Positions 1-64,000 of a DNA stretch of 64,000 nt are shown in pieces; within the stretch, counting starts at the first letter, position 1; every line of letters begins with the position of its first letter. Source of the stretch: Undaria pinnatifida (Eukaryota; Sar; Phaeophyceae; Laminariales; Alariaceae); the NCBI GenBank assembly GCA_012845835.1, contig JABAKD010000029.1, positions 9,784,231-9,848,230 of the forward strand, in the 5' to 3' direction. The notes beneath the pieces are model-generated. The model was not told the origin of the DNA. It saw only the letters and a program-made list of their open reading frames with translations, and searched no databases. The position numbers and the translations under genes are program-made.

Positions 1-223
1 TGATCTTCGCAACATGTGTGTGATCTTCCGATATAATATACATGTGCTCGTAACAATAAAAAGATTCTACGTACCACACAGGGCTGCACAGGGTGAAATT
101 CCTGTGGGATCCTCCGGGGATTGGCAGCACACAGACTACCGCAGCCACTCGCTCGTATCGAGGGGGGCACAACTTATTCCTCAGTGCCCCCATTGGATCT
201 GCCTGCTGCTGTCGTAGTGCGCT

Positions 224-598
224 CTATGTCGCGAGCAATGAATGGCAAAATGGTAGTCGGATGCTCCTTTCGGGATTGACAACCGGGCATGTTTTTGTTT
301 CAAATATAGTTTCCATAACCAAACATGTCATGCATGTTGACGAAGAGATATTGTTGACGAGCCAGAGCCCAACAGGCCTCTCTGGAGAACCCGAGGGTCC
401 TGGGCGCCACACACAGTCAATCAATTCCTCAACGCCTCTCTTGGGTCTGCTTTCCGAAGTGCTCTGTGCCGAGACAGTCGAGAGAGAGGACTCTTCCACC
501 TCTCTTCGGTAGTACTCTTCCCCCGGCGAGCCCTTCGAGAAAAACATGAAACTGCTGTGTTGTGTGAATGCAGGCGCCAATTGGTCAAAGTCGGTCAT
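224..598 (-). CDS. Unrecognised open frame at left edge
   Basis: An uninterrupted minus-strand frame with an ATG near 598 reads about 125 residues of ordinary composition, with no low-complexity runs, and stops at 224. The open frame itself extends upstream into the LTR-like repeat that begins near 608. I recognise no family. It could be a fragment of a retroelement, an exon, or chance; the flanks show no clear splice sites. The remainder of 1-607 shows nothing else I can name. Confidence 0.2.
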   Translation of the reverse strand: MTDFDQLAPAFTQHSSFMFFSKGSPGEEYYRREVEESSLSTVSAQSTSESRPKRGVEELIDCVWRPGPSGSPERPVGLWLVNNISSSTCMTCLVMETIFETKTCPVVNPERSIRLPFCHSLLAT

Positions 599-607
599 GA
601 TACATGC

Positions 608-1331
608 TGTTATGATGGTGTCCCACCTCGTATGCGCTGTTTGTATGAGCACTAGACCAACCGTCCATCTCTGCTGGTAGATTAATGTCTCATTTCCGTT
701 ATTGTAACTATGATTCGGAATCGGAATCGTGAGATTCGGAATCTGTAGTGTGATTAGGAAAGTGTCGTGCTATCTAGGAATAAGCACGTACATACATATC
801 GCATGGCCGTAGAATGAGTCACGGGATCTGCGCAGCATGCAGGAAACATGACAATGGTATGAAGTAGCACCCTGGATTAGGCCACGCCCTGCGCTGATTG
901 GCTGATATTACATGGTTGCGCGTTCGTATAACGAGTGGAGTAGTGCTAGAACTTGATGTGATTGGTTGTGTTAGGGGTTGGTCTTTGCTTTTACTCAAGT
1001 ATGCAGCGCGTCGCACGCGTGGCCTTATGGAGTGGACTACGTAGTAGGCAGGGCACAGCTTGCGCTTAGGGGTGACGTCTTGGATGACGCTTTGTATCCC
1101 TTGCCAGCTCGAGAGCCAGTCCTCGTAACTTCAAGCTACCCCCCCCCCCCTCTCTGTCACTCCTGTATCCTGACCAAACCAAGCAAGCTTTGCTCGATAT
1201 TAATAAGAGAAATATACTATTAATATCTGGATTTTATACGGCTGCCAGCGGTGGTCTAGCGATGGACACACCTGTGCCTTCTGAGGATCATACCGTCAAG
1301 GATTCCCCAAGGCAACACCATTACTATTTGG
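608..1331 (+). repeat. Left LTR-like direct repeat
   Basis: Closely related to 6365-7110. Shared landmarks are GTATGCGCTGTTTGTATGAG near 631/6391, CTTAGGGGTGACGTCTTGG near 1065/6838 and the end CCCCAAGGCAACACC near 1304/7088. The repeat starts TGTTATG, ends near GGCAACA, and is followed within 20 bp by the putative primer-binding site. Confidence 0.75.
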
Positions 1332-1843
1332 CGTCGTCGGCAGCTCTGTTCTTAGTCGCCGGGCTGCACGCAAACTCACTTTCATCCACGCCGTCTCTCG
1401 TTCCAGCCAACTTGGTCCGCTCCTCGGGCGTCCCAGCCCTCACCGGCCACTACCTGGTCGGCATGCTCCCCCGCGACGGCGTTTCCTCTGAAACCGAAAT
1501 CTTCGTCGCCAATGAAATGGGCATCAAACAATCCCGCTCTCGGGATCCACCGACCTCGAACTAGGCAACCTTGTTGGGGCCTCTTCTTCTCCCCTCATAC
1601 AAATTCCGTCATCGGCTCGCAATCGGTTACCGACCTCAACCGCACCGGACCCAAACACCTCACCAGCCCCGACACCGGCAGCATCCACCTCGTTCAAGCC
1701 TGCGGTTTCACTGCAATCGAGCCGTTCACCCCGGGCATTGGCTTGCGTGGGCTCGTCCCACCTGCCTCCAGCTGCTTTGACCCCATCCCCCCATTCCCCT
1801 GCACCAACAACAATTTCGGGGAATTCCGCCGCCACGGCCGCGT

Positions 1844-3152
1844 ATGGACACCTCTGATTTAGCTCAGGTTACTCGGTCATTCGTGGCCGCCATCGCTGCC
1901 CCGAACCCCGCCGCTGGATTACTTCACAGCCTTCCCCTCGGTCTCCGCTTTATCCAAGCCCCCGCGGCCAGATCGCCTCGCAGCCTTCCCCTCGGCCCCC
2001 ACTTTGCTCAAGGCCTTACCACCGACTCGTGCCGCGTTTTCGTTGGTCCACGTTACGATCAAGTCCCCGCCGCGGCATCGCCTCACGGCGTCCCCACCGG
2101 CTACCGCTTTGTCCAAGACCAAGGTCCCGCCGCGGCACCGCCTCATGGCGTTCCCACCGGCCACCATTTTGTCCAAGATCAAGACCCCGCCGCGGCACCG
2201 CCTCACGGCGCTCCCGTCGGCCAACGAACAGTCCGAGATCAAGACCCCGCCGCGACATCGCTACACCGCGTTCCCGCCGGCCCACACTTTGTCCAAGACC
2301 TCGTCGTCAACTCGCCTTGCAGCGTTTCTGTCGGCCACATCTCTACTTTCGACTACGTACACCGCCGAATCGCCTTCCAGCTCCGAGAAATCCGCCGTGG
2401 TCACTGGCGCTCCTCACGGTTTGGCTTGCAGGCCACCCGTTATCTCCCCATCGTCCACCTTGGGTGTATCGGTTTCGACCTCTCCTCGTGCCTCGTCAGG
2501 CCTGATATCTTCTCGGACCCGGCATCGCTCCGCCACTGCAGCTGGAACTCTCCGTACTCCTGCGGACTACGGATTTGGCCGTCGGCCCCGGGCTACCGAA
2601 GCTTCAAGACCACCATCTCCCCAGCGCCGCCCACCTATTCTTGGGTCCAAGCCGGCCGTCAATGACCTGCTACCACACAACGCCGCGCTGCACACAGCAC
2701 CTTGTCGCCTTCAACCGCGACCTCACCAAGGACCCTCCAACTGGACGCCCCCTCATCATCGCAGACCACCGACCCAAGGCCCCCTTCCCCGCCGCCCCCC
2801 CCTGCTCTGCAAGCACCACCTCGACTACCGGAGCCCAGTGTCGAGCCAATTGATGATCTCCATCTCCGTTCCTGCGTCGAGCACTACACATACACCGACT
2901 GGGCGCGCGAGCAACGTGCCGGGCCCCTCTGCCCCGCCACCATCCGGTTCCTCTCCCCGGATTCACCTTCGCCACGATGGTCAACCTCTTGGACTACATC
3001 CCCTCGACCCGTCGCCCAACTCTTGCGGGGGTCCTAAACCTCGCCAAAAAAGGCCAATCACACACCACCGACGACAACACCGTTCTTCTCGTCCACCGAC
3101 CACACACGGACTCAACGCGTCACGCCCGCGATACACCGCCCCCGCCCCTTGA
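1844..3152 (+). pseudogene. Gag-like proline/alanine-rich region with 63-bp repeats
   Basis: All plus frames are long and proline/arginine-rich. Between about 2055 and 2300 a 63-bp unit recurs four times, giving a 21-residue repeat with the cores AAPPHGVPTG and FVQDQDPA. The position between the LTR-like repeat and the integrase suggests the gag part of the retrotransposon, but no zinc knuckle or capsid motif is visible. The end of this stretch (about 2977-3110) contains LAKKGQSHTTDDNTVLLV, the kind of segment that lies just before integrase in Ty3/gypsy polyproteins. Frame switches show it is not intact. Confidence 0.45.
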
Positions 3153-3179
3153 CCCACCCCCCCGCGTCTACGTTCCAAC

Positions 3180-4100
3180 GTTGGTGCGCCCATGGGTCCT
3201 ACGCACATGCCACTCCACCACTTCTTGTCACTTAGGCGTTTCTCGGACACTTAGCATGCCCAGGCGTTTCTACTGGTGGGTCGTCATGGACATTTCAACC
3301 CGTTGGTGGCTCCGACCGCTGCCTCAAGTGCCAGGCGAGCAAGGTTTCGCGCCAAACAATTCGCTGGCCTACCCTTTCCTTGTCGTTACCAAACGGCTCC
3401 GGCATTCTCGTCAGCGTGTACTACTTTGGCCCCCTACATTTAACGCCTCGAGGCAGCGCCTACATACTCCTTTTTACGGACCACTTCAGCCTCGCGCCGA
3501 CATGTACGCCACTCCGGAGGCTCAGTTCACCGCCTCCGGCACGGCCGACATCCTTGTCGACCGATATATCCCTCTCTGAGGGTGCTCCGTAACTCTACTT
3601 TCCGACAACGGACTCCAGGTTTGCTCCTAATGTTCCCTCGCCCTCTACGACCGCCTCGGCATCAATAAGATCACCACCAGCTCCTACCACCCGTGCACCA
3701 ACGACGGTGTCGAGTGTGTCGACCACACCATGGCCCTCATGCTCGACATGGCCGGCGACGAACAACACATTAACTGGGATATTCAACTCCCCCACGTCGA
3801 GGGCGCGTACAACAACTCCGTCAGCGCAGCCACCGGCCTTGCCGCCAACGAAGCGCACATGGGTGGTTTTCCCCACCTTCCTCTTACCGTCGTTGACCTC
3901 CCCAACATCGGCGGACATCAAAGCCTCAACCAGAACGAGCTAGCTTATATCGACCTCGTCAGCTCCCGCCAACAACGCGCCTACCGCGCCGTTCGGGAAT
4001 TGCACGCCATCTACGTATCGCGTCTTGATCGCCGCAACGCTCCCCTCATGGACGCCCTCCGCCTATTACCCCCATTTTCCGTCAACGGTTGGGCGTAGAT
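3180..4100 (+). pseudogene. Broken Ty3/gypsy integrase
   Basis: Read across frameshifts, the region holds the integrase order: an N-terminal HHCC-like segment (CHSTTSCHLGVSRTL, then YWW), then SVYYFGPLHLTPRGSAYILL and FTDHFS, then LSDNGLQ near 3598, SSYHPCTNDGVE-like text near 3690, and the very conserved PHVEGAYNNSVSAATGLAAN near 3791. The first catalytic aspartate, normally D in VDYFGP, reads Y here (TAC near 3421), while the second Asp (SDNG) and the Glu are still recognisable. At least two frameshifts separate these blocks, so it is a pseudogene. Confidence 0.8.
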
Positions 4101-4847
4101 CTACAACCCCGCTGCCACCATTCGCCAAGGCGCCAGCAAAGGCACCGACGCCATCGTTCTCAAGACCAAGCTATCCTTCAATAGGATCGGACCTTTCAAG
4201 ATCCTCGCCGTGGATCCGGCACCGCCCTCCGCCGTCCCAGATGGTCGGCCCCTTCACGACAAGCCCCTGTACTTCGACCTCCCATCCGACATGCCCGGAC
4301 GCGACTCCGAAGCACGCGTCTCCATTCTCCGCTGCAAACCATGCCGGAACCCCGACGACATTCACGACATACCAAAGCATCTTCCGGCCGACCTCACCAA
4401 GTGCGTGCTTAACTCCTTCTCCACCAAGTCCCCGCCCTTCCACGTCACCCTCGACGACATCTCTCCACCGCCGGGACGGCTCGAGGTCGATCAGATCTCG
4501 GGACGTAAACTCGTTCGTGGCCGGGGAGGCGTCCTCGCGGTCATGTACGAGACCCATTGGGCCGGGCTTCTCAGCTCTTCATGGAAACACGAACAAGACC
4601 TACAACACCACGGGCTTCACATTCTCCGCTATTGGTCGGGCGCCCCTTCACAACATCGCCAGTCCAACCGATTATACCGGCAGATGCGCATCAGGGCCGC
4701 TCACCGCGAACTAGCGCGGACCAGGGGCGAAATATTTCTCGCTCCCGGGTACAGCCTCGTCTCGCGCACACTCTGGCTTCAACGCTTCAGCTCGACTACC
4801 CCCCCCGCAGGGGCACACCTCTGGTACAAAGCCTGCGACGGTCTCTG

Positions 4848-5088
4848 ATGGTTGGGCAAGGTAGCCTATCGCGCCTCGACCGACAATTCTTCCGCCAACT
4901 TCTACATCGTCCGCTTCCTCGACGACCCGGGACCGACCAAGATCGACCTCCTGCAGTCGTTTTACACCCTTTCACGGAGCGCTGTCCACGGGTTCTGGTG
5001 CCTTTTGTGTCATCAGACCGGGGGACTGGATCGCGGTGTCCTACGCAATGCTGATGGGCCCCGCAGAGCCCCGCCTATCCCCCCCTAG
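4848..5088 (+). pseudogene. Chromo-like C-terminal domain of the retroelement
   Basis: The frame reads LWWLGKVAYRAS, then FYIVRFLDDPGPTKIDLL, then GFWCLLCHQTGGLDRGVLRN. This WWLGK...RFLDDPGP...GSWCLQ arrangement sits at the pol C-terminus of some stramenopile-type Ty3/gypsy elements and resembles a small barrel, chromo-like reader used in target choice. It follows the integrase remnant in the expected place and ends in a stop near 5088. Confidence 0.55.
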
Positions 5089-5340
5089 TATGTCAGGAAT
5101 TTGGCGTCAACCGTAGATTATAGCGTTTTATGTTTCGGTTGTGTTCTGGTCTTCCTCATGTGTTGTGGCGTCTTCAAGGTGTACTATAACCTCATTGTTT
5201 CAGTTATGGAGCATTTAGGACTGCTGTAACCTTGTCGTTTCCCTTATTCCGTATGGCCTTTCACTATCTTTCGTTTCCCTTATTCGGTATGGCCTTTCAC
5301 TATCTTTGATTTTTTTTACGCGTCCTCCCACTTCGGTACC

Positions 5341-5660
5341 CCTTTTCTGGTGTCCCTTTACCCACGCACATGCGTCCCAAGCACAGAGATTCAGTCGCTG
5401 GTTGGTGTCCTGCAGTGCACGTGTCTGTTTTCAGTTCGGATGTTACCTTTTCTGGTGCCCCTTTGCCCACGCCCATGCGTCCCAAGCACAAAGATTCAGT
5501 CGCTGGCTGTTATCCTGCAGTGCACGTGTCTGTTTCCAGTTCGGATGCTACCGTTTCTGGTGCTCTATTATCCACGCTCATGCTCCCCAAGCACAGAGAT
5601 TCGGCCGCTGGTTGGTATCCTGCCGTGCACGCTTTCTCTTCCTCAGTTCCGGTGGTACCT
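5341..5660 (+). repeat. Three-copy 105-bp tandem repeat
   Basis: Units start at 5341, 5446 and 5551 with CCTTTTCTGGTG-like text, giving an exact 105-bp period. The period is a multiple of three, so a 35-residue repeat stays open on both strands. It lies in the 3' part of the Ty3/gypsy element, downstream of the chromo-like tail. No function is evident. Confidence 0.85.
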
Positions 5661-6364
5661 TTCCTGGAGCCTCCTCCCTTGTATTCTGCGTTACCTTGCA
5701 TCAGTACTTCTTGTTTAGCGCCCTGTTTGACAGTAAGCCAGCTAGCGTTGGGCTGCGAAAGCAAATGAGTTAAATCGACACACGACGCGTATGAAAATAC
5801 GTGAAAGTGTGGTGAGCTAAAGCTTTATTTTTTTCGCCATCCGCCGGAGGATAAAAAAAATAAAATAAAAAGAAAGCCCACGGATTAACCATTACTAGAG
5901 GCGTCTTAGCCTCAACTACGAGGCATGGGTTCGTCTAAAGCCTCATTTGCTGTAATCGTTTTGAAAAGCAGTATCTTCGATCATTTTCCGATTTCCTTAT
6001 GCTTAGCCATCGCTACGTTCGGTTGCCCCGGTGGCGTATCAGGTTATTCTCGAGCCTGGTATAGGCCAGTTTCGTGAATTCAAATCCCCTCGAGTGTATA
6101 CTCGCATAACTTCGTGGGAACTTTTTCTTGTGCACAAATTGACTCACGGAAAGCGCGAGATCGTGCGTGAGCAGCACTCGATGAAAAATCGACGGGCAGT
6201 GGGATTGCTGAACCCTATGCGCGATAAAAATTGAAGGCAAGAACTGGGGGGGGAAAGGGACGACACCTGTGACCACGGCTTGTCCAGAAGCTGGAAAGTA
6301 GAAGTGTGCAAATATATATATATCGTTGTGTGATCTGCATCTACGACTATTCAGGGTGGGCTAA

Positions 6365-7110
6365 TGTTATGGTGTTCCACTTCGTATGCGCTGTTTGTAT
6401 GAGCTCTAGACCAACCGTCCATCTCTGCTGGTAAAGTAAGGTCTGATATCCGTTATTTCAACTGTGATTCGGAATCGGAATCGTGAGCGTGAGATTCAGA
6501 ATCTGTAGTAGATTAGGAAAGTGTCGTGCTATCTAGGAATAGGCACGTAAATGTATATCGCATGGCAATATGATCAGTGACGGGATCTGCGCAGCATGCA
6601 GGAAACATAACAACGGTACGAAGGAGCACCCTGGCTTAGGCCACGCTCTGCGCTGATTGGCTGATATTATATAGTTACGCGCGTTCGCATAATGAGTAGT
6701 ATGGTTGTCCAAATAGCACTAGGACTTGATGTGATTGGTTGTGTTAGGAGTTGGTCTTTGATTCTACTTCAAGTACGCAGCGCGTCACGCGCGTGACCTT
6801 ATGGAGTGACCTACGTAGTAGGCAGGTAACAGCTTGCGCTTAGGGGTGACGTCTTGGATGACGCTTTGTATTCCTTGCCAGTTCGAGCGCCGGTCCTCGT
6901 AGCTTGGCTATGGCCAAGCTACTCCCCACCCCCCCTCTCTTTCATTCCTGTATCCTGACCAAACCAAGCAAGCTTTGCTCGATTTTTTTTATAAGATAAA
7001 TCTACTATCTGGGCTTCACACGGCTGCCAACGGTGGTCTAGCGATAGACACACCTGTCCCTTTTGAGGATCATATCGTCAAGGATCCCCCAAGGCAACAC
7101 CTTAATAATA
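6365..7110 (+). repeat. Right LTR-like direct repeat
   Basis: Partner of 608-1331, differing by scattered substitutions and small indels, which implies an old insertion. A purine-rich stretch (CAGGGTGGGC) precedes TGTTATGG, as expected of a polypurine tract. Confidence 0.75.
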
Positions 7111-7185
7111 CTCACACGTCATTCGCAAATATGTCTAAATGCCGCCTAATTGGGGGGGTGACAGACGGTAGTAATTTTCAATTTT

Positions 7186-7345
7186 CAGGGCTTTTTTACG
7201 GATCAGGTCAAACCTCGCGGGTCGGATCGGGTCGGGTCGGGTTGGGTCGGGCCAGGTGACCCGACCCGATCCGTGAGATGTCATTACCTATCTTCTGACC
7301 TGACCCGATCCGACCTGTGAGATTTCAAAACCTCCCGACAGATCG
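7186..7345 (+). mobile_element. GGGTC-rich inverted-terminal element, copy 1 (partial)
   Basis: Starts CAGGGCTTTTTTACGG and continues with GGGTCGG/GACCCGA repeats in opposite orientations, as in two further copies at 45187 and 49576. The matching right terminus (…AAGCCCTG) is not seen, so this copy looks truncated or diverged. Confidence 0.55.
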
Positions 7346-7458
7346 CTCGCCCAACGATCTGGTAGCGCGTATCTTTGTGGTGGTAGGCTGTTCGCGTTTA
7401 CGAGCTAGGAAGCATTTCTTGGTGGGATCGAGGTACGGTCGTGGACCCAACCGCAACC

Positions 7459-7528
7459 CCAAACCCTAACCCTAGCCCTAACCCCAACCCCAACCCTAAC
7501 CCTAACCCTAACCCTAACCCTAACCCCA
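7459..7528. repeat. Interstitial telomeric repeat tract
   Basis: About 70 bp of CCCTAA-type repeats (TTAGGG on the other strand). There are roughly six uninterrupted units at 7490-7527 and degenerate units to the left. It lies directly downstream of the GGGTC-rich element. It may be a relic of telomeric DNA inserted at a break, or of an ancestral chromosome end. Confidence 0.85.
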
Positions 7529-8280
7529 GCCCGGACCCAAAACGGGCCTGAGAACAGGGCGAGAAACGCGGTCTGCTGATATTTCGTCCCTACCCCTATT
7601 TTCATGGTAACGCCTTCCGATCCTATCTCCAATAACATCGACAGATTTCCCCAGCAGACCCCCCCCCAACACACACACTTTGAGTGGCTGTGTGTTTGGA
7701 GACAAATCGAATGACGAGCACAGCAGAAGGGGAGCAAATAAAAGACCAAGACTTGTTCAGGTGAAACAAACTGCCAAACTTATTAAAGACAAAAAAAAAC
7801 ATGGGCCAGTAGCCAAAGTCACTCTCGTGACCTGCCAGTCGTTTTCGTTGCAGCGAAGGTCAGCAGGCGAGCCCCGGGCTGCCAAGCGCGGTTGATACGA
7901 TCGATGTAGCGTGACCATCCGTACCACAGCACACTAGTACTATAGCCACCTTATCACGTTGTCGCGGTCGATGTCAAAAGCTTCGTACCGTGAAACAACG
8001 GCGACAGCGTCTACGCGTACAGCAATACGGGACAGACCCTTACTAAGAAATTGATCCCTGAGAGTTTGAGGCCGGGATTTGACAAAAACAAACAAGAACT
8101 TAAGGCTAAAAAACCGTGTTAAGGTCAAGAAGGAAACTATATATAGAAATCAGGAAGTAAGTGCAGGGGGATGGCCAGATAAGAGACCTCCAATAGGCAG
8201 CGCAGCCCCGAATAATTAGAAATTGCTCAGGGACACTCCCCCAAGGCCACATCATCAGGCAAAGACTACACGCACATACA

Positions 8281-8450
8281 TGTGTGCACTGTATTATTAG
8301 CCCGCATACGCAGCTTCCAAGGTATGGTCGCACAAACACCGCGAGACCTCTGCCATCGCGCCACTTGTGTGCACTGTATTATTAGCACGCATACGAAGCT
8401 TGCAAGGTATGGTCGCACAAACACCGCGAGACCTCTTCCATCGCGCCAGC
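8281..8450. repeat. 85-bp tandem duplication
   Basis: Two copies start with TGTGTGCACTGTATTATTAG at 8281 and 8366 and differ by a few bases. Confidence 0.85.
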
Positions 8451-9640
8451 TACTGCAGTCTTCCTTTTACGACCGACCGCAAAAAAACAAAGATACATTG
8501 CACTATCAGACGCGTGCTACGACATAGGCGCACCACATTTCTTTCCAAGGTTTTCCTCGTTTTGGGAGAGCTTTTTTTTTTTATGTCCGATCTCTCCCTA
8601 AAAACTGATTTGGAGAGAACTGACACACTCTGCTACCAGATGGACCATCACATGGCCTAGGTATACTTCGAAGCATACCACGAAAATTCGGTGCACAAAA
8701 ATAAAGTGCCCATTTCCGACGGTTTGGGTGAAGGAGCCCCGCCATTCAGAAAACATCTATTTCCACAAAAAATGCCACCCTCTTAATCGTAGCTTTCGTC
8801 CCATCCATGGGAAACATGTATGCGCGAAGATCACGCAGATCGTACGGCTCCACACCCGGAAACACTGTGCAGGCCACACAGATCTGACACATGTGACATA
8901 TTATTAGAGACGCATGCTACGGTAGATAGAGGGGTGCACTTAGACATTTTTGCACCTAACCCTCCTCTTACCCCCCTCTTGAGCCCCGAAAACCCACCCC
9001 ATACTATGTCCAAGTAATTTTACCCAAAAAAAGGTTTTCAGTTGAAAAGGCGTCAATAATTTTCTGGGATTTGTTCCTGACCTAAGGAGCGTTAGACCTC
9101 ACCCGAACAGAAACAAACTTGGGGGAAAAACGTACGTTTAACCCGCCGAAACAATCCCCATGGCCTATTATAGGTATACGACGAAGAACTTTGCGAAAAA
9201 ACGAGAAGAACAGCATTCCGACGACATTGGGCTATAAACCGTTTTAGCACCGCAGTCCCGACATGGGGACAAAAACGCTTAGAAGTTAGACTCGCAGGAT
9301 ATTTTTCTTTAGGAGTTGGAGATGGGTTAAGAATCCCCGTCATATTCAGAAAGTGGTGTAGCGAAAAAGTGGTATACCTTAATACCTATCGCAGCACGCG
9401 TCTGAAAAGCAAAGATCATATAGATCATCTATAGATCATCTATAGATCATCCATAACAGGGAATCGTATATGTCCAAAGTGTGGACTATTTCACTGCCGC
9501 CTTACCTAATAAACCTCTTAAAAACCGCGCCACCGCATGCAATGAATGCACCGTCCCGTTTCGGGAGCCCAACGTAGAAGAAAATAATGTGGAATAACGT
9601 TTTTACGGCAGTTAAACAAACAAAACCAGGTACGGTTCGC

Positions 9641-9670
9641 ATGCTCTCTCTCTCTCTCTCTCTCTCTCTT
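9641..9670. repeat. (CT)n microsatellite
   Basis: About 14 CT dinucleotides in a row, ending before TTGGCTCTCTTC. Confidence 0.95.
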
Positions 9671-11559
9671 TGGCTCTCTTCTCTGTTTCCGGATCGGAAA
9701 CTAAATACGAACAGACCGACGAACGAACATCATCCACCGGATGACCCGCGTCCGCCGCGAGAAGACCTACATCCCTCCTATGGCATCCCTCCTCAGTCCT
9801 ATACGATACAAGACCGACCCTCTGTAAACAAGAAGAAACAACTAAACAAGACAAACTCAAGCCTGATGCGTATTATTCCGGAGCAGTTTTCCTAATTTTT
9901 CACCCCGGGTTTCCTAGTTGTTTAGGATGTACATTGGGCAGTATCAAACACACCCTTTCTTAACCCCAATTGAGACTTAAGGAGGAAAAAACTGACGATT
10001 GCGGCGGAATCGACCACTTACAACATACCAGTTCCATGCAATAATTCAAGCGGCGTGCGCACGTCGTCGCGGTGATGTACATACAGCCTTCAGACAGGCA
10101 AAGACTCACACGCAATGGGTACAGCACGGTCCACCCTACCTACTCGTATACTGATTTCTGCGCACTCACTCTACTACTCGAGTGGACGCTTGAAATTATC
10201 GCAATCATTCGTCGTTTTTACTCGTTCGCTATACAATAATCAAGGACGGGGCGGGTACAGCGTGGTCCACCCCACCCGTCGTGCTTCTTGCTGCGCGCTC
10301 ACGCTATGTGCTACTCGAGTAGACGCTTGAAAAGCATCGCAAAAAAAACAATCGCCGTTTCTTGGTCGCCATACTGCAATCAAGATAATCAAGTCCCCAA
10401 AGGGATGAAATAAAAGAATCGTCGCCTGGGCCAGTTTTCGCGGCCTTTCCTCCATAGGCGGGTCGGCATCCAGCAGGTGAACACGAAACACAATCATGGG
10501 TGTATTTCAAGGCGGCCAACACATACTACATGGTCATCATACACACGCACAACACATACGGTATAGCATGAAACAGTAAGGTGCTGCTCTTCTAGGAATG
10601 AGTGAGGCATCGCCACGGACACAGAGCGCGCCGGGTGTAGATGGGCGGAATTATCAATTTAACGTGAAGAACAAACACACTCGGAGTCGTTCTATGCGGT
10701 AGCCCCCCCATCTTTCCTTTAACGAAATCGCCGGTTTTTAAGCCAGCTCCCGGCCGTATCTCCTGCAAAACGGTGCCCCTTGCCCCCCCGACGTCATCGT
10801 TCGACCGTCCTAACCAAGAAAATATGTGAAGATTGTATTTTTCATGGCATTCGTCCTCGCGTCGAGCAGCCACGAAACGTTAGTTAGAAAAAATCGCTGG
10901 TTTTGGGGGGGGGCTATCGTAGAATCAGTCCTCGGCATATATGTACCTGGTGAAATACATACGCGCATACACATACTACATGATCGCGCGTATGTGAAAA
11001 AAGCCTCGGAATGCTCACACACCGAAAGGGCCGGCCAAATTCAAGGCCCTGGCACCTCTAAAAACCTACCGTACATAGCGCCAGACCTCCAGAACCTAAA
11101 CCTGCCCCTACATACCACATAGTTCATAGTGCCCGACTCCCCACAGTCTTCAGATAATCCTGGGCCCCTTACTGGATCTTCCGAGGCGAAACGAAGGGCG
11201 CATCGCGGGCGTAGCTGAGAATGCAACCTTAGCATTTTGATTGTCGCTACAATAACAGCCCCTTTAACACCAGGTACATACAGCGACCACAACCACAACC
11301 ATGCCAGGTGCCGACCTTATCATCAGCCGTTCAGCTGGGAGCTCGCCGCGGCACGGCTAGCTAGCATCCTCATGCTGCGCGCTTGTTGGAGAGATCTCTG
11401 AACGGCCATGTACGCCTTACATACGTACCGGTACCGTGCGTCAATAACGGACTACTATACCACCTCGGCGAACCCGGACCGCTTCGTGTGGCCAATGCTG
11501 CGGCTGTCATCGACTCTTCTTTGCCGTCTCTTTGCTCGACCCTTTCGTACCAAAGAGGT

Positions 11560-11845
11560 CACGTGGGTGTTCGTTGACAGAGTTATCCCATGCTATGGGG
11601 TGCGCAGCAGATTTTTTTTTAATTCTTAACGTGAGGAATGCAACATATCACCCGAAGGAAGCCTTCGAAGACACGCGTTCGCGTAACCCGACCAACGCTC
11701 TGCGCTAGTCCTAAAAAAGTACATATACATACTCGAAAAACTATCATACTAGCTGTTAGTTCTACACTTAAGGGGCTCAACCGGTCAGAAACATGTTGAG
11801 AAACCTTCGGCAACAAAACGTGCAACCCCTACCGTGGGATGCCTC
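11560..11845. repeat. Dispersed repeat, copy 1 (second copy at 15110-15450)
   Basis: Shares ordered landmarks with 15110-15450: GTGCAGCAGATT-like text, CTAACGTGAGGA, CGACCAACnn…GCGCTAGTC, ACTCGnAAAAACnATCATACTAGC, GGGGCTCAACCGGTCA-like text and CCCCTACnGTGGGATG. The copies are in direct orientation and are diverged. The family is unknown. The second copy sits in an intron of the methyltransferase gene. Confidence 0.7.
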
Positions 11846-11847
11846 TA

Positions 11848-12053
11848 CAGTGGGGGTCCCCCAATAAGGCGATATCCCTATATAAGGCGGTATATCTATA
11901 TAAGGCGGTGTCTCTATATAAGGCGGTCAAAATGACTTGGCGCTACCGGGGAACTGCACCCACAACCCGGCATGAACGAGGCGGCTTCCCTCAATAAGGC
12001 GGTCATATTGCTCTGGCCCCACCGCCTTACCGGGGGAGCCCTCCATAGTGCTG
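11848..12053. mobile_element. 206-bp TA-flanked MITE (Tc1/mariner-pogo type)
   Basis: Begins CAGTGGGGGTCCCCC, then AATAAGGCG, and ends CGCCTTACCGGGGGAGCC…GTGCTG. The ends are imperfect inverted repeats and are bounded by TA on both sides (11846-11847 and 12054-12055), the target duplication of Tc1/mariner/pogo elements. The interior carries four or five ATAAGGCGGT units in the left half and one opposite match near the right end. No coding capacity, so it would depend on a transposase made elsewhere. Confidence 0.7.
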
Positions 12054-12059
12054 TAGTTG

Positions 12060-13500
12060 GGAACCCCCCCGCCTACTGCTGCAGCAGCCCCGGCGACTGC
12101 TTTTCCCGACACCGGTGTGATGCCCCTGAAATATCGTCCCTCTGCTTCGCTACTTTCACCCCGCGAGGTCCCAAAGGGGGGCTAACGCAACATCACAGGT
12201 CGAATCAAGCCGCTTTTTGTACTCTCGGGGAGGAGCATAACGTTTCTTGGAGTTCCGGCTGTCACATCATACTAACGTACTTTCCCGAAAGCTATTAAAT
12301 AATAGCTGCTATCCACGTGTCCTGGGTCAACGGTTACACGAGACCCCCTGTTGGGGCCCCGTTTATATCGACAAAAAAAACACACGAGATGCGTGCGACA
12401 TGATCAACCGTCGATAAAATGGGAAGAGCGAGAACCAGTACCGAGGATCAGCGTGCTGTGCGCATGCAGCACAGACGCGAGCTACGAGAGCGGTAGAGGT
12501 GCGCCGTTTTTTATTGTTCTGGGGCTCCCCACCAGCGGAGCTCTATGCCTTCTAAGGCAAACACTGACTTATGTTGGAAAAAATTCTACAGGGGCTCCCC
12601 GGTGAACACTCCCAATGGCCTGTATGCCACGATAAAACAAGAAAAAGAAAAAATAAATAATTAAAAGTTCCGACGATTTTGGGTTAAGGAGTCCGTCCCC
12701 CTTCAAGCAGAAAACGTTGCCGCCAAAGAGTGCTACCTCTATAACGTAGCACGCGTCTGCTTCTTCTTACTTTCCACTTCGGACACACCCCCTCCTCTAC
12801 CCCTGCAGCCCTAGCTGCTTCGCGTGGCCTATTCTGAAACCGTTACTTTTCGTTTTTCGACGTTTGGTTGAACGTTTTTTTCCCCCCCCAAAGGGGGTTA
12901 AGGTTATACATCCGTCAAAACTCCGCACCGTACAGCTCCGCGTCATTCATTTCGACTGTAGGTGTACTATTTTGACAACCGTCAAAATACCTCACAGACC
13001 CCGTATACATACCTCCGGATCATTCGCTTGGACGCTCATGAGACGGAAACACGCACAAAAAGGGCATGGGGGACACATACATGTCCACGTACACCGTAAA
13101 ACACGTTGCAGCTACGTAAACCCGTCGGTACAAAGAGCAGCAATGTATCCCACGTAACTTTTTCTGTAAACCGGCAAATTGCTGCACCGCATACCTCCAG
13201 CTCAATCGATTCGACGCCTCACACTGAAAACTCCCAACACGGGGTTAGGTAACAAAGGTACCGTAGAGATCTACAGCAATAAGTGTTTCTGCGTATCAGC
13301 ACTGGTCGAAAATGCAGTAAAGCGCTGCAATGTGTCCTAGGTAAACGCCTCTCGGCGAAAGCACCGCGCGGCACACACTCGGGTCAATCTTCGACGACCG
13401 TAGTTCTGGACTACTCTCAACAAGGGAGCGATGAACATACGTCAACATGTGCCGTAGAGTTCTCAAGTGTTCCAGCTATCATGCACCATTTGCCGTTCTT
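12060..13500. other. No supported gene; sparse repeats
   Basis: Includes a fragment of the dispersed family near 12665-12760 (GACGATTTTGGGTTAAGGAG … GTAGCACGCGTC). Short open frames have no recognisable domain. Confidence 0.5.
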
Positions 13501-13518
13501 CACTGCTATTAATAGCGG

Positions 13519-16500
13519 CTACGAGTACTTCGGCTGTACAACTTGTCTCCGCCGACTCCAAATGCAGAATATTCTCACGTCGGCTCCGTCACATTTTCCC
13601 GCTCGACCGTTGCTGGCTCTCCGCTCTTGTTCTGGATCAGCAGTGACGGCCACACGCGCAGCAGCAGGTCTAGCAGGAGCAGCAGCAGCAGGAGCAACAG
13701 AAGAAGCAGCAGGAGCAACAGAAGAAGCAGCAGGAGCAGCAGCGGGGGCAGCAGCAGGAGTAAAAGCAGCAGCAATAGCAGCAGCGCCACCACCGGCGCC
13801 ACCACCGGCACCACCACCAGCATCGGTACCAGCAACAGGAGCGGCGGTGGTAACAACGGTGGCGACAGCACCGCGCTCTCCGATCCCAAACGTCGTGGCC
13901 TCTTCGCATGAGGAGAAACCGGCGCGGGTGCTATCACCGACCACGCCGGAACTTCTAGAGGGGGAAGCCACTTTCTTTCTCGCGGCATCATGGTCGTCAC
14001 GGCCGGCAATTCCCCTCTTAGTCTCGTCGGCCACGTCGGCCATGTCGCGCAAGGCACCTCCACCGGGTAGAACACCCGGTGGACATGCCGCTGTCGGGTC
14101 TTCATGCACCCGTGCTGACGCCGCTGAGGTTAGAGGAGGAAGGTCCTCGCCTGGGGTCGGCTGCGAACCCTCGTCCTCTAGAACGTGAAAAAGTTCCCCC
14201 AGGCGGCGGAAGAACGTTTGGTCTTCGGGGTGTCGATGACGGTGGGCCATGATCTGCCGCAGTGGGACAACGCATTTTTGTTTTTTCAGAGTGAAACTTA
14301 TGTGACAATGCGGCCGGCGTGTGGTTACACTAAACGCACAGGGGATGCGCGAGGGACAAGCGAGTTGACGTTCATAATCTATACCAGATAGACGGCAACA
14401 GTCTACACTTGGCAGAGGAGAAAAAATAAAAATAATGCCCCAAAATTCCACACACCATCCACAAGGTCGAGTGCAAAAAAGAGCAGGGAGGCTGATAAAA
14501 CTCTCCGTAGTGTTCCATATTTGCGCGAAATTGGAATAGTTGTTTGGCCCTACAACCCACGTCCCACAAATTCTAGCTGAGTTAGAAAAGGAGGCGGATG
14601 TGAGGAAGCGATCGGCAACGGGGGAGTTAACTGGATCTTGACCGCGTGCCGTCTACACATCCTTAGCCACCAGGAGCTTGTGGTGTCCTGTTCGTTCGTA
14701 CATTTGGAAATTATACCAAACGGAGCTATCGATAGTCAAGAGATCCGCGCAGTGGCCAAAGGCAGGAGGGGGGGCATCAAACAAATGTGATTCATTGATA
14801 CCCCTCCCCGCGTGGAAAGACTCATGAGTCAAGCTTCCGTCTCAGATGAGCTTCGGGTCCTCTACGTAAGCGAGGTGGCGTTTCGTCAAGTACTGCGAAT
14901 GACCATTCAGTTTTACTTTTCGACACGCGCTTAAAACAACAACGGTGCCCGTGTTGGAGGATCGTCAAAAAACAAAGGCGTCAACCAGAGCAGTCACGCC
15001 CCTGGCCCACTGGCAACGCCTACGCACCAGACTTGCGAGCTTACCGCTATCACTCCCGGTCGCAAAACGTCCAGTAGGGTTTCCAGCAGAGGCTCGTACC
15101 CTTTCCCCAGCGAGAGGAACGCAAAAGCAGGCGGACGGCACGAGTGGAACGGTGCGGTCAACCATTTAGCGGCTTATTTATTATCTATCCCACGCTAGGG
15201 GTGCAGCAGATTCCAAGAAACTTTTGAGCTCCTAACGTGAGGAGCTAGCTGAATATCTCCAAGCCGAAACATGACTTCGAAGGCAATTGTTCGGGCAACT
15301 CGACCAACATTTATATGCGCTAGTCTCCAAAAAAACAAACGTACTTCGTATACTCGTAAAAACATCATACTAGCCGATAGTTTGACATTTGAGGAGCTCA
15401 ATCGGTCAAACGTTTAAATCGACAACTGCGACCCCTACAGTGGGATGACTCAAATACTCACCAAACGCACGAGAAGTGCGACTGCTTTTGAATCCTCTAG
15501 GAAGCGCAGTACGAGTACGAGTACTAGCATGCTGCGTGAGCGCCATACACAGCCTAACGCCGCCCATCGAACAAATCCCGCACCCAGCGGCCTGCCCGGG
15601 CTATTGCGTATCGCCGAGTCCGCCGAGTCCGCGTAGTCGTCATCTTTTTTCTACTGTGTTTTTCAACCCCGTGAAGTCCCGTATAGGGCTAATCTTGGAC
15701 ATGGACGGCGACCCAGACGCTTGATCAAGCTCACGCACGGTCGCACGACGGAGCGACACACAAGTATCTGCTTTGATTTCACGGCCCAGGTCACTACTTG
15801 GTCAACTTCGATTGTTCCACAACAATCTGCACTGCTGTCAACAAGGACTAACGCTGGAGGAACTTTACTGCGCTGCCCCCACACAACAAGGACCTCCGGC
15901 GTGTGTGTTTCTGCAGAGCTCTCCATCGTCATCGTCTTCTCGGTTGAAGAAATATCAGCCGCCGGACATAGTTGGCCGCTAAACATAAGCTGCTTCCTCA
16001 ACACCACGTATAAACCCTCTGCTAGACCTCTTCCCTCCGCTTGAGGTGGATGGTTCATTTGATGTTGATGACGCGACGGCGTGACAACAGGGGGCGGCCG
16101 ATATAATACCGCTGCTCGCTCGTACTTCTGCTCGGGTCTGGTGCATTTTTGGATAGTACCTTCCATTAAAGGTAGGTAACCCCGCGACACGAAAAACACA
16201 CTACATAGTCTGTCAAAAAACCGAGTAAACTCATGAAGCAAGATTCTATTTCTCTTCACGCTCGAAACGCACCTGCTGGGTCGTAAACGACGTCACTCAT
16301 CACCACCACCTCCGCCCCGAAATTGGTAACCTCGGGCGATGCCTCGCCCCATACAAGTGGCGCGGCCGTAACTGGAGCTGTCGGCCGGAGCACTGACACC
16401 AGGGGCGGCGGCCTTGGTAGCATCCGCGGCAGCGATAAATTGGAGCCACCATCAGCAGTAGCAGAGCCAAAAGTGCTGACTGTCGGGTCTTGAAATGTTG

Positions 16501-18489
16501 TCGCCTGCGCTGTACTTGTGGGTGGTGATGCTGCTGTGATTGCGGTTTCTCTGGCGATAGCAAAGACAGAGGTGTCGACTGCCTGGCCTGGAGATGTTGT
16601 CTGCGCTGCGCTTGTCGGTAGTGAGCTTGTTTCGCTCGCCGCTGCGATGATGTCCACCGCAGATGCTGGCCGCGCCGTATTCGAGGGTGATTCTACTGCC
16701 GGTGCCTCTGCAGATTCCAGCAAGGGTGGAGGTGGCAAATTAACTGGGAGGAGCGGGGGTGGTGATGCCGGCGTATCGACCGTCGATGGAGAGGAAGAGG
16801 AAGAAGGCGTGTTGGAGAAGTTCAGGGACACGTTGAGCCGGATCAGCTTTACAACGTCCTGCGCAAACAATTTCAGCACGGTGAAGAGGGGTTGGACGCC
16901 ACGGGCGAGCACCTGACAGAAACACAAGAGTCTTCGCGCTATTCGGCAGATACGCTTACGGGTTTTGTCTTCAGGTCAAGTTTCCGTTTCACCGTGAATA
17001 TTCTCAAGGAAAGAAAAAGCGGTCTTATCCGCCGTGACCGCGCTGTCAAAAACCACCAAAAAGCACAAGTGACTCTTTCAGCAGTTCAGGTTCAATATTG
17101 GCTGTGGGCATTTGAAGCCTACCCGTTCGGATCACATCTGCTCGTTCTTTCGTGGCAGGTGCATCGTCAGGGAGACACTATCATGCCTGAAAGAGAGAGA
17201 ACAAGGTCCGGGGGCGACTGCTTGTTAGCCCCGCGACACAAAGGACCCGACCGGCGCCACACGCAGTCAAAAACATAATGCAAGTATACAAGACAACACG
17301 AACACAGCATAATACCACAACTTTCCGTCCGCTAAGAAACACGTCGCATGTATCACAAGCCAACAAATAGCGCAAAGGCGCACTTCACAGGCCCAGAAGA
17401 GAAGGCGGCGCAACCGCCGGCGACAACCGCCTGTCGCTCGAAACGCACATCAAAATCGGTGGCGACCACAGCGGAAGCTCCCAGCAGGGCGCAGCAGACC
17501 GACACCAGCCCCGTCCCGGCACCCAGTTCCAGTACTCTTCTTCCCTCTATGATCCGCCTCGCGAACTGAGTCCCCCGCGACTGCGGGTCGGTCGAGGTTG
17601 CCACGCTTTCGGCGACAGCACCACCTTCTTCCGCATCATCTTCCCGACGGTCCCACCCGCTAGCGTTGCAAGCGGTTAAGCTCGCCCCTTGGCGTCTACC
17701 GGTTTCTTCTTGCCGGAGGCTTTTCTGTTTGGCTTGGTCGTTGACAAGGCCACCGCCGGCAGCTCCTAACGCCCTACCACCTTCGACGCTTACGAGGCAT
17801 GTCATCTCGTCATCATTGCTGCCGGTCGCGGTGGGAGGTGAAGCTACTGGTGATATGGACTGGTGGCGCGCGGTGGTGGTAGCGCCGACGACGGCAGCAG
17901 CAGCAACATCAGCAGCGACAGTAGCAGCAGATGCGGCCGCGACAGCAAAAGTGGCAGATGAGGGGGCCTTCGCGAGGTAGTCGCACAAGACGAAGGCCGA
18001 GTCCCAGACCTTGCCCCCGATTCCAAGCTGGCCCGGAGACTCCGCGACCAGCACCGTGCGTTCTTCAAGAGTCGTGTCCGTATGGCCGTCAGCGTCGCTG
18101 GGACAGCTGCCGTTGCTGTCGTCACCGCCACGACAGTGATGACCACCACCGCATCCACCAACAACCTCAGAGCGCTCTGGAGACCCTTGACGGTCTTCCT
18201 TGCTGGTCCGTTGGCAAGGCGCTCTGTCGGAATGGCCACGTCCTCTGCTGTTGCCACGTACACCGGCTAACCGCCGGTGTCGCGATGAAACTGCGCCGGT
18301 GGCCGCCGGCGCCGACTTGAAGACGACTTCGCGGCAGCCTATTGCTCCCGCGTCAAAGGCGTTGGCGGCCAAAGCGCGGTGCTCGGGCGATCGGATTCCC
18401 GCCCCTTGTTCGACCTGCGAGTGGGGTGTATGTTTCGTACTGGCGTAGGCCTCAGAGACGGCAATGGGAAGAGAAAGCACAGGCACCAC
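13519..18489 (-). CDS. METTL21-type protein methyltransferase, four exons
   Basis: Exons (transcription order): 18489-17449, 16912-16273, 16039-15885 and 14253-13519. Phases match at all three junctions and total 2571 nt (856 residues plus stop). It is a seven-beta-strand SAM-dependent methyltransferase of the METTL21/Methyltransf_16 group, whose known members methylate lysines of chaperones and other proteins. Visible motifs: GGKVWDSAFVLCDYL (residues 158-172), SAM motif I RVLELGAGTGLVSV (318-331), VVATDFD (341-347), VVKLIRLNVSLN on exon 2, SDVVYDPA (about 553-560), and EVLV|IMAHRHRHPEDQTFFRRL across exons 3/4. Long Ala, Ser/Pro and Gly/Ala insertions and a 220-residue tail make it about four times the usual 220 residues. 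Exon 1 starts at an acceptor (TTTGACTGTTTCAG) with no ATG, so a 5' exon upstream is missing from the model. The exon 3 donor could lie 3 nt earlier. Confidence 0.82.
13672..13840. repeat. CAG/GCA trinucleotide-rich tract in the methyltransferase last exon
   Basis: Imperfect AGC/GCA/CACCGG repeats. In the minus frame of the gene they read as Gly-Gly-Ala and Ala-Pro runs, so the repeat contributes a low-complexity tail to the protein. Confidence 0.8.
15110..15450. repeat. Dispersed repeat, copy 2 (intronic)
   Basis: Direct-orientation, diverged partner of 11560-11845. It lies inside the third intron (15884-14254) of the methyltransferase gene. Confidence 0.65.
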
Positions 18490-18499
18490 CTGAAACAGT

Positions 18500-19100
18500 C
18501 AAACGTGAGAGAAGATGGTCGCGCGGACGAGGGCGGGAGGGAGGGGTGGAGGAGGCGCGTGAAGAACCGCATGGACAGCAGGTGTGAAATGTGGAGTTCC
18601 TCTTGAAAAAGTGTTTGTTCATACTGTAACGCTGCATGTTTCAGATAGCAATCAACGGGACGCGCATTGCCAACCGGAGTGGAGCAACCCAACCTGAAAC
18701 ACTTTAATTTTGCACCACCTTCTCGCGGAAACATAAGCCTTTTGGAATGCACTCCGTTTTTGATGGTAAACTACATGGAATAGCGTGGCATGTTTTCAGT
18801 AGTAAAAAAGGTTGAAGTTTTGCCTGCGAATCAGGTGGGATAAGCAGTGTGTTTCCAATTCCCCCTCGATCAAACACAACGGCTGACGGTCTAGGTTTGA
18901 CCTCATAACGCCCCAACTATACGTAGTATGCTAGGTTTGGTGTGGGGAATCCCTTGACGGACCAGTCAGTCAAAGTTCAACAGTGTCGTCAACCGGAAAA
19001 TTGTTGTTGTTGTTATTACACGGCCTCATCGCCATAACCACGCCCGTGGTTCCAGGACAGGCTCCAGTGACTCTGCGGAAGCACTCCCCAGGAAAAGGTA
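18500..19100. other. Likely 5' region of the methyltransferase gene
   Basis: Just upstream of the exon at 18489 the minus strand has a long pyrimidine-rich tract ending in an AG acceptor, so a 5' exon should lie further right. I could not identify it. Near 18735-18785 there is a fragment related to the dispersed family seen at 23.2 kb. Confidence 0.35.
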
Positions 19101-19102
19101 AA

Positions 19103-20020
19103 TCAAGCCAAAAACTGGTTATACACATATCGTATATAGCTTAATTGTATCCCTCCGCCATCTAGGGGGCGCAATCGCGCTACCCTCACCCGCCGACCGA
19201 GCAGCGCTATGGCTTCATCCTCCACCAAGGACACCCTCAGCAGCATAAGCGAAGGCCAATCCCGAGTTGCGCCGCCACCGACGCCAGGCTCCGACACCAT
19301 CTGCCCGACGCGGCTGGAATTTTCCGAGAAACCTTCCTCGGGGCTGACGCTCTCCGAGATACGTTCTTGCCAGAGACATCTTTCGGTGCCGGCACTTTCT
19401 AAAAAGCATTCTTTCGGCGCGCCGTCAACGCCGCAAACACTCGCGCGGTCGCTGCTTCTGCCCGGCGCGGCCACGAAGCGAGCACGCAGCGTCACCTTGC
19501 CCTCCGGACCGAGGGCAATCTCTCCGTCGGTCTCGACAATCCATCGCAAGCTCCCGTCGCGCATCGCCGTCCTCGCTGGTGGTCCTCCATTTTCTTCCCC
19601 GAAACGTTGCGCCGGTTCTCTTCCTCCACCAGCTGACCGCACGGAGGTAGTGGAGGGGGGTGACGCCGCCTGGGGGCCGCAGAAGCACGCCAGCGTTCGA
19701 GCGCTGTCCTGAGTCGGCTGGCACTCGGCCTCGCTTCGGCCGCCGAAACCTGAACAGACACCATTGCACAGAGGGGGGGGGTTACCGTCGAGAAGTGGGA
19801 GGCTTGTTGGCCTGTGAATTGGCCGCCTGTAAGTCGCTAACGATACAGCAGGTTGGCTACGAATTATCCGCTGCGGGGAAATTTTTCGGAGTTCCGCGTC
19901 TATGAATCTGAACAGGCGCGTTTGTCGCTCGACGTGTGATGTTTGACGGTAATGTCTACGTTTCAGCTTTTTTTCCGTAGTTCGTTTTTTTATCCCCCCA
20001 CCGCCACCCAGGAGAAACAC
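19103..20020 (-). CDS. Exon-like GC-rich island, product unknown
   Basis: A 305-codon minus frame spans the island, but a 167-codon plus frame (ATG at 19209) and two other minus frames are also open, so strand and frame are unsettled. For the minus strand there is a good acceptor (CAATGGTGTCTGTTCAG near 19750) and a donor-like GTGACG after …GPEGK near 19500; the segment between reads MRDGSLRWIVETDGEIALG, which looks like beta-strand protein. It lies upstream of the methyltransferase on the same strand and ends in the phase that gene needs, so it could be a 5' exon of it, but nothing confirms this. Confidence 0.35.
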   Translation of the reverse strand: MFLLGGGGGIKKRTTEKKLKRRHYRQTSHVERQTRLFRFIDAELRKISPQRIIRSQPAVSLATYRRPIHRPTSLPLLDGNPPPLCNGVCSGFGGRSEAECQPTQDSARTLACFCGPQAASPPSTTSVRSAGGGREPAQRFGEENGGPPARTAMRDGSLRWIVETDGEIALGPEGKVTLRARFVAAPGRSSDRASVCGVDGAPKECFLESAGTERCLWQERISESVSPEEGFSENSSRVGQMVSEPGVGGGATRDWPSLMLLRVSLVEDEAIALLGRRVRVARLRPLDGGGIQLSYIRYVYNQFLA

Positions 20021-21800
20021 TTACAGATGTACGGGGGGCTGAGGGAAAATATTGGAATGAAAACGTATTTGCACGGCCCAATGGACAACGCGAAAAGCTG
20101 AAACTGCGATTTCGTGTAGGGAACCTGGACCTACCAGAAATAAGATAGAGATATACCAGTAGTCGGGAGGAGGAAGGTATGGATACACACATGTGCCCGT
20201 GTGGCACAACAATAGAGAGTAGGACTCAGATCGTAGGAGAATATGAAAAATACAAGGAGGAAAGGGATGTGTTAGAGGAGGAGACGAGGAAATAAGACGA
20301 ATGTGACATGGAGGAGTTTGGTAGACTAGAGAGTAGCGAGAACACGATCGCTATCCTGGGAGATGGATGGTGGCCACGGCCGCGAAACAGGACGGGGATA
20401 GGATAAGCAAGCAGCTTTTATCTAGCATATGGAAAAAGCGTAATGAGCGCCCAAACGTTGGAGCTGTCTTTAGTAGGAGTAGGAACGGTGCTACGTCTCG
20501 AAAGGGATGCGTGGTCAATGGTCAAATGACTAAGGCAAGCAACACATAGGTACCCCCCCCCCCCCCCCCGTCTGCCACCCAAGTAACATCCGGCCGTGAA
20601 GCCCAGACAACTTGCAACAGTCCCAGCGATGCTAACCTGAACAAAGACCACCAACCATGGGAGACCTGGAGGGCACAAAAAGCGCGAGCCACTGCACCGC
20701 CTACAAAAAAGCTTGGGATTTTGATCGCCGCTTACGGTTTAATCCGTGCGTTGAAAAGGCGAGTGCTGCACACGTGGGGCACTGTGCGGGGGGGGATATA
20801 ACATATGAGTGAAACCCCTGCCGGAAAAAACGCGGTGAATTTGGGATCAAAAGCTGCCCCCCCCAGGGCCGAGCGCGGATTTTCTGTGGGTCTAAGTGCG
20901 ACTTGTGGGCCACTAGCGAAGTGCTCAATTTGGTTGAGGCCGAGGCCTACCAGTAGAATCTAGGCGCGGGATTGTTCCGGTCTGCATTTCTGCCTCTTGC
21001 TGCTCTTCTGCCCCTTGCTGCTCTTCTTCCTTTCTTCGAGTCAAGACACGCGTGCCAAATCAGAAGACAAACCACACAACCGTTTCGCTGAGCAAACAAA
21101 ATAAGTGTCGCTTTCACGATAAGAAAGCAGGTGCGGACACAGAAGTCGCAAACGTTGAAATGGTGTCATGTGATTCTCGAGACTCGGAAGACCTCGTAAT
21201 GCATGCACTGATTAACCTCGTTAGGAGTGTTTTGGGATAAACACTACTTGAATTTACTGTGGGATCATTTTTGCAGAGGTAAAGAAGTTCATTTAGTAAA
21301 ATCCGATATCTGTCACCGCATCACCTTGCAGATCTCGCGTCTCAACGATAACCCTCAACCTTGAGGCGACTGTCTCCTCGCCCAGCGCAGCCTCCACCGC
21401 CTCCCCCGCCTCCCCCCGACACAACGAAAAAGGGGCAGGCGAGGGAGCGGAAGGAGCACAAGGGCGACAGGAGGGACCACACGAACAAGAACAAGACGAA
21501 CAAGACGAACAAGAAGGACACGAAGAACGAGAAGCACAAGGAGGAGCCGGTAGCGGTTTCTTCCTCTGGGTCGGCCCCGTCATCGAGGTGGGTTTGGAGA
21601 AGTCGCTTCTCCTCCACAGGCCAAACTCGTTGGACAGCCCCACCGACAGCGTAAACCACGCTCCCGGGCAGCACTGTGGCCAACACAGGGACGCAAGAAG
21701 CATTAAACAGCGCATCGGACGCGGTGCACGACGTAAAAAAGGAGAGAGTCTTACGGGTGAAGGGGTGGGGCATGAAAGAGCCAAAGACACGGTACGGTAG

Positions 21801-22022
21801 TATCATACCCTATTTTCACCGGGAGGTTTGGGTCACTCGCCCGATTGACGCTGTACCTCACTGCACAAAAGTCTACAGGCGAATCTGTTTGGCGCAGCCT
21901 AGCTAACCATAGTGTCATACCATATTTTCACCGGGGGGGTTGGGTCACTCGCCCGATTGACGCTGTACCTCACTGCACAAAGTCTACAGGCGAATCTGTT
22001 TGGCGCAGCCTAGCTAACCATT
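21801..22022. repeat. 112-bp tandem duplication
   Basis: Two near-identical units starting at TCATACC (21803 and 21915), each ending GCGCAGCCTAGCTAACCAT. Confidence 0.9.
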
Positions 22023-23053
22023 CCACGGCGTTGTTATATCGCAAAAACACACACACACCAAACACGAAGGCCGCGAAGGAACAGGGGGATCACTCGTGGA
22101 AGTGAGCCCGACCCACTGAAAACAGAGGCCCCCACGAGTGACCCCCACACCGTGGCCTGGATGAAAGTTGGGAGAAGAAAAGAGCTGGAAAACGCGGGAC
22201 ATCCATCCATTACGAGAGAGCTTGTCGGGGGAAGAGACGGGCGGGCACGCGCGTCTGGGGAAGGAGAGGGGTGGAAGGGCTCAACACCTCGGACGGGTCA
22301 CCGATCCCTACTTGATGTATAGTAGATATTTCAGGGAAAATCTGTATGGCCTAGCTCATGTTACCCGGTGGGAGCCGTGCGATCTGTATGGTCTAGCACA
22401 TGTTCCCTGGGTTGGACGTGTACTCTGTAGATTCAGATACAGCATAACATATCATAACGGAAGATATAGGATGAACTGCAGACGATTTACTGTAGATCGT
22501 GATCTGTCGGAGGTGAAGTGTTCCGAACGTGACATTCTCGGGGAATTTTATCGTGTGGACTCCGAGAGGGGTGTAAATCGCTATCTTTTTACGCAACGAC
22601 ATGAACACACCGAGCGTCCTAACTCTCCATTCTATAGCAGAGGAATATCACTCTGTTCGGATTTTGTAAGCACCGTACATGTTCTACTAGCGGCGCAAAA
22701 ACGGGCTGATCTCTCCGTGTACATATAGAGTGGCACGAGTTGTATGGTCACAGACTATAAAAGACAATGAAAAGTGCCGGTGGTCGAAGAGGCGCATTCT
22801 CGCGGCGCTAAGAAGCGTGGTACGATTGGGGTGCACTAGCACTTTTTGTGGCTCTTTTTTTTTTCCGAATGACGGAGCTCCTTAACAATATTGCCAGCAT
22901 GCCGTTCGTTCATGTTTTGGAGACATTTTCCAAAAACTATTTCCAAATGCGTCAGCTGTCAAGAGTTCCATTAATTTAGGGTCGGTACTCATCTTTGCAA
23001 GCCGCATGATGCGCCGTCCGCTCGTTTTTGCAGGTGTATTATAATAAGTATTA

Positions 23054-23054
23054 A

Positions 23055-23121
<67 letters not shown>
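23054..23121. repeat. (GTT)n microsatellite
   Basis: About 22 uninterrupted GTT units. Similar runs occur at 39.54, 47.8 and 63.96 kb. Confidence 0.95.
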
Positions 23122-23122
<1 letters not shown>

Positions 23123-23205
23123 TTAATACCAGTATAGATTACTTCTACATGTGGACGTTGCCCTACAACGCATGCAACGGTAAAAGTACCACTTCATTTT
23201 TTCTG

Positions 23206-23760
23206 GGCCGCCTCACTTAACGCCTTCACCACTGGAAAGCCTTTTTTTGACAAATTTAATTGAATTTAGTATAGGGAGGGATTTGGGGGACTCTAAAGGG
23301 GTTAAGGAATTTTTTTTTTGCTCTCCCAAAAAAACGTTTCGGGTCAAAAATAATTGCGCTACAGAATAACAAACCCCATGGCGTAAGTAAAACAACGAAA
23401 ATTGTCGCAAAAAAAAAGTTGAAATTCGGACGATTTTGGGGTTAAGAGAGCCCCGCCATTCAGAAAACGATTCCGCCAAAAAGAGGTACCTCACTTTACG
23501 CCTTCATTACTGAAAACCCTTTTTTATTTACTTGAAGTTAGTATAGGCAGGGATTTTGGGGGCTCTAACGGGGTTAAAGGAGCTTTTTTTTGCTCTCCCA
23601 AAAAACCGTTTCGGGTCAAAAATAATTGCGCTATATACAGGATAAGAAACCCCAGGGCGTTCGAAATTGTCGCAAAAAAAAAAAAAGTTGAAATTCGGAC
23701 GATTTGGGGGTTTTAAGGGAGCCCTGCCATTAAGAAAACGATTCAGCCAAAAAAAGGTAC
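23206..23760. repeat. Dispersed family, two tandem units of about 290 bp
   Basis: Each unit reads CTTnACGCCTTCAnnACTG…TTAGTATAGG…GGGGGCTCTAA…GGTTAA…TCTCCCAAAAAA…CGTTTCGGGTCAAAAATAAT…TTGAAATTCGGACGATTT…AGCCCnGCCATT. Fragments of the same family occur at 8.69, 9.29, 12.67, 22.80 (reverse), 24.25, 31.17 (reverse), 31.60 and weakly 47.10 kb. Confidence 0.8.
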
Positions 23761-23990
23761 ACCTTAATACCTCTATTGTAGCACGCGTCGCCCAGGCAAA
23801 AAAAGGTACACCTTAATACCTCTATCGTAGCACGCGTAGCCCAGACAAAAACAGGTACACCTTAATACCTCTATCGTAGCACGCGTAGCCCAGACAAAAA
23901 AAGGTACACCTTAATAATTCTATCGTAACACGCGTCGCCCAGACAAAAAAGACACCTTAATACCTCTATCGTAACACGCGTCCTGCGTGC
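23755..23990. repeat. 49-bp tandem array, five units
   Basis: Units begin AGGTACACCTTAATACC at 23755, 23804, 23853 and 23902, with a shortened fifth at about 23951. Each ends with TAGCACGCGT and GCCCAGAC. The same unit core also ends single copies of the dispersed family elsewhere (9.38 kb). Confidence 0.9.
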
Positions 23991-24349
23991 TTAGGCCATG
24001 GGGTTGATTGCTCATTGGGTTAAAACTTCTCATTTTTCTCTACAGCAGCAGCATCAGCTTTCAAGGGTGAGAGCTATCCAGCTCCTCCCCGAGCGGGGAA
24101 CCTCAGAAAACAATGAAGTGGGTTCCCCCGATTTGTGAGAGCGCCCCGGTGACAAGCGGAAGCAAAGCGCGCTCTTAACTTCTACGCATTTCTTCGTATC
24201 CGTAGTGGAAAAATAGATGGCATTTAGTGTAGGCGGGACATGCCGATTTGACCGCACTTAACGCCTTCACTACTGGAAACCCTTTTTTTTCGACAAATTT
24301 ACTTGAAGTTAGTATAGGGAGGGATTTTGGGGGCTCTAGAGGGGTTAAG

Positions 24350-26297
24350 CACCGAATGCTCTCGTCCTGGGCGCTCTTAAATCGGGGTATTCACTCTGTA
24401 AGTTGCACCTCTCCCGCAACATGCTCGTCGTAAAGAAGGCACACCTTGGACGCTGGACCGATTTTGTAGAGGCAACATCAACCTGCCAGTCGCTGCTACG
24501 ACGTACCCGGTTCGTCCTGCGGCGATGATGTACCACCAGCAACCATTCGTCATCATCCCCCGGACACGCCGTCTTTTTTTTCGTGGAAAAACAGAAACAA
24601 CTCTCAGTGTTGAGGCTGATGTTTTACTTTCCACACCCTACACTTTCCAAATCCCACCAACCAGATGTACCGCAGAAGAAGCGGCCTACCTCGTGCTCTC
24701 CACCTACGCTACGCTCCATTGAGCAATGCAGAGATAACACTTCAAGGACACGCTATAAAACCCAGCGATGCAGAGATGACATATCACGGATAGGCTATAA
24801 ACCCACAACCTATACCCCAACCCATAACACCACGCATTGAGAACCGCAACCACGTCTAAGACGCATAAAACACTTGGAAAAAGAGAGGAAAAAAAATCTC
24901 CGCAAAAGTGGCAAAAGCGTTGGACTATTAAATCAGTATGGTACAGCAAAAACGCCTCCCGGAGAAGAGCCGGGGGGGGGGGGGGGTCGTACAATAATGT
25001 AAAATAACGATTGCGGTTGGACCTTTCCAACAGCGATAAAACGAGTAAGGGCCGCGCGAGCACTCAGAGGAGCAGCACCTCAAGCCGGAGCGCCAGAACA
25101 AGCAGCGGCAGTGGCAGCAGCAGCAGCAACAGCAGAAAAAAAAGTTACACAATCTGGGGTGCCCAACACACCTCTGTCGGAAGGAGGTTCCTAAACGACA
25201 ACCTCAGCATCTGCCCGCGGTGCACCAACTCCTGCGGCATAGCTTCGACGTGGGCCACCTGGCGAGAGCCGACGCGATACGACGCGACGCGATGCAAACG
25301 CGACGCGACGCGTAACCCGGTCGTGCAAACATAGACGGCGACACCAGAGTTGATGCAGCAAAATAACCCGATCATGTAAACAAGGCAGCGAGGGACGCCA
25401 GAGCGAGGGAAAGTGTTGTTTCAGGTGGAAGCGGGAAGTCAAGGGAAATGCGAAGTGAAGCGAATAGTGAAGGCGCCAAGCGGGTCCTGTTAGTGTTCGT
25501 GTGCCTGTCCAGCATATGGCTCGAGGGCGCATCATTCCGCGCGACGAAAAAGATAAGCTGTCGCAGACGAGCCGGCATTCGTTATACGGCGTACCAAGTA
25601 TGAATTAACCTCTTCAGAACGGCACCCCCGTTTTTGATGACAAATTACTTGGATTTAGCGTGAATTTATCTTCCAGTAGTGAAAGGATCATCCGCGGTCC
25701 AAGACCCGCCCAGGAAATCGACGTGGTGGGCTACCCAAAGAAGCAGCGGCCGACGCTCATTTACTTAATCCTACACATCATGAGCACCCCCCCCCCCCCG
25801 GCCCGCGTCCATCCTTGCCAAGGAAGGAACGGCTACAGATTGAGCGCAAGCACCGTGCACACGCGTCGAGACACGTCTTTTCGAGGCGCAAGGGAAGTAC
25901 ATAACGATCGTGAGTCCTCCTCCACCCCCCCCCCCCCCCATCCGACGCTGCAGCGTAAGGACATCAGGTTTATCCAACAGTCACGACTCACAGGTCACCG
26001 GTCTCGTTCCAGACCAACAACACGTAGACAACACGCTTCTTTGGGAACGTGTGGCGGGACGACAACTTCGCCCCCACGGCTTTACTACCGCTCGTGATTC
26101 CTGCGCCCCCCGCCCCGGTGCTCCGTTCCGAAGGGGATGTGTGGCCAATGGTCACATGACTAAGGCAAGCAACAAACGACTCCGAACCTTGGCGTCATCA
26201 ATGCCTGCCTGGTCGGTGCAAACCCGACGTGCGGCGTCTCGGCGTTGAAAGGGTGCGAGGGTCTCTACGGTCATACACACGATTACAACCATGCATG
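24350..26297. other. Repeat-rich spacer
   Basis: Contains a 17-bp run of G (24972-24988), a CAG-rich stretch (25105-25137), a GCGAC-rich tract (25270-25312), two C runs (25786-25799 and 25925-25940) and a plus-oriented copy of the poly-C-ended repeat (26130-26297). No supported gene. Confidence 0.5.
26130..26297 (+). repeat. Dispersed repeat with CCTGCCTGGTCGGTGnAAACCC core
   Basis: Related segments lie at 20495-20570 (+, 5' part), 28262-28450 (-), 29840-30008 (+) and 60735-60815 (-). The copies at 28.26, 29.84 and 60.74 kb abut a run of G or C at the corresponding end. Family unknown; no coding capacity evident. Confidence 0.6.
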
Positions 26298-29200
26298 TTA
26301 TGATTTTACAACAACCGCCGCTACCGCATCCCCCGCCGCCCCCGCCGCCTGCGCACTCGCCTTGCTGTCAGCAGCAGCGTTGACCTCAGCTCTCCGCTTG
26401 CCATCGAGGGCGGTCTTGCGGAGGGCAGTGTCCTGCTGGAGTAAGGCACACGCGCTCTCGAAGTGCCGTAGTGCCCCCCGCCAGCGACCTAACGCCTCCT
26501 CGCAAAGCCCCCACCTATAGCCATCGCGGGCAACGCGTCACGCACCAAAACGCAAAAATCAATCTCTCCGTAGGAAGCAACTGAATGGCTTGCATGGAGT
26601 GGGTGGGTGGGGGCTATGGACGATCACCACAGGCAAAAACAATGTGCACCAAAACGCCGTAGCTGATCTATCTCTCCGTAAGAAACAGCATGACCTGTAC
26701 TGGGGGGGGTTGTGGGCGGTCGTTGCAGGCAAATTACGCGCACAAAAAACACGCCACCGGTTACTTCCGCGCAGAAAGCGAAAAAAAAAAAAAAATGGCT
26801 TGTCCTTGGATGGCGTCCGTCCGACTGAAAATATCATCTTTGAGCACAGTTCTTTTTTTTGTTTCAAATCCATTGCACGTCTTCCACTACCGCACGCAGT
26901 AACTGTAGCGATCCTTACAAATACCCACCGGTCGCGAGTTCCCAGCAGGAGGAATAGGTTACCTAATTTGCACTATCGTAGCGGCGTGGCGTATTGTTTA
27001 CCGCCGTTTTTAAATCCACTACATATCTGCGCCCAAGGTTTTGAGCACAACCTGCACAGGAATTACAATTGTTTTATTCTTCAATTAAGAATCAAATAGT
27101 TAAAAACACACTCACACAGCTGTGATCATGGAGGATTTCGTCTAAAACTCATATTTGCAAGCTGTGTATGTTGATATTTCGATCGCGACGCGTGCAACGA
27201 TAGAGGTGTTAAGGTAACAGAAGCGCCCAAACGTGATTTGCGACACGGCCAGGCAGTTGGATCGATCTCTACCGCGATACTCTCTCTCTCCCAACCAAGG
27301 CTACCAAAATTTTCGCGCCAGAAAAAACTATCTTTCTTTGTTTTGAGTACTTCTCCGATGCCATCTCCGATCGCGAAAGGTCGGCAACGGAGAGAGTAGC
27401 GCAGAGCAAGTGCTGCAAGGCTGTCTTCACGACTACGACGCGCACCATCAGCTGGGGGGCTATACACGCGCACGCGCCGAGCGCCAAGGGCTTATCTCCG
27501 CAGAGAGTACCTCCTCGACCACCCACCTGTTTTCACACAGATCAAACAAGACCATGCCCACGTAGGCAAAACGCGGCAGCCCAACCCACCTGACGAGGGC
27601 CTTGGTGTTCCTAGGATACTCGCCGACCGACGCCCGGCAGTCTTGAGCCGCTTCCTGGGTCGACGAGCGCCCCCACATCGACAAATACGACAACGAAAGC
27701 CGTCGAAAGAGCAGGCGTGATAGTAAAGGTTATGCTCGGTCAGCGCGGCGCGGCGGCAGAGCGTGAAAACCACCCTCCACAGCGCGTGGGATACATGCGG
27801 CACAGGTTGTCTCCACCGAACGCCACGTCTCAGACGGGTGGGTGGACACTGTTGCTACGGGTGTTCCTGTTTCTGTCGGGTGCATGTATCGGTTGGACGC
27901 GGTGCGCAGCTTGTTCCTCCCTTAGCGTAGGCGTTGCCGCCAAAATCGCGGAAATATTACTCGGTTTCTACTCGCAACAGCTGATTTCGCGTATCTTTCT
28001 AGCGTGCCGACGGTAAGATAGTGTGTGTCTGTCACCAGGGTCTCAAGCAACAAGATATTTACAACTGAGTCTGTGTGATCAACGTGTGTGTGCGCTGGAG
28101 GTCGGCGGCTGTGGCGGTCGGCAATAATCTGGCTTCAGTCATCACAGAGAAAAGGGTCTCTCTTTTTTTTGGAGGGGGGGCGCAACGTAGCAACGTACAA
28201 ACCCGCGTTCGCTCGTAATGGTACCGCTGAGATCAAGGCCACGGTGGGGGGGGGGCATGTTACGGGGGGCATGTTAAGGGGGGGGGCGTACTCAGTTTGT
28301 GCATGGCCGTAATCTTATGAGCATAGACCGTCGAATCCCTACTATGCCGGGACGGAGCACGTCGGGTTTTCACCAACCAGGCAGACATTGCTCGCACCAA
28401 GCGCGAAGCGCCGTGAGGTGTTCGGCGAGTCACATGGAGCGTGAACTGCATGCTTCCAAGGACCGCTCGCAAGACGGGCTTCGGCACCTTGTGCCTATGT
28501 TCTTGCTTATGGATGACAGCGCCAATGGGTTAATTTTTGGCCAGGGGGCGGGACAATTTCGTCGCCGTTTTTTTCTTCGGCTCAGAAGCGCTCACCGCCC
28601 GGGTGGCCTTGAGGTCGTTTCAATTTCGCGATATGATAATATTCTACGCCAACCAAATAATGCCAAAGTTTTATTTTTGATTAGGAGGCATGTGGCCGCT
28701 CGCACAAGAGGCCTGAAACTCGGCGATCGTGAAAAATGGGGGCGACCTCCCCGGAGTACCCGTCGTCCGAAGAACTCAAGGGTCGGCACAAGCTCGGTTC
28801 TTGCGGGGACCATCAGGCGTAGCGTGGCGCCGCCCGTACAGGTGCGCTGGCCAACCCTAAGATGGCGTTTCCTACCGCAACATGGTAATCAGGGGTAGGT
28901 GGGAAAGCGCAACAGGTGGACAAACAGCAACGGCACCGCGCGGCTCTCTGGTCCCCTTGCTGCGCCTCTGAGCTGTGAGCGCGGCAGCAGTCCCACCGCT
29001 CCCATGGCCGCCGCCGTGATACCAAGAGAGGTCGCGCACGTCTACAATGTTTGAACCCTGTCATTGGGGCTGTGGCTCGCTAAAAACTGTTGCCGGCGGC
29101 TGGGCCGTGATATGAGAGGTCGTCAACTTCCGCACCGTTGCCCTCGTCGCGGACTATGGCGCGCTAAAACCTGTTGTAGGCGGCTGGGGCGTCGCTGCAT

Positions 29201-32200
29201 GTTCTCCCAGCAAAAACGTTGTTGCCTGATGCTAAGGCCGCGGTAGGGAGGAGTTAACCTATGTTCACTGCCGGGTCTAGAGAAGTATTACCAGTAAAAG
29301 CGCTGGTGTGGACAAAGGTCAAGAGCGCTGGCTTAGACAACTGTGACTAGCGCGAGGGGCCCACACCTTACTCGAAAACCGACTCAAGAAGTGAAATGTT
29401 GGCATAGCTTAACAAAAAACATATAAAAAAAGGCGGTGCGTATCGTGAAATCCGAAAAACAACGAGCGAAAACAGGGAAAGCCACTCGCGTGTGATTGGC
29501 CATACACCGCTGAAAGTGTGGCCCTAACAAGGGCACCCCTACCGTAACACAAATATGTCGGTTGACGGCACCGTTGCCCCTTGACTGACGTGACGGACAG
29601 CCGTCAAGGAACTCCACACCCTAAAAATAGTATATTAAGCACCAAGTATGTTGGTTGACGGCATTCTTGCCTCTTGACTGACGTGACGGACAGCCGTCAA
29701 GGAACTCCACACAAACTAAAACAAATATGATAAGTCCAAACACGCCTTGGCGGGTCAACACTAGACCGTCAACCGACATCTTTGACGTAACACAGGGAGT
29801 CGAAGTCCACGTCACAAGCGGTGATCAGGAGGATGAAGCTCACCCTCCATGCGACTCGCCGAACACCCTCAAGGCGCTTCGCGCGTGGTGCACGCGATGT
29901 CTGCCTAGTCGGTGAAAACCCGACGTGGTCCGTCTCGGCATTGCATGAGTGCGAGGGTTTATGGTCATACGACTGCATCTATGCATGAAACTAGTAACCC
30001 CCCCCCCTGGTAGCCTTGGTCCTGTGCTCACCTCGAAATTCTTGAGCTGCATGCGAGCCTGGGCCCTGCCAAACACAAACGGTCCACGCACGCCAACAGT
30101 CGGCGAAAAAAACGTCGAGCGAATACAGAGGGCGGCGACGGGAAGCGGGTAAGCGCTACCACTGTTCGGCGGAGAAAGCTCCACGTGGCGCCAGCGAGGG
30201 TAAGGCGTCGCTGCAGCACAGTCTTCAGGCGCTCGAGAGAAACGTTTGATGCAAAAGGCCACTGCTGCCGCCGGTATGCGAGTTCTCGCCGTATCAGCTT
30301 TCCCCTTTTCCCGTTCATCCTTTCCCCCCTCCTTCTTAGCCATTTTATTTATTTATTTTTCCCTTTTGGGTACCCTTGAGGGCTGTTGAGGCGATGATGC
30401 CGGCATGGACACCGCCGTCGAAGACACAGCAAGTAGAAGACAGATCAGGCAGCAACGCTCCTAACCCTCTAGCAGTTGCATTCGGAACCCAGTCAGGGTG
30501 CTGCTCCGACGCCATCTGGGTTGTGTCATCCGCTTTGTTGCTGCGTTTTTTCTTGCCTAATGATTAGGCTTCGTTTTGGGATTCGGTACGGGGGCGACGA
30601 TGACGGTATCGGTACCACTGCCGCTAAAAAGAGTGCGCAGGTGATAGACCATGCGGCAATGTTCCTACTCCTACAGCAGTAGGTTCATTCGAAACCCAAT
30701 ATGGCTGCTGCTCCCGATGTTGGTTGAATGGCGTCATCTGCTGTGTTTTGCTAGTTGCTGGCTGTCTGTTGTGCTTGATTTTTCATTTTTGTCATGCAGT
30801 CCTGTTTCGCTCTTTCTTTCCAATTGTTTTTTCCCTTTACGCGGTTTCTTCTTTCATAATTTTTTCTTTCTTTCTTTTTTTTCCTTTTTTGGTTGCAAAT
30901 AGTTTGGTGTGCTAGCTTGCATATATATATTTTTTTGTCGGCCTGCGTGCTCATTGCTGTTGGCATGCCATGGCCAAAATAATCTTGCTGTATTTTGCAA
31001 CGTGTATCTCCGTCTCACACTAATGTATTAATAGCTTGCGAACAGAGCTCGTCTCTCTACGCTGCATCAGCACGGACAGCTGCGTTCGTGCTGGGTTCTA
31101 CCGGTGGAAATATATGTTTAACGCCAAGAACGCATACACAAAGCAACCAAGGATGGACGCGCGATACGACAGAGGTGGATTTTTTTTGGCTGAAATTGGT
31201 TTTCTGAACGACGGGGCTCCTTAACCCAAAATCGTCGGAAAAAATCGAACATTTTTTTCAGTTTTTTTCCTTAAATGTATTTATTAAGTACGGTCAGCTT
31301 TGAGTCCGATATCTTTTTAGGGTCGATACTCCTCTTTGCAATCTGCGTACTACGCCGGCCGCTCGGATTACAGATGTATTTGTCTTTTTTGAAGATATGT
31401 TGTATGTGTGTTGTCAGGGTGAACGTCGACAAACAAAATGTTATCGACAATAATAAATAATGGCACATAGCTATAAAAATAGTAGCAATATTGTTCGTTT
31501 TTCGTCCGCCTCGCCCATGGGATCGTTTCACCGGGTACATAGCAGTTTCATTTTTCCCGAAACCAGTTTTTGGGGGGAGAAGTATAGAGCTCTCTAACGG
31601 ATTTGCAACTGGGATCCCGTTTTGGGGAACAAATTTACTTGAATTTAGTATAGGTAGGAATTTTGGGGGCTCTAAGGGGGCTAAGCGAAAAGCCGCCTAA
31701 AAAAAAGGCGTTCCTGTACTGCAGCATGCTTCCATGTTGGGGGCAGGGGACGCGTCCGAACTGCAGTCAAAGGAGCTGCGAGATAGGCGCGCAGCATGGC
31801 AGACACTCGTAATGCTGTGCGCTCTTCCTACAAGCTTGATTAAATCGCGCACACGTCTCTCTTTGGGTCATCTACTACTTCAAAGTATATAGTCATGGGC
31901 CTGGCACGTACGTACGCTGAATTCCGATTCCATCTTTTATCTATTTTTGGCGGATGCATAACTTGCTTCAGGTGTATTTGAGATATACGTGTATGCTATG
32001 TACCACGTTTGGTTTGTTTGTTTTTCTTCCCTGGGATGTTCTTCCGCTTAAGAGCGACTGGAGCCTGTCTTGTGACCACGGACTTGATTATGCGTGTTAA
32101 CGTGAGCAACAACAACAACAACAACCACGGACATGATTATGCGTGTTAATGTGACCAACAACAACAACAACATCAACCACAATCAAGTCCCAAAAGGGTG

Positions 32201-35200
32201 AACGAGTAATACCAGTAGTAAGGGTTGGCTTCAAGTTGGCGGCCAATGCTGAAGAACCACACCAACAATGATTACCGCGTGCTGGCAAGAGGTACGTACA
32301 CGCGGCAGGCACACGAGCAATGCGTTAAGACATGCTCGCCAGGGTAAGCACCAAAGTATACCAGGGTATTTTGCTCGGTTTACACCTTACATTGCTTATC
32401 GAAGTCTTCGGCAAGCACCTAATGCGGTACAACCTATGACCCCAAACATTTTTTGAAAACGGTGTTTTTGTCAAAAACAGCCCCCGCACGATTCCCTTTG
32501 GGCTATTCAGCCATCTGTGCTCTCTCACCGGTGCTGTGCTCCCCACTGAATCCATCAAAAGACGCACCACGTCCGTAGAAACCCCACATTGTATAGTCTG
32601 ATCTTGTAAAGAAGTAGTTGGTTTGGCCTCTGTCTTGCTAGAATTGAAAAAATCCGGTGCGCCGCGGCCATGTAGAGTATCGTTTGTGCCACTGCTACGT
32701 AATACGCTCCCAGCAATCGTGCCGCCAGTTTCGGCATTTTTTTGACGGTCACTAACTGTCGCGGTGGTAAACGTTGATGAAATCGCCTATAACGCTCGCC
32801 GTGGCTCGTGCATACAGGCAGGCGAGGTATTCCAGGGTGGTGGACATTTTTTTTTCATGTCGCCGACGCCGCAAAAGTGTGCCTCAAAAAGCAACGGAAT
32901 GTGGACAAAAAACACCGCGTTGTCGTGTGGTAGCGCTAGGAAACACAGAGAAACGTTTGCTTTTTAAATTACTCGTACATATGATACGCACTGGCACTGA
33001 TCATCGCCACAGCAGCAAAAAAAAAACTGGCCACAGTACGAGCAAGAAGAAAATCTAACAACCTGGAACCCGTTCTTCAAACATCAGCGACACTGTCGCG
33101 GTGTCTACAGGTCACCAAAGCCGCTGCCGCTTTGCCATATTGTATGTAGTGAGAGCACCGAAGATCCCATCGCGGGGTGGAACGCTTTTCGGTTAGATGT
33201 GTGACGCTTGAGTTACGGCAGAATTACGAATCTGGCAAATCGAAAAAGCAGTGCTTCCAGGTGTGATTTTTTTCTTATACTCGGCAAACAATAAGCAAGG
33301 CTGTGTTCTGTGAGGTTTGTGTATTCCGGATAGGGTATTTTTTTCTTACAGAACCCACAGAAATGTCAGGTATGGATATGAATCTCTTACGGAATTCACA
33401 GAAGTTTCGGGCATGGTATTTTTCCTTGCAGAACCCACAGAAGTTTAGGGTACGGGCATAAGTTGTACCCTTACCCCATGTACAGGTACGATTTTTTACG
33501 GAACTTACAGAAGTTTCGGGTACGGATATGAACGTCTTGCAGAACTCACAGAAGTTTCGCGTGTGGTATTTTTTTCTTGCAGAACCCACAGAAGTTTAGG
33601 GTATGATTTTTTTTTCTTACACAACCCACAGAAGTTTAAGGTACGGTACAACATGTGATACCCTAACCCGTAGCCGCACCGGAGTACAAGGGTATACCCC
33701 ACCCCCACCAGGGTACAAGGGTACATACCCGTACCCAGGATATTTCCCGTCAGCGTACAGAGCTCACAGAAGTTCGAACAGAGCGCATAGAAGATTCGGG
33801 TACGGGTGTGGAAGTCGTACACTACGCTGAGGAGTGTCGGGTGAGGGTATTTCTGGGGTCATTGAACGGGTAATACGAGGGCAGTGCCCGATGCAAAAGA
33901 CGCAATGAAGCTGATACCATAGCATGTCGCCTCCTTTGCACGGAACGATCACCTGGTTTTGGCGGCAGCTGCCGTTGGCTGAGCAAAAGCAAAAGTACCT
34001 GTGTCGCCGTGGTCCTTGTCTAGCGGGACTACGTGGGCTCCTAGAGAGTACATGAACAACCGTTCGCGGGCGCCTTCTTTCCATAGCCGTTCGGCGCCAC
34101 GAAACTATCGACGGTTTCGTTTGATGGTATCCACCGGCAGGCCAACCACCCACCCTTTCGAGCCGTAGAATATTGCCGGCTTGATGACGGGCACGCTTTA
34201 TTCGCCGTCGATCTCCACTACGTGTGCCTCTCGCGCTTTTCTGTCTCAGGTGGACTGCCGCCACTCGGGTCATACGGTGTGATTGACGGGCGATCCATCC
34301 TAAGGGTCTCAGGACGCGACTGGCTGCGACTCATTCTGAGGGTCTGCATCGCCCATGTTCACTTTCCACGGACTGTAACGTTGTGTTTCCATATATAAGG
34401 TTCTGTGTGAGGCAGCCTGAGCATGTGTTTTGTGCTTGCGTTTGGTTTGATGTGCGTGCCGTCGTCATAATGTCATAATCTAGAATTTATACCCGACACT
34501 CCCCTCCTGCGATAAACCCTTACCTTTCGGGTATTTCTACAAAGATATACCCGTACTCTGGGTATTGTGCCGAGGGCGTACAGAAATCACAGAAGTTTCG
34601 GGTACGGGTACGAGCCTCTGACAGAACTCACAGAAATTTTGGGTATGACATTTTTTCATACAGAGATCACGAAGTTTCGGGTATGATACCGTATTTTGTT
34701 CAGAACCCAAAAACGTTTCGGGTACGGGTACGAGATGTACCCGTACCCCGGGGACAGATACGTTTTGTACATAACTCACGGAAGTTCCGGTTACGGGTAT
34801 GAACGTCTTAGAGAACCCATAGAAGTGTCGGGCACGGACAATACGCGGCGGGTGAATACCCCGGGTACGGTTCTGTACGTACCCTACACAACACAACATT
34901 GAAAAAAAATATACATATGGGCAAAGCAACACAAGTGTACGGCACGGTACGGCTTCAATACCCGTACCCGATGTTTCGGTAAGTACGGTACGACATCAAT
35001 ACCGGTACCAGACACTGCAACGAGAACTGTGCGGCCTCAATGCCGGTACCCTACACTTCGGTATGGCATGCCGTGGGTGCACCGGGGGTATTTACCCTAC
35101 CGGAGAGGTTCCGTACAGCCTCAACATCGGTACCCGATACTTCGGTAAGTTCCGTACGACCTCAATACCGGCTCGCGACACTTCGGTAGGTCCTGTACGA

Positions 35201-38200
35201 CCTCACTACGGGTACCCGATGTTGATTTGGGATTTTCAGTATGACAGTTACGTATCAGTTTCGTGCCGGTTCGGGCTTCTGGACTATTGTTGGGTACCTA
35301 ATAGTACCTGGTTGGTATTCTTGATGGTAGACTGCTGTGCGCTCTCGCTCGGGAGCTCACTCTTCTCGGAGGTCTTACGCACGAGTTCTCTTCTCGGAGG
35401 TCTCACGCATGAGTTCCCTGCTCGACTTGCCTCTACCCTGTGGTAGGGAGACATGATACAATGACTTGAAACCTACCCCCGCTTGGAGCTGACGAACACT
35501 CTAGAGCGAACCAATTCGGTCTAGCCTCATGAGGGGTCGACGGGTCAGCAGCATTGGAACAGGGCCGTGCTTTCATCGAAGCTTGGTGGAGAAAGAAGGG
35601 AACTGGTGTAGCTGATATACATGCGATGACGCCTGGTAAATCTGAAAGTGTGCTTTTGATGTTCAAATCAGACATTCTTTGTAAATCCGAAAAGCTTGTA
35701 GTGTTTTTCCGGTGTAGACAGGACCAGAAGGGGACTGGTGGAGCTGATATACATACAATAACAATTTGGAGAAAAGGGCACGTAGGTGCACCATATTGAG
35801 AGGTGTACTGCTGATATATGATATTGATGGTGGCACTGATTGTATTGAATGTTGCGGGTATCTTTTGTTTCGGCAGTAGTCTTCTGACTGATTACCAAGT
35901 GGAGGTGGGCATATTCATGATTGATTGGTTGTTTTACCAACAGTATCATTGCGAATCCTTGTTCGCAAAGGAGGAGTGAAACACGAAATGTTTTTGCGAT
36001 GGTCGAATAGTTTGCGTAGCTGGGACGGCTTGAGCTGCTCGTATCGACAGTTAGGCTAGGGACTGAAATATTTTTAGACGTAAAAAAGTACAAAAAAATG
36101 TCTGCAGTCGTTAGCTGGCGAAGAATGGACACGTCACAAAAAAACTATTCATGTGTGGTATCACATATAACAAGGGTATTAATTGTATAGGAGCTGCAGC
36201 GTCTCGCTAAAAAGGGCGCAGCATCGCACGCAAAATACGTGAATCTGGTATCGTTCTCGCCCGGAACACCATGACGAGTGCTTGAGCAGCAGCGAACAAA
36301 CGAGCGCGTAAGCGTGAGGGGGATTCACAGGTGGACCCTCGGCCTCTATTGCTGACACCCCGCAAGTGCAGCCCCTACCGGGCCTGGTTGAAGGTGGATT
36401 TGCTTATCTTGGTGCGGCTGCTGCTGCTGCTGACCCGGCTGCTGCTGCTCATCCTGCTGCTGCGGTACAAGATGTTCCCATCCACAGCCATCGCCTCGGC
36501 TACGTGTTGCACATCCTGCACATCTACGTGACTGATGGGTTGACAACTCCTTGTTTCATGGGTCCTCTCGGTGTAGGTAGTTGGCACGAGGGGAAGGAGG
36601 ACCACTTGGTGGCTCTTCTGGGGTCTGTGCGGACACGTGTATCATACTCGTATCATACTCGTATCATACCAGGTGCCAATGAGCCCTGCTACAAATCCTA
36701 CTTACACTGCCTGCTGCTGCTGCGGCAACTACGGCCGCCGAAGCGCGAAGCTTGTTCGTTATCCATATGTTTCCGCCCCTGCAGCAGCAGCAGCAGCAGC
36801 AGCAGCGCGCGGGTCAACACACTCTTATTGTGCAAAATAGCGCTGAGGAAAAACATAAAATCACCTACCTGGTATCGAGAAACCAGACAAAAGATGCACA
36901 ATTAATACTTGAACCTTCTACAAACCCTACTGCACCTGCCTCCTGTTGCTGCTGCTGCAAATGCCACCGACGAGTCACGAATCTTGTCGTGTTCGGTATC
37001 AGTATGGCTCCGCCCCAGCAGCAGCAGCAGCAAAGTCCGGGTCGACACACGATTGTCTTGCGAAGTTGCAGAGCGGCAGAAGATAAAATCACCTACTTGT
37101 ATCGAGAAATCATATTTGGTCGTAAATGTAAGCAACGTTGAGATGTAAATATGAAAACCAAACGATCGTTACAATCCTGTCCAGATTCGTGCCAGGTATC
37201 GATGAACCAGCCCTGCTCCAAAGCCTGCCGCTGCTGGTGTCGTGGAACTTGTGTTCGTTGTCATCATATTTCTGCTCCTGCCCATCCTGAGCGCGGAAGG
37301 AGTAGCAGCAGCAGCGAGCCGCGTGTCGACACCGTACGCTGCAGATATGCCTCCCGGTTCACCTGGACATTTTTTTTTCCGTTTGCCCTTTCTCGAGGTT
37401 CCTTCTGGTTTTTTCGAATTGCCCATCACGAAATCGATTGTCGTGGTCCCCCAAAAAGTGACTGAAGGGGCGATTTTCCGCCCGCTTTTTCTCTACGGAA
37501 ACTACGTTGATTCGAGCGGGGTTTGTTTTGCTGTATAACTGCACATCCCAATGCAGGGTATGGCTATGTGTTTTTGCACTACTGAAGCAGGTCATAAGAG
37601 CAAGAGGCAGAAACCACAGGAAAAGCATGTTTTTCCGCACCTTTCCGGCTAAAAAAACGTGAAGTTGTATTCCTGTGCTAAAAAAAGTAAGTCATCCCAA
37701 CGGCATGTGTCTGTGTGAGGTGTCTGTATGATGTCAGTATTGAAATCATCTCCAGCTCCGAGATAAATTACATACAAGTTTTCTGTGCACCTACACTAAA
37801 ACCAAATAGTTAGGGGTATGGCGGTAGTTTTACTTTTTCAGAATTTTCAATCTTTTTTGGCTGATCTATCCGAATTGCCTGCCGCTTTTTGGGGTCAAAA
37901 TAGGCCTCCAATCCCCCCCCAAACAGTGGCGGCATTTTAATTGTTTCTTTATTCGATTGTTGGGAGATATAGCAAACAAAAGCCAAAAGGAGAGCATTTT
38001 CGGTTTTACGATGGTTTGCCAATGACCAATATTCGGGTAATTACGCTTGTTGGCGAGGATTGGTTACATTGGCTGATAGATCTTGCTGGTATATTTTGTT
38101 TGTGCTTGCCTACGTGTGTTGACGAGATGGGGTGGGGCAACCTTGTGACCGTACAGTACAGTACATACTGGTCTCAAATGAGAGAGGGGATGCAAAGTCA

Positions 38201-39424
38201 CAGTTAGTCATTGGATTACCGGTGTTGATTTTCCGAGTTTGACGGGTGGTTGCAATCTTGTTTGGGAATTCGAAGGATGAGATATTGTGAGAATTTGATT
38301 ATTTCACAAGCAGTTGTTTAGCATTTGTTTTGCAATGAAAAACGGGGTGGCTTGTGGGTGGTCAGAATATTCTTTGTATCAGGGATGGCGTACGCTAATT
38401 TTCGCGTCGGATAAATTCTGTGTTTGTGGACAAGAACTTATTCTATATTGTTTTACCGGTATGATCTACGTATCTATGGCGGTAGTAGGGGACAACGGGA
38501 GACCTTTGTGCGGGTGACCATGCGATCTCTGGCATTTTATCTGTCGCATTAGTTTTTGCTCTGATGGCGCGGCTGTTGTAATTTCTTTTTGTGATTACAA
38601 TTGTTATAAGTGGGAGTATGGACGAGGTTTTCGCTCATGGGGATGAGTTTCCTCTTGCCATTTTTTTTGTTTTAGGTGATAGAATTGAGTCAATAGTTGA
38701 TTCGCCACTGCCTCGCGAAGAATCCGGGAGGGTGTTGATTTGGGATTCTCAGTATGACAGTTACGTATCAGTTTCGTGCCGGTTCGGGCTTCTGGACTAT
38801 TATTGGGTACCATGTACCTAGTAGCACCTGGTTGGCGTTCTTGATGGTAGGCTGCTGCGCGCTCTCGCTCGGGAGCTCATTCTTCTCTTACGCACGACTT
38901 CTCTTCTCGGAGGTCTAACGCATGAGTTCCCTGCTCGACTTGCCTTTACCCCGTGGTTGGGAGACATAATACAATGACTTGAAACCTACCCCGCTTGGAG
39001 CGAACGGACACCTGACACTTCGGTAAGCGTGCGGTACGATCTCAATATCGGCGCCCGACACTTCGGTAAGTTCGGTACGCCCACCAAAAATACCCTGGGT
39101 ACCGGTATACCCTACAGAACATCACATCTTGGCCCCCAAGTTTGCCTTTCCAGAAATCAGGTGATAATTCCAAACCATTTTCAGCCACGCCACTCGCCTG
39201 TTCGCATAGTACTTGGACCTGACTTTGCAGCCGCCACCATCATCAGCGCAACCACCGCCATCGACACCGCCCCCTCCATCGCTACTCGTACCCTTTGCCT
39301 TCGGCAACAGCGACGATAGCTGTATCGCGGAGGTGTATGCTCCTGCGGCCCTCTCAACATAACCCGCGCGGTAGAGTCGATTCCCCTCGGCATTCGCGAG
39401 CTCGGCTTGGCCGTCAGAGCGCAT
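26298..39424 (-). CDS. TPR-repeat (co-chaperone-like) protein, exons over 13 kb
   Basis: Exons: 39424-39176 (ATG at 39424), 30065-30032 (34 nt), 27654-27590 (65 nt) and 26514-26298 (stop TAA). Junctions 30032/27654 (phase 0) and 27590/26514 (phase 2) match exactly. The joined text gives tetratricopeptide repeats: AEGNRLYRAGYVERAAGAY and YYANRRVAWLKM (exon 1, with a Gly/Ser insert between), RAQARMQLKNFE|EAAQDC, then DCRASVGEYPRNTKALVR and WGLCEEALGRWRGALRHF, then an Ala-rich tail. TPR arrays of this Hop/STI1/DNAJC7 type bind chaperone tails. N of ANR matches the clamp Asn; the first clamp Lys position is not Lys. At least one exon between 39176 and 30065 is missing; a candidate ends at 32419 (…VWGHRLYRIR, donor GTGCTT, right phase) but adds one residue to the helix. 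That intron also contains a whole LTR element. Exon 1 could belong to a separate TPR gene. Confidence 0.68.
26530..26760. repeat. About 104-bp imperfect tandem duplication
   Basis: GCACCAAAACGC and TCTCTCCGTA recur in order at 26539/26643 and 26567/26670. It lies in the last intron of the TPR gene. Confidence 0.6.
28262..28450 (-). repeat. Poly-C-ended dispersed repeat, inverted copy
   Basis: Reverse complement of 29840-30008: CGTCGGGTTTTCACCAACCA here matches GTCGGTGAAAACCCGACG there. G runs (GGGGGG) lie at the left end. Confidence 0.65.
29065..29235. repeat. Two-copy tandem duplication of about 85 bp
   Basis: GGCTnTGGCnCGCTAAAAnC and CGGCTGGGnCGT recur at 29064 and 29148, giving a repeated GLWxAKxCCRRLGR reading on the plus strand. 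Intronic in the TPR gene model. Confidence 0.6.
29554..29720. repeat. 94-bp tandem duplication with inverted core
   Basis: ATGTnGGTTGACGGCA starts both units (29554 and 29648), and each ends GACAGCCGTCAAGGAACTCC. Each unit has an internal TTGACGGC/GCCGTCAA inverted pair, and an inverted partial match (GTCAACCGACAT) follows near 29768. Confidence 0.8.
29840..30010 (+). repeat. Poly-C-ended dispersed repeat
   Basis: Plus-oriented copy ending in about 11 C at 29999-30009, immediately next to the 34-nt exon of the TPR gene. Confidence 0.65.
30066..32418. other. Intronic stretch of the TPR gene: AT-rich, with dispersed repeats
   Basis: Carries dispersed-family fragments at 31170-31250 (reverse) and 31590-31690, and a two-copy repeat with (CAA)n at 32080-32180. 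Long T-rich tracts lie at 30780-30940. No supported exon. Confidence 0.4.
32419..32757 (-). CDS. Candidate internal exon of the TPR gene
   Basis: A minus frame is open for about 140 codons across 32328-32757. It offers acceptors at GACAG (32757) and TACAAGATCAG (near 32606) and a GTGCTT donor after 32419. The downstream end reads VWGHRLYRIR and would join the 34-nt exon in phase, echoing the W-G-K-x-L-Y-R start of a TPR helix. The rest (for example TDVVRLLMDSVGSTAPVREH) does not look like TPR, so this is tentative. Confidence 0.3.
33330..34880. repeat. Degenerate ACAGAACTCACAGAAGTTTCGGG array, interrupted
   Basis: At least nine units of this motif at 33350-33810 and five more at 34570-34830, spaced 30-80 bp and often followed by GGTACGGGTA. 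The two blocks flank the decayed coding segment at 33848-34260. Intronic in the TPR gene model. Confidence 0.7.
33848..34260 (-). pseudogene. Decayed coding segment of unknown origin
   Basis: One minus frame, interrupted by about five single-codon stops, reads protein-like text throughout: VVEIDGE, SVPVIKPAIFYGSKGWVVGL, FRGAERLWKEGARERLFMYS, LGAHVVPLDKDHGDTGTFAF and AKEATCYGISFIASFASG. The low density of stops over about 130 codons, with no frameshift, suggests a point-mutated relic. I do not recognise the family. Confidence 0.4.
34935..35219. repeat. 41-bp tandem array, left part
   Basis: Units of the form GGTACCCGACACTTCGGTAA then GTnCGTACGACCTCAATACC repeat about six times with variation. 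The array stops at the left LTR of the next element and resumes at 39011. Confidence 0.8.
35220..35498 (+). repeat. Left LTR of the 3.8-kb element
   Basis: Begins TGTTGATTTGGGATT, contains CGTGCCGGTTCGGGCTTCTG, and ends …CTTGGAGCTGACGAACA. Confidence 0.85.
36640..37340. repeat. Three diverged units with (CTG)n/(CAG)n arms
   Basis: Each unit has CCTGCT…CTGCTGCTG, a 60-80 bp centre, then a CAGCAGCAG run and GTCGACAC/GTCAACAC. The opposed CTG and CAG runs could form hairpins. Located inside the 3.8-kb LTR element. Confidence 0.65.
38733..39010 (+). repeat. Right LTR of the 3.8-kb element
   Basis: Mate of 35220-35498 with few substitutions and a small deletion, indicating a fairly recent insertion. 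Confidence 0.85.
39011..39110. repeat. 41-bp tandem array, right part
   Basis: Continues the array at 34935-35219: GACACTTCGGTAAGnnnGGTACG recurs, fading after about two units. Confidence 0.75.
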
Positions 39425-39475
39425 CTTGACACCACGGCTGCTGTTGATTATTTCTCGGAAACGGACAAGGTAGTG

Positions 39476-39537
39476 GCTGCTGCTGCTGCTGCTGCTGAAT
39501 CTTTAGCTGCCGCTGCTGGTTCTTTTGCTGCTGTTGA

Positions 39538-39604
<67 letters not shown>

Positions 39605-39740
39605 CTTGTTGTTGTTGTTGTTGTTGTCGTGCTGCTGCGCTGATGCTGGTGGCACTGCTGCTGCTGCTGCTACTTCCCTCTGCTGTGTCGGCTGGTGGTG
39701 GTGGTGGTGGTGGTGGTGGTGGTGGTGGCGGTCCTGCTGT
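39476..39740. repeat. Compound (GCT)n (GTT)n (GGT)n microsatellite
   Basis: GCT run 39476-39497, GTT run 39535-39627, GGT run 39691-39727. On the minus strand one frame reads poly-Gln then poly-Pro in an ORF (39414-40154) that ends 14 nt inside the TPR start codon region. Just upstream of the TPR gene start. Confidence 0.9.
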
Positions 39741-40159
39741 TGCTGCTGTTAATATATCTTCGGGGTGAGACGTTGACTTCGGAAACTTGACCAAACTACG
39801 CGGTACCAGGTAGAGGCTTTTGTTGTTTGCACCTCCCAGTGCTTTGTGTGCGCCCAACCGTAACGCGTCCCGTCTGCAGGTCGGCACAGGTGTTGCGCCC
39901 ACACTTGCTGGTTCGTTGCAGCTGCCGAAACTTGTCCTGTTCGCCTGCGCGAGGCCCGTCGATCTCTTGAGCGAGTCCCTCTTGTTGCAAGCTTCTCGAA
40001 AAGTGCGGCGGATAATAGACCGTGCGCCAGTAATTATACTACCTCTAGAGGCAAGAGCCGGACAGCCAGTTAAATGTGAACTTAGTAAACCCCAATTCAT
40101 CTTCCTATGATTAGTTGAAAAACACGAGACTGTCAGTATTCGGGGTAATTTCACAACAT

Positions 40160-40439
40160 CTATTGGGCGAATTCCACCGTTGCCCCGTCTCTTTCAAGAA
40201 AGCTCAGAGGAAACAAAAGGCAAGGGCCGGGGCACTGGGCAACACACCACTGGGACACAGACGCTGAGGTCTAAAGGGATGCTGAAGACATGGCGCTGGG
40301 GCAAAGAAAACACCCGACAACAGCCTTAACCTTTGCTCTCGTGTATGGCGTTCTCACGGGGCCGTCCTGGCCCGTCCTCTTGACGGAGCCCCCTGCTGTC
40401 TTGGCTTTCGGTGGGACACCCTCACCAGCTTTCATCATG

Positions 40440-40470
<31 letters not shown>

Positions 40471-42130
40471 GCACGATAGGTAGTCGTGGAGGGGGCAGGA
40501 GCGCGTTGAGACCGCGATGTGTGGAACGGCATCGGCTGACGAGCGATGGCTGTTCGCGAGGGTGGGGGCTTCGACCAAAGCTGCTAGATCGCAGCACGTG
40601 CGATCGCTTCTACTGCACCAGGTGGGAAAAGCAGTATGCTGTCATGCGGTCATACGTACGAGTACGTGGGAGAAGCACAGCAGCACTGCGGTAGTACCGA
40701 ATCACCGCACACCGCTGTACGGGTACTCGTACGCTGTACCAGCAGAGCCAGTTTGTTCAGCTGGTAGCAGAGCCAACACTCATTCCAGAGAGACATTCAC
40801 CCTCGTAAGCGCCCCGCGACCACAACAGAGCGCCAAAACGGCACCTGACGCCGAGCAAGTACTTGCACTGCTCCTGTACAAGGATAGTCTAGGCTTTTGT
40901 CAGGGGTACTTCAATTGATAAGCTGCAGGGGGCGGCGCAAAGTCGATATCATCCCAATTTTTATGTCCAATTAAAAAAAACTTCAAGACACAGACCAGAC
41001 GGCAGACGGACAGCCAATTCAATTTGACCGTGTGACACCTGTACTATGATTGAGGGTATAGTACGATCTACCCCTGGTATGATGCTGTCGTACTGGCGTG
41101 GTCCAGCAGTGCATTGTTCCTGGAGTACTGCTGTTGCGGAGCCCGCATGGAAACAATTACTTCCACGAGCACAACTCTATAAGCACACAAACTGTAGCTA
41201 CGACGTAACCTACGGCGACAACCCTGAGCGGTACGTCAAAACTGCCCTACGCCCCCCTGACCCCCCGTCTGCAGAGCCACGACAAAGTCTATGGGCTTAG
41301 ACCACAGTTGCGATCACGTCGAGTGCGCGGGCATTGCTGTTGGCAAAGGAGCCGGGTGCCGGGGGGATTGGCCGGGGTTGCCGCTGCTTGCTTGACGATT
41401 CCGTCCGTTAACTTCGCACGTTCCCGGAGCAAGGCGTCACCCCCTCCCCAACCCCCCCCCCCCCCAGATTGTCTCACCGTGGCTTTCGAGTTTCAAACTG
41501 GAGCGCAAATCCTTCGATGACTACCCTCATTTTCCATGGCAGTGGGCATGATTATGGTCAATACTCGGACCCCGCATCGCTTGCAAGCCGCGCGGGCGGA
41601 ACAGCGCGCGAACCGAACGAACCGAACTGAGCGCCGTGTATACGGAGCTTCATCACGGTACCTGCACCACACCTGCGCAATCTCGGTCTCAAAAAAATGA
41701 GGACGTGAAGGTCACACATCGTCTCGGCCGGTTCCCCCCCCCCCGAAGCCTTCTCGCCAAACCGTTTAGTACCACATAACCCCCAAGATAACCTTGAATA
41801 ACCTTGGGACGATTTTCCGACCCAACTTTCTCGGAAGAAACAAGAGGGGTTTCACAGAACGAAAATGCTGGAGTTGGAAAAAACTCGTCTAGGTGTTTTC
41901 ATAGACGTATCGCTGGGTGTTTTTGTTTGCATTATCTCCCTTGTCGAGAAAAGCGGCTCCCAAATTTCTCTGATGGTGCGTGTTCTCCTGCGTATTATAC
42001 CGTTCAGGTCTTGCTGAGTAGTGGATGTCCGACAGTATAAATATCGTGTAGTTTTCCCCCACGTCGTAAACCCGGTGGTGCGGCGTCCGGCTTGCCTCTC
42101 CCCTCTCTCTCCCCCATCCCGAATGCCTCC
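40160..42130. other. Intergenic, some exon-like fragments
   Basis: A plus frame with ATG at 40290 (134 codons, hydrophobic start, then a poly-Ser run from (AGC)n at 40440-40470) and a minus frame ending in MKAGEGVPPKAKTAGGSVKR (about 40340-40440) overlap; neither is recognisable. A minus fragment LLRERAKLTDGIVKQAAA (41350-41430) also looks protein-like. A C run lies at 41452-41465. Confidence 0.3.
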
Positions 42131-42140
42131 TCTTGTGCAG

Positions 42141-45100
42141 TTTTCGAGATCAAGACGACGACGGGGTGGGGGAAAAAGAAGTGAGGGAGGGTGGACATTG
42201 GGGAGGGAAGGGGGGTAGGCGAGGCTCGGATGGAGGGGAGGGGGTCGTCACAGACGTCGAAGGCGGGAACGCGGCGACGGTGGCGGAGGGAGACGACGGC
42301 AGACGCATCACAACCGCGGTCGATCTTATGGAGACCCTGGTAAGCCACGTGCGGCTCCCATAGCTTTCCGCCCTTCGGTGCTAGGCGGCACGCTCGACTG
42401 ACACCACGTGTCCGCTAGAACATACCAGCACGGCACGTGGTTCGCTAAAACCACGGAGAGAGCGGTCGTCGGCTATCGTTTCGAAACGGTGTTATTTATC
42501 GTGTAGGTAGAAGCTCCAACGACGGACATCGTCCACCCCCACCCCCACCTCCCTAACCCTGCCACCCGGCAGATGAAGTCGGATGTGGACCTGCTCGAGT
42601 CGCTGCAGGACGTTTTGCCCGCCCTGGGTGGTGACGGGGACCGAGTTGTAGGCGAGATTGCGCGTCCCATCCTGGCGCGCGCTAAGCGGTGAGCGAAGCG
42701 AACGTCCCCAAAGCTGGACAAGGACCCCCTGAACGAATCTAGCACACTTTTTTTTAAACAGGACTGGAACATTGGGCCACGTTTTTGTACAATCGAACAC
42801 GTTCTGGTCTGCCGTTTCGTGTGCGCCGCGTTCGCGTGCGGCTGGCGGACACGTTTCTCTGAAGGCTTCCGGGCGACGCATGGTATATGCGTATGTAGTT
42901 GAGTAAATGCCGTGCAGTTTATCAGTGAACGTGGTCTAGCTAACTAACTATAGACTACGGCTGCTGTGCGTGCGTATTGTGTGTGTGGAACTCTTTTTGT
43001 AGAAAAGCTGCCCCCGAAAATTGCAAAAGCTCCCCCTGACGCGGACATGATTTGGACGACGCGGACTTTGGCCTAGTGCTACTGTCGTAGTCCCTTCCCG
43101 CTATTGCCGCACGGGTGATGTAAACCAGATGAGCCGATACTGGGGCGCCACACTGGGCTGATATCATCGTGCGTGCCTTGCGCTTCTCGCGGACGTGTAC
43201 GCGGCTCTGCCCCCACCCATCTTTGTTGCGCTTGCCTTCGTGTCAGGTACAAAGCTCCGCGGGTGGAGTACGAGAAGCGTCAGGCAGCGCGGAAAGTCGC
43301 CGAGGCGGATCCCTCCAGGAGCGTTTACGTCTACAGGGGGGATTCCCCCGACCCGAAAAAAATACCCGTCGATATAAGGTATAACCAGATACCGGGTGTA
43401 CGCTTGTGGCACCGTACGTGTGCAAGTACCTGTGAGTGTACGTGTGTGTACTCGCAGGTTGATTGTGTAGGTGTAGGGTCTGTTTGTACGCGTAGAGTGT
43501 ACGTGTTTCCGTCGCGTCGTCTCGAGTGCTCCTTGAAGCAAGTAAGAGATCGGGGGAAGTTTCATTGCTTATTTTGCCTTGTCGAGCTGTGGGCAACAGT
43601 TTGTTTGCTGTGATTCTTATGGGGGAAAAGTTCTAACGTCAGCCGTCGAGATATAGTCAACCAGTTGAATGTTATTTTCGGGTCGCCCGCTTTAACAACG
43701 TCGTCACTGCTATGATGCTGTAGTGGCCTATCTGCACCGAAACCCCGTCGCTTCGGCATCCTTAGCCAAGGCCTTACTGCCAATGGCAAGGATGGTGGGG
43801 CTGCATGCTTGTGACTCCGCCGCGGCAAACCGTCTCGTTGTTCGGGGCGGCGGTGCTTTTTTTGTTTTGTATGTTTCTGCTGTTTTGCGTGTGTTCTTTG
43901 TCCGGGACAGCACGCTTCTTCCCAGGACGGTTTGTGAATGTTCTTCGCTTGCTTGACATGCCGCGTTCCTGTTTGTTGATGGGCCGAGGCGTAAGAAACG
44001 CCTCGGTGATTTTCACGCTTCGCTGTGGTTGCTAGAGGCCACCGTAAGCTGTACCGTTACGATGCATCTCTTGCAGAAAAAAAAGAACCCACGGAGAACT
44101 ACAGCAATGATTACCCCCCCCCCCCCAAACATCCTCTTGAGCATGACGCAGACCCATGGCTATTGGTGCGGCGTGAATAGGCGCGTAGAGCAACAAATAA
44201 TGCGTCCACGAACACGCGAAATGTCGGTACCGAAACAAAACTTGGCTGGAAACACGAACAGTTCGTCAGGGTGAAGTGGTGCGCGACCACATTCGTCATA
44301 AGTCGATTTCTTGGTGGTCGAGGTCAACATCGCGCATAGTTGCTGGTTCTCGTTTGGATGCAGCCTCCGTGTGGCTTACGCGGCTGCACCCAGTGGATCA
44401 CGCAGAGGTCCCCCCGGCAGTAGCGGCTGCGGCTGGCGGCGGCTGCCACCGCCCCGCGTAATGCGTAGCCGATGCAACTCCGGGGGGTGTTATGATCGTT
44501 TTCACCCCTTTAAGCACTGCACTTTTGTTTTTGGAAACCCTGCTTGGAATTGATGGGGGATAGGGGATACGTGTTGCAGTGGGTAGAAGGTTAGCTGCGG
44601 CCAGGGTACCGCCTCCTTGGCCCCCCATACGCACCACATCCAGGTTGACACGACTTTCCCTCGCTCTTCTAGTTTTGTCCCATCCCGGTGTAGAACGTCG
44701 TGGGTAGGGGACTCCTGTAAACACGCAACGGGGCACGCCAAGTCGCTTGTCATCTCGGTCCACAAGCGCGGATGGGCTTCGATGTCGAGCGAGGGGATAC
44801 GACTGCCAGGCTGCTTTTTTTTCGGATGTGGGTTTTCAAATCCTTGTTGCTCGGTACGCGGCATTCTCTACATTTAACAACTGCGAGGAGCGTCATTTTG
44901 TATTTCTCGCTCTGTTTGTTTTGCCCCAGTTAAACCGTGTGTTTGTGGAGTGTACAGGAGGCGTAAAAGTTATTTATCATGACGAAAATCCGTTTTTTTT
45001 CTGTTTTAGATCAGCCTCACTGTTTCTCTTCCCCCTCTACCCCACGCTTTACCCGCCCTCCGCAGACCACGGGCACGGGTTCCGCCACCGGCGCGCCAAC

Positions 45101-47869
45101 GCACCTCGGGACGAAATGTAGGTATCCTCTCCCCTGTCCCCTGCCCTTTCATTTTTTATCAAAAAGTCAGTTGTTGGGTATTTTTTCCAGGGCTTTTTAC
45201 GGGTCGCAATCCGGCCCACGGGTCGCGTCACGCGGTTCTCAAAGTCTCTCGGGTCGCATGGGGTCGGACCGGGTCAGGAGGTTTTTTAATCACGCGGGTC
45301 AGAACGGGTTACCTTGACTTGACGTGATCCGGGAAGAGCCCTGGTTTTCAAACCCCGTTATTTTTGTTGTGACTGTTTACTGGATCAAGCGGGATATTTG
45401 AATTTTGGTGTTGGGCGGACATCACCACACACGAGGCCAAACAGTCCGGGCTGGGCGTGTACAACTTCAATTTTTCTTGCTCCGTTTACTTCTGTTTTAA
45501 GCTCCGCTCTTTTTTTTTTCTTGTCGGAAAGTAGCGCCGCTCTCATCTGCCTGCGCGCATGGTTCTCTGTTGATACGTGGGCTGCTCGGAGCGTGGAGCG
45601 ACTGGCACACCTCGTACTCAGTGCTCTGCAGTTTTTTTTGCCCCGACGCTCGGAACGACCTGCGGCAAGACGTATGCCCGGCGGATTTGCTTCAAGATAC
45701 CGGAGACGGTCCGTAGGATCGGAGTAGGGATTCGGGTTACCGGAATGGTGCTGTGAATTTTGGCCACCTTGCTTGTTCTGCGGTGGCTGTTTTTGTGTCC
45801 GTTCGATGGAACGTTTTTTTGGGGGGGGGCCGCTCATGTGGTTTGGTCCCCGGTTGGTTACTCTTCTGTTTCAGTTTCGATCGCCTCACGCATCGGTTTT
45901 TGCTCTGGGCTGACAAGAGGCGCGCAAATTGCTGCCCACCTTTTGTCAGATGTTACGTTTCACAAATATTATTTTGCACGTGTGTTGAACCTCGTCGTCT
46001 CAGGTTGCACCGCATTTGGCACAGGTTGCACCGCATTATATGGCTCAAGTCACGCCGCTTTTAGCGCATTTGGCTAAAGTTACACCGCTTTTAGCGCGTT
46101 TGGCTCAGATTGCATCGCATTTTTTGGCGCTGATTGCGTCACGTTTGTCCCGGGTCGCACCGCCTTTGGTTCAGGTACACCGCATGTGGTTCAGGTTGCA
46201 CCGCTTTTGGCTCCAGTTGTACCGCGTTTTATCGAGGCACTTGAACCCATCCTTGCCCGCAGCTACATAACGGTTACTGTACAGATCCACATTATACCGA
46301 CACCGCTCGGACCATCTGCGGCCAACGCTAACCCAGCCGAGCCTACGAACCCCACGTCTTGCACTACAGGAAGTAAGGGGGAGGAGGGGGCTGTCGAAGC
46401 GGGCGAAGGACGCGCGCGCCCGATGGCAGAACCCGGAATACAGGGAGAATATTCTCAGCAAGAGGAGGAAGACAAATGCCGACCGCAAAAAGGTGTGTGC
46501 GGTGTTGCTCGCGGACTGGCGGCCGTGCTGATCCCCTTTTGCGGTTGCTGTTGTTGTTGTTGTTGTTGCTGCTGTTGCCATTGCTGATGCTGTTGCCATT
46601 GCTGATGCTGTTGACGCCGCTAGTGTTTGTTGCTGTCACTTTTGTTTTATCGCTACAGTAGTACCGGTATGTGCACTGTGGAGGGAAAAAACGGAACTAT
46701 AACGTAAACCGGCACTACCCGCATACTGCCACTGCTGATTGTTCCGATCGGTGCCAAGAGATTGCACAGACACTGTACGGGCTGGTTCAAGTTCAAAACG
46801 CCCGAAATGTATTCCTATTCGCATGTCCACGCCGTCTTTTCGATTCAGAACGTGAATTTTTGCACATGTGCCCTTGCGGAGACCTCGCCTGTCGTTCTTT
46901 TTTTTTTTGCCTGATACGTCAGTTAAGAGTTTTTGGAAAATTTGGACCACCTTAAGACCAATTGTTTTCGGCAGAAAATAAAAACAGAAAGGAAAACCCC
47001 CGGAGGTCAGGCCTCGGGATGGACATGTAGAATACGTGTGCAAAAATTCAGTCTATCTCTCGAAGACGGCGTGGACATTTGGACTTTGGTGCGCAAAAAT
47101 CAGTAAGATACCTTATTTCCTTAAAATGACTTGGCTTTAGTGTAGGCCACGGTTTTTTCGCTAGATTCTGCTTCATGTTGAACAGGCAGGTCAGATCTTC
47201 GCTTTTTTGCGCGAAAATTTCTGCTGCCGTGGAGTACCTCCAACGGTCCGTGCAAAATGCGGCGGAAATTTGTTTTCGCCCCCGCTTGGAAAAAAGCCTG
47301 AATAGTATTGGAAAGATTGAAGGCCTGTCATTGGCCGATACGAGTTTCGCTCCTAGAGACAGCCCGAGGCCGTTAAAAAAAGAAGAGGTTATATCACCCT
47401 CTTACACTGGTCATGGGGGTCAGTACGTGATCAAATATTCGCCCTTTGACTAGATACTGCGATCGGCATTCGTGAAGGAGAGCATTTCGTGTTGTTAACG
47501 TGAACCAGCCTGTAGCGGGCAGCCGGCACTACTGAACCGGCCTGTAGCGGGCAACCGGCACTACTGAACCGGCCTGTAGCGGGCAACCGGCACTACTGAA
47601 CCGGCCTGTAGCGGGCAGCCGGCACTACTGAACCGGCCTGTAGCGGGCAACCGGCACTACTGAACCGGCCTGTAGCGGGCAGCCGGCACTACTGAACCGG
47701 CCTGTAGCGGGCAACCGGCACTACTGAACCGGCGCTATACAGGGCCCCCCACTGTATTACTGTTGATGTTGCTGTTGCCATTATCGTTGTCGCTTTTTGC
47801 TTTCGCTGTCGCTGTTGTTGTTGTTGTTGTTGTTGCTGTTGCTGTTGCTGTTGTTGTTGCTGTTGCTGT

Positions 47870-47901
<32 letters not shown>

Positions 47902-50900
47902 CTGTTGTTGCTGTTGTTGTTGTTGCTGCTGTTGCTGTTGCTGCTGCTGCTGCTGTTGTTGTTGTTGCTACCCTCTCCCCCCTCGTTCTCCTGACCCTTT
48001 TCTTAATCGGTTTAGTTTCGTTCGTCTTGTCGCCTCTCGCTGCTGCTGCTGCTGCTGCTGCTGCTTTCGCCCCTGCTGTTGCCGCTGCTGGACGTTTTGG
48101 TTGACGCTGTTGCCGTTCTCCTTGCGGGTGCTGGTGCTGGTGCTGGTGTTTGCGCTGCGGCGGGCAAGAAACTCGAGGCTAACCCGGCGCATCAGTCAAA
48201 CGATGCCGAACCGTTACCGGCTACGGTAGAACAGATCGACGGATTCCTCAACGCCACGAGCATCACCGCCGACGAGGCTACCAGGCGAGTCTTTTTGCGC
48301 CCGCCGAAATGAACAGCTAGGCGCTCTAAGCCATGGAAACGACTTGAACAACGTATGTTAGGGTCAAGCAACACAGCCTGGAGCCCGACCGACAGCGGGC
48401 CAGGTTGTACTCCTGAGACATATAAGGCTCTTCCACAGCGAGGTGGTTGCCGCCTTTGACGATGCCAGGTGTTGTTGTGCGTGCTGTCTTCGGTCGTTCT
48501 CTGCTCGCCTACCTGCCAGTGTGTGCGTGGTTGCCTGCCCTGAGCTGTACACAGATCCAAGGATGCTTGTAGCGGGGCGTGTACCCGGCTACCTACTCGA
48601 GTATGACCAAAACCGCTAGGTTTGGGACACGGGTGCGCCATGGAATGTATTTACCGGGCAAAACGCACCCTTGCACAGGCTACATGTTAGTGGTGGTCTC
48701 GTTTTCGTCTGCGTCACTTCTGCCGGCCTCGTTTCGCCCGCCCTCTTCGATTCGCTGCATTACCCTCGCGCAGAGCCTACGAGATGCTTTCCCAGGGTGA
48801 GCGGACTCGAAGGGAGAAGATAAGCCTCAGGTAAGGCTTTCGACCCAAGACGCACGGTACGGCAGGAACGCACCTGTTTTTTTTCAGGAGACAATTCACC
48901 TGAGGAGACTATACGATACCCCACCCACCTGACTTCGAGAAAGGAAACATTAAGAATGCACAACCTGACTGAACAATTCCAATGGCCTGCAGGAGGTACA
49001 CAACGAATATAGCACCTTCACACACGGCATATGATCCCAACGATTATTTTTTGGTTAGTGCTCAGTTTGGGAACGCCCCGTCGATCAAAATTGCTTTCAA
49101 GCGGAAAAACAATCTCCTGCCTATCGGGGAAAACGTCCCAAGCGAAGACGCTGTGGCCAGTCACGGCGGGCGCGGCGAAGCGGGTGTGGGGAATAGAAGG
49201 GTGTACCGCAGTGTCGCGTTAACCGGTTGCGAGGTCGCTCTGAGAGAAGGCATGCATACCCGGACCTGTGCGCCGGCCGGAACGAGAAAAAGGAAATTTG
49301 ACAACCGAAAAAGGCCCTGTCCATCCCCAGCCCTGGCCCTCATGTAGACTCTCTAGACGCCGACCCTTCGCCCGCATGATTTCTTTTCGGGAATTGTCGC
49401 ACCATAGCTGCTTGTTTGTTTGCTAAAGTCTGCAACCCTCAGCTGGGAGGGGAGACCGGCAGTCTGAGTTGGAAGATTGGGCTGTCGTATGGTGGTTGGT
49501 CAGCGCTACCCACCAACCTGTTTGGTCTCGTCATTACGTAAGCTAGTGGGTAGTGCTATGGAAGCAGCAGAATAACAGGGGCTTTCATGGGTCAGGACCC
49601 GGCCCGCTGGTCTGATCAGGAGGCTCTCTACAAGCTTGCACGCCAAGTCGGGGCGGGTCAGGAAGTATTCGAAATCTCACGGGTCGGGTCTGGTCAGGTC
49701 GGGTCGGGTCGGATCGGATCGGATCAGGAGGTTTTCAAGGATCACGGTTCGGGTCGAATTACCCTGACCCGCCCCGGTCCGCGAGAAGTGATCCAACCCG
49801 CGAAAAGCCCTGCAAAAAATGTGCTTGGTAGGGTTTGATGGACCTCTTGCTAGCATTGGTCTCCAGGGCCTTCCACTCGCGAAGGACAATGCTGGTGTCT
49901 CAAGAGCCTTCGAGCTTTGTTGCTGTTCACACTTCCCTGTTGCCAAGCGCGATCGGAGCCGTCGGCTTCGCAAACAATATGTATCGACATGCTCGAGGTG
50001 ACAAATAACCGCCGAGTGGAAATTCGTGTCGCCTGTCGATCAACGTCATCTCTGGGGATGGCGTCTAGGTGGGAGGGAGGAGGGGAGGGAAGGAGGGAGC
50101 GATATTTCTTTCGTTGGGAACGTGTTCTCCGGCCCGTGCGGCTTATTGGTTGGGCTCTCCTTTCCTTACCTTTGCCGGTTTTATACGCTGACCTACCATA
50201 AATTTTGCGAGTGTCACTTTCACGCGCGTGAGGAAAGCATCAGCGTTCAGGCGTGTGTCTGATTGCACTTCGGACGTATGAGCGCTGATTTATGGCGCAA
50301 TCGTTACACCGTTCATCGCACTCGTTGAACATTTTTTATTATCTCTCTCTTGCAAACGCGCGGCAGGTGGAAAGACCCCGCCAAGTGGCTGGCGGGTCGG
50401 ATGGCGGAGGAGGCTTCTAAGCGCAGAAGGCTGAGCGACCCGGCATATCTTCGCCAACGGAAGGAAGCTCGATCTCTCAAGGCCAAGCGCGCATACGCCG
50501 TGCGCCGCGCGAACGGCAACTCGGGGAAAGGAAGACCGCGGTCGAGAGTTGACCAGGCCAAAGCGGTGGCGGAGGCAAGGGAGACTGCCGCGGCTCGCGA
50601 GGCGTTGATAAAGGCGGGCCTGGCAACGGCGGCCGACTTTGAGGAGAAGCCCAAGGTTAAGAGGGTTCCGAAAAACGAGATCCCGACGGTGAGAAATCGA
50701 CGCGGACGGCCGCGGAAGCTGCGAACGAAAGAGGAAAAGGCGGCCCTCGCATTTAGGGAGGCGAACGGGCCGCGGCCTCGAGGGAGACCACGGAAATTGC
50801 CGCTCAAAACGGGCCAAAAGGTGCCCGCTCCAGCGCCCGTCTCGGGGTCAACCGTGGCCGCTTCGCTGACCAATGCAGTTAAGAATTGGATGGCGGAGGC

Positions 50901-52094
50901 GGCGGCACAAGCCGCGGAAGAATTTCCGGGCATGCCGCCGGCGGTCGGGCCGCAGGTAGAAGCTCTTGCCATCTCCAGAACGAAGGAGATGACGGGGGCG
51001 CAGACGGGTGAGTGGACGCCGCAAATGACGGATATAGCGGCTGCTGGGGTTGAGGCGTGGTCACAGGCTTGGGAGTCAGTCTCCGCTTCCGCCGCCGCTG
51101 CGGCGGATGGACCGTCACGTACTGGTGATGCCCGGTCAATTGCGATGCCGGAAGTGGGTGTCGTAGAGGCTGCCGCGACGTCGGTGGCCGAAAGTCCGGG
51201 AACAGCGGATGACTCCGCAGCAGCAGCAGCAGCAGTAGCAGCGGCCGAAAAAACCGATATGGCGCTCAAAACAGCCCCTGCGGCGTCTCTGCGACAACCG
51301 AAAAAGCTGTCTGGGTAACGTTCATGCCGTCTTGTTTTTCGTCGCCTGTGTCCCGGTGATCCTCACCGCCGCAGCTCCAATATGCGCGAGGAAAGGCGGC
51401 ATCGAGCGACGTACACCACCTGGTAGCGTTAGTATTTTGTAGACGTAGTAAGTGTACAAAGAAGAAGCTGCATATATATGCTGTTTTTGCATTCAACGGC
51501 GGGCTCGGACCTGCATGCTGCATCCGAGGCTGTACCCGCTGCCGCACTTGAGCGTTTTCAAGACCTTCGATGTTCAGGCGCGACGCGTTCACGGAACGAA
51601 ACGGGCTTCGCACGCTGCCTCGAGTGGACGGTTCATCGACAGCAACGGTGGCTGTTATGGTGGTGATGTAGCCCCTTTCCCCGCTCCTCGTCGCCGCGTA
51701 AACGACGTTACAGCACGTTGTCCACTAACGAAGGCGACCCGGCAACGGCCGGCATCCGACACAATTTCTGCCGCCAAGGTGCTATAGCAGCGAGTTGCCA
51801 TTTTCCTCCGACGTTGACTTATGGGAGAGCCCGCAACTGTTGGCCGCGGCAATGGAGGTGATGGGAGGGTGCCAATGCGCCGACCATCTCCCCGGTCGCA
51901 GCCGATTTGTTTCCTGTCGCCGACACGGCCTTGTGCCTCAGTGCAGTGCAAGTCCCGCTGGAACGGTGTCCCCATTTATCTGCGTGCCGGTTCGTGTTGC
52001 GGTCGACAGTTCTCCTGATGACACCAGCCGGTCTCACCACTTTGCCTCCCAAGCATGCCTGCCAACTCCTTTAGAACTCCAACCAGCGAGTTAA
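42141..52094 (+). CDS. AT-hook DNA-binding protein, seven candidate exons
   Basis: Candidate exons with matching phase: 42141-42339, 42573-42688, 43247-43378, 45066-45117, 48016-48284, 50367-51314 and 51788-52094 (stop), giving 673 residues from the first full codon. The 50367 exon encodes three AT-hooks (GKGRPRSR, RRGRPRKLR, PRGRPRKLP at about 50525, 50700 and 50775), which bind the minor groove of AT-rich DNA, in a Lys/Arg-rich and then Ala-rich protein likely to act in the nucleus. RYKAPRVEYEKRQAARK (exon 3) and RWKDPAKWLAGRMAEEA (exon 6) look like copies of one motif. The last exon is joined because a GTAACG donor overlaps the stop of the preceding frame and the phase fits. Weak points: the small 45066 exon, and the 48016 exon, which starts in a CTG-encoded poly-Leu run and uses a GC donor (AG|GCGAGT). 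The 5' end is not found. Confidence 0.6.
45187..45344. mobile_element. GGGTC-rich inverted-terminal element, copy 2
   Basis: 158 bp from CCAGGGCTTTTTACGGGTC to GATCCGGGAAGAGCCCTGG. The ends are inverted repeats, and the interior is GGGTC/GGTCA-rich. TTTT lies on both sides, a possible target duplication. It sits in an intron of the AT-hook gene. Confidence 0.7.
46005..46235. repeat. Degenerate 22-27-bp minisatellite
   Basis: About ten units of TTnGGCTCAGGTTGCACCGC type (for example at 46007, 46021, 46045, 46073, 46103, 46168 and 46192). Intronic in the AT-hook gene. Confidence 0.75.
47175..47453 (+). CDS. Short ATG-initiated open frame, unknown
   Basis: 92 codons from ATG at 47175, of ordinary composition (VEYLQRSVQNAAEICFRPRL in the middle). 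No domain recognised and no splice context; it falls in an intron of the AT-hook gene model and may be chance. Confidence 0.2.
   Translation: MLNRQVRSSLFCAKISAAVEYLQRSVQNAAEICFRPRLEKSLNSIGKIEGLSLADTSFAPRDSPRPLKKEEVISPSYTGHGGQYVIKYSPFD
47502..47740. repeat. 32-bp tandem array, seven units
   Basis: Units start GAACCnGCCTGTAGCGGGCA at 47502, 47534, 47566, 47598, 47630, 47662 and 47694, with a partial eighth at 47726. They are nearly identical, differing mostly at one A/G position. Inside an intron of the AT-hook gene. Confidence 0.95.
47757..48064. repeat. (GTT/GCT)n compound microsatellite
   Basis: About 210 bp of mixed GTT and GCT triplets, a 70-bp pyrimidine-rich gap ending in TTTAG, then (CTG)n to 48064. 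The last part is the start of a candidate exon. Confidence 0.9.
48982..49347 (+). CDS. Unrecognised 121-codon open frame
   Basis: ATG at 48982; reads ordinary protein text such as AYDPNDYFLVSAQFGNAPSI. No family recognised; could be an exon or chance. It lies within an intron of the AT-hook model. Confidence 0.2.
   Translation: MACRRYTTNIAPSHTAYDPNDYFLVSAQFGNAPSIKIAFKRKNNLLPIGENVPSEDAVASHGGRGEAGVGNRRVYRSVALTGCEVALREGMHTRTCAPAGTRKRKFDNRKRPCPSPALALM
49576..49812. mobile_element. GGGTC-rich inverted-terminal element, copy 3
   Basis: 237 bp from CAGGGGCTTTCATGGGTC to GATCCAACCCGCGAAAAGCCCTG, with the same terminal inverted repeat as copy 2 and a longer GGGTCGGGTCGGATC core. No clear target duplication. 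Intronic in the AT-hook gene. Confidence 0.7.
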
Positions 52095-52399
52095 ATATCT
52101 ATATATATATTTGGAACTAGTGTGGGTGTGTTGTTTCATTTCGATCTGCACCAAACGTTGTGGGAAAAATTACGTGGAAGTAAATGTGTTCGCTTCTTTT
52201 TTTTGTGGTGCGTTCTGATGAGGTTGAGCCAAAGGCAGTGGAGTCATCGGCTTGTCGGGAAGCATGACACCCCCCACAACGAGGGTGGGCGGGGGCAGTA
52301 GAGCCCCCGTTATCTGCCGAGATGGCAAATTTCCTTGGTTGCGGGTGGCCGAGAGTAAGATGGACAGGCTTGTGGGGGCGGCGGCGGGGTGTGTGTGCA

Positions 52400-52650
52400 A
52401 CGACCCATATGCCAAATGTACGCGTCAAGCCGGGATCAAATGCGATCGCCTCATTCAGGCGGTCATGGGTTTCTTGGGGGGGGGGACCCATATGTCAAAT
52501 TTACGCGTCAAGCCGGGATCAAATGCGATCGCCTCATTCAGGCGGTCATGGGTTTCTTGGGGGGACCCATATGTCATATTTACGCGTCGAGTCGGGATCA
52601 AATGCGATCGTTTCATTCAGGCGGTCATGGGTTTCTTGGGGAGGGGGGGG
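52400..52650. repeat. Three-copy tandem repeat of 77-84 bp ending in G runs
   Basis: GACCCATATG starts units at 52402, 52486 and 52563; each contains GGGATCAAATGCGATCG and ends CATGGGTTTCTTGGGG. The last unit ends in about 14 G. Confidence 0.9.
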
Positions 52651-52699
52651 GGGGGGGGCTGGGTTCCCACTTGGCAGGCGCTGTAGAGGGGGGGGCTAG

Positions 52700-53820
52700 G
52701 AGGGGTGACAACGACGCATGCATCTACTTTAAGCGCCAAGCTGCGCCGCGATATAATGTTATTCAGATGGTCATGGGATTGTGGAGACGGGGGGCATGGT
52801 CACCACTTGGGGCGGGGCTGTCCTCTCAGTTCGCCTCTGGCCGACCACCCCACGAGAGCGCAAAGTTGCTGTTTCATGTTTGAGACTTTCGGGTCGATGA
52901 CGATCCGAGGAGCCGATAATCGTTTCTGTTTTCCTGCAACAGAGGCTGCCTGAGGAGCCCCAGTGCTAGCGGCCGTGCTAAAGTGCCAAAAACCGAAGAG
53001 GGCTCTCTATTGCTTTCTTTCATGAACTAACGTTTTTGTGCCGAAACGCGTTGCCGTCGGTTCTTCTACGATAGGAAATAAACGAGACACCTGTTTCCAG
53101 TGGGTGACCTGGAAAACAGCTGACTCCGCAGTTTCAAAAAGTTGACTCCCCAAAATCGTCAAGGATTTTCACTTTCCCAAAATCGTCAAGGATTTTTTCT
53201 TCAAAATTCTATACGACGAGCATGTAGCAGTTGTTTTTGTTGAGAGAGAGAACCAACAACGAGTTTACTCCTTGGATTGTGCCTGGTACGTACCGGCACC
53301 TTGCGTGACCCACGTGAGCTTCCAACATCACGAGAAAAAGGAAAATAATAAAAAAACTGCCCAAAACACTGTTACCATGCTTTTTAGACCCTAACGCCAA
53401 CCCCAAACCCCCAACCCTACACATAAAAAACTTTGTCCGGAACAGCATTTATTTATTCGACGTTTTTTTTTGTTGTTGAAAATTTGGTTCAATCGCGTTA
53501 CACTCGTAAATAAAAAAATATTCCCCTATTTCCATGTTTTATCCTCTAAATGATAATTTTCCAGACGTCCGTAGAAGAAAGGCTTACTCGTACTGGGCAC
53601 CTGGAGAGCCCGACATTCGACGCACAAGCAAGTCGACTTTATTTTTCTTTTTTCTTCTTTTTTTTAATATATCCTCCGGTGGATGGGGAAAAACAAAGCT
53701 TCATACGTAAGCTCACCACATTTCCAGCGTGGTATCTATTTACATGTACGTCGCCGTGTCAATATAACTCCAACGCTTTCTTCGCAATTACGACGCTATC
53801 TTTTATTTGACGGCCCTGAT
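52700..53820. other. No supported gene
   Basis: AT-rich spacer with a duplicated CAAAATCGTCAAGGATTTT (53150-53195) and a short degenerate telomere-like stretch (53388-53420). Short frames only. Confidence 0.5.
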
Positions 53821-53827
53821 GCCAACA

Positions 53828-53915
53828 GGGAACACTTCTTGAGACCCCAAGATATATTAAAGAATGGCAAGGAGACCAACAAGGGGCACTTCTTGAGACC
53901 CTAAGATATACAAGG
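53828..53915. repeat. Outlying units of the 57-bp satellite
   Basis: Two diverged units (ACACTTCTTGAGACCCCAAGA-type text) about 0.7 kb before the main array. GC-rich palindromic text (CGGGCGGCTGACGCCGCCCG) follows at 53927. Confidence 0.8.
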
Positions 53916-54622
53916 GCTCCGCTCCGCGGGCGGCTGACGCCGCCCGCTACGCTCGCGCAAGGCAGGGAAGAATGCAACTAAAAACATGGACATAGTTATG
54001 TAAAGGGGGCAGAAAGAAGAGGCCCACGATTTGGTGCGAACAGCGATTTGATAATGCCAAGAGCTGCTTGTGCAGAGCAAATTGCCCTGTTGCGCTCAGC
54101 TGTGATGTGTGCTTTTGTTACCGGTGTTACGTTCTGATCGGCAGTACGGGGGTAATTTGCGTGGGGGAAAAAACAGGGGGCCTTGAAAGATCAAATACAT
54201 ATTATAGAAAAAGAAAAAAGAGGAAAAGTAGTACTCCGTACATGACGACAACACGCATTATACCCGGTACTGCTCTATGTTCGAAAGAAAGCACAGCGCA
54301 GCGACACAGCACCGCAGCGAAGGGCACGGCACCGCACCTCATGGCTCCGCACGGCGCCACGCTGCGCTGCTGGGCCATATATAGCCGGATTGATCTGAGC
54401 TGGGCGTGCATGTGATCCAACAGCGTAAATAGTATCTGATGATATGTACAAACCTGGTGTAGTAGTACCGGTATGTACTATTGGCGTTTCGTATATCGAA
54501 CGAAGCTGGAAAGCAAAGAAAAGCTGGAAAGGTTCCGCAAGTAATATGGAAGTTGGAGCTCTGAGAGGCCAGGGATGGGCAATCCCTGAGAAAGACAAAA
54601 TTAAGTAAGTCTATTAAAATAA

Positions 54623-54906
54623 TGACAAGGAGACCAACAAGAGGGGCACTTCTTGAGACCCCAAGATATATTAAAATAATGACAAGGAGACCAACAAGAG
54701 GGGCACTTCTTGAGACCCCAACATATATTAAAATAATGACAAGGAGACCAACAAGGGACATTTTTTGAGACCCCAAGATATATTAAAATAATGACAAGGA
54801 GACCAACAAGGGACACTTCTTGAGACCCCAAGATATATTAAAATAATGACAAGGAGACCAACAAGAAGAGGGGCACTTCTTGAAGACCCCAAGATATATT
54901 AAAATG
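54623..54906. repeat. 57-bp satellite array, five units
   Basis: Units start TGACAAGGAGACCAACAAG at 54623, 54680, 54737, 54792 and 54847, spaced 55-57 bp, each ending CCCCAAGATATATTAAAATAA. On the minus strand the 57-bp units encode a hydrophobic 19-residue repeat (LVGLLVIILIYLGVSRSAP). The array resumes at 56152 after a transposon insertion. Confidence 0.95.
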
Positions 54907-56151
54907 CAGTCGTCCCCCCTTCAAAGACACTCTTCTTAAGGAAACTCCCCGCTAAAAAGACACATTTTTTTCCCAGAACATGGTGCCTCGAGGATGTCCG
55001 CTCCTATTTTATAATTAATTTTCAAGGGCGTCAGCCGTGAGTTGACGAATTTCAGGTCTATACTCATTTTGCAAGCTGCGTTGTTGGTACTCGTAATGTA
55101 CTATATGAGTGAGTTTTGATTGGGAGGTGTCTTATTTTTTGTCCACTATAATTGTAAGTATTGGTATTTATACTTTAGGTGGGGAATCTTGAGCTAGGTA
55201 AAACATCACATCTATTTCATCTTTGCAAGCTGCGTTGTTGGTACTTCCTATTTGTACGGGAACGGAAGAGACGGCGAGTACAGCGAAACGGTATACCTTC
55301 TTTCGAAGACTGTGCATTCGTTCACTCATGAAACTCAAGTCAAGCGAAGAACGAAGGAGGGGAGTGAGGTGCAGGCGACTCTTCGGGATATGTGGGCGAC
55401 GTAGTTTTTGGAGTTTGAGGACAACACACTTGGCATGCCCACATTCGTTGTTTGGGATTTTTGCCTTTCTCGTGGAGTTAAATTTTGGTATTTTTGTTTT
55501 TGTTTTTGCCTCGTGTTGACCTTTGGAGAAGAACGGTGTCCTCTTTTCGGTGTATTTGCCCGATTTTTTTGTATGTTGTGATCTGCGCTACCGACCGTTT
55601 CCTAGTGTCCTTCTAAGGGGTCGACTGGGTTTGTTTGGTCCGTATGTGGCAGGTAACTTGCGTGTATCGTATCAGAGCTAGTTCCAACGAACTGATGTGT
55701 CTCAGGTGTGTTCGCGATATCTCGGGCATGATGTTCTTCACCGTGAGGATAACGCCTCGACAATAAGAAAAGCCTGCAACAACACCAGCGCACTGCCGTA
55801 CACATTACAGCAAGAGCCTGCATCAACAACAGCGCACTGCCGTACACATTACAATAGGTCGTGCTGCACTCCTTCCCGCGTTTCGGTGGTGGAGGGAAAT
55901 TCAAAATGTGTAAAGTATTGGAGTGTACTACAGCAGTAGTGTTGCGGCCTTTGAAATCACGTGTTGTAGTTTTTCAGCAACACAGTTTCGTGGTCGCATT
56001 CCTGCTTCAAATGTGCGTATTTTGACATATGTTACACCTCCATTGGCCCCGGAGACGGTGAGTTAGTGGCCCCGGAATCCTAAAGACACTTCCCCGCGTT
56101 AAAGACACTCCCAAAAAAAAACGCGGTGTGTCTTTAAAGCGGGGTCGACTG
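54907..56151. mobile_element. 1.25-kb TA-flanked DNA transposon (Tc1/mariner-pogo type)
   Basis: Left end CAGTCGTCCCCCC then TTCAAAGACAC; right end reverse complement CAGTCGACCCCGC then TTTAAAGACAC: 21 of 24 terminal bases match. It is flanked on the right by TA (56152-56153) and on the left by TG where the interrupted satellite unit expects TA, so a TA target duplication with one later change. Subterminal AAAGACAC repeats occur at both ends, including a 17-bp hairpin at 56093-56144. The interior shows no transposase motif, only short frames, so it is probably a deletion derivative. Confidence 0.8.
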
Positions 56152-56220
56152 TAATGACAAGGAGACAAAAACAAGGGGCACTTCTTGAGACCCCAAGATA
56201 TACTAAAATAATAACAACCA
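56152..56220. repeat. 57-bp satellite, continuation after the transposon
   Basis: TAATGACAAGGAGAC…ACTTCTTGAGACCCCAAGA resumes exactly where the unit at 54906 was cut. Confidence 0.9.
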
Positions 56221-56419
56221 GAGACAAGCTTTTGAAAAAAAAAAAAAAAAACTTCCTATTTTCATCAGCTGGTAATGTGGGCGCGAGAAGCAATATAGTC
56301 CCGTTAGCATCACGATCTGCACCTACCTATCTACGCCGTAGAATGTACCAGGACCTGGTTCGGCGTAGCCCCAAGCAAGTGTTAAGATACGGCCTCGAAA
56401 GGCCTGTAATTATCCGAAT

Positions 56420-57748
56420 TTGATATCATTTGGATGGGTTTCCCGTGATATGGTTGGCGTTTTATATTCGGGAAAGTTAGGAAATAGATCAGAGGCACGT
56501 GCCTCCGATCTCAGAAGCCATCCGGGGCTCTGGTGGAATCGGATAAAGCAACGTCTCTACGAAGGAAAACAAAGTGAGTACTCTCCGAGGACCTGCTCAA
56601 TTGGCAGACCTGCAGGGGGCACTCTGTGTCCCACCCTATATCCTTGCACATGGCGTCGCCGGCAGGACCAGGGACAGACAAACAGCCACAGCGGTAACCA
56701 CAACAGCACATACACGCCCGGTCAACATGGTACTGTCTCACCAACGCCAGCCTCCTCGACTTCCGCGTCTGCTCCGGGGAAGCACTTCGGGTCAACCCAC
56801 AATCCGAGCGGAAACCCCAACGCGCGCCAACCAGATACCTTTCACACCGGCAACTGACAGCGCGACGGCGGTGCGGCACACCCGACCCGTACGCCGACGG
56901 CACTATCGGGGACACCTCCTTTGGTTTCGCAAAATACTCGAGTGCCTGTCGCTCGCCTTACACGTGGCGCGGCACAAATCACTTCTGTTCAGAGCCCACG
57001 GGCTCCTACGCCGCCTGCTGACGATCTTCATCCGGTGTTTCCTTTCGACAGTAGCGGGCGCTCTATCCTTTTTCCCATCAAGGAAGAGCCGACAAGCTCA
57101 GCTACCTCGTCTCTCTCCTCCAAGAGGGCCAACGGGAACGAGCCCCCTCGGGTGAGGAATTTATTTCCACTTATCCGAGCCCCGCTCTCGAAGACGCCCA
57201 CAGGGTCTACGGGCCCTGCTCCGTCTTTGGGCACCCTAACCCACGTGCACCAGGCTACGTCTGCCCCAGTGGCACAGGATCGAGGTCCTACACTGCGCAA
57301 CGGGCCAGTGGTGACGCCACGGCCTCCAGCCCGATCAGCTGGATGCTATTCCCGTGAAGATACGGAAGAATCGCGCCTCTCGTCAAGCAGTAACAGCGAG
57401 CCCCCTGCCCCTTCGGACGCAGTGAGAGCACTTCCTTGCGGTTTTACGCCAAACAGCGAAAAGGTCACGACGCGACCACCCGTGGGTTCGTGCTCGCGCC
57501 GTGCTCCCGAGGCCGGGCGTTCCCGGACGGGGACGCTGCAGGCCCAAAGTGCCGGAGACTGGTGTTACCAGACGGGGACATTACAGGCTCATATGCATAA
57601 CACGGCCTCCGACGGCTTGGCACCGTCGACTTTTGACCCGTCCCTTGAATACTTTACAGACAAAGTAGTGTTGTTCTGGCAACCGCCGTCCCACCCAATA
57701 ACCTTACACAAGCATCAGTGTGTGGCCGATGTTGCAACAATTAATTGA
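56420..57748 (+). pseudogene. 433-codon frame with one in-frame stop, unknown
   Basis: One plus frame is open from 56420 to 57748 except for a single TGA at 56855-56857. The text is Ser/Pro/Thr-rich (SPRAPTPPADDLHPVFPFDS, then FPIKEEPTSSATSS) and ends EYFTDKVVLFWQPPSHP. The VVLFWQPPS end resembles the start of NADAR/YbiA-like domains, but the rest of such a domain is absent. It may be a retroelement gag-like frame or a gene with an unrecognised intron at the stop. Confidence 0.35.
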
Positions 57749-57989
57749 TCAACTGTCGGTTTACGGGGCCGCCGTTCCGCAGGCCCTGGAGATAAGATAC
57801 TTCCTTTCGATCTGTGGACACGAGAATACCTTGTAGCCTAGCCACCAGCAATGACGATTGGTTGTACCACCTATACCCCTGGATCCTGGACAAAGTAACG
57901 AACGAGTACTGGTACATATAGTAACGGATTGAAACTGAAAACCATGTATGTATGTATGCATGTAGTAGTTATAGTTACTATACGTAGTA

Positions 57990-58720
57990 CGTACCAGGGC
58001 ATTAATTAGCTGCTGTTGCGCTGTTGCTGCGCGCTTTGTTGCGCGCCGCGCAACATTTGGATCAAAAAAACGTTTTGCGCAACAGTCGCCCGCAAGGCTG
58101 TGGTTGCGCGCAGCGCAACGCGTGATTTTGGGCGGGCAACGTTTTCGCCGTGCAGGTGATTTTTTTTTGTGCCATTTTTTCGCCGCAGGCGAGAAAAAGA
58201 AAAAGAAAAAATGGGGTCTTTTTTCGCCACACAGCCTTTGTTTTGGGGGCGGGGGGGGAGGGGGGGTTCTAAATCGCCGTAGGCGATTTTTTTATTGAAG
58301 AACTTTTTGTCCAAATGGCTGCAGTTGAACATTATTTAGGCTCATTTTCCTCTCCGCCATAGTCGAAAACAGATAGTAGGCATACTAGGCACAAGGCACG
58401 AGGCATCTTTTTTTGCTATGTTCGCCGGAGGCTTTTATTCTTTTTAATAGAGGCCTTTTTCTATTCGGCGCGTAGTCCGAAAATAAATTAAAATCAAAAG
58501 CTTTTTTCGGTATTCACGCACGTAATGTTTTGGTTCGGCACGTTTTGTGGTATGTACGCTTCTTGTAGTAGTTTGTTTTGCTATTGTTCGCTGTCGTCGA
58601 TTTGTTTTTGTGATACAACTCTTACACTTTAAGAAAATAGTGAGGCGCGCGAAGCGCGCAGCGCTGAGCCTTTTTTTCTTGGTTTTCCGAGGGGGAAAAA
58701 AAACTCCTCATTCTCATATC
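57990..58720. other. Cluster of short GC-rich palindromes
   Basis: T/A-rich DNA studded with palindromes: a GCGCAAC/GTTGCGC cluster (58012-58125), CGCCGCAGGCG (58181), ATCGCCGTAGGCGAT (58273), TTCGCCGGAGGC (58421) and GCGCGCGAAGCGCGC (58645). Related palindromes occur near 5838, 53927, 61276 and 61816. No gene seen. Confidence 0.6.
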
Positions 58721-58909
58721 GGATCGCATACATACGTGGGTAGGGTGCCTTGAACGACTTTCTCTGTTTGTGTGTGTTTGTGTGCGTGATTGTGTAAGAC
58801 AACATTTTTTTCGGCCCACGTTTGTCCACCGCACTCAACGTACACGGCAACGTACACGGCACCGAGGCCAGTCCCGACAGGTTTCGTGAACGCACAAAAA
58901 ACAGACAAC

Positions 58910-59295
58910 TGTTGTTGTTGAGGAATTAGTGGGGTATTATAGTCTGTTTGGCCATTTCCAAAGGGTTAACCAATAGCTTACCCATACTAAGCCTTATAAC
59001 ACTCTCCCCCCCTGGAACGGCGGGATAGCAGGTCGGCCGGATATACCGGCGGATCTGTCAATACATCCTGAAGCGGTTTAATTTCCCGAGTATACCGGGG
59101 AGAGTATTTTTCAAGTTCGACATGGGGAAAGTCTGAAAAAGTTTATTATAGGTGGATGTGGGATTTGAACCCACGACCCAAAAAAAACATGGTCTGTCGA
59201 CGACGCCATTTCTTAAGGAATTAGTGGGGTATTAGTCCGTTTGACCACTTGCGAAAAGGTTAACCAATAGCCTACCCAAACTAAGCCTTATAACA
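58910..59295 (-). mobile_element. TRIM copy 1 (miniature LTR retroelement with tRNA 3'-half)
   Basis: Short LTRs (58910-59001 and 59211-59295) read, on the minus strand, from TGTTATAAGGC to the (C)CTTAACA region. Just inside the 5' LTR (minus strand) is TGGCGTCGTCGACAG (primer-binding-site-like), then GTGGGTTCAAATCCCAC and ATCCACC (T-arm and 3' acceptor strand of a tRNA), and before the 3' LTR a CAGGGGGGGAGAG purine tract. Flanks CAAC (58906-58909 and 59296-59299) are a 4-bp target duplication. No coding capacity. The outer terminus has a small GTT expansion. Confidence 0.85.
59163..59181 (-). other. tRNA-like T-arm/B-box inside TRIM copy 1
   Basis: GTGGGTTCAAATCCCAC forms a 5-bp stem with a 7-nt loop and contains a perfect RNA polymerase III B-box core (GGTTCAAATCC), continued by ATCCACC, a tRNA acceptor strand. 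No matching GGTGGAT 5' strand, D-arm or anticodon arm is present, so it is not a functional tRNA. Confidence 0.75.
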
Positions 59296-59299
59296 CAAC

Positions 59300-60136
59300 T
59301 CTATTTTTGAACAACTGGTTTCGCTGTAAGTCCTTGAGAGTTCGTCGAGGCAGGTGGGGCAACGTGTGTTTTCACCGCCACCCAAACTGGGTTCCTCTTG
59401 AAAATATATTTTTTCGAGTTTTCAAAACATCGTACCAACATACCAGAACAACTGAGAAACACTGCTGAACCGCGACATCTGTCCAATAATCGACAGCACG
59501 CGTGATGAAACGGCCATTTTTTTTCTCCTTTATAAAAAGTGAAAAACGCCAGCTGTGAGTGCGACCAACTGAACGGTTGAAACTCAAATTTGCAAGCTGC
59601 GTGGTACATCTATGTTTCGTTTATAATATACAGAGAGTAGTAGTTGCACAAAAATTACGGAAGGTCGTTTTTTGTTCAATTTTTCCGAGGAAAAAAAAGT
59701 AGAAGAGTTAGTTCCGCCCCACATATAATACCCGAGCAACCGCCGCACGATATGCCGACAAGCCCACAAAAAAAAGCTCGTCGAGAATAAGCCCACAATA
59801 CCCACAAGCCCACAAGCGCGTCGAGAACAACAACAACATCATCTCTCCGCCACCATGCCCTTTTCATTCGGAATATACACCCAGAAGCGGCGACGTCGAA
59901 CCTACGGGTACACCCTCAATTCGAATCGAGGTACAACGACCTCGGCGACCTGTCCAATCCAGATATGGGTGGCCGCGCCGCGTAAATGTTTACGATCTCG
60001 AGCAGCTTCAGCAGAACGAATCCGGAGCCAATCTACCGCAGGAGCAATTAATTGGTTCTGGGACGCGCTCAATGCCAATACATTACAATATACATTGCAA
60101 GGAACGTTACTCCATATATGATGCATCGCAGATATG
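59300..60136. other. Spacer between TRIM copies, no supported gene
   Basis: Ordinary-looking DNA with short frames on both strands. A plus frame from ATG at 59855 (88 codons) has no recognisable features. Confidence 0.4.
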
Positions 60137-60140
60137 ACTA

Positions 60141-60511
60141 TGTTAAGGAATTAGTGGGGTATTAGTCGGTTTGACCACGTGCAAAAGTTAACCAATAGCT
60201 TACCCAAACTAAGCCTTATAACACCCTTCCCCCCCTGAAACGGCGGGATAGCAGGTCGGCCGGATACACGGGCGGACCTGTGAATTATCCAAGACGTTTC
60301 ATTTCCTGGGTATACCGGGGAGAGTTTTTTCAAGTTCGACATGGGGAAAGTCTGAAAAAGTTTATTCTAGGTGGATGTGGGATTCGAACCCACGACCCGA
60401 ATAAACATGGTCTGTCCACGGCGCCATTTGTTAAGGTATTAGTGGGGTATTAGTCTGTTTGACCACGTGCAAAGGTGGACCAATAGCTTACCCAAACTAA
60501 ACCTTGAAACA
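60141..60511 (-). mobile_element. TRIM copy 2
   Basis: LTRs 60141-60223 and 60429-60511. Same order: TGGCGCCGTGGACAG primer site, tRNA T-arm GTGGGTTCGAATCCCAC with ATCCACC, and a purine tract GGGGGGAAGGG. Target duplication ACTA (60137-60140 and 60512-60515). Confidence 0.85.
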
Positions 60512-60734
60512 ACTACCGCAGCAGGTATTGAGGCCGCGGCGCCTCATTACCACCAATTACTAGTACGATACCTGGTATTACAAAGAAATACAACAAAGCA
60601 AAGCGGCGGAAGAAGGCAAAAACAAATCAGGCACCTAGCTAGGTGTTCTTCGACGACGCTTTCTGCGGCGTTTTCAGGCATATTTATGCGGTATCGCTGT
60701 ACTGATGTACGGAAAGGGCAATATTTAGAACAGA

Positions 60735-60815
60735 TCTAGCCTCTCATGTCTGGTTTCACCGGCCAGGCAGATATTGCGTGCAGCACAAATAAAGGTCTAG
60801 AGAGGGGGGGGGGGG
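60735..60815 (-). repeat. Poly-C-ended dispersed repeat, short inverted copy
   Basis: GTTTCACCGGCCAGGCAGAT matches the reverse complement of the core at 29907 and lies beside a run of about 14 G (60806-60819). Confidence 0.5.
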
Positions 60816-61150
60816 GTCTTTCTTTAGTCACATTCATTCACGCCCTTTACTTTCTGCCGTGGCGTCTTCGGCCATACACTGGCGCATCCTCAGGTTTTTG
60901 CAGCTGCTGCTATTAATAATGTGCTACTCGAGCGGTAACCTGGATACGACACAGAAACTGGGCATTGTGGGAACGTCACCGATCACCGACTGACTATGTA
61001 TGGCGAATGGCGAATGGCGAAGAATATATTAATACTATAGTCTAGACTAATAGCATTATTATTATATTTTTTATCGGTTGACCTGGGTGCCGCGATGCTC
61101 CTGACTTATCATGGAGTGCAAGTGCGATCAGGTCGTTTCTGCGTTTTCAA

Positions 61151-61860
61151 GACATCCCAAGGCATCCTGATACACGCATTTCGAGGTTCGGGGGGGGGGG
61201 GGGGGTGTTTAAATAACACAGTTCGTTTTACTTGATTTTTACGCCAATATTCGCGCATTATGTCGCAGTTTTTTCGCCCCCGACGGCGTCCTCCGGGGGC
61301 GACATCCCAAGGCATTGTTAGTAAGATATTAGTGGGGAATATTACTAGTCCGTTTGACCACGTGCAAAAAGTTAAGCGATAGCTTATACCCAAACTAAGC
61401 CTTATAACACTCACCCCCCCTGAAACGACGGGATAGCAGGTCGGCCGGGTATACGGGCGGACCTGTCAATATCCAAGCGGTTTCATTTCCTGGGGATACC
61501 GGGGAGACTCTCAGAGTATTTTTCAAGTTCGACATGGGGAAAGTCTGGAAAAATTATTGTTTTGGATGGTCGGAATCGAACCCACGACCCAAAAAAACCA
61601 TGGTCCTTCGACGACGCCATTTGTTAAGGTATTAGTGCGTTATTAGTCCGTTTGGCCACTTGCAAAAGGTTAACCGACAGCTGACCCAAGCTAAGCCTTA
61701 TGACAGCATCCTGATACACGCCTTTTCGAGGTTCGGGGGAGGCGTTTAAATATTAAACGCAGTTCGTTACATATATCCATCGTATTTAGGCGTATATTCG
61801 CGCATAAATCGAATTATTTTCGCCTCCGGCGGCCCTCACGGGGGGGGGCTCCGCCCCGCG
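61151..61860. repeat. Tandem duplication of about 155 bp interrupted by TRIM copy 3
   Basis: GACATCCCAAGGCATCCTGA and TTTCGAGGTTCGGGG, CAGTTCGTT and TATTCGCGCAT recur in order at 61151-61310 and 61301-61315 plus 61706-61860. Both units contain CGCCnnCGGCG-type palindromes. Confidence 0.85.
61316..61705 (-). mobile_element. TRIM copy 3
   Basis: LTRs 61316-61409 and 61622-61705. The tRNA-like arm is decayed (GTGGGTTCGATTCCGAC). Target duplication GCAT (61312-61315 and 61706-61709). The insertion point is the junction of a tandemly repeated unit, whose other junction (61151-61180) is uninterrupted. Confidence 0.88.
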
Positions 61861-61869
61861 AGGGGCTTG

Positions 61870-62530
61870 CTTTCCTGCGGCGCGTAACACGCCTTGCGTC
61901 ACCTATTATACCTGTTGTTGTGTGGCACCAAACTAAGGCCCTCTGACGAGACCTTATGCCTGTACCTATAGACTGACTAGGCTGTGGTACAGAGTAGACA
62001 CACTTCCTGAGGTCACATGGGTGCTCTACAACAACAGTTTGTTGTAGACGGCTACCACAAGCACCAAAGGTATAGAGCACTAATTGGTACAAGGAGGTCG
62101 ACCTATCGTCGGCCGTAGGCGAAGGCCCACGATGCGGGCAGAGCAACCACCATGTGTCTAAATGACGGTGTTACCTCGGTGGGATGAACGGCAAGCGGCG
62201 TGACGAGCGCTTGCTATTACCGTGATTGCTGGGCTTTAGTCTGGAACAACACGACGGCCGTACGTCCGAGACCAGAGTGCTCGTTTTTGGCGACGTGCCG
62301 TTACTCCCCATCTTCACTGTTTGTATGTGAAAAACAAAAAAGTTCGAGAGAGGGCTGAGGGGACTCCTCAGGCCGACTACTAATAAACAGACCGGTGTAG
62401 TACCAGGTACGAGGTATGTCGTTAGCTGTAATAGCCGACTAGCCCGACGAAATTGAAACGGTGAAACATGAAACCGTAAAATAACCGCGAGAAACAACGG
62501 GAGTTCAACAATAGAAGGCGTTTCCTCATC
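61870..62530. other. Upstream region of the zinc-finger exon
   Basis: No recognisable exon. TACAACAACAGTTTGTTGTA near 62018 is a perfect inverted pair. Confidence 0.4.
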
Positions 62531-62538
62531 CATTGCAG

Positions 62539-63081
62539 ACCGTGTGGTGTGCTTGCCTTCCGCTCGACCTCTGCTGCCCTGCCTCGGTGCCGACACAGAG
62601 TAGCGAAGCCTACACACAAGCGGACTACTTCTCTCTCGCACACCACGGCCGGGTAATGATGGGCGGGCGTGGACCGATTCCGTGCAAATTCGGCGTACAA
62701 TGCCACAGGCAGGATTGCTGGTACTCTCACCCGGCTGGCCGAGTGATTGATGCCGGCGGCGCTGCTGCTGCTGGTGCTCCGCCGCAGGCAGGCAGACACA
62801 ACAACAGCAGCAACAGCAACAGCAACATTACCAACAACCACCACCACCACGCCGGCAATGGGATCAACCGCCCAGGCCCTGCGATCAGCACACGAGCGGG
62901 AATGGCGCCGGGAGTGGGAGGTGTGCCACAGGCTTCTCCTAGGATGGGCGGAGGGGGAGGTGGTGCTAGTGCTGGGGGAGGGGGTGGGGGTGGGAATGTC
63001 TGCCGCTATGCGTTCGAGTGCAAGCGTCGGGACTGTCACTTCAATCACCCGTTTGGTGAGACTCAGACACTAGAAAGATAG
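62539..63081 (+). CDS. Tandem CCCH zinc-finger protein, last exon
   Basis: The frame ends in TAG at 63079-63081. It encodes two zinc fingers of C-x5-C-x4-C-x3-H spacing: PCKFGVQCHRQDCWYSHP (about 62692-62744) and VCRYAFECKRRDCHFNHP (about 62998-63051). They are separated by a low-complexity linker with Ala, Asn/Ser, His and Gly runs. This spacing is that of Nab2/ZC3H14-type fingers, which bind poly(A) RNA, so an RNA-binding role is likely but inferred. The exon may begin at an acceptor (CATCCATTGCAG, exon from 62539), with 5' exons not found, or translation may start at the tandem ATG at 62656. The second finger ends only nine codons before the stop. Confidence 0.78.
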   Translation, partial: TVWCACLPLDLCCPASVPTQSSEAYTQADYFSLAHHGRVMMGGRGPIPCKFGVQCHRQDCWYSHPAGRVIDAGGAAAAGAPPQAGRHNNSSNSNSNITNNHHHHAGNGINRPGPAISTRAGMAPGVGGVPQASPRMGGGGGGASAGGGGGGGNVCRYAFECKRRDCHFNHPFGETQTLER

Positions 63082-63089
63082 AAGACAGA

Positions 63090-63890
63090 GTGTGTTCAGC
63101 CTTGTTGTGATGCGGGTAATTCGGCGGTGTGTACTGCGTGTGCGCGGTAGCGGCCGGGGATCTAGACACGCTCTCACGACCCAACAACCCGAAAGACTTA
63201 CCTGGTACTGCATTTTGGGCACAAGTTCCCCATTCTGTACACACGGAAAAAGATACTGGTGTGGTTGTGTGTCCGTCAATTATTTTCTGGTCGTGCGTTG
63301 ACGAGAGTGCGGCGGGCTGGAGGATAGGACGACGACAGCAGTTCAAGCAACAGCATCAGCAGCAGTACCGCATACCACCTATGACACACTGCTTCTAGAA
63401 ACGCAGACCGTCGCTGCCTCTGCAGAGTGGCGCGTGCTGGTGGTGGTGATGGTGGTGCTAATGGCGCTTGCTGCTGTGCGCTGCGGCGGTGCAGCAGGGG
63501 TACTCTTGAGCTTTCTGTTCTCGTTTCTCCGTCAAAGCCAGTAAACATGATGAAGCAGCAGTAGTAGCAGTAGCAGTAGCAGTAGACTCACCCACACCCG
63601 CCTTTGCTTGAAGAGGTCATGTGGTCCTACTACTACTGATCTACTGATGTACAGGGCATAATGCCTGTCGTACCACTGGTACATGCTACTCGTATCGTAC
63701 ATATGATACGTGCTGGTGGCATTCAGACGCAACTTTTCGCTGCGGTCGTGTTCATTCGTTTCATTCAACACGACGCCAGGCTTAACTTTTGTCGCCGAAC
63801 GGACAGACTGACTGTCTCCCCCGTGGGTCATGCGTCCGAGGGGTTTCCAATCCCAGCTGGCAATGTTTTACGTCAATCTATACCGGGGGG
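63090..63890. other. Downstream of the zinc-finger gene
   Basis: Probably 3' UTR and spacer. A Gln-rich short frame (QFKQQHQQQYR near 63340) and an AGC/AGT-rich tract (63552-63590) are present. No supported gene. Confidence 0.35.
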
Positions 63891-63966
63891 TGGAGAAGGG
63901 ACCTGTGACTTCGTCCTGTCCAGATGTATATATATATATGTGTGGAAAGACAAAGATCACTTTAAC

Positions 63967-63997
<31 letters not shown>

Positions 63998-64000
63998 CTC
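63885..64000 (+). mobile_element. Possible start of another LTR at the window edge
   Basis: A purine tract (GGGGGGTGGAGAAGGGACC) is followed by TGTGACTTCGTCCTGTCCAGA and ATATATATAT. The same order occurs at 6243-6330 (GGGGGGGGAAAGGG, TGTGACCACGGCTTGTCCAGA, ATATATATAT), next to the right LTR-like repeat of the 0.6-7.1 kb element. Truncated by the window end, where (GTT)n begins (63967). Confidence 0.45.

Follow-up and report, generated by a model that had tools for sequence, protein, structure and literature searches.

The described elements closest to the one considered here are the Helenus TRIMs, in which tRNA sequence lies within the LTRs and for which the hosts named in the accessible part of the report are fungi, animals, and one lycophyte, brown algae not being among them (Kojima 2024, PMC10886601). 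Like the element of the kelp Undaria pinnatifida, Helenus is a short non-coding LTR element with a PBS, a PPT, and a tRNA-like sequence in which the B-box core is kept, and its animal families share with the kelp element a 4-bp TSD; however, the excerpted descriptions place a tRNA-like sequence with both boxes in the Helenus LTRs, whereas in the kelp it is a tRNA 3' half that lies between the PBS and the PPT (PMC10886601). Cassandra and Ajax also carry a captured small-RNA sequence, but according to the same partial text this is 5S rRNA, and it is in the LTR (PMC10886601). The statement in the original prediction that its author knew of no TRIM family with a built-in tRNA half has to be qualified in view of Helenus (PMC10886601). 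The internal location seen here is a position for captured tRNA in TRIMs beyond the Helenus definition of tRNA in the LTR.

Plus-strand synthesis past position 58 into the primer tRNA, as suggested here for the kelp, is described for HIV-1, but in vitro or in TRMT6 mutant cells, whereas in the kelp products that reach the tRNA 5' end sit in the genome; in the portion of the review available, the term productive is reserved for synthesis that stops inside the T-loop (PMC13191261). Mammalian tailless retropseudogenes are, like the kelp sequences, genomic retro-copies of small RNAs, but are described as LINE products, in a text whose available part does not contain the words "modification", "modified", or "inosine" (PMC5322556). 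Among the matches listed in the open-access literature, as titles and the beginnings of abstracts, none was seen to describe a whole primer tRNA integrated beside LTRs or a TRIM with a tRNA half in its interior, subscription papers being outside this scope.

The reading favoured here, to which a probability of roughly 75% is given, is that of a non-coding TRIM moved in trans and primed by tRNA-Ser(AGA), with a standing tRNA half, in which over-extension would have copied the modified primer and generated snap-back and transfer products.

Three TRIM copies in the window

The window, which is the whole 64,000-nucleotide stretch of U. pinnatifida DNA that was analysed, contains the three predicted LTR miniatures, each with a PBS, a PPT, a 4-bp TSD, and a tRNA T-arm with acceptor strand (Table 1). 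All three are in sense on the minus strand, which means that the LTR on the left is the 3' LTR. They are non-coding and 371-390 bp long, with two LTRs of 83-94 bp; the PPT consists of a run of G and AGAG adjoining the 3' LTR, and the TSDs, given in plus-strand reading, are perfect in all three copies, the same three being recovered when the copies are read in element sense. The T-arm is intact in copy 1 (59158-59176) and copy 2 (60377-60395), and that of copy 3 (61569-61587) has decayed in the T-stem and acceptor. ARAGORN and Rfam at the gathering score make no tRNA calls within the window, as expected where only half a tRNA is present; a permissive Rfam scan matched the tmRNA T-arm at 60377-60394 and 59158-59175, with E about 0.001.

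Table 1. Features of the TRIM copies in the window, and insertions of whole-tRNA units elsewhere in the genome that carry direct repeats.
Feature	Position	Strand	Details
TRIM copy 1 (LTR-PBS-tRNA half-internal-PPT-LTR)	58910..59295	-	TSD CAAC at 58906-58909 and 59296-59299
Copy 1 5' LTR (element sense)	59211..59295	-	
Copy 1 3' LTR (element sense)	58910..59001	-	
Copy 1 primer-binding site (variant of tRNA-Ser 3'-end complement)	59191..59208	-	TGGCGTCGTCGACAGACC; tRNA-Ser genes
Copy 1 sense tRNA 3' half (B-box-bearing T-arm and 3' acceptor strand)	59151..59179	-	nearest tRNA Ala(TGC)
Copy 1 polypurine tract	59002..59012	-	
TRIM copy 2	60141..60511	-	TSD ACTA at 60137-60140 and 60512-60515
Copy 2 primer-binding site	60409..60426	-	variant of TGGCGTCGTCGACAGACC
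Copy 2 sense tRNA 3' half	60370..60398	-	
TRIM copy 3	61316..61705	-	TSD GCAT at 61312-61315 and 61706-61709
Copy 3 primer-binding site	61602..61619	-	variant of TGGCGTCGTCGACAGACC
Copy 3 sense tRNA 3' half, decayed	61562..61590	-	
L136, LTR-tRNA-inverted LTR			261 bp; TSD CTAG; arms 95% complementary over 79 nt
L140, LTR-tRNA			170 bp; direct repeat AGCTAG
L135, whole-tRNA insertion			219 bp; TSD CTAA

Distribution in the genome

The LTR end and PBS start, followed by the T-arm at fixed spacing, have 442 matches in the genome, and the reversed control has none. The samples used for conservation, column variation, T-runs after the half, and TSDs were picked for likeness to copy 1, and to escape this bias a pattern blind to the tRNA half was made from the LTR end, PBS, and trailer, which found 1,057 copies (reversed control 0). 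The T-arm is present in 99 of the first 100 of these, the rows that were examined, which makes the half a standing part of the family; the outcome named originally as a refutation, that most genomic copies would lack it, is not seen in these rows. The single row without a T-arm, L119, has by anatomy alone the structure of a complete TRIM, but no tRNA half.

A 4-bp TSD flanks 15 of 34 copies sampled for likeness to copy 1, from which nine copies of the L077 array were omitted and in which members of short tandems remain, against 15 of 1,122 mismatched flank pairs (1.3%); none of the 34 has a 5-bp TSD. With a PPT before the 3' LTR and a TSD of constant length, the element has TRIM anatomy, and its copies form a non-coding family in U. 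pinnatifida. It would have been moved in trans by LTR-retroelement machinery that makes 4-bp TSDs and primes with tRNA-Ser(AGA). No autonomous partner was found: eight ORFs near related LTRs have no Pfam match, the only RVT_2 being on the opposite strand near L094.

The primer tRNA and its whole-length copies

The primer is, on sequence match, tRNA-Ser(AGA). Six tRNA-Ser gene sequences, three of them read with their flanks, end in CCTGCCGACGACG, and the PBS sequence TGGCGTCGTCGGCAGGAC, directly internal to the 5' LTR as in a TRIM, is the complement of the tRNA-Ser CCA end (genes L115-L117). The tRNA-Ser genes read TGCC at positions 8-11, and a primer pattern with TGGC there has no match in the genome. 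Among the first 100 of the 1,057 copies, the PBS is exact (GGCAGGAC) in 17, diverged in 61, and of other form in 22; 16 of the 17 exact rows stop just before position 58. In standard reverse transcription, m1A58 halts plus-strand synthesis after 18 nt of primer.

After LTRs of the window family and at least three others, however, the PBS runs past primer position 58, often reaching the anticodon arm and sometimes the tRNA 5' end. The match to the primer tRNA thus continues past the 18 nt of the PBS, with the CCA complement and with differences of the modification type. In the 17 full-length genomic copies, compared with the six gene sequences, G26 is changed in all 17 (A in 15, C in one, T in one), as is A34 (G in 15, C in two), and A58 is changed in 13 (T in eight, deleted in three, G in one, C in one) and kept as A in four, the background rate of difference in these copies being 40/935, or 4.3%. 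Positions 26, 34, and 58 of tRNA-Ser are presumably the sites of m2,2G, inosine, and m1A. A second sample (L079-L108), which has two copies in common with the first, reads 16 G, eight C, one T, and no A at site 34 (n=25), and A at site 26 in all eight copies running past nt 20, these being after LTR ends of families A-D. Copies that end at or near a site were set aside, because their terminal base may come from the sequence to which they are joined: G is found at 26 in L090 and in two units of L105, all of which end at that nucleotide; C is found at 26 in L091, whose end is at nt 24; and A is found at 34 in L101, which ends there.

The CCA complement is exact in 15 of the 17 full-length copies and one base off in L128 and L129. 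Together with the differences at the I34, m2,2G26, and m1A58 sites, this makes mature modified tRNA-Ser the likely template of the whole-tRNA copies; binomial values for the modification sites overstate the certainty, since copies may be inherited and not independent. The C at site 34 (2/17 and 8/25) is unexplained by inosine. A primer with a CGA anticodon is possible, and no tRNA-Ser gene with this anticodon was seen.

To an LTR family 13 of the 17 could be assigned: by BLAST, 11 of 15 match LTR ends of families A-C, six of them the window's family, and the other two of the 17 match too, with no match to a known LTR end for the remaining four of the 15 (L124, L129-L131). That an ordinary SINE derived from tRNA-Ser, lying by chance beside LTR-like sequence, makes up the whole-tRNA copies would accord with the tens of copies with CCA and with an LTR sequence that can be read as a SINE tail, and an old proposal is said to derive SINEs from tRNA and U5 strong-stop DNA. 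It is nevertheless highly improbable, as there is no single fixed body or tail family behind the tRNA head; the adjoining sequences, in the PBS register, are LTR ends from four families or more, the length of the tRNA part is variable and many copies end close to the anticodon arm (L079-L108), and three insertions start at the TG of the LTR, with duplications of 4, 4, and 6 bp. As products of LTR elements, the LTR-tRNA units would be a concrete source for tRNA-headed mobile sequences.

Integration and a possible mechanism

Target duplications flank some of the products, which have integrated as units composed of LTR and tRNA or of LTR, tRNA, and inverted LTR (L135, L136, L140; Table 1). There is no TSD at L137, L138, and L139, three of the six whole-tRNA insertions of the window family, and no convincing TSD at the copies in L079-L108 with a recognised LTR start. 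The arms of L136 differ at five sites, so that the joining of two molecules is possible.

On the favoured reading, reverse transcriptase went beyond position 58 in copying the mature primer. A DNA strand copied from the entire tRNA could then fold like a tRNA, and its end, CGACGAC, would pair with GTCGTCG in its own PBS; from this paired end, copying back into the LTR could be primed, giving an LTR-tRNA-inverted LTR whose LTR ends, one at either side, are both integrase-competent. Where over-extended strands do transfer, they would land downstream by microhomology and generate copies with altered internal regions, as perhaps in L119, L089, and L079. Slightly short of even odds is given to the broader proposal that in kelp the reverse transcriptases of LTR retroelements regularly copy the modified primer in its entirety, that the tRNA-shaped DNA end self-primes, and that the products, integrated by the element's integrase, form an archive of tRNA modifications, with the sense half coming from the same template switching and being kept, or repeatedly rewritten from the cellular tRNA pool, as a mimic. 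Over-extended products in which inosine, m2,2G, and m1A are legible as base changes would open the primer-stop step to study from sequence alone.

Origin of the internal tRNA half

The search for a matching tRNA gene, which the original prediction called for, found no exact source. The nearest tRNA among those recovered is Ala(TGC), identical at 25 of 28 nt, in a comparison based on the 63 genome tRNA matches listed. The acceptor GGTGGAT with the T-arm GTGGGTTCGAATCCCAC, an A variant of this, and a wider spacing each have 0 matches genome-wide; the first two patterns have a minimum gap of 42 nt, the gap in the Ala tRNA is 41, and the third, wider pattern covers this. A pattern of D-arm and T-arm has six matches, in a tRNA-derived repeat with the same T-arm and another acceptor, which may share an ancestor with the half and proves no source. 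The suggestion that the half is a relic of primer-tRNA copying does not fit, since it is in sense and is not the primer tRNA; such copying does occur in the same family, as antisense tRNA-Ser after the LTR.

Overall conservation is no higher in the half than elsewhere in the element, at 0.944 against 0.951 in 35 copies resembling copy 1 (8 array copies of 43 having been dropped), but its variation falls at the degenerate T-loop sites, so that on decay, a point raised in the original prediction, the outcome is mixed. While 16 of the 19 T-arm sites vary by 0-8%, site 57 varies by 49%, site 59 by 42%, and site 60 by 32%. Site 57 is R in 75 of 76 rows, site 60 is Y in 75 of 76, and site 59 is N. 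A minor frequency of at least 0.2 is reached in only 14 of 370 alignment columns of a 35-copy sample, three of the 14 being these sites, which occur in at least 11 combinations on mixed backgrounds. The three high-variance sites are the degenerate ones of the 19, an outcome expected once in 969 by placement alone. Variation in the half thus centres on the T-loop positions that also vary in genuine tRNAs and B boxes, with R at 57, N at 59, and Y at 60.

The B-box consensus is GWTCRANNC, which the T-arm variation fits, and most sampled copies have in the LTR a site, TGGTCAAACGGA, that we take to be A-box-like, with one mismatch to the A-box consensus. A Pol III-driven TRIM (TRIMp3, like Helenus and Cassandra), in which the internal B box and an A box in the LTR or PBS would start the RNA, is nevertheless improbable. 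Of 100 rows, 96 could be parsed, and 89 of these have at least four T's separating the PBS from the B box; CCTTTTG precedes the A-box-like site in the LTR; and in all 31 copies that could be parsed, out of 43 picked for likeness to copy 1, the half is followed by T4-T6 (T5 in 29). Such T-runs on both sides of the half speak against its being a Pol III promoter of the full element, and the internal Pol III signal suggested at the outset is to that extent unsupported. An A box with a single mismatch somewhere in 84 bp is not rare. The tRNA-like LTR with boxes A and B that characterises Helenus and TRIMp3 is not seen, as the half is internal and a permissive Rfam scan has no tRNA family match in the LTR. 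The LTR was also considered as a hidden tRNA, on a D-arm-like GCTTAGTTTGGGTAAGC noticed by eye, for which Rfam gave no support.

The retention of the B-box invariants, where an A box is not evident at the spacing of a tRNA and T-runs would stop Pol III, might instead indicate a putative site for TFIIIC or another B-box protein, steering chromatin position or integration and not transcription; this is unlikely, as the same invariants are required for the T-loop fold. The half may also be a passenger, one old capture copied along, with the pattern at sites 57, 59, and 60 reflecting a few subfamilies. A passenger would account for an overall conservation equal to that of the remaining sequence, for the predominance among the identical rows of a single, apparently young subfamily (TTCGATC), and for the absence of the half from L119, but the number of site combinations on mixed backgrounds, and the coincidence of the variable sites with the three degenerate ones, R and Y alphabets kept, make this rather doubtful.

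It is tentatively proposed that the sense T-arm half was gained by template switching and has been retained because it gives the element RNA a hairpin that mimics a tRNA, and not because it promotes Pol III transcription. As for function, which we only infer, a mimic could act in packaging, primer recruitment, or stability, and the T-loop pattern makes such a function testable. An m1A or kissing-loop cause of the T-loop pattern was considered and rejected, as site 58 is nearly constant (74/76) and the variable sites are those that are free in tRNAs.

Structure and genomic distribution of the TRIM

The three LTR miniatures of the original prediction are borne out, each with a target site duplication (TSD) and each having the minus strand as its element sense.

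Copies of the TRIM in the window
Feature	Position	Strand	TSD
TRIM copy 1	58910-59295	minus	CAAC
TRIM copy 2	60141-60511	minus	ACTA
TRIM copy 3	61316-61705	minus	GCAT

All three have LTRs of 83-94 bp, a primer-binding site (PBS) set two bases inward of the 5' LTR, and a G-rich polypurine tract ahead of the 3' LTR, and by this anatomy the element is a TRIM. The tRNA half that had been claimed between the PBS and the polypurine tract, a sense T-arm followed by the acceptor 3' strand, is present, but in copy 3 it has decayed. There are long poly-G runs between the copies (window 60804-60816 and 61190-61205).

A search of the 511 Mb genome (68 contigs) with copy 1 gave at least 61 matches, with 40 of 3,327 candidate places scored, and some of these sit in head-to-tail arrays with a 290 bp period. 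The array at L077:1-3301 (contig C22:2479800-2483100) has about nine units of LTR and internal region at this 290 bp period, and resembles a satellite born from the TRIM. A pattern that fixes the spacing between the LTR end, the start of the PBS and the T-arm matches exactly at 442 places in the genome. A second pattern, blind to the half, combines the LTR end and PBS start with the trailer 3' of the half and has 1,057 matches; the reversed control of each has 0. Most copies do not lack the half, the T-arm being present in 99 of the first 100 of the 1,057 matches, which is an upper view because the spacing of the pattern excludes copies with a clean deletion of the whole half. The TRIM with a built-in tRNA half is a real finding. 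It is not a member of Helenus under the published definition (PMC10886601), because its tRNA sequence is internal and its LTR is not tRNA-like, whereas in Helenus the tRNA sequence is in the LTR. The main text of a 2025 account of Ectocarpus elements contains neither 'tRNA' nor 'primer binding' (PMC12477816).

Origin and variation of the tRNA half

The search for a matching tRNA gene was answered in part: the nearest among the tRNAs recovered, tRNA-Ala(TGC), agrees with the half at 25 of 28 nt from the variable loop to the discriminator, the T-stem difference being a paired change, but genome pattern searches found no tRNA gene with a 5' acceptor matching the half. A dispersed tRNA-derived repeat (L109-L114; TAGCTCAGTGGGTAG...GTCGTGGGTTCGAATCCCACC) has its T-arm in common with the half.

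Across 35 copies, mean identity to the majority base is 0.944 in the half, 0.951 elsewhere between the LTRs and 0.952-0.961 in the LTRs themselves, and the half is therefore not conserved beyond the rest overall. How the changes are distributed is nevertheless striking. Within the T-arm, T-loop sites 57, 59 and 60 vary at 49%, 42% and 32% among 76 distinct rows, and the remaining 16 sites at 0-8%. A purine occupies site 57 in 75 of the 76 rows, and a pyrimidine occupies site 60 in equally many; T-loops in general follow this rule, as does the B-box consensus. In the 35-copy sample a minor frequency of 0.2 is reached in 14 of 370 columns, three being these sites, which occur in at least 11 combinations on mixed backgrounds. 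The T-loop pattern is better explained by constraint in the master copies, or by rewriting time and again from the cell's tRNAs, than by plain drift, though a few subfamilies may also account for it.

The suggestion of an internal Pol III signal for the full element fared poorly, there being T-runs on both sides of the half: 89 of 96 parsed rows have four or more T's between PBS and B box, and all 31 parsed copies (of 43) have a run of four to six 3' of the half. A permissive Rfam scan gave no tRNA match in the LTR. On these sequence features a whole-element Pol III transcript would be unlikely.

Primer tRNA-Ser sequence in the genome

More surprising than the tRNA half is that, adjoining the LTR, the primer tRNA has itself been written into the genome, together with traces of how it was modified. 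The PBS complements the tRNA-Ser CCA end. Six tRNA-Ser gene sequences with these ends were found, all six matches stopping before CCA, and the three read with flanks (L115-L117) are tRNA-Ser(AGA) with CCA not encoded. Among the first 100 of the 1,057 TRIM matches, 17 have the exact tRNA-form PBS (GGCAGGAC), 61 have a diverged version with GACAGAC, and the PBS of the other 22 takes neither form. Sixteen of the 17 exact rows stop just short of position 58. The remaining row, L119, has two LTRs and the usual trailer, with tRNA-Ser complement to about nt 28 in place of the half.

A pattern extending beyond the PBS had 48 genome matches, and in the 30 loci read the tRNA-Ser complement continues past the PBS, commonly into the anticodon arm (about nt 26-37) and in some cases as far as nt 1. 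LTRs of four or more families, the window's among them, adjoin this read-through. Set against the tRNA-Ser genes, seventeen full-length copies that are not genes all differ at position 26 (A 15, C 1, T 1) and at position 34 (G 15, C 2), and 13 of them differ at position 58 (T 8, deleted 3, G 1, C 1), against a background at other sites of 40 of 935 cells. Eukaryotic tRNA-Ser has m2,2G26, wobble inosine and m1A58 at these three positions. The last of these is described as the plus-strand stop (PMC13191261).

In the L079-L108 sample, which has two copies in common with the seventeen, position 34 is G in 16, C in 8, T in 1 and A in 0 (n=25), and position 26 is A in all 8 copies extending beyond nt 20; matches that end on the position in question were left out of these counts (G at 26 in L090 and in two L105 units, C at 26 in L091, A at 34 in L101). 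The read-through copies with C rather than G at position 34 are L080, L084, L089, L091, L093, L096, L098 and L099, where a CGA-anticodon serine primer is perhaps the source. Among the open-access titles and abstract openings listed, no report was found of integrated over-extension products, in which copying of the primer runs past position 58, carrying modification marks.

Eleven of 15 further whole-tRNA copies could be matched to an LTR end of family A, B or C, six of them to that of the window's family. Thirteen of the 15 carry the exact CCA complement, and L128 and L129 miss it by one base. The end in L124 resembles family A. By eye, L129-L131 have in common another possible LTR end (..TTATTATACATG) adjoining the full-length tRNA-Ser copy, and in L129 the tRNA 5' end abuts GAG, after which the LTR of the window's family begins.

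Integrated products and rearranged units

Locus L136 is LTR, whole tRNA and inverted LTR (261 bp), with CTAG at both flanks and arms 95% complementary over 79 nt. L140 (170 bp) consists of LTR and whole tRNA and has AGCTAG at its flanks; L135 (219 bp) consists of LTR, tRNA, partial inverted LTR and U5 end, with CTAA at its flanks. Comparison of flanks found no target duplication at L137, L138 or L139. The fold-back junction of L135 and L136 reads CGACGAC then GCCATTT, as would be expected if a tRNA-shaped end had primed copying back.

Other arrangements were seen. L080/L081 (C1:448116-448214) is a head-to-head palindrome of LTR, antisense tRNA-Ser 3' half, anticodon loop, sense tRNA-Ser 3' half and inverted LTR. 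At L101:1501-1700 (C27:5434854) the window family's LTR and a tRNA-Ser 3' part lie head-to-head with an inverted family B LTR. A 291-bp repeat (L103:1501-1900 and L104; C29:2848869-2849184) has antisense tRNA-Ser to about nt 26-27, then a sense tRNA CCA end, then more repeat sequence. Another LTR family, with an LTR of about 490 bp, is in tandem at L105:1501 and L105:2347 (C30:10219853-10220699) with an 846-bp period, and in each unit the tRNA-Ser complement reaches about nt 26-27.
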